This document shows, one piece after another, positions 1 to 5,178 of a stretch of 5,178 nt of DNA. The stretch spans positions 1-5,178 of the forward strand of contig JAPUIN010000324.1 in assembly GCA_027297005.1 (NCBI GenBank), written 5' to 3'. Position numbers and translations under genes: made by a program. The notes beneath the pieces were generated by a model, which was given only the letters and a program-made list of their open reading frames with translations, was not told where the DNA came from and did not search any database. This DNA is from Acidobacteriota bacterium. GTDB taxonomy: Bacteria; Acidobacteriota; Polarisedimenticolia; Gp22-AA2. Each line of letters starts with the position of its first letter. The stretch's first letter is position 1.

Positions 1-638
1 TCGCCCTCGCGCCGTCGTTCACCGCCCTCTCGGCGGTGCGCGAGGCGATCTCGACAAGCCCTGTCCGGCTGGCCGCTCAGGATCTGTTCTGGGAGGGTGA
101 GGGGGCGTTCACGGGGGAGGTGTCCCCCACGATGCTGCAGGAACTCGGGGTGACGTATGCCCTCGTCGGCCATTCGGAACGGCGGGAGCATCTGGGCGAG
201 ACCGACCAGATGGTCAACCGCAAGGTGCTCGCCGCTCTCCGTGGGGACCTGCGTCCCGTGGTCTGCGTCGGCGAACAGGAGACGGCCCGCGCCTCCGGCC
301 GCGCCGCTTCCGTGGTCCGCGCTCAGGTCCTGCACGCGCTTCAAGGGGTCCTGCCGGCGAGCGCCGGTAAAATTGCGATCTCTTATGAACCGACCGGGGC
401 GATCGGGACGGGACAGGCCGCCTCGCTCGGCGACATCTCGGAGATGCACTCCTTAATCCGTGAGGCGATGAGTACAATCCTCGGGGACGCGGCCCGCGAG
501 GTCCGGGTTCTTTACGGCGGAAGCGTTTCGCCGTCGAACATCAAGGCTTTAATGGAGGCGCCCGGGATTGACGGCGTGCTGGTTGGCGGGGCATCGCTGC
601 GCGAGGCGGAGTTCACGCGGATCGCCGCTTACGGCTGA
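1..638 (+). CDS. tpiA: Triosephosphate isomerase, 5'-truncated by window edge
   Basis: Glycolytic and gluconeogenic enzyme that interconverts dihydroxyacetone phosphate and glyceraldehyde 3-phosphate in the cytoplasm. The reading frame is already open at base 3 (ALAPSFTALSAV...), so the GTG at 36 is an internal valine, not the start. About 211 residues are present; roughly 40, including the catalytic lysine of the NWKMN motif, lie upstream of the window. Visible family blocks are the GAFTGEVSP stretch, the catalytic histidine in GHSERR (His codon 171-173), the catalytic glutamate in YEP (codon 387-389), the loop-6 stretch AIGTG, and the phosphate-binding YGGSVSPSN and GVLVGGASL motifs near the C-terminus. 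The loop-6 hinge reads PTG instead of the usual PVW, and the far hinge QAA instead of KTA, which is unusual. The family is not in doubt. A pgk gene upstream would be typical but cannot be seen. Confidence 0.97.
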   Translation, partial: ALAPSFTALSAVREAISTSPVRLAAQDLFWEGEGAFTGEVSPTMLQELGVTYALVGHSERREHLGETDQMVNRKVLAALRGDLRPVVCVGEQETARASGRAASVVRAQVLHALQGVLPASAGKIAISYEPTGAIGTGQAASLGDISEMHSLIREAMSTILGDAAREVRVLYGGSVSPSNIKALMEAPGIDGVLVGGASLREAEFTRIAAYG

Positions 639-677
639 TCCGGGTCGCGGCAGCGGATACGCGCCGCTGGCTTAGAC

Positions 678-753
678 TCGCTCGCGCAGAATCTTCCAGA
701 CTTTCCCATCCATGCGACGCGGCTCGGTGGTCTCCGTGGTCTCTCGCGAGCGA
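678..753. repeat. Imperfect long-span inverted repeat in the tpiA-secG gap
   Basis: TCGCTCGCG at 678-686 is the exact reverse complement of CGCGAGCGA at 745-753. After a one-base bulge (C687), AGA at 688-690 also pairs with TCT at 742-744, giving about 12 base pairs around a loop of some 50 bases. No T-run follows, so it does not look like an intrinsic terminator. It could be a structured leader, a small RNA element or a degenerate intergenic repeat. The function is unknown. Confidence 0.45.
727..744. repeat. Two-copy 9-base tandem repeat
   Basis: GTGGTCTCC (727-735) is followed directly by GTGGTCTCT (736-744), a tandem duplication with one mismatch. On the other strand it reads as a GAGACCAC unit, which resembles the CACGGAG-type short tandem repeats found between genes in many bacteria. 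The tract partly overlaps the 3' arm of the inverted repeat at 678-753. No coding role is apparent. Confidence 0.5.
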
Positions 754-815
754 CAGGAGCAGCACCGGGAAGCGCGTCGCTAGCCCAATCCGGGGAACCT
801 CAGGCGCCATCGGGC

Positions 816-845
816 TTGCAGAGGCGATCGCCGCTGTGCTACGGT
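816..845 (+). promoter_or_regulatory. Candidate sigma-70-type promoter for secG
   Basis: A -35-like TTGCAG (816-821) is followed after 18 bases by TACGGT (840-845). TG at 837-838 stands one base before this -10 hexamer, making an extended -10. Each hexamer matches consensus at only three of six positions, so the call rests mainly on the spacing and the TG. Transcription would start near 852, about 27 bases before the secG start codon. A perfect 10-base palindrome (GGCGATCGCC, 823-832) fills the spacer. Confidence 0.45.
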
Positions 846-864
846 ACCCGGTCTATCAAGTCCC

Positions 865-871
865 AGGAAGG
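865..871 (+). promoter_or_regulatory. secG ribosome binding site
   Basis: AGGAAGG lies 7 bases before the ATG at 879. This fixes the secG start there rather than at the in-frame TTG at 816, which would add 21 residues unlike any SecG N-terminus and would sit on the -35 box. Confidence 0.8.
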
Positions 872-878
872 AACCGGT

Positions 879-1292
879 ATGTTCGTTCTCCTGACATCTC
901 TTCACATCTTAGTCTGCTTCATCTTGATCATGGTCGTCCTGCTGCAGAGCGGGAAGGCGGCCGATCTGGCCGGCGCGTTCGGTGGCGGCGGAAGCCAGAC
1001 GGCGCTCGGCAGCCGCGGCGCTGCCACCCTGCTGACCAAGGCGACGACGGGAGCCGCCGTACTCTTCATGATCACCTCGCTCGGCCTGGCGATTCTCTCA
1101 TCACGGGGTAGCCGGTCGGTTCTCGATCAGAATCCACCAGCGCCGGTTGAGGCTCCGGCGTCGAGGTTCGATCAGGATCTCGAGACGGCCGCACCGCCGA
1201 CTGGCGAAGATGCGGGCGCCGAGGGGGAGGGTGCCGCCGCGGGCGCCGCCGAGGGCGGAGTGCTGGAGCAGGACGAACCGATCTCCGACTAG
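879..1292 (+). CDS. secG: Protein-export membrane protein SecG
   Basis: Small subunit of the SecYEG translocon in the inner membrane, which aids SecA-driven export. The 137-residue product begins with a hydrophobic helix (about residues 3-22). The SecG-typical loop LQSGKAADLAGAFGGGGSQT (about 22-41) and GSRGAATLLTKATT follow, then a second hydrophobic helix (about 57-73). Residues 74-137 form a hydrophilic tail rich in Ala, Gly, Pro, Glu and Asp; such low-complexity tails are common and poorly conserved in SecG. The start is chosen from the AGGAAGG site 7 bases upstream and the hydrophobic segment that begins right after Met. It lies 240 bases after tpiA, with its own promoter candidate between, and 59 bases before a tRNA-Leu that may share its transcript. 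The length is a little above the roughly 75-125 residues usual for the family because of the tail. Confidence 0.95.
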   Translation: MFVLLTSLHILVCFILIMVVLLQSGKAADLAGAFGGGGSQTALGSRGAATLLTKATTGAAVLFMITSLGLAILSSRGSRSVLDQNPPAPVEAPASRFDQDLETAAPPTGEDAGAEGEGAAAGAAEGGVLEQDEPISD

Positions 1293-1351
1293 CCTGTCAG
1301 GTGTGAACGTTCGGAGGATGTTTCTATCGGGAGCAACGGGCCGCTCACCGT

Positions 1352-1437
1352 GCCGGAGTGGTGGAACTGGCAGACACACCATCTTGAGGGGGTGGCGCCC
1401 AAAAGGCATGCGGGTTCAAATCCCGCCTCCGGCACCA
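1352..1437 (+). tRNA. tRNA-Leu, anticodon GAG, CCA encoded
   Basis: The full class II cloverleaf can be traced by eye. The acceptor arm is GCCGGAG (1352-1358) with CTCCGGC (1427-1433). The D stem is GTG/CAC around GAACTGGCAGA. The anticodon stem is CCATC (1379-1383) with GGTGG (1391-1395), including one T-G pair. The loop TTGAGGG places anticodon GAG at 1386-1388, which reads CUC and CUU. The long variable arm (1396-1409) has a GCC/GGC stem. The T stem is GCGGG/CCCGC around TTCAAAT. The discriminator base is A1434, and CCA is encoded at 1435-1437. The long variable arm and the discriminator A both fit leucine. No clear separate promoter is seen in the 59 bases after secG, so cotranscription with secG is plausible. 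Confidence 0.97.
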
Positions 1438-1446
1438 TCGCTTCCC

Positions 1447-1629
1447 CTACTCTTCCTCATCATCATCTTCGAGTAACGCTTCAATCTCTGCGGGGTCGAG
1501 CCCTTCCAGAATCCGCCTGATCCGCAGCAGGTTCTCTGCATCGGTCGAGAAGCGGACATCTCTATTCGATTTCAGGGCGGCGATCGCCTTGTCGATCGAT
1601 TCGACCAGATCTTTGAGGATGTCGCTCAT
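1447..1629 (-). CDS. Small acidic hypothetical protein (60 aa)
   Basis: I do not recognise a family. The predicted product is a charged, soluble helix-rich protein. It begins MSDILKDLVESIDKAI, has a mixed basic middle (NLLRIRRILEGLD) and ends in a strongly acidic tail (LLEDDDEEE). There is no signal peptide or membrane segment. Codon use looks like that of the neighbours, with mostly G or C in third positions, which supports a real gene. The ATG at 1629 is preferred because GAAGGG lies just upstream. An in-frame TTG at 1650 would add seven residues and has a GAGGGG about 7 bases before it, so it remains possible. The ATG lies 32 bases after the trxB stop on the same strand, suggesting cotranscription. 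The stop codon lies only 10 bases from the convergent tRNA-Leu 3' end. A role linked to thioredoxin would be a guess. Confidence 0.65.
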   Translation of the reverse strand: MSDILKDLVESIDKAIAALKSNRDVRFSTDAENLLRIRRILEGLDPAEIEALLEDDDEEE

Positions 1630-1661
1630 GTTCCCTTCACTGTCCGGCAATGTGCGGCCCC

Positions 1662-2624
1662 TCAGTGCGCCTGGGATTCGAGGAATCGTTCCACATCGAT
1701 GGCCGCCATGCAGCCGCTGCCGGCTGCGGTGACTGCCTGCCGGTAGACATGATCCTGACAGTCCCCGGCCGCAAAGACTCCCTCGACGCTCGTCCGGCTG
1801 CCTTCGTGGGTGATGATGTAGCCGGTCTTGTCCATCTCGATCTGGCCCTCGAAGATCGAGGTGTTCGGGATATGCCCGATCGCGACGAAGACGCCGTCGA
1901 GCTTCAGATCACGGACCGCTCCGGTTTTCGCGTCGCGGATCCGGATCCCCTCCACCCGTTCCTCCCCGAGAATCTCCTCCACCACGCTGTTCCAGGCGAA
2001 CTTCATCTTCTCGTTCTTGAGCGCCCGGTCCTGCATGATTTTTGAAGCGCGCAGCATGTCGCGGCGGTGAATGACGGTCACCCGGGTCGCAAACTTGGTC
2101 AGGAACAGCCCCTCCTCCATGGCCGAGTCTCCGCCGCCGACGACGGCGACCTCCTTCCCCTTGTAGAAGAATCCGTCGCAGGTGGCGGAGGTGGACAGAC
2201 CGTGTCCGAGGAGGCGTCGCTCGGACTCGAGACCGAGCAGGCGCGCCGACGCTCCCGACCCGATGATGAGGGTCCGTGTGAGGATCTGCTTCACCTTGTC
2301 GATCGTGATCCGGAACGGGCGGCGGGACAGTTCGGCCGACGTTGCCGATCCGGACAGGAACTCCGTCCCGAAACGGGCAGACTGCTCCCGCATGTTCTGG
2401 ATCAGCTCGGGGCCGAGGACTCCGTTGGGGAAACCGGGGTAGTTCTCGACGTCGGTGGTTAAACCGAGCTGACCGCCACTCTCGTGTCCGTCAATCAGCA
2501 GGGGGGCCAGGTTCGCCCGGGCCGCGTAAACAGCCGCGGTGAGACCGGCGCAACCCGAGCCGAGTATGATGACGTTACGCGGCTCCTCGGAACCGCTCCC
2601 TTCTTCTTGGGGGCGCGCTGTCAT
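1662..2624 (-). CDS. trxB: Thioredoxin reductase-family flavoprotein with SATC in place of CATC
   Basis: Low-molecular-weight thioredoxin reductase fold of 320 residues, close to the family's usual 310-320. In order: FAD-binding GSGCAG (22-27); ARANL (35-39); GGQL (50-53); ENYPGFP (60-66); the redox-centre region STSATCDGFFY (144-154); NADPH-binding GGGDSA (163-168) and HRRD (186-189), typical of NADPH preference; and the C-terminal FAD motif AAGDCQDHVYRQA (285-297) with AAGSGCMAA. Normally NADPH electrons pass through FAD to a Cys-X2-Cys disulfide and on to thioredoxin. Here the first cysteine is serine (Ser146, codon TCC at 2187-2189) and only Cys149 remains. The FAD loop carries Cys25 where proline is usual. 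Family membership is sure, but classical thioredoxin reductase activity is less so. The start is an ATG with GAGAGG 3 bases and AGGGAG 10 bases upstream. A promoter candidate precedes it, and a small acidic gene follows. Confidence 0.93.
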   Translation of the reverse strand: MTARPQEEGSGSEEPRNVIILGSGCAGLTAAVYAARANLAPLLIDGHESGGQLGLTTDVENYPGFPNGVLGPELIQNMREQSARFGTEFLSGSATSAELSRRPFRITIDKVKQILTRTLIIGSGASARLLGLESERRLLGHGLSTSATCDGFFYKGKEVAVVGGGDSAMEEGLFLTKFATRVTVIHRRDMLRASKIMQDRALKNEKMKFAWNSVVEEILGEERVEGIRIRDAKTGAVRDLKLDGVFVAIGHIPNTSIFEGQIEMDKTGYIITHEGSRTSVEGVFAAGDCQDHVYRQAVTAAGSGCMAAIDVERFLESQAH

Positions 2625-2697
2625 GATCCTCTCGCTCCCTTCAGCGCTCCCGCGAGACGCGGACCCTTTGTCCTACCGATTCTGATCGAATGCCGGC

Positions 2698-2708
2698 ATG
2701 ATAGCACA
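2698..2708 (-). promoter_or_regulatory. Candidate extended -10 promoter for trxB
   Basis: Read on the minus strand, TGTGCTATCAT contains TATCAT (2698-2703), five of six matches to TATAAT, with TG one base upstream (an extended -10). No convincing -35 box is seen. Transcription would start near 2691, leaving a leader of about 65 bases that includes a small CCGCG-TCT-CGCGG hairpin (2650-2662). A perfect palindrome ATGCCGGCAT (2690-2699) overlaps the -10 and the start point and could be an operator. The -10 shares the string TGTGCTA with the secG promoter candidate. Confidence 0.5.
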
Positions 2709-2714
2709 GCACAT

Positions 2715-3167
2715 TCACGACCATCGGCCGAGGCGCAGGCCGGTCTTGATTCGATCCTCGACCACCCCCACGATGCGGCGGTCGAAGTCGAGATGCGGCG
2801 CGATCCGGATCTCGAGCCCCACATGACGGGCCCGGGCCTCGGACATGTGCTCCGGGATGTCCCGCCCCACGTGCCCGCCCAGATACAGAAAATACGGAAC
2901 CATCAGAATCCGCCGCGCGCCCTGGGCCACACATCGATTGATGCCGGTCTGGATGTCCGGTTGCGAGATTTCGAGAAAGCACTCCTCGACGACGAATCCG
3001 CGGAACGCGCGGCGCAGCGAGTCGGCGACCCGGGTCAGGACACGTCCCGCCTCGGGCACGCGGCTGCCGTGACCGATCAGCAGGAGGCCAGTCGCCTCCT
3101 TCGGTGTCGCGCTGCTTCTCTTCTTGTTGCCGGCCGGTTTGTTCTTGACCGACATCTTTTTCTTCAT
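2715..3167 (-). CDS. cbiX: Short CbiX/SirB-type sirohydrochlorin chelatase
   Basis: Cytoplasmic class II chelatase that inserts Co2+ (cobalamin route) or Fe2+ (sirohaem route) into sirohydrochlorin; the sequence does not tell which metal. The product is 150 residues and single-domain, like the short homodimeric CbiX forms rather than the two-domain long enzymes. Family marks are LLLIGHGSR (28-36) with metal-binding His33, the FLEISQP segment (64-70), and VPYFLYLGGHVGRDIP (90-104) with the second metal-binding His99. A lysine-rich leader of about 20 residues (MKKKMSVKNK...) precedes the domain. It is probably disordered, and a second ATG at residue 5 is an alternative start. The start overlaps the stop of the preceding ygfZ as ATGA, with GAGGGG 8 bases upstream (3176-3181), so translation is probably coupled. 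The gene closes the mqnD-ygfZ-cbiX group. Confidence 0.88.
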   Translation of the reverse strand: MKKKMSVKNKPAGNKKRSSATPKEATGLLLIGHGSRVPEAGRVLTRVADSLRRAFRGFVVEECFLEISQPDIQTGINRCVAQGARRILMVPYFLYLGGHVGRDIPEHMSEARARHVGLEIRIAPHLDFDRRIVGVVEDRIKTGLRLGRWS

Positions 3168-4180
3168 CGTGCCGGCCCCTCGACGGTTGCTCCGATCCCT
3201 CCCCCCGGTGCTGCGACGTGCAGCTCCATGCCACTCTCCGCGTGTTCGTCCTGAACGTACCCCAGTCCGATGATCCGATCCTCGCCGGGCACAGCCGCCA
3301 CGCTGGTCAGGGTGCCCGTCCGCCGCCCGGCGATTTCCAGGGCTGAGCCCCGGGGGGGAACGTCCGGGCCGGCTATCTTCAAGCGCACCAGATTCTTCGA
3401 GACCTTGCTGTAGGTGTCCAGCCTCGCGATCACCTCCTGCCCGACATAACACCCCTTGTCCAGCGAGACGGCATCACCGAGGCCCGCCTCCCACGGGTTG
3501 TAGTCCTCGGTCAACTCCCGTTCGGGTGCGGGCATTCCCGCTTCGATGCGCAGAGCCTCGAGAGCGGCCGGACCGGCCACACGCATCCCGGCGTGCCGTT
3601 CGAGCAGCCGATCGATCAGCGCCGGCCCGCGTTCGGCGGTCACGGTCGCCAGGAACCCCTCCCCCGCCAGAGGATAGGTGCGGGCCAGGACCCCTTCGAT
3701 CCCCTCCACATTGAACCGCTCGGCATGGTGCGCGGCCCAGCCTGCGGCCACTGCCGGGCAGAGGATCGAGACGACGTCCGCCGCCTTCGTCCCGTAAATG
3801 CCGATGGTGCAATGCGTGGCCGATCGGTCCTCGACCCGGACATCCTCGCGAAATGTGTAGCGATCGATCCAGGAGACGACGATGCCTGCGCGCCCCTCCC
3901 CGGTGGTGCAGAGGAGCTCTTCGTCGAATCGATGAAAGAGGACGAGGTCGATGATGCGCCCCTTGGCGGTGGCGAAAATGGCCGGCCTCCCCTCCCCCGA
4001 CGCCAGATCCCGGATGGAGTTCGTGGTGAGGCGGTGCATCAGATCGAATGCGTCGGCTCCGGAAATTCTCAACCGGCCGCGCCCGGCGAGATCGGCGACG
4101 ATGGCGGTCTCACGAGCGGCGCGGTATTCCGCGGCCGGGTCCCCCTCGGCGGCAGTCCGCGGAGCGACGGGCCTGCTCAT
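3164..4180 (-). CDS. ygfZ: YgfZ/GcvT-fold folate-binding protein
   Basis: The YgfZ family (IBA57 in mitochondria) uses tetrahydrofolate to help assemble or repair Fe-S enzymes. The product is 338 residues, close to the 326 of the E. coli protein. The signature KGCYVGQE with its conserved Cys is at 242-249 (Cys244). This separates YgfZ from glycine-cleavage GcvT, which lacks it. N-terminal marks are GRGRLRISGADAFDLMHRLTTNSI (33-56) and the GRPAIFATAKGRIID region (64-78), which form the folate-binding domain. A C-terminal beta domain (GLGYVQDE, about 305-312) follows. The start ATG overlaps the stop of the upstream MqnD-like gene (ATGA), and there is no good independent Shine-Dalgarno site, so re-initiation after mqnD is likely. 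The frame stays open well upstream, but that part lies inside the MqnD-like gene and is not family sequence. A housekeeping role in Fe-S maintenance is inferred. Confidence 0.93.
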   Translation of the reverse strand: MSRPVAPRTAAEGDPAAEYRAARETAIVADLAGRGRLRISGADAFDLMHRLTTNSIRDLASGEGRPAIFATAKGRIIDLVLFHRFDEELLCTTGEGRAGIVVSWIDRYTFREDVRVEDRSATHCTIGIYGTKAADVVSILCPAVAAGWAAHHAERFNVEGIEGVLARTYPLAGEGFLATVTAERGPALIDRLLERHAGMRVAGPAALEALRIEAGMPAPERELTEDYNPWEAGLGDAVSLDKGCYVGQEVIARLDTYSKVSKNLVRLKIAGPDVPPRGSALEIAGRRTGTLTSVAAVPGEDRIIGLGYVQDEHAESGMELHVAAPGGGIGATVEGPAR

Positions 4181-5028
4181 CCCGCGTACTCGACTTCGAC
4201 CGGGCGAGGCAGCACTCCGGCCTCGTGGCCACGCTTGAGGAAGGTCTCGATCGCCCGGCGCCCGGCCTCGCCGTAGTCGAGTGTGTAGTCGTTGACGTAC
4301 ATGCCGACGAATCGATCGGCAAGATCGCGTCCGATCCCCCGCCCGAACTGCAGGGCGTAGGTGAGGCTCTCCTCGCGGTGCCCGAGACCGAACTCGATAC
4401 TCTCGCGCAGGAGCGCCCCGACGTCGGCGATCGTCCGCGCACCGAGATCCTTTCTGATCGCGTTCCCTCCAAGCGGCAGCGGCAACCCCTCCGTTTCCTC
4501 CCGCCACCACTCTCCGAGGTCGAGGATCCGGTGCACTCCGCTGGCCCCGTAGGTCAACTGCCCCTCGTGAATCAGCAACCCGGCGTCGTATCTCCCCGCG
4601 CGGACCGCATCGAGGATCCGATCGAAACGGACGACCTCCGTCTTAACTTCGCCCAGCGCCAGCCGCAGAGCCAGCATCGCCGAGGTCAGTCTCCCGGGGA
4701 CCGCGATCGTCATGCTCCTGAGATCGGCGACGGTCGCGGGGTTGCGGGTGACCACCAGCGGACCATATCCGTCCCCCATGCTGGCCCCACAGGGAAGCAG
4801 AAGATACCGGTCGGTCAGGTGGGCGAATGCGTGAATCGAGACCGCGGTGACCTCGATCTCCCCCTTCAACGCGAGCCGGTTCAGGCTCTCGATGTCATCC
4901 AGGACCTGGACGATCTCATACCCGGGGGTCTTGACCTGGCCGCTCGCCAGCCCGTAAAACATGAAGGCGTCATCCGGATCGGGGCTGTGCCCAACACGTA
5001 TCCTCTTGATTTCACTAGACTTGGACAT
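4177..5028 (-). CDS. mqnD: MqnD-like protein (1,4-dihydroxy-6-naphthoate synthase family)
   Basis: The MqnA/MqnD family has a periplasmic-binding-protein fold. MqnD converts cyclic dehypoxanthine futalosine to 1,4-dihydroxy-6-naphthoate in the futalosine route to menaquinone. Counting from the ATG at 5028 the product has 283 residues, a normal length, with no signal peptide, fitting a cytoplasmic enzyme rather than a transporter subunit. Family marks are SPDPDDAFMF near the N-terminus (15-24), GASMGDGYGP (81-90), LLIHEGQLTYG (151-161) with the conserved histidine (His154) regarded as catalytic in MqnD, EWW followed by GLPLPLGG (173-188), and the C-terminal YVNDYTLDYGEAGRRA. The usual MqnD N-terminal motif is closer to SPCPNDTF, so this is a divergent branch whose substrate is uncertain. 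A second ATG at 5037 exists, but the GGGGAGG site abuts it directly and stands 9 bases before the ATG at 5028, so the latter is chosen. The stop overlaps the ygfZ start by ATGA. Confidence 0.85.
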   Translation of the reverse strand: MSKSSEIKRIRVGHSPDPDDAFMFYGLASGQVKTPGYEIVQVLDDIESLNRLALKGEIEVTAVSIHAFAHLTDRYLLLPCGASMGDGYGPLVVTRNPATVADLRSMTIAVPGRLTSAMLALRLALGEVKTEVVRFDRILDAVRAGRYDAGLLIHEGQLTYGASGVHRILDLGEWWREETEGLPLPLGGNAIRKDLGARTIADVGALLRESIEFGLGHREESLTYALQFGRGIGRDLADRFVGMYVNDYTLDYGEAGRRAIETFLKRGHEAGVLPRPVEVEYAG

Positions 5029-5037
5029 GCACCCCAT

Positions 5038-5044
5038 CCTCCCC
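5038..5044 (-). promoter_or_regulatory. Ribosome binding site that decides the mqnD start
   Basis: GGGGAGG on the minus strand ends immediately before the ATG at 5037 (zero spacing) and 9 bases before the ATG at 5028. Normal spacing therefore favours 5028 as the start codon. Confidence 0.65.
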
Positions 5045-5063
5045 GGCGATCCGGGATCGGGCG

Positions 5064-5069
5064 ATTATA
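5064..5069 (-). promoter_or_regulatory. Possible -10 box upstream of mqnD
   Basis: A perfect TATAAT on the minus strand, about 36 bases before the mqnD start at 5028. No recognisable -35 box lies 15-18 bases further upstream (GAGCAA or GGAGCA at best), and there is no extended TG. It overlaps the TAA stop of the upstream reading frame, so it may be a by-product of that stop codon. If real, it would let the mqnD-ygfZ-cbiX group be transcribed apart from the transporter gene. Confidence 0.35.
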
Positions 5070-5178
5070 AACCCCGGAGAGGATATTGCTCCCTCCGTGC
5101 GGCCAGGAAGACCAAAAGGACGCCGAAAACCGCAATCACAGCCGCCGCGCAGAACAGGCCGGGGACGCCCAGGCGGCT
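5065..5178 (-). CDS. C-terminal end of a probable membrane transporter (partial)
   Basis: A frame open from the window edge encodes 37 residues ending at TAA (5065-5067). It contains a clear hydrophobic helix (GLFCAAAVIAVFGVLLVFLAA) followed by a short basic tail (RREQYPLRGL). A final transmembrane helix with positively charged residues just after it is what the C-terminus of a multi-pass permease, for example of the major facilitator superfamily, would look like. The family cannot be fixed from so little. The stop lies 36 bases before the mqnD start on the same strand, so it may be the first visible gene of the same operon. Confidence 0.6.
   Translation of the reverse strand, partial: SRLGVPGLFCAAAVIAVFGVLLVFLAARREQYPLRGL

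Follow-up and report, generated by a model that had tools for sequence, protein, structure and literature searches.

A serine replacing the first CATC cysteine in an environmental thioredoxin reductase gene: very probably an isolated one-base change

The trxB gene of the window, by which we mean the whole 5,178-nucleotide stretch of DNA analysed here, encodes serine where every relative that we examined has the first cysteine of the redox-active CATC motif. This serine codon lies one base from the cysteine codon TGC, and the gene stands in a conserved locus. A first-pass annotation had pointed to SATC in place of CATC, and reading codon by codon bore out both the letters and the coordinates. 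Nucleotides 2187-2189 of the plus strand are GGA, which gives TCC (Ser146) on the coding strand, with G at base 2188; nucleotides 2178-2180 are GCA, which gives TGC (Cys149). The motif as a whole reads G-L-S-T-S-A-T-C-D-G-F-F, within a frame that is open from 2624 to 1662 (Table 1). We are strongly inclined to regard the gene as that of a normal NADPH-dependent TrxB carrying an isolated one-base change, whether this is an artefact of the sequence data or a mutation of recent origin. As a matter of judgement rather than computation, an error in sequencing or assembly is the probable source of the serine base, a recent point mutation confined to one strain is possible, and a fixed change is unlikely. 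Because no examined relative has serine, either of the first two is likelier than a new kind of enzyme. The main lesson for now is that an unusual catalytic residue seen on one contig calls for comparison with relatives and reads before any new mechanism is put forward.

Table 1. Positions in the window of the features discussed in the text
Feature	Position	Strand	Basis or comparison
trxB, NADPH-dependent thioredoxin reductase, 320 aa	1662..2624	-	Open reading frame; TIGR01292 393 vs 343.45 bits; Pfam Pyr_redox_2
Codon TCC, Ser146 (first cysteine of CATC in relatives)	2187..2189	-	Cys in 118/118 other aligned homologues
Codon TGC, Cys149 (second cysteine of the pair; flavin-proximal, Cys138 in E. 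coli numbering)	2178..2180	-	Role from PMC12796991
Codon TCT, Ser82	2379..2381	-	Alignment; Ala in 118/118 other homologues
Codon GGG, Gly122	2259..2261	-	Alignment; Ala in 118/118 other homologues
Cys25 (GSGCAG), FAD motif of TrxB	2550-2552	-	In 30/30 aligned sequences
Cys289 (GDC), FAD motif of TrxB	1758-1760	-	In 30/30 aligned sequences
TpiA hinge YEPTGAIGTG (in tpiA, 3-638)	384-413	+	Gly where others have Trp

By sequence, fold and locus the window gene is a TrxB, with its catalytic pair missing as written. The protein passed the curated cut-off of TIGR01292, the NCBIfam equivalog for thioredoxin-disulfide reductase, and it retains GSGCAG and GD together with both NADPH motifs, GGGxxAxE and VxxxHRRDxxRA (defined in PMC5627308), which are present as GGGDSAME and VTVIHRRDMLRA. 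The redox-active CxxC of NADPH-dependent TrxB enzymes is broken in the contig sequence. The predicted structure (mean pLDDT 77.3; residues 1-12, 48-71 and 289-299 under 50) had the TrxB fold, with TM scores by query length of 0.79 to 5uth and 1trb and 0.57 to 1f6m. Solved chains nearest by sequence were thioredoxin reductases, the top one scoring 338.3 bits against 92.8 bits for the top chain named as an FNR, and on these scores we rejected identity as a TrxR-like ferredoxin/flavodoxin NADP+ oxidoreductase (FNR). Enzymes of that kind share the general fold and are also without a complete cysteine pair (PMC10294844), but in the window protein one of the cysteines is retained and the residues around the motif are those of TrxB. 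We likewise rejected identity as FFTR or another non-NADPH thioredoxin reductase, in which the NADPH motifs are lost and CxxC is kept. FFTR and DvTRi resemble the window protein as TrxR-like flavoproteins serving thioredoxin, but both keep CxxC, and DvTRi is described as being without the NADPH motifs (PMC5627308); the window TrxB has the reverse pattern.

Multiple searches bear on how isolated the serine is. First, among the best 120 of 8000 scored homologues, 119 had CATC and the lone SATC was the window itself. The nearest three of the matches listed (P0002 to P0004; 87-88% identity) all had CATC, and no other protein joined the window TrxB in its 90% cluster; a single contig, of 5178 bases, carries it. 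Named homologues among these matches included Acidobacteriota and Candidatus Polarisedimenticolia records, with a few other labels. An alignment of 119 sequences, from which the 434-residue P0020 was omitted (its aligned motif copy is also CATC), had cysteine at the first-cysteine column in all sequences except that of the window, and against this strict conservation Ser146 is a true deviation, taking the contig sequence as it stands. Second, CATC was present in 80/80 named-genome loci, these being the best 80 of 594 candidates encoding a relative. Third, we sampled 396 genomes from the phylum of the genome that holds L017, a Vicinamibacteria record; this is the probable phylum of the window, and the genomes closest to the window belong to it. 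TrxB matches at E<=1e-80 were found in 316 of the 396, and all 44 loci fetched from this phylum had CATC. Fourth, we limited the scoring of a further protein search to residues 141-180, where a matching serine would count in a sequence's favour; 113 of the 120 proteins listed (the best of ~8000) were new, and every one of the 113 had CATC. Finally, a serine DNA pattern, which covered TCY serine codons followed by DGFF only, gave no match in the 396 and 398 genomes sampled from two phyla, nor in 3 others. The corresponding cysteine pattern, a positive control confined to the closest class, was detected in 34 of the 41 genomes of that class.

The first-pass annotation had said that CATC in all close relatives would point to an error or an isolated mutation, and this is the distribution that we found. 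Of the explanations that it offered, a one-base error or isolated mutation fits best, with TCC one base from TGC and CATC in all relatives examined. Its other proposals, namely another relay, a new partner, or a role as an oxidase or ferredoxin/NADP-type flavoprotein, are unsupported in view of the TIGR01292 score, the NADPH motifs, the TrxB locus and the lack of any examined relative with serine. Comparisons of sequence, motifs and locus gave no support for conversion of the window TrxB to an FNR, an FFTR or an oxidase, and we found no mention of SATC in connection with thioredoxin reductase in the open-access literature searched. As a separate observation, two TrxB entries, P0020 (434 aa) and P0241 (415 aa), resemble assembly chimeras or internal duplications: P0241 contains the CATC stretch twice, and the insertion of P0020 in the alignment looks like repeated TrxB sequence.

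L081 to L086, the six genomes closest to the window (69-75% identity), keep the gene neighbourhood, and each has one close TrxB, with CATC. On one side of trxB, secG, a 67-residue open reading frame and tRNA-Leu(gag) were each present in 6/6 genomes on the same side and in the same order, and tpiA was present in 5/6, the exception being L081, where the stretch ends after secG. On the other side, ygfZ was found in 5/6, cbiX in 4/6 and a menaquinone gene in 1/6; in L083, ygfZ lies directly beyond trxB, with no cbiX hit. The lower counts for tpiA, ygfZ, cbiX and the menaquinone gene arise partly because the genome stretches are short. At the first-cysteine region, five of the six genomes read ACC-TGC-GCC-ACC-TGC and one reads ACC-TGC-GCC-ACG-TGC. 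The window differs from the five by one base, within the first cysteine codon, and from the sixth by one synonymous base in addition. The 67-residue frame occupies 1447-1650 on the minus strand of the window, between tRNA-Leu(gag) and trxB; it has an acidic tail and no Pfam or NCBIfam match, and it adjoins trxB in all six genomes at 48-60% identity.

In low-Mr thioredoxin reductases, the CxxC pair carries electrons from FAD to thioredoxin (PMC5627308). The ordinary enzyme of this uncultured and probably acidobacterial (Polarisedimenticolia-like) bacterium would pass electrons from NADPH to FAD, to a Cys146/Cys149 disulfide and on to thioredoxin; on the one contig analysed, a difference of one base puts serine at the first of these cysteines. 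If that base is correct, we would still expect a folded protein that binds both FAD and NADPH, but Cys149 would stand alone with no active-site disulfide, and NADPH-driven reduction of thioredoxin would for this reason be close to nil. Engineered variants provide the nearest comparison. PDB entry 1F6M is E. coli thioredoxin reductase C135S joined through Cys138 to Cys32 of TrxA C35S (PMC2896474), and the first-pass annotation was right that changing the first cysteine to serine in E. coli had trapped a mixed disulfide with thioredoxin. Like the window protein, this mutant has serine at the first position and keeps the second cysteine; unlike it, 1F6M is an engineered trap, and the window change is an unconfirmed one in an environmental contig. 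For the C135S variant of a cyanobacterial FFTR, only residual DTNB reactivity is reported (PMC12796991). By analogy, we would expect a protein with a real serine to fold and hold its flavin but to reduce thioredoxin barely or not at all. Were the serine both real and fixed, nature would have produced an equivalent of the classic C135S trap mutant, raising the question of how the bacterium manages without the TrxB disulfide.

Two readings in which the serine is real and fixed, both very unlikely in our view, turn on the rest of the protein. In the first, the thioredoxin relay of the species is under relaxed selection, for example because of another reductase, and TrxB is starting to decay. The window protein carries two further changes, A82S and A122G, at columns that are otherwise invariant for alanine. 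Three of 123 near-invariant columns are thus broken in the window, a count shared with just one other sequence of the 119, P0077. The first-pass description of the other FAD and NADPH motifs as intact, and of the gene as not decaying, holds for GxGxxG, GGGxxAxE, HRRDxxRA and GD and for the clean frame, but it does not extend to these two altered positions. Substitutions private to the window also exceeded those private to P0002 with each of five outgroups (18:8, 15:7, 17:5, 14:7 and 16:10), an excess that could reflect relaxed selection; it was smaller against P0003 (15:13, 17:10, 17:9, 17:11 and 15:12) and P0004 (16:12, 15:11, 16:9, 14:11 and 16:13). A changed TpiA hinge, found on two contigs and described below, also favours this reading. 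Against it, the frame is clean and the NADPH motifs are kept, and the six column-unique residues of the window TrxB are a high but not an extreme count, with four of the 119 sequences higher (up to 9) and a median of 1.

Copy number weighs against decay as well. In the closest class, 36 of 41 genomes matched TrxB at E<=1e-50, with one locus each, and five had no match; by our reading of the table, 6 of the 316 phylum-sample genomes with a match had two or more at E<=1e-80. With one close TrxB locus per relative, an easy replacement reductase is not evident in the close relatives. Within the closest class, the TrxB match of G105 was only 37% identical. The TrxB of G205 (contig C41, 11633-12540) is split into two adjacent parts that lie in different open frames, as a frameshift or an error in the sequence would produce.

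In the second reading, to which we give a slim chance, a naturally occurring TrxB with a single cysteine has become fixed in one species of acidobacteria, A82S and A122G having accompanied the serine; either electrons travel through Cys149 alone, via a mixed disulfide or a thiol, or the enzyme has ceased to serve thioredoxin.

Least probable of all, and hardly credible on the comparisons made here, is that the serine is real and the protein a functional single-cysteine flavoprotein, whether a mixed-disulfide or small-thiol reductase, an NADPH oxidase or a ferredoxin/flavodoxin-type reductase. Retention of Cys149 and of both NADPH motifs would suit such an enzyme, and TrxR-like FNRs without the CXXC pair do exist as a family (PMC10294844). 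According to the same paper, however, FNRs without the pair form whole clusters, whereas the serine occurs in no examined relative, and the bit scores of the solved chains and the weak reactivity of the cyanobacterial C135S variant also count against it. Cys25 and Cys289 were considered as replacement cysteines and rejected. Both are present in the six closest genomes and in all 30 aligned sequences, of which 29 have CATC, and cysteines common to CATC-bearing relatives are not replacements for a lost first cysteine. The other 38 of the 44 phylum loci do not have both extra cysteines; among these only L107 has GSGCAG, with GDV.

The isolated one-base change in trxB that we favour shares the window with an unusual change in TpiA. 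The loop-6 hinge of TpiA is usually written PVW, and the window has PTG. Trp occupies the changed position in 119/120 other homologues and in 5/5 copies read from close genomes; the sole other TpiA with Gly is P0121, a full-length protein on a 1017-base contig that differs from the window protein at one other residue. Because PTG recurs on a second contig, possibly from the same sample, the hinge may have genuinely changed in this lineage. It does not look like a one-contig error, and this somewhat raises the chance that the TrxB serine is real.
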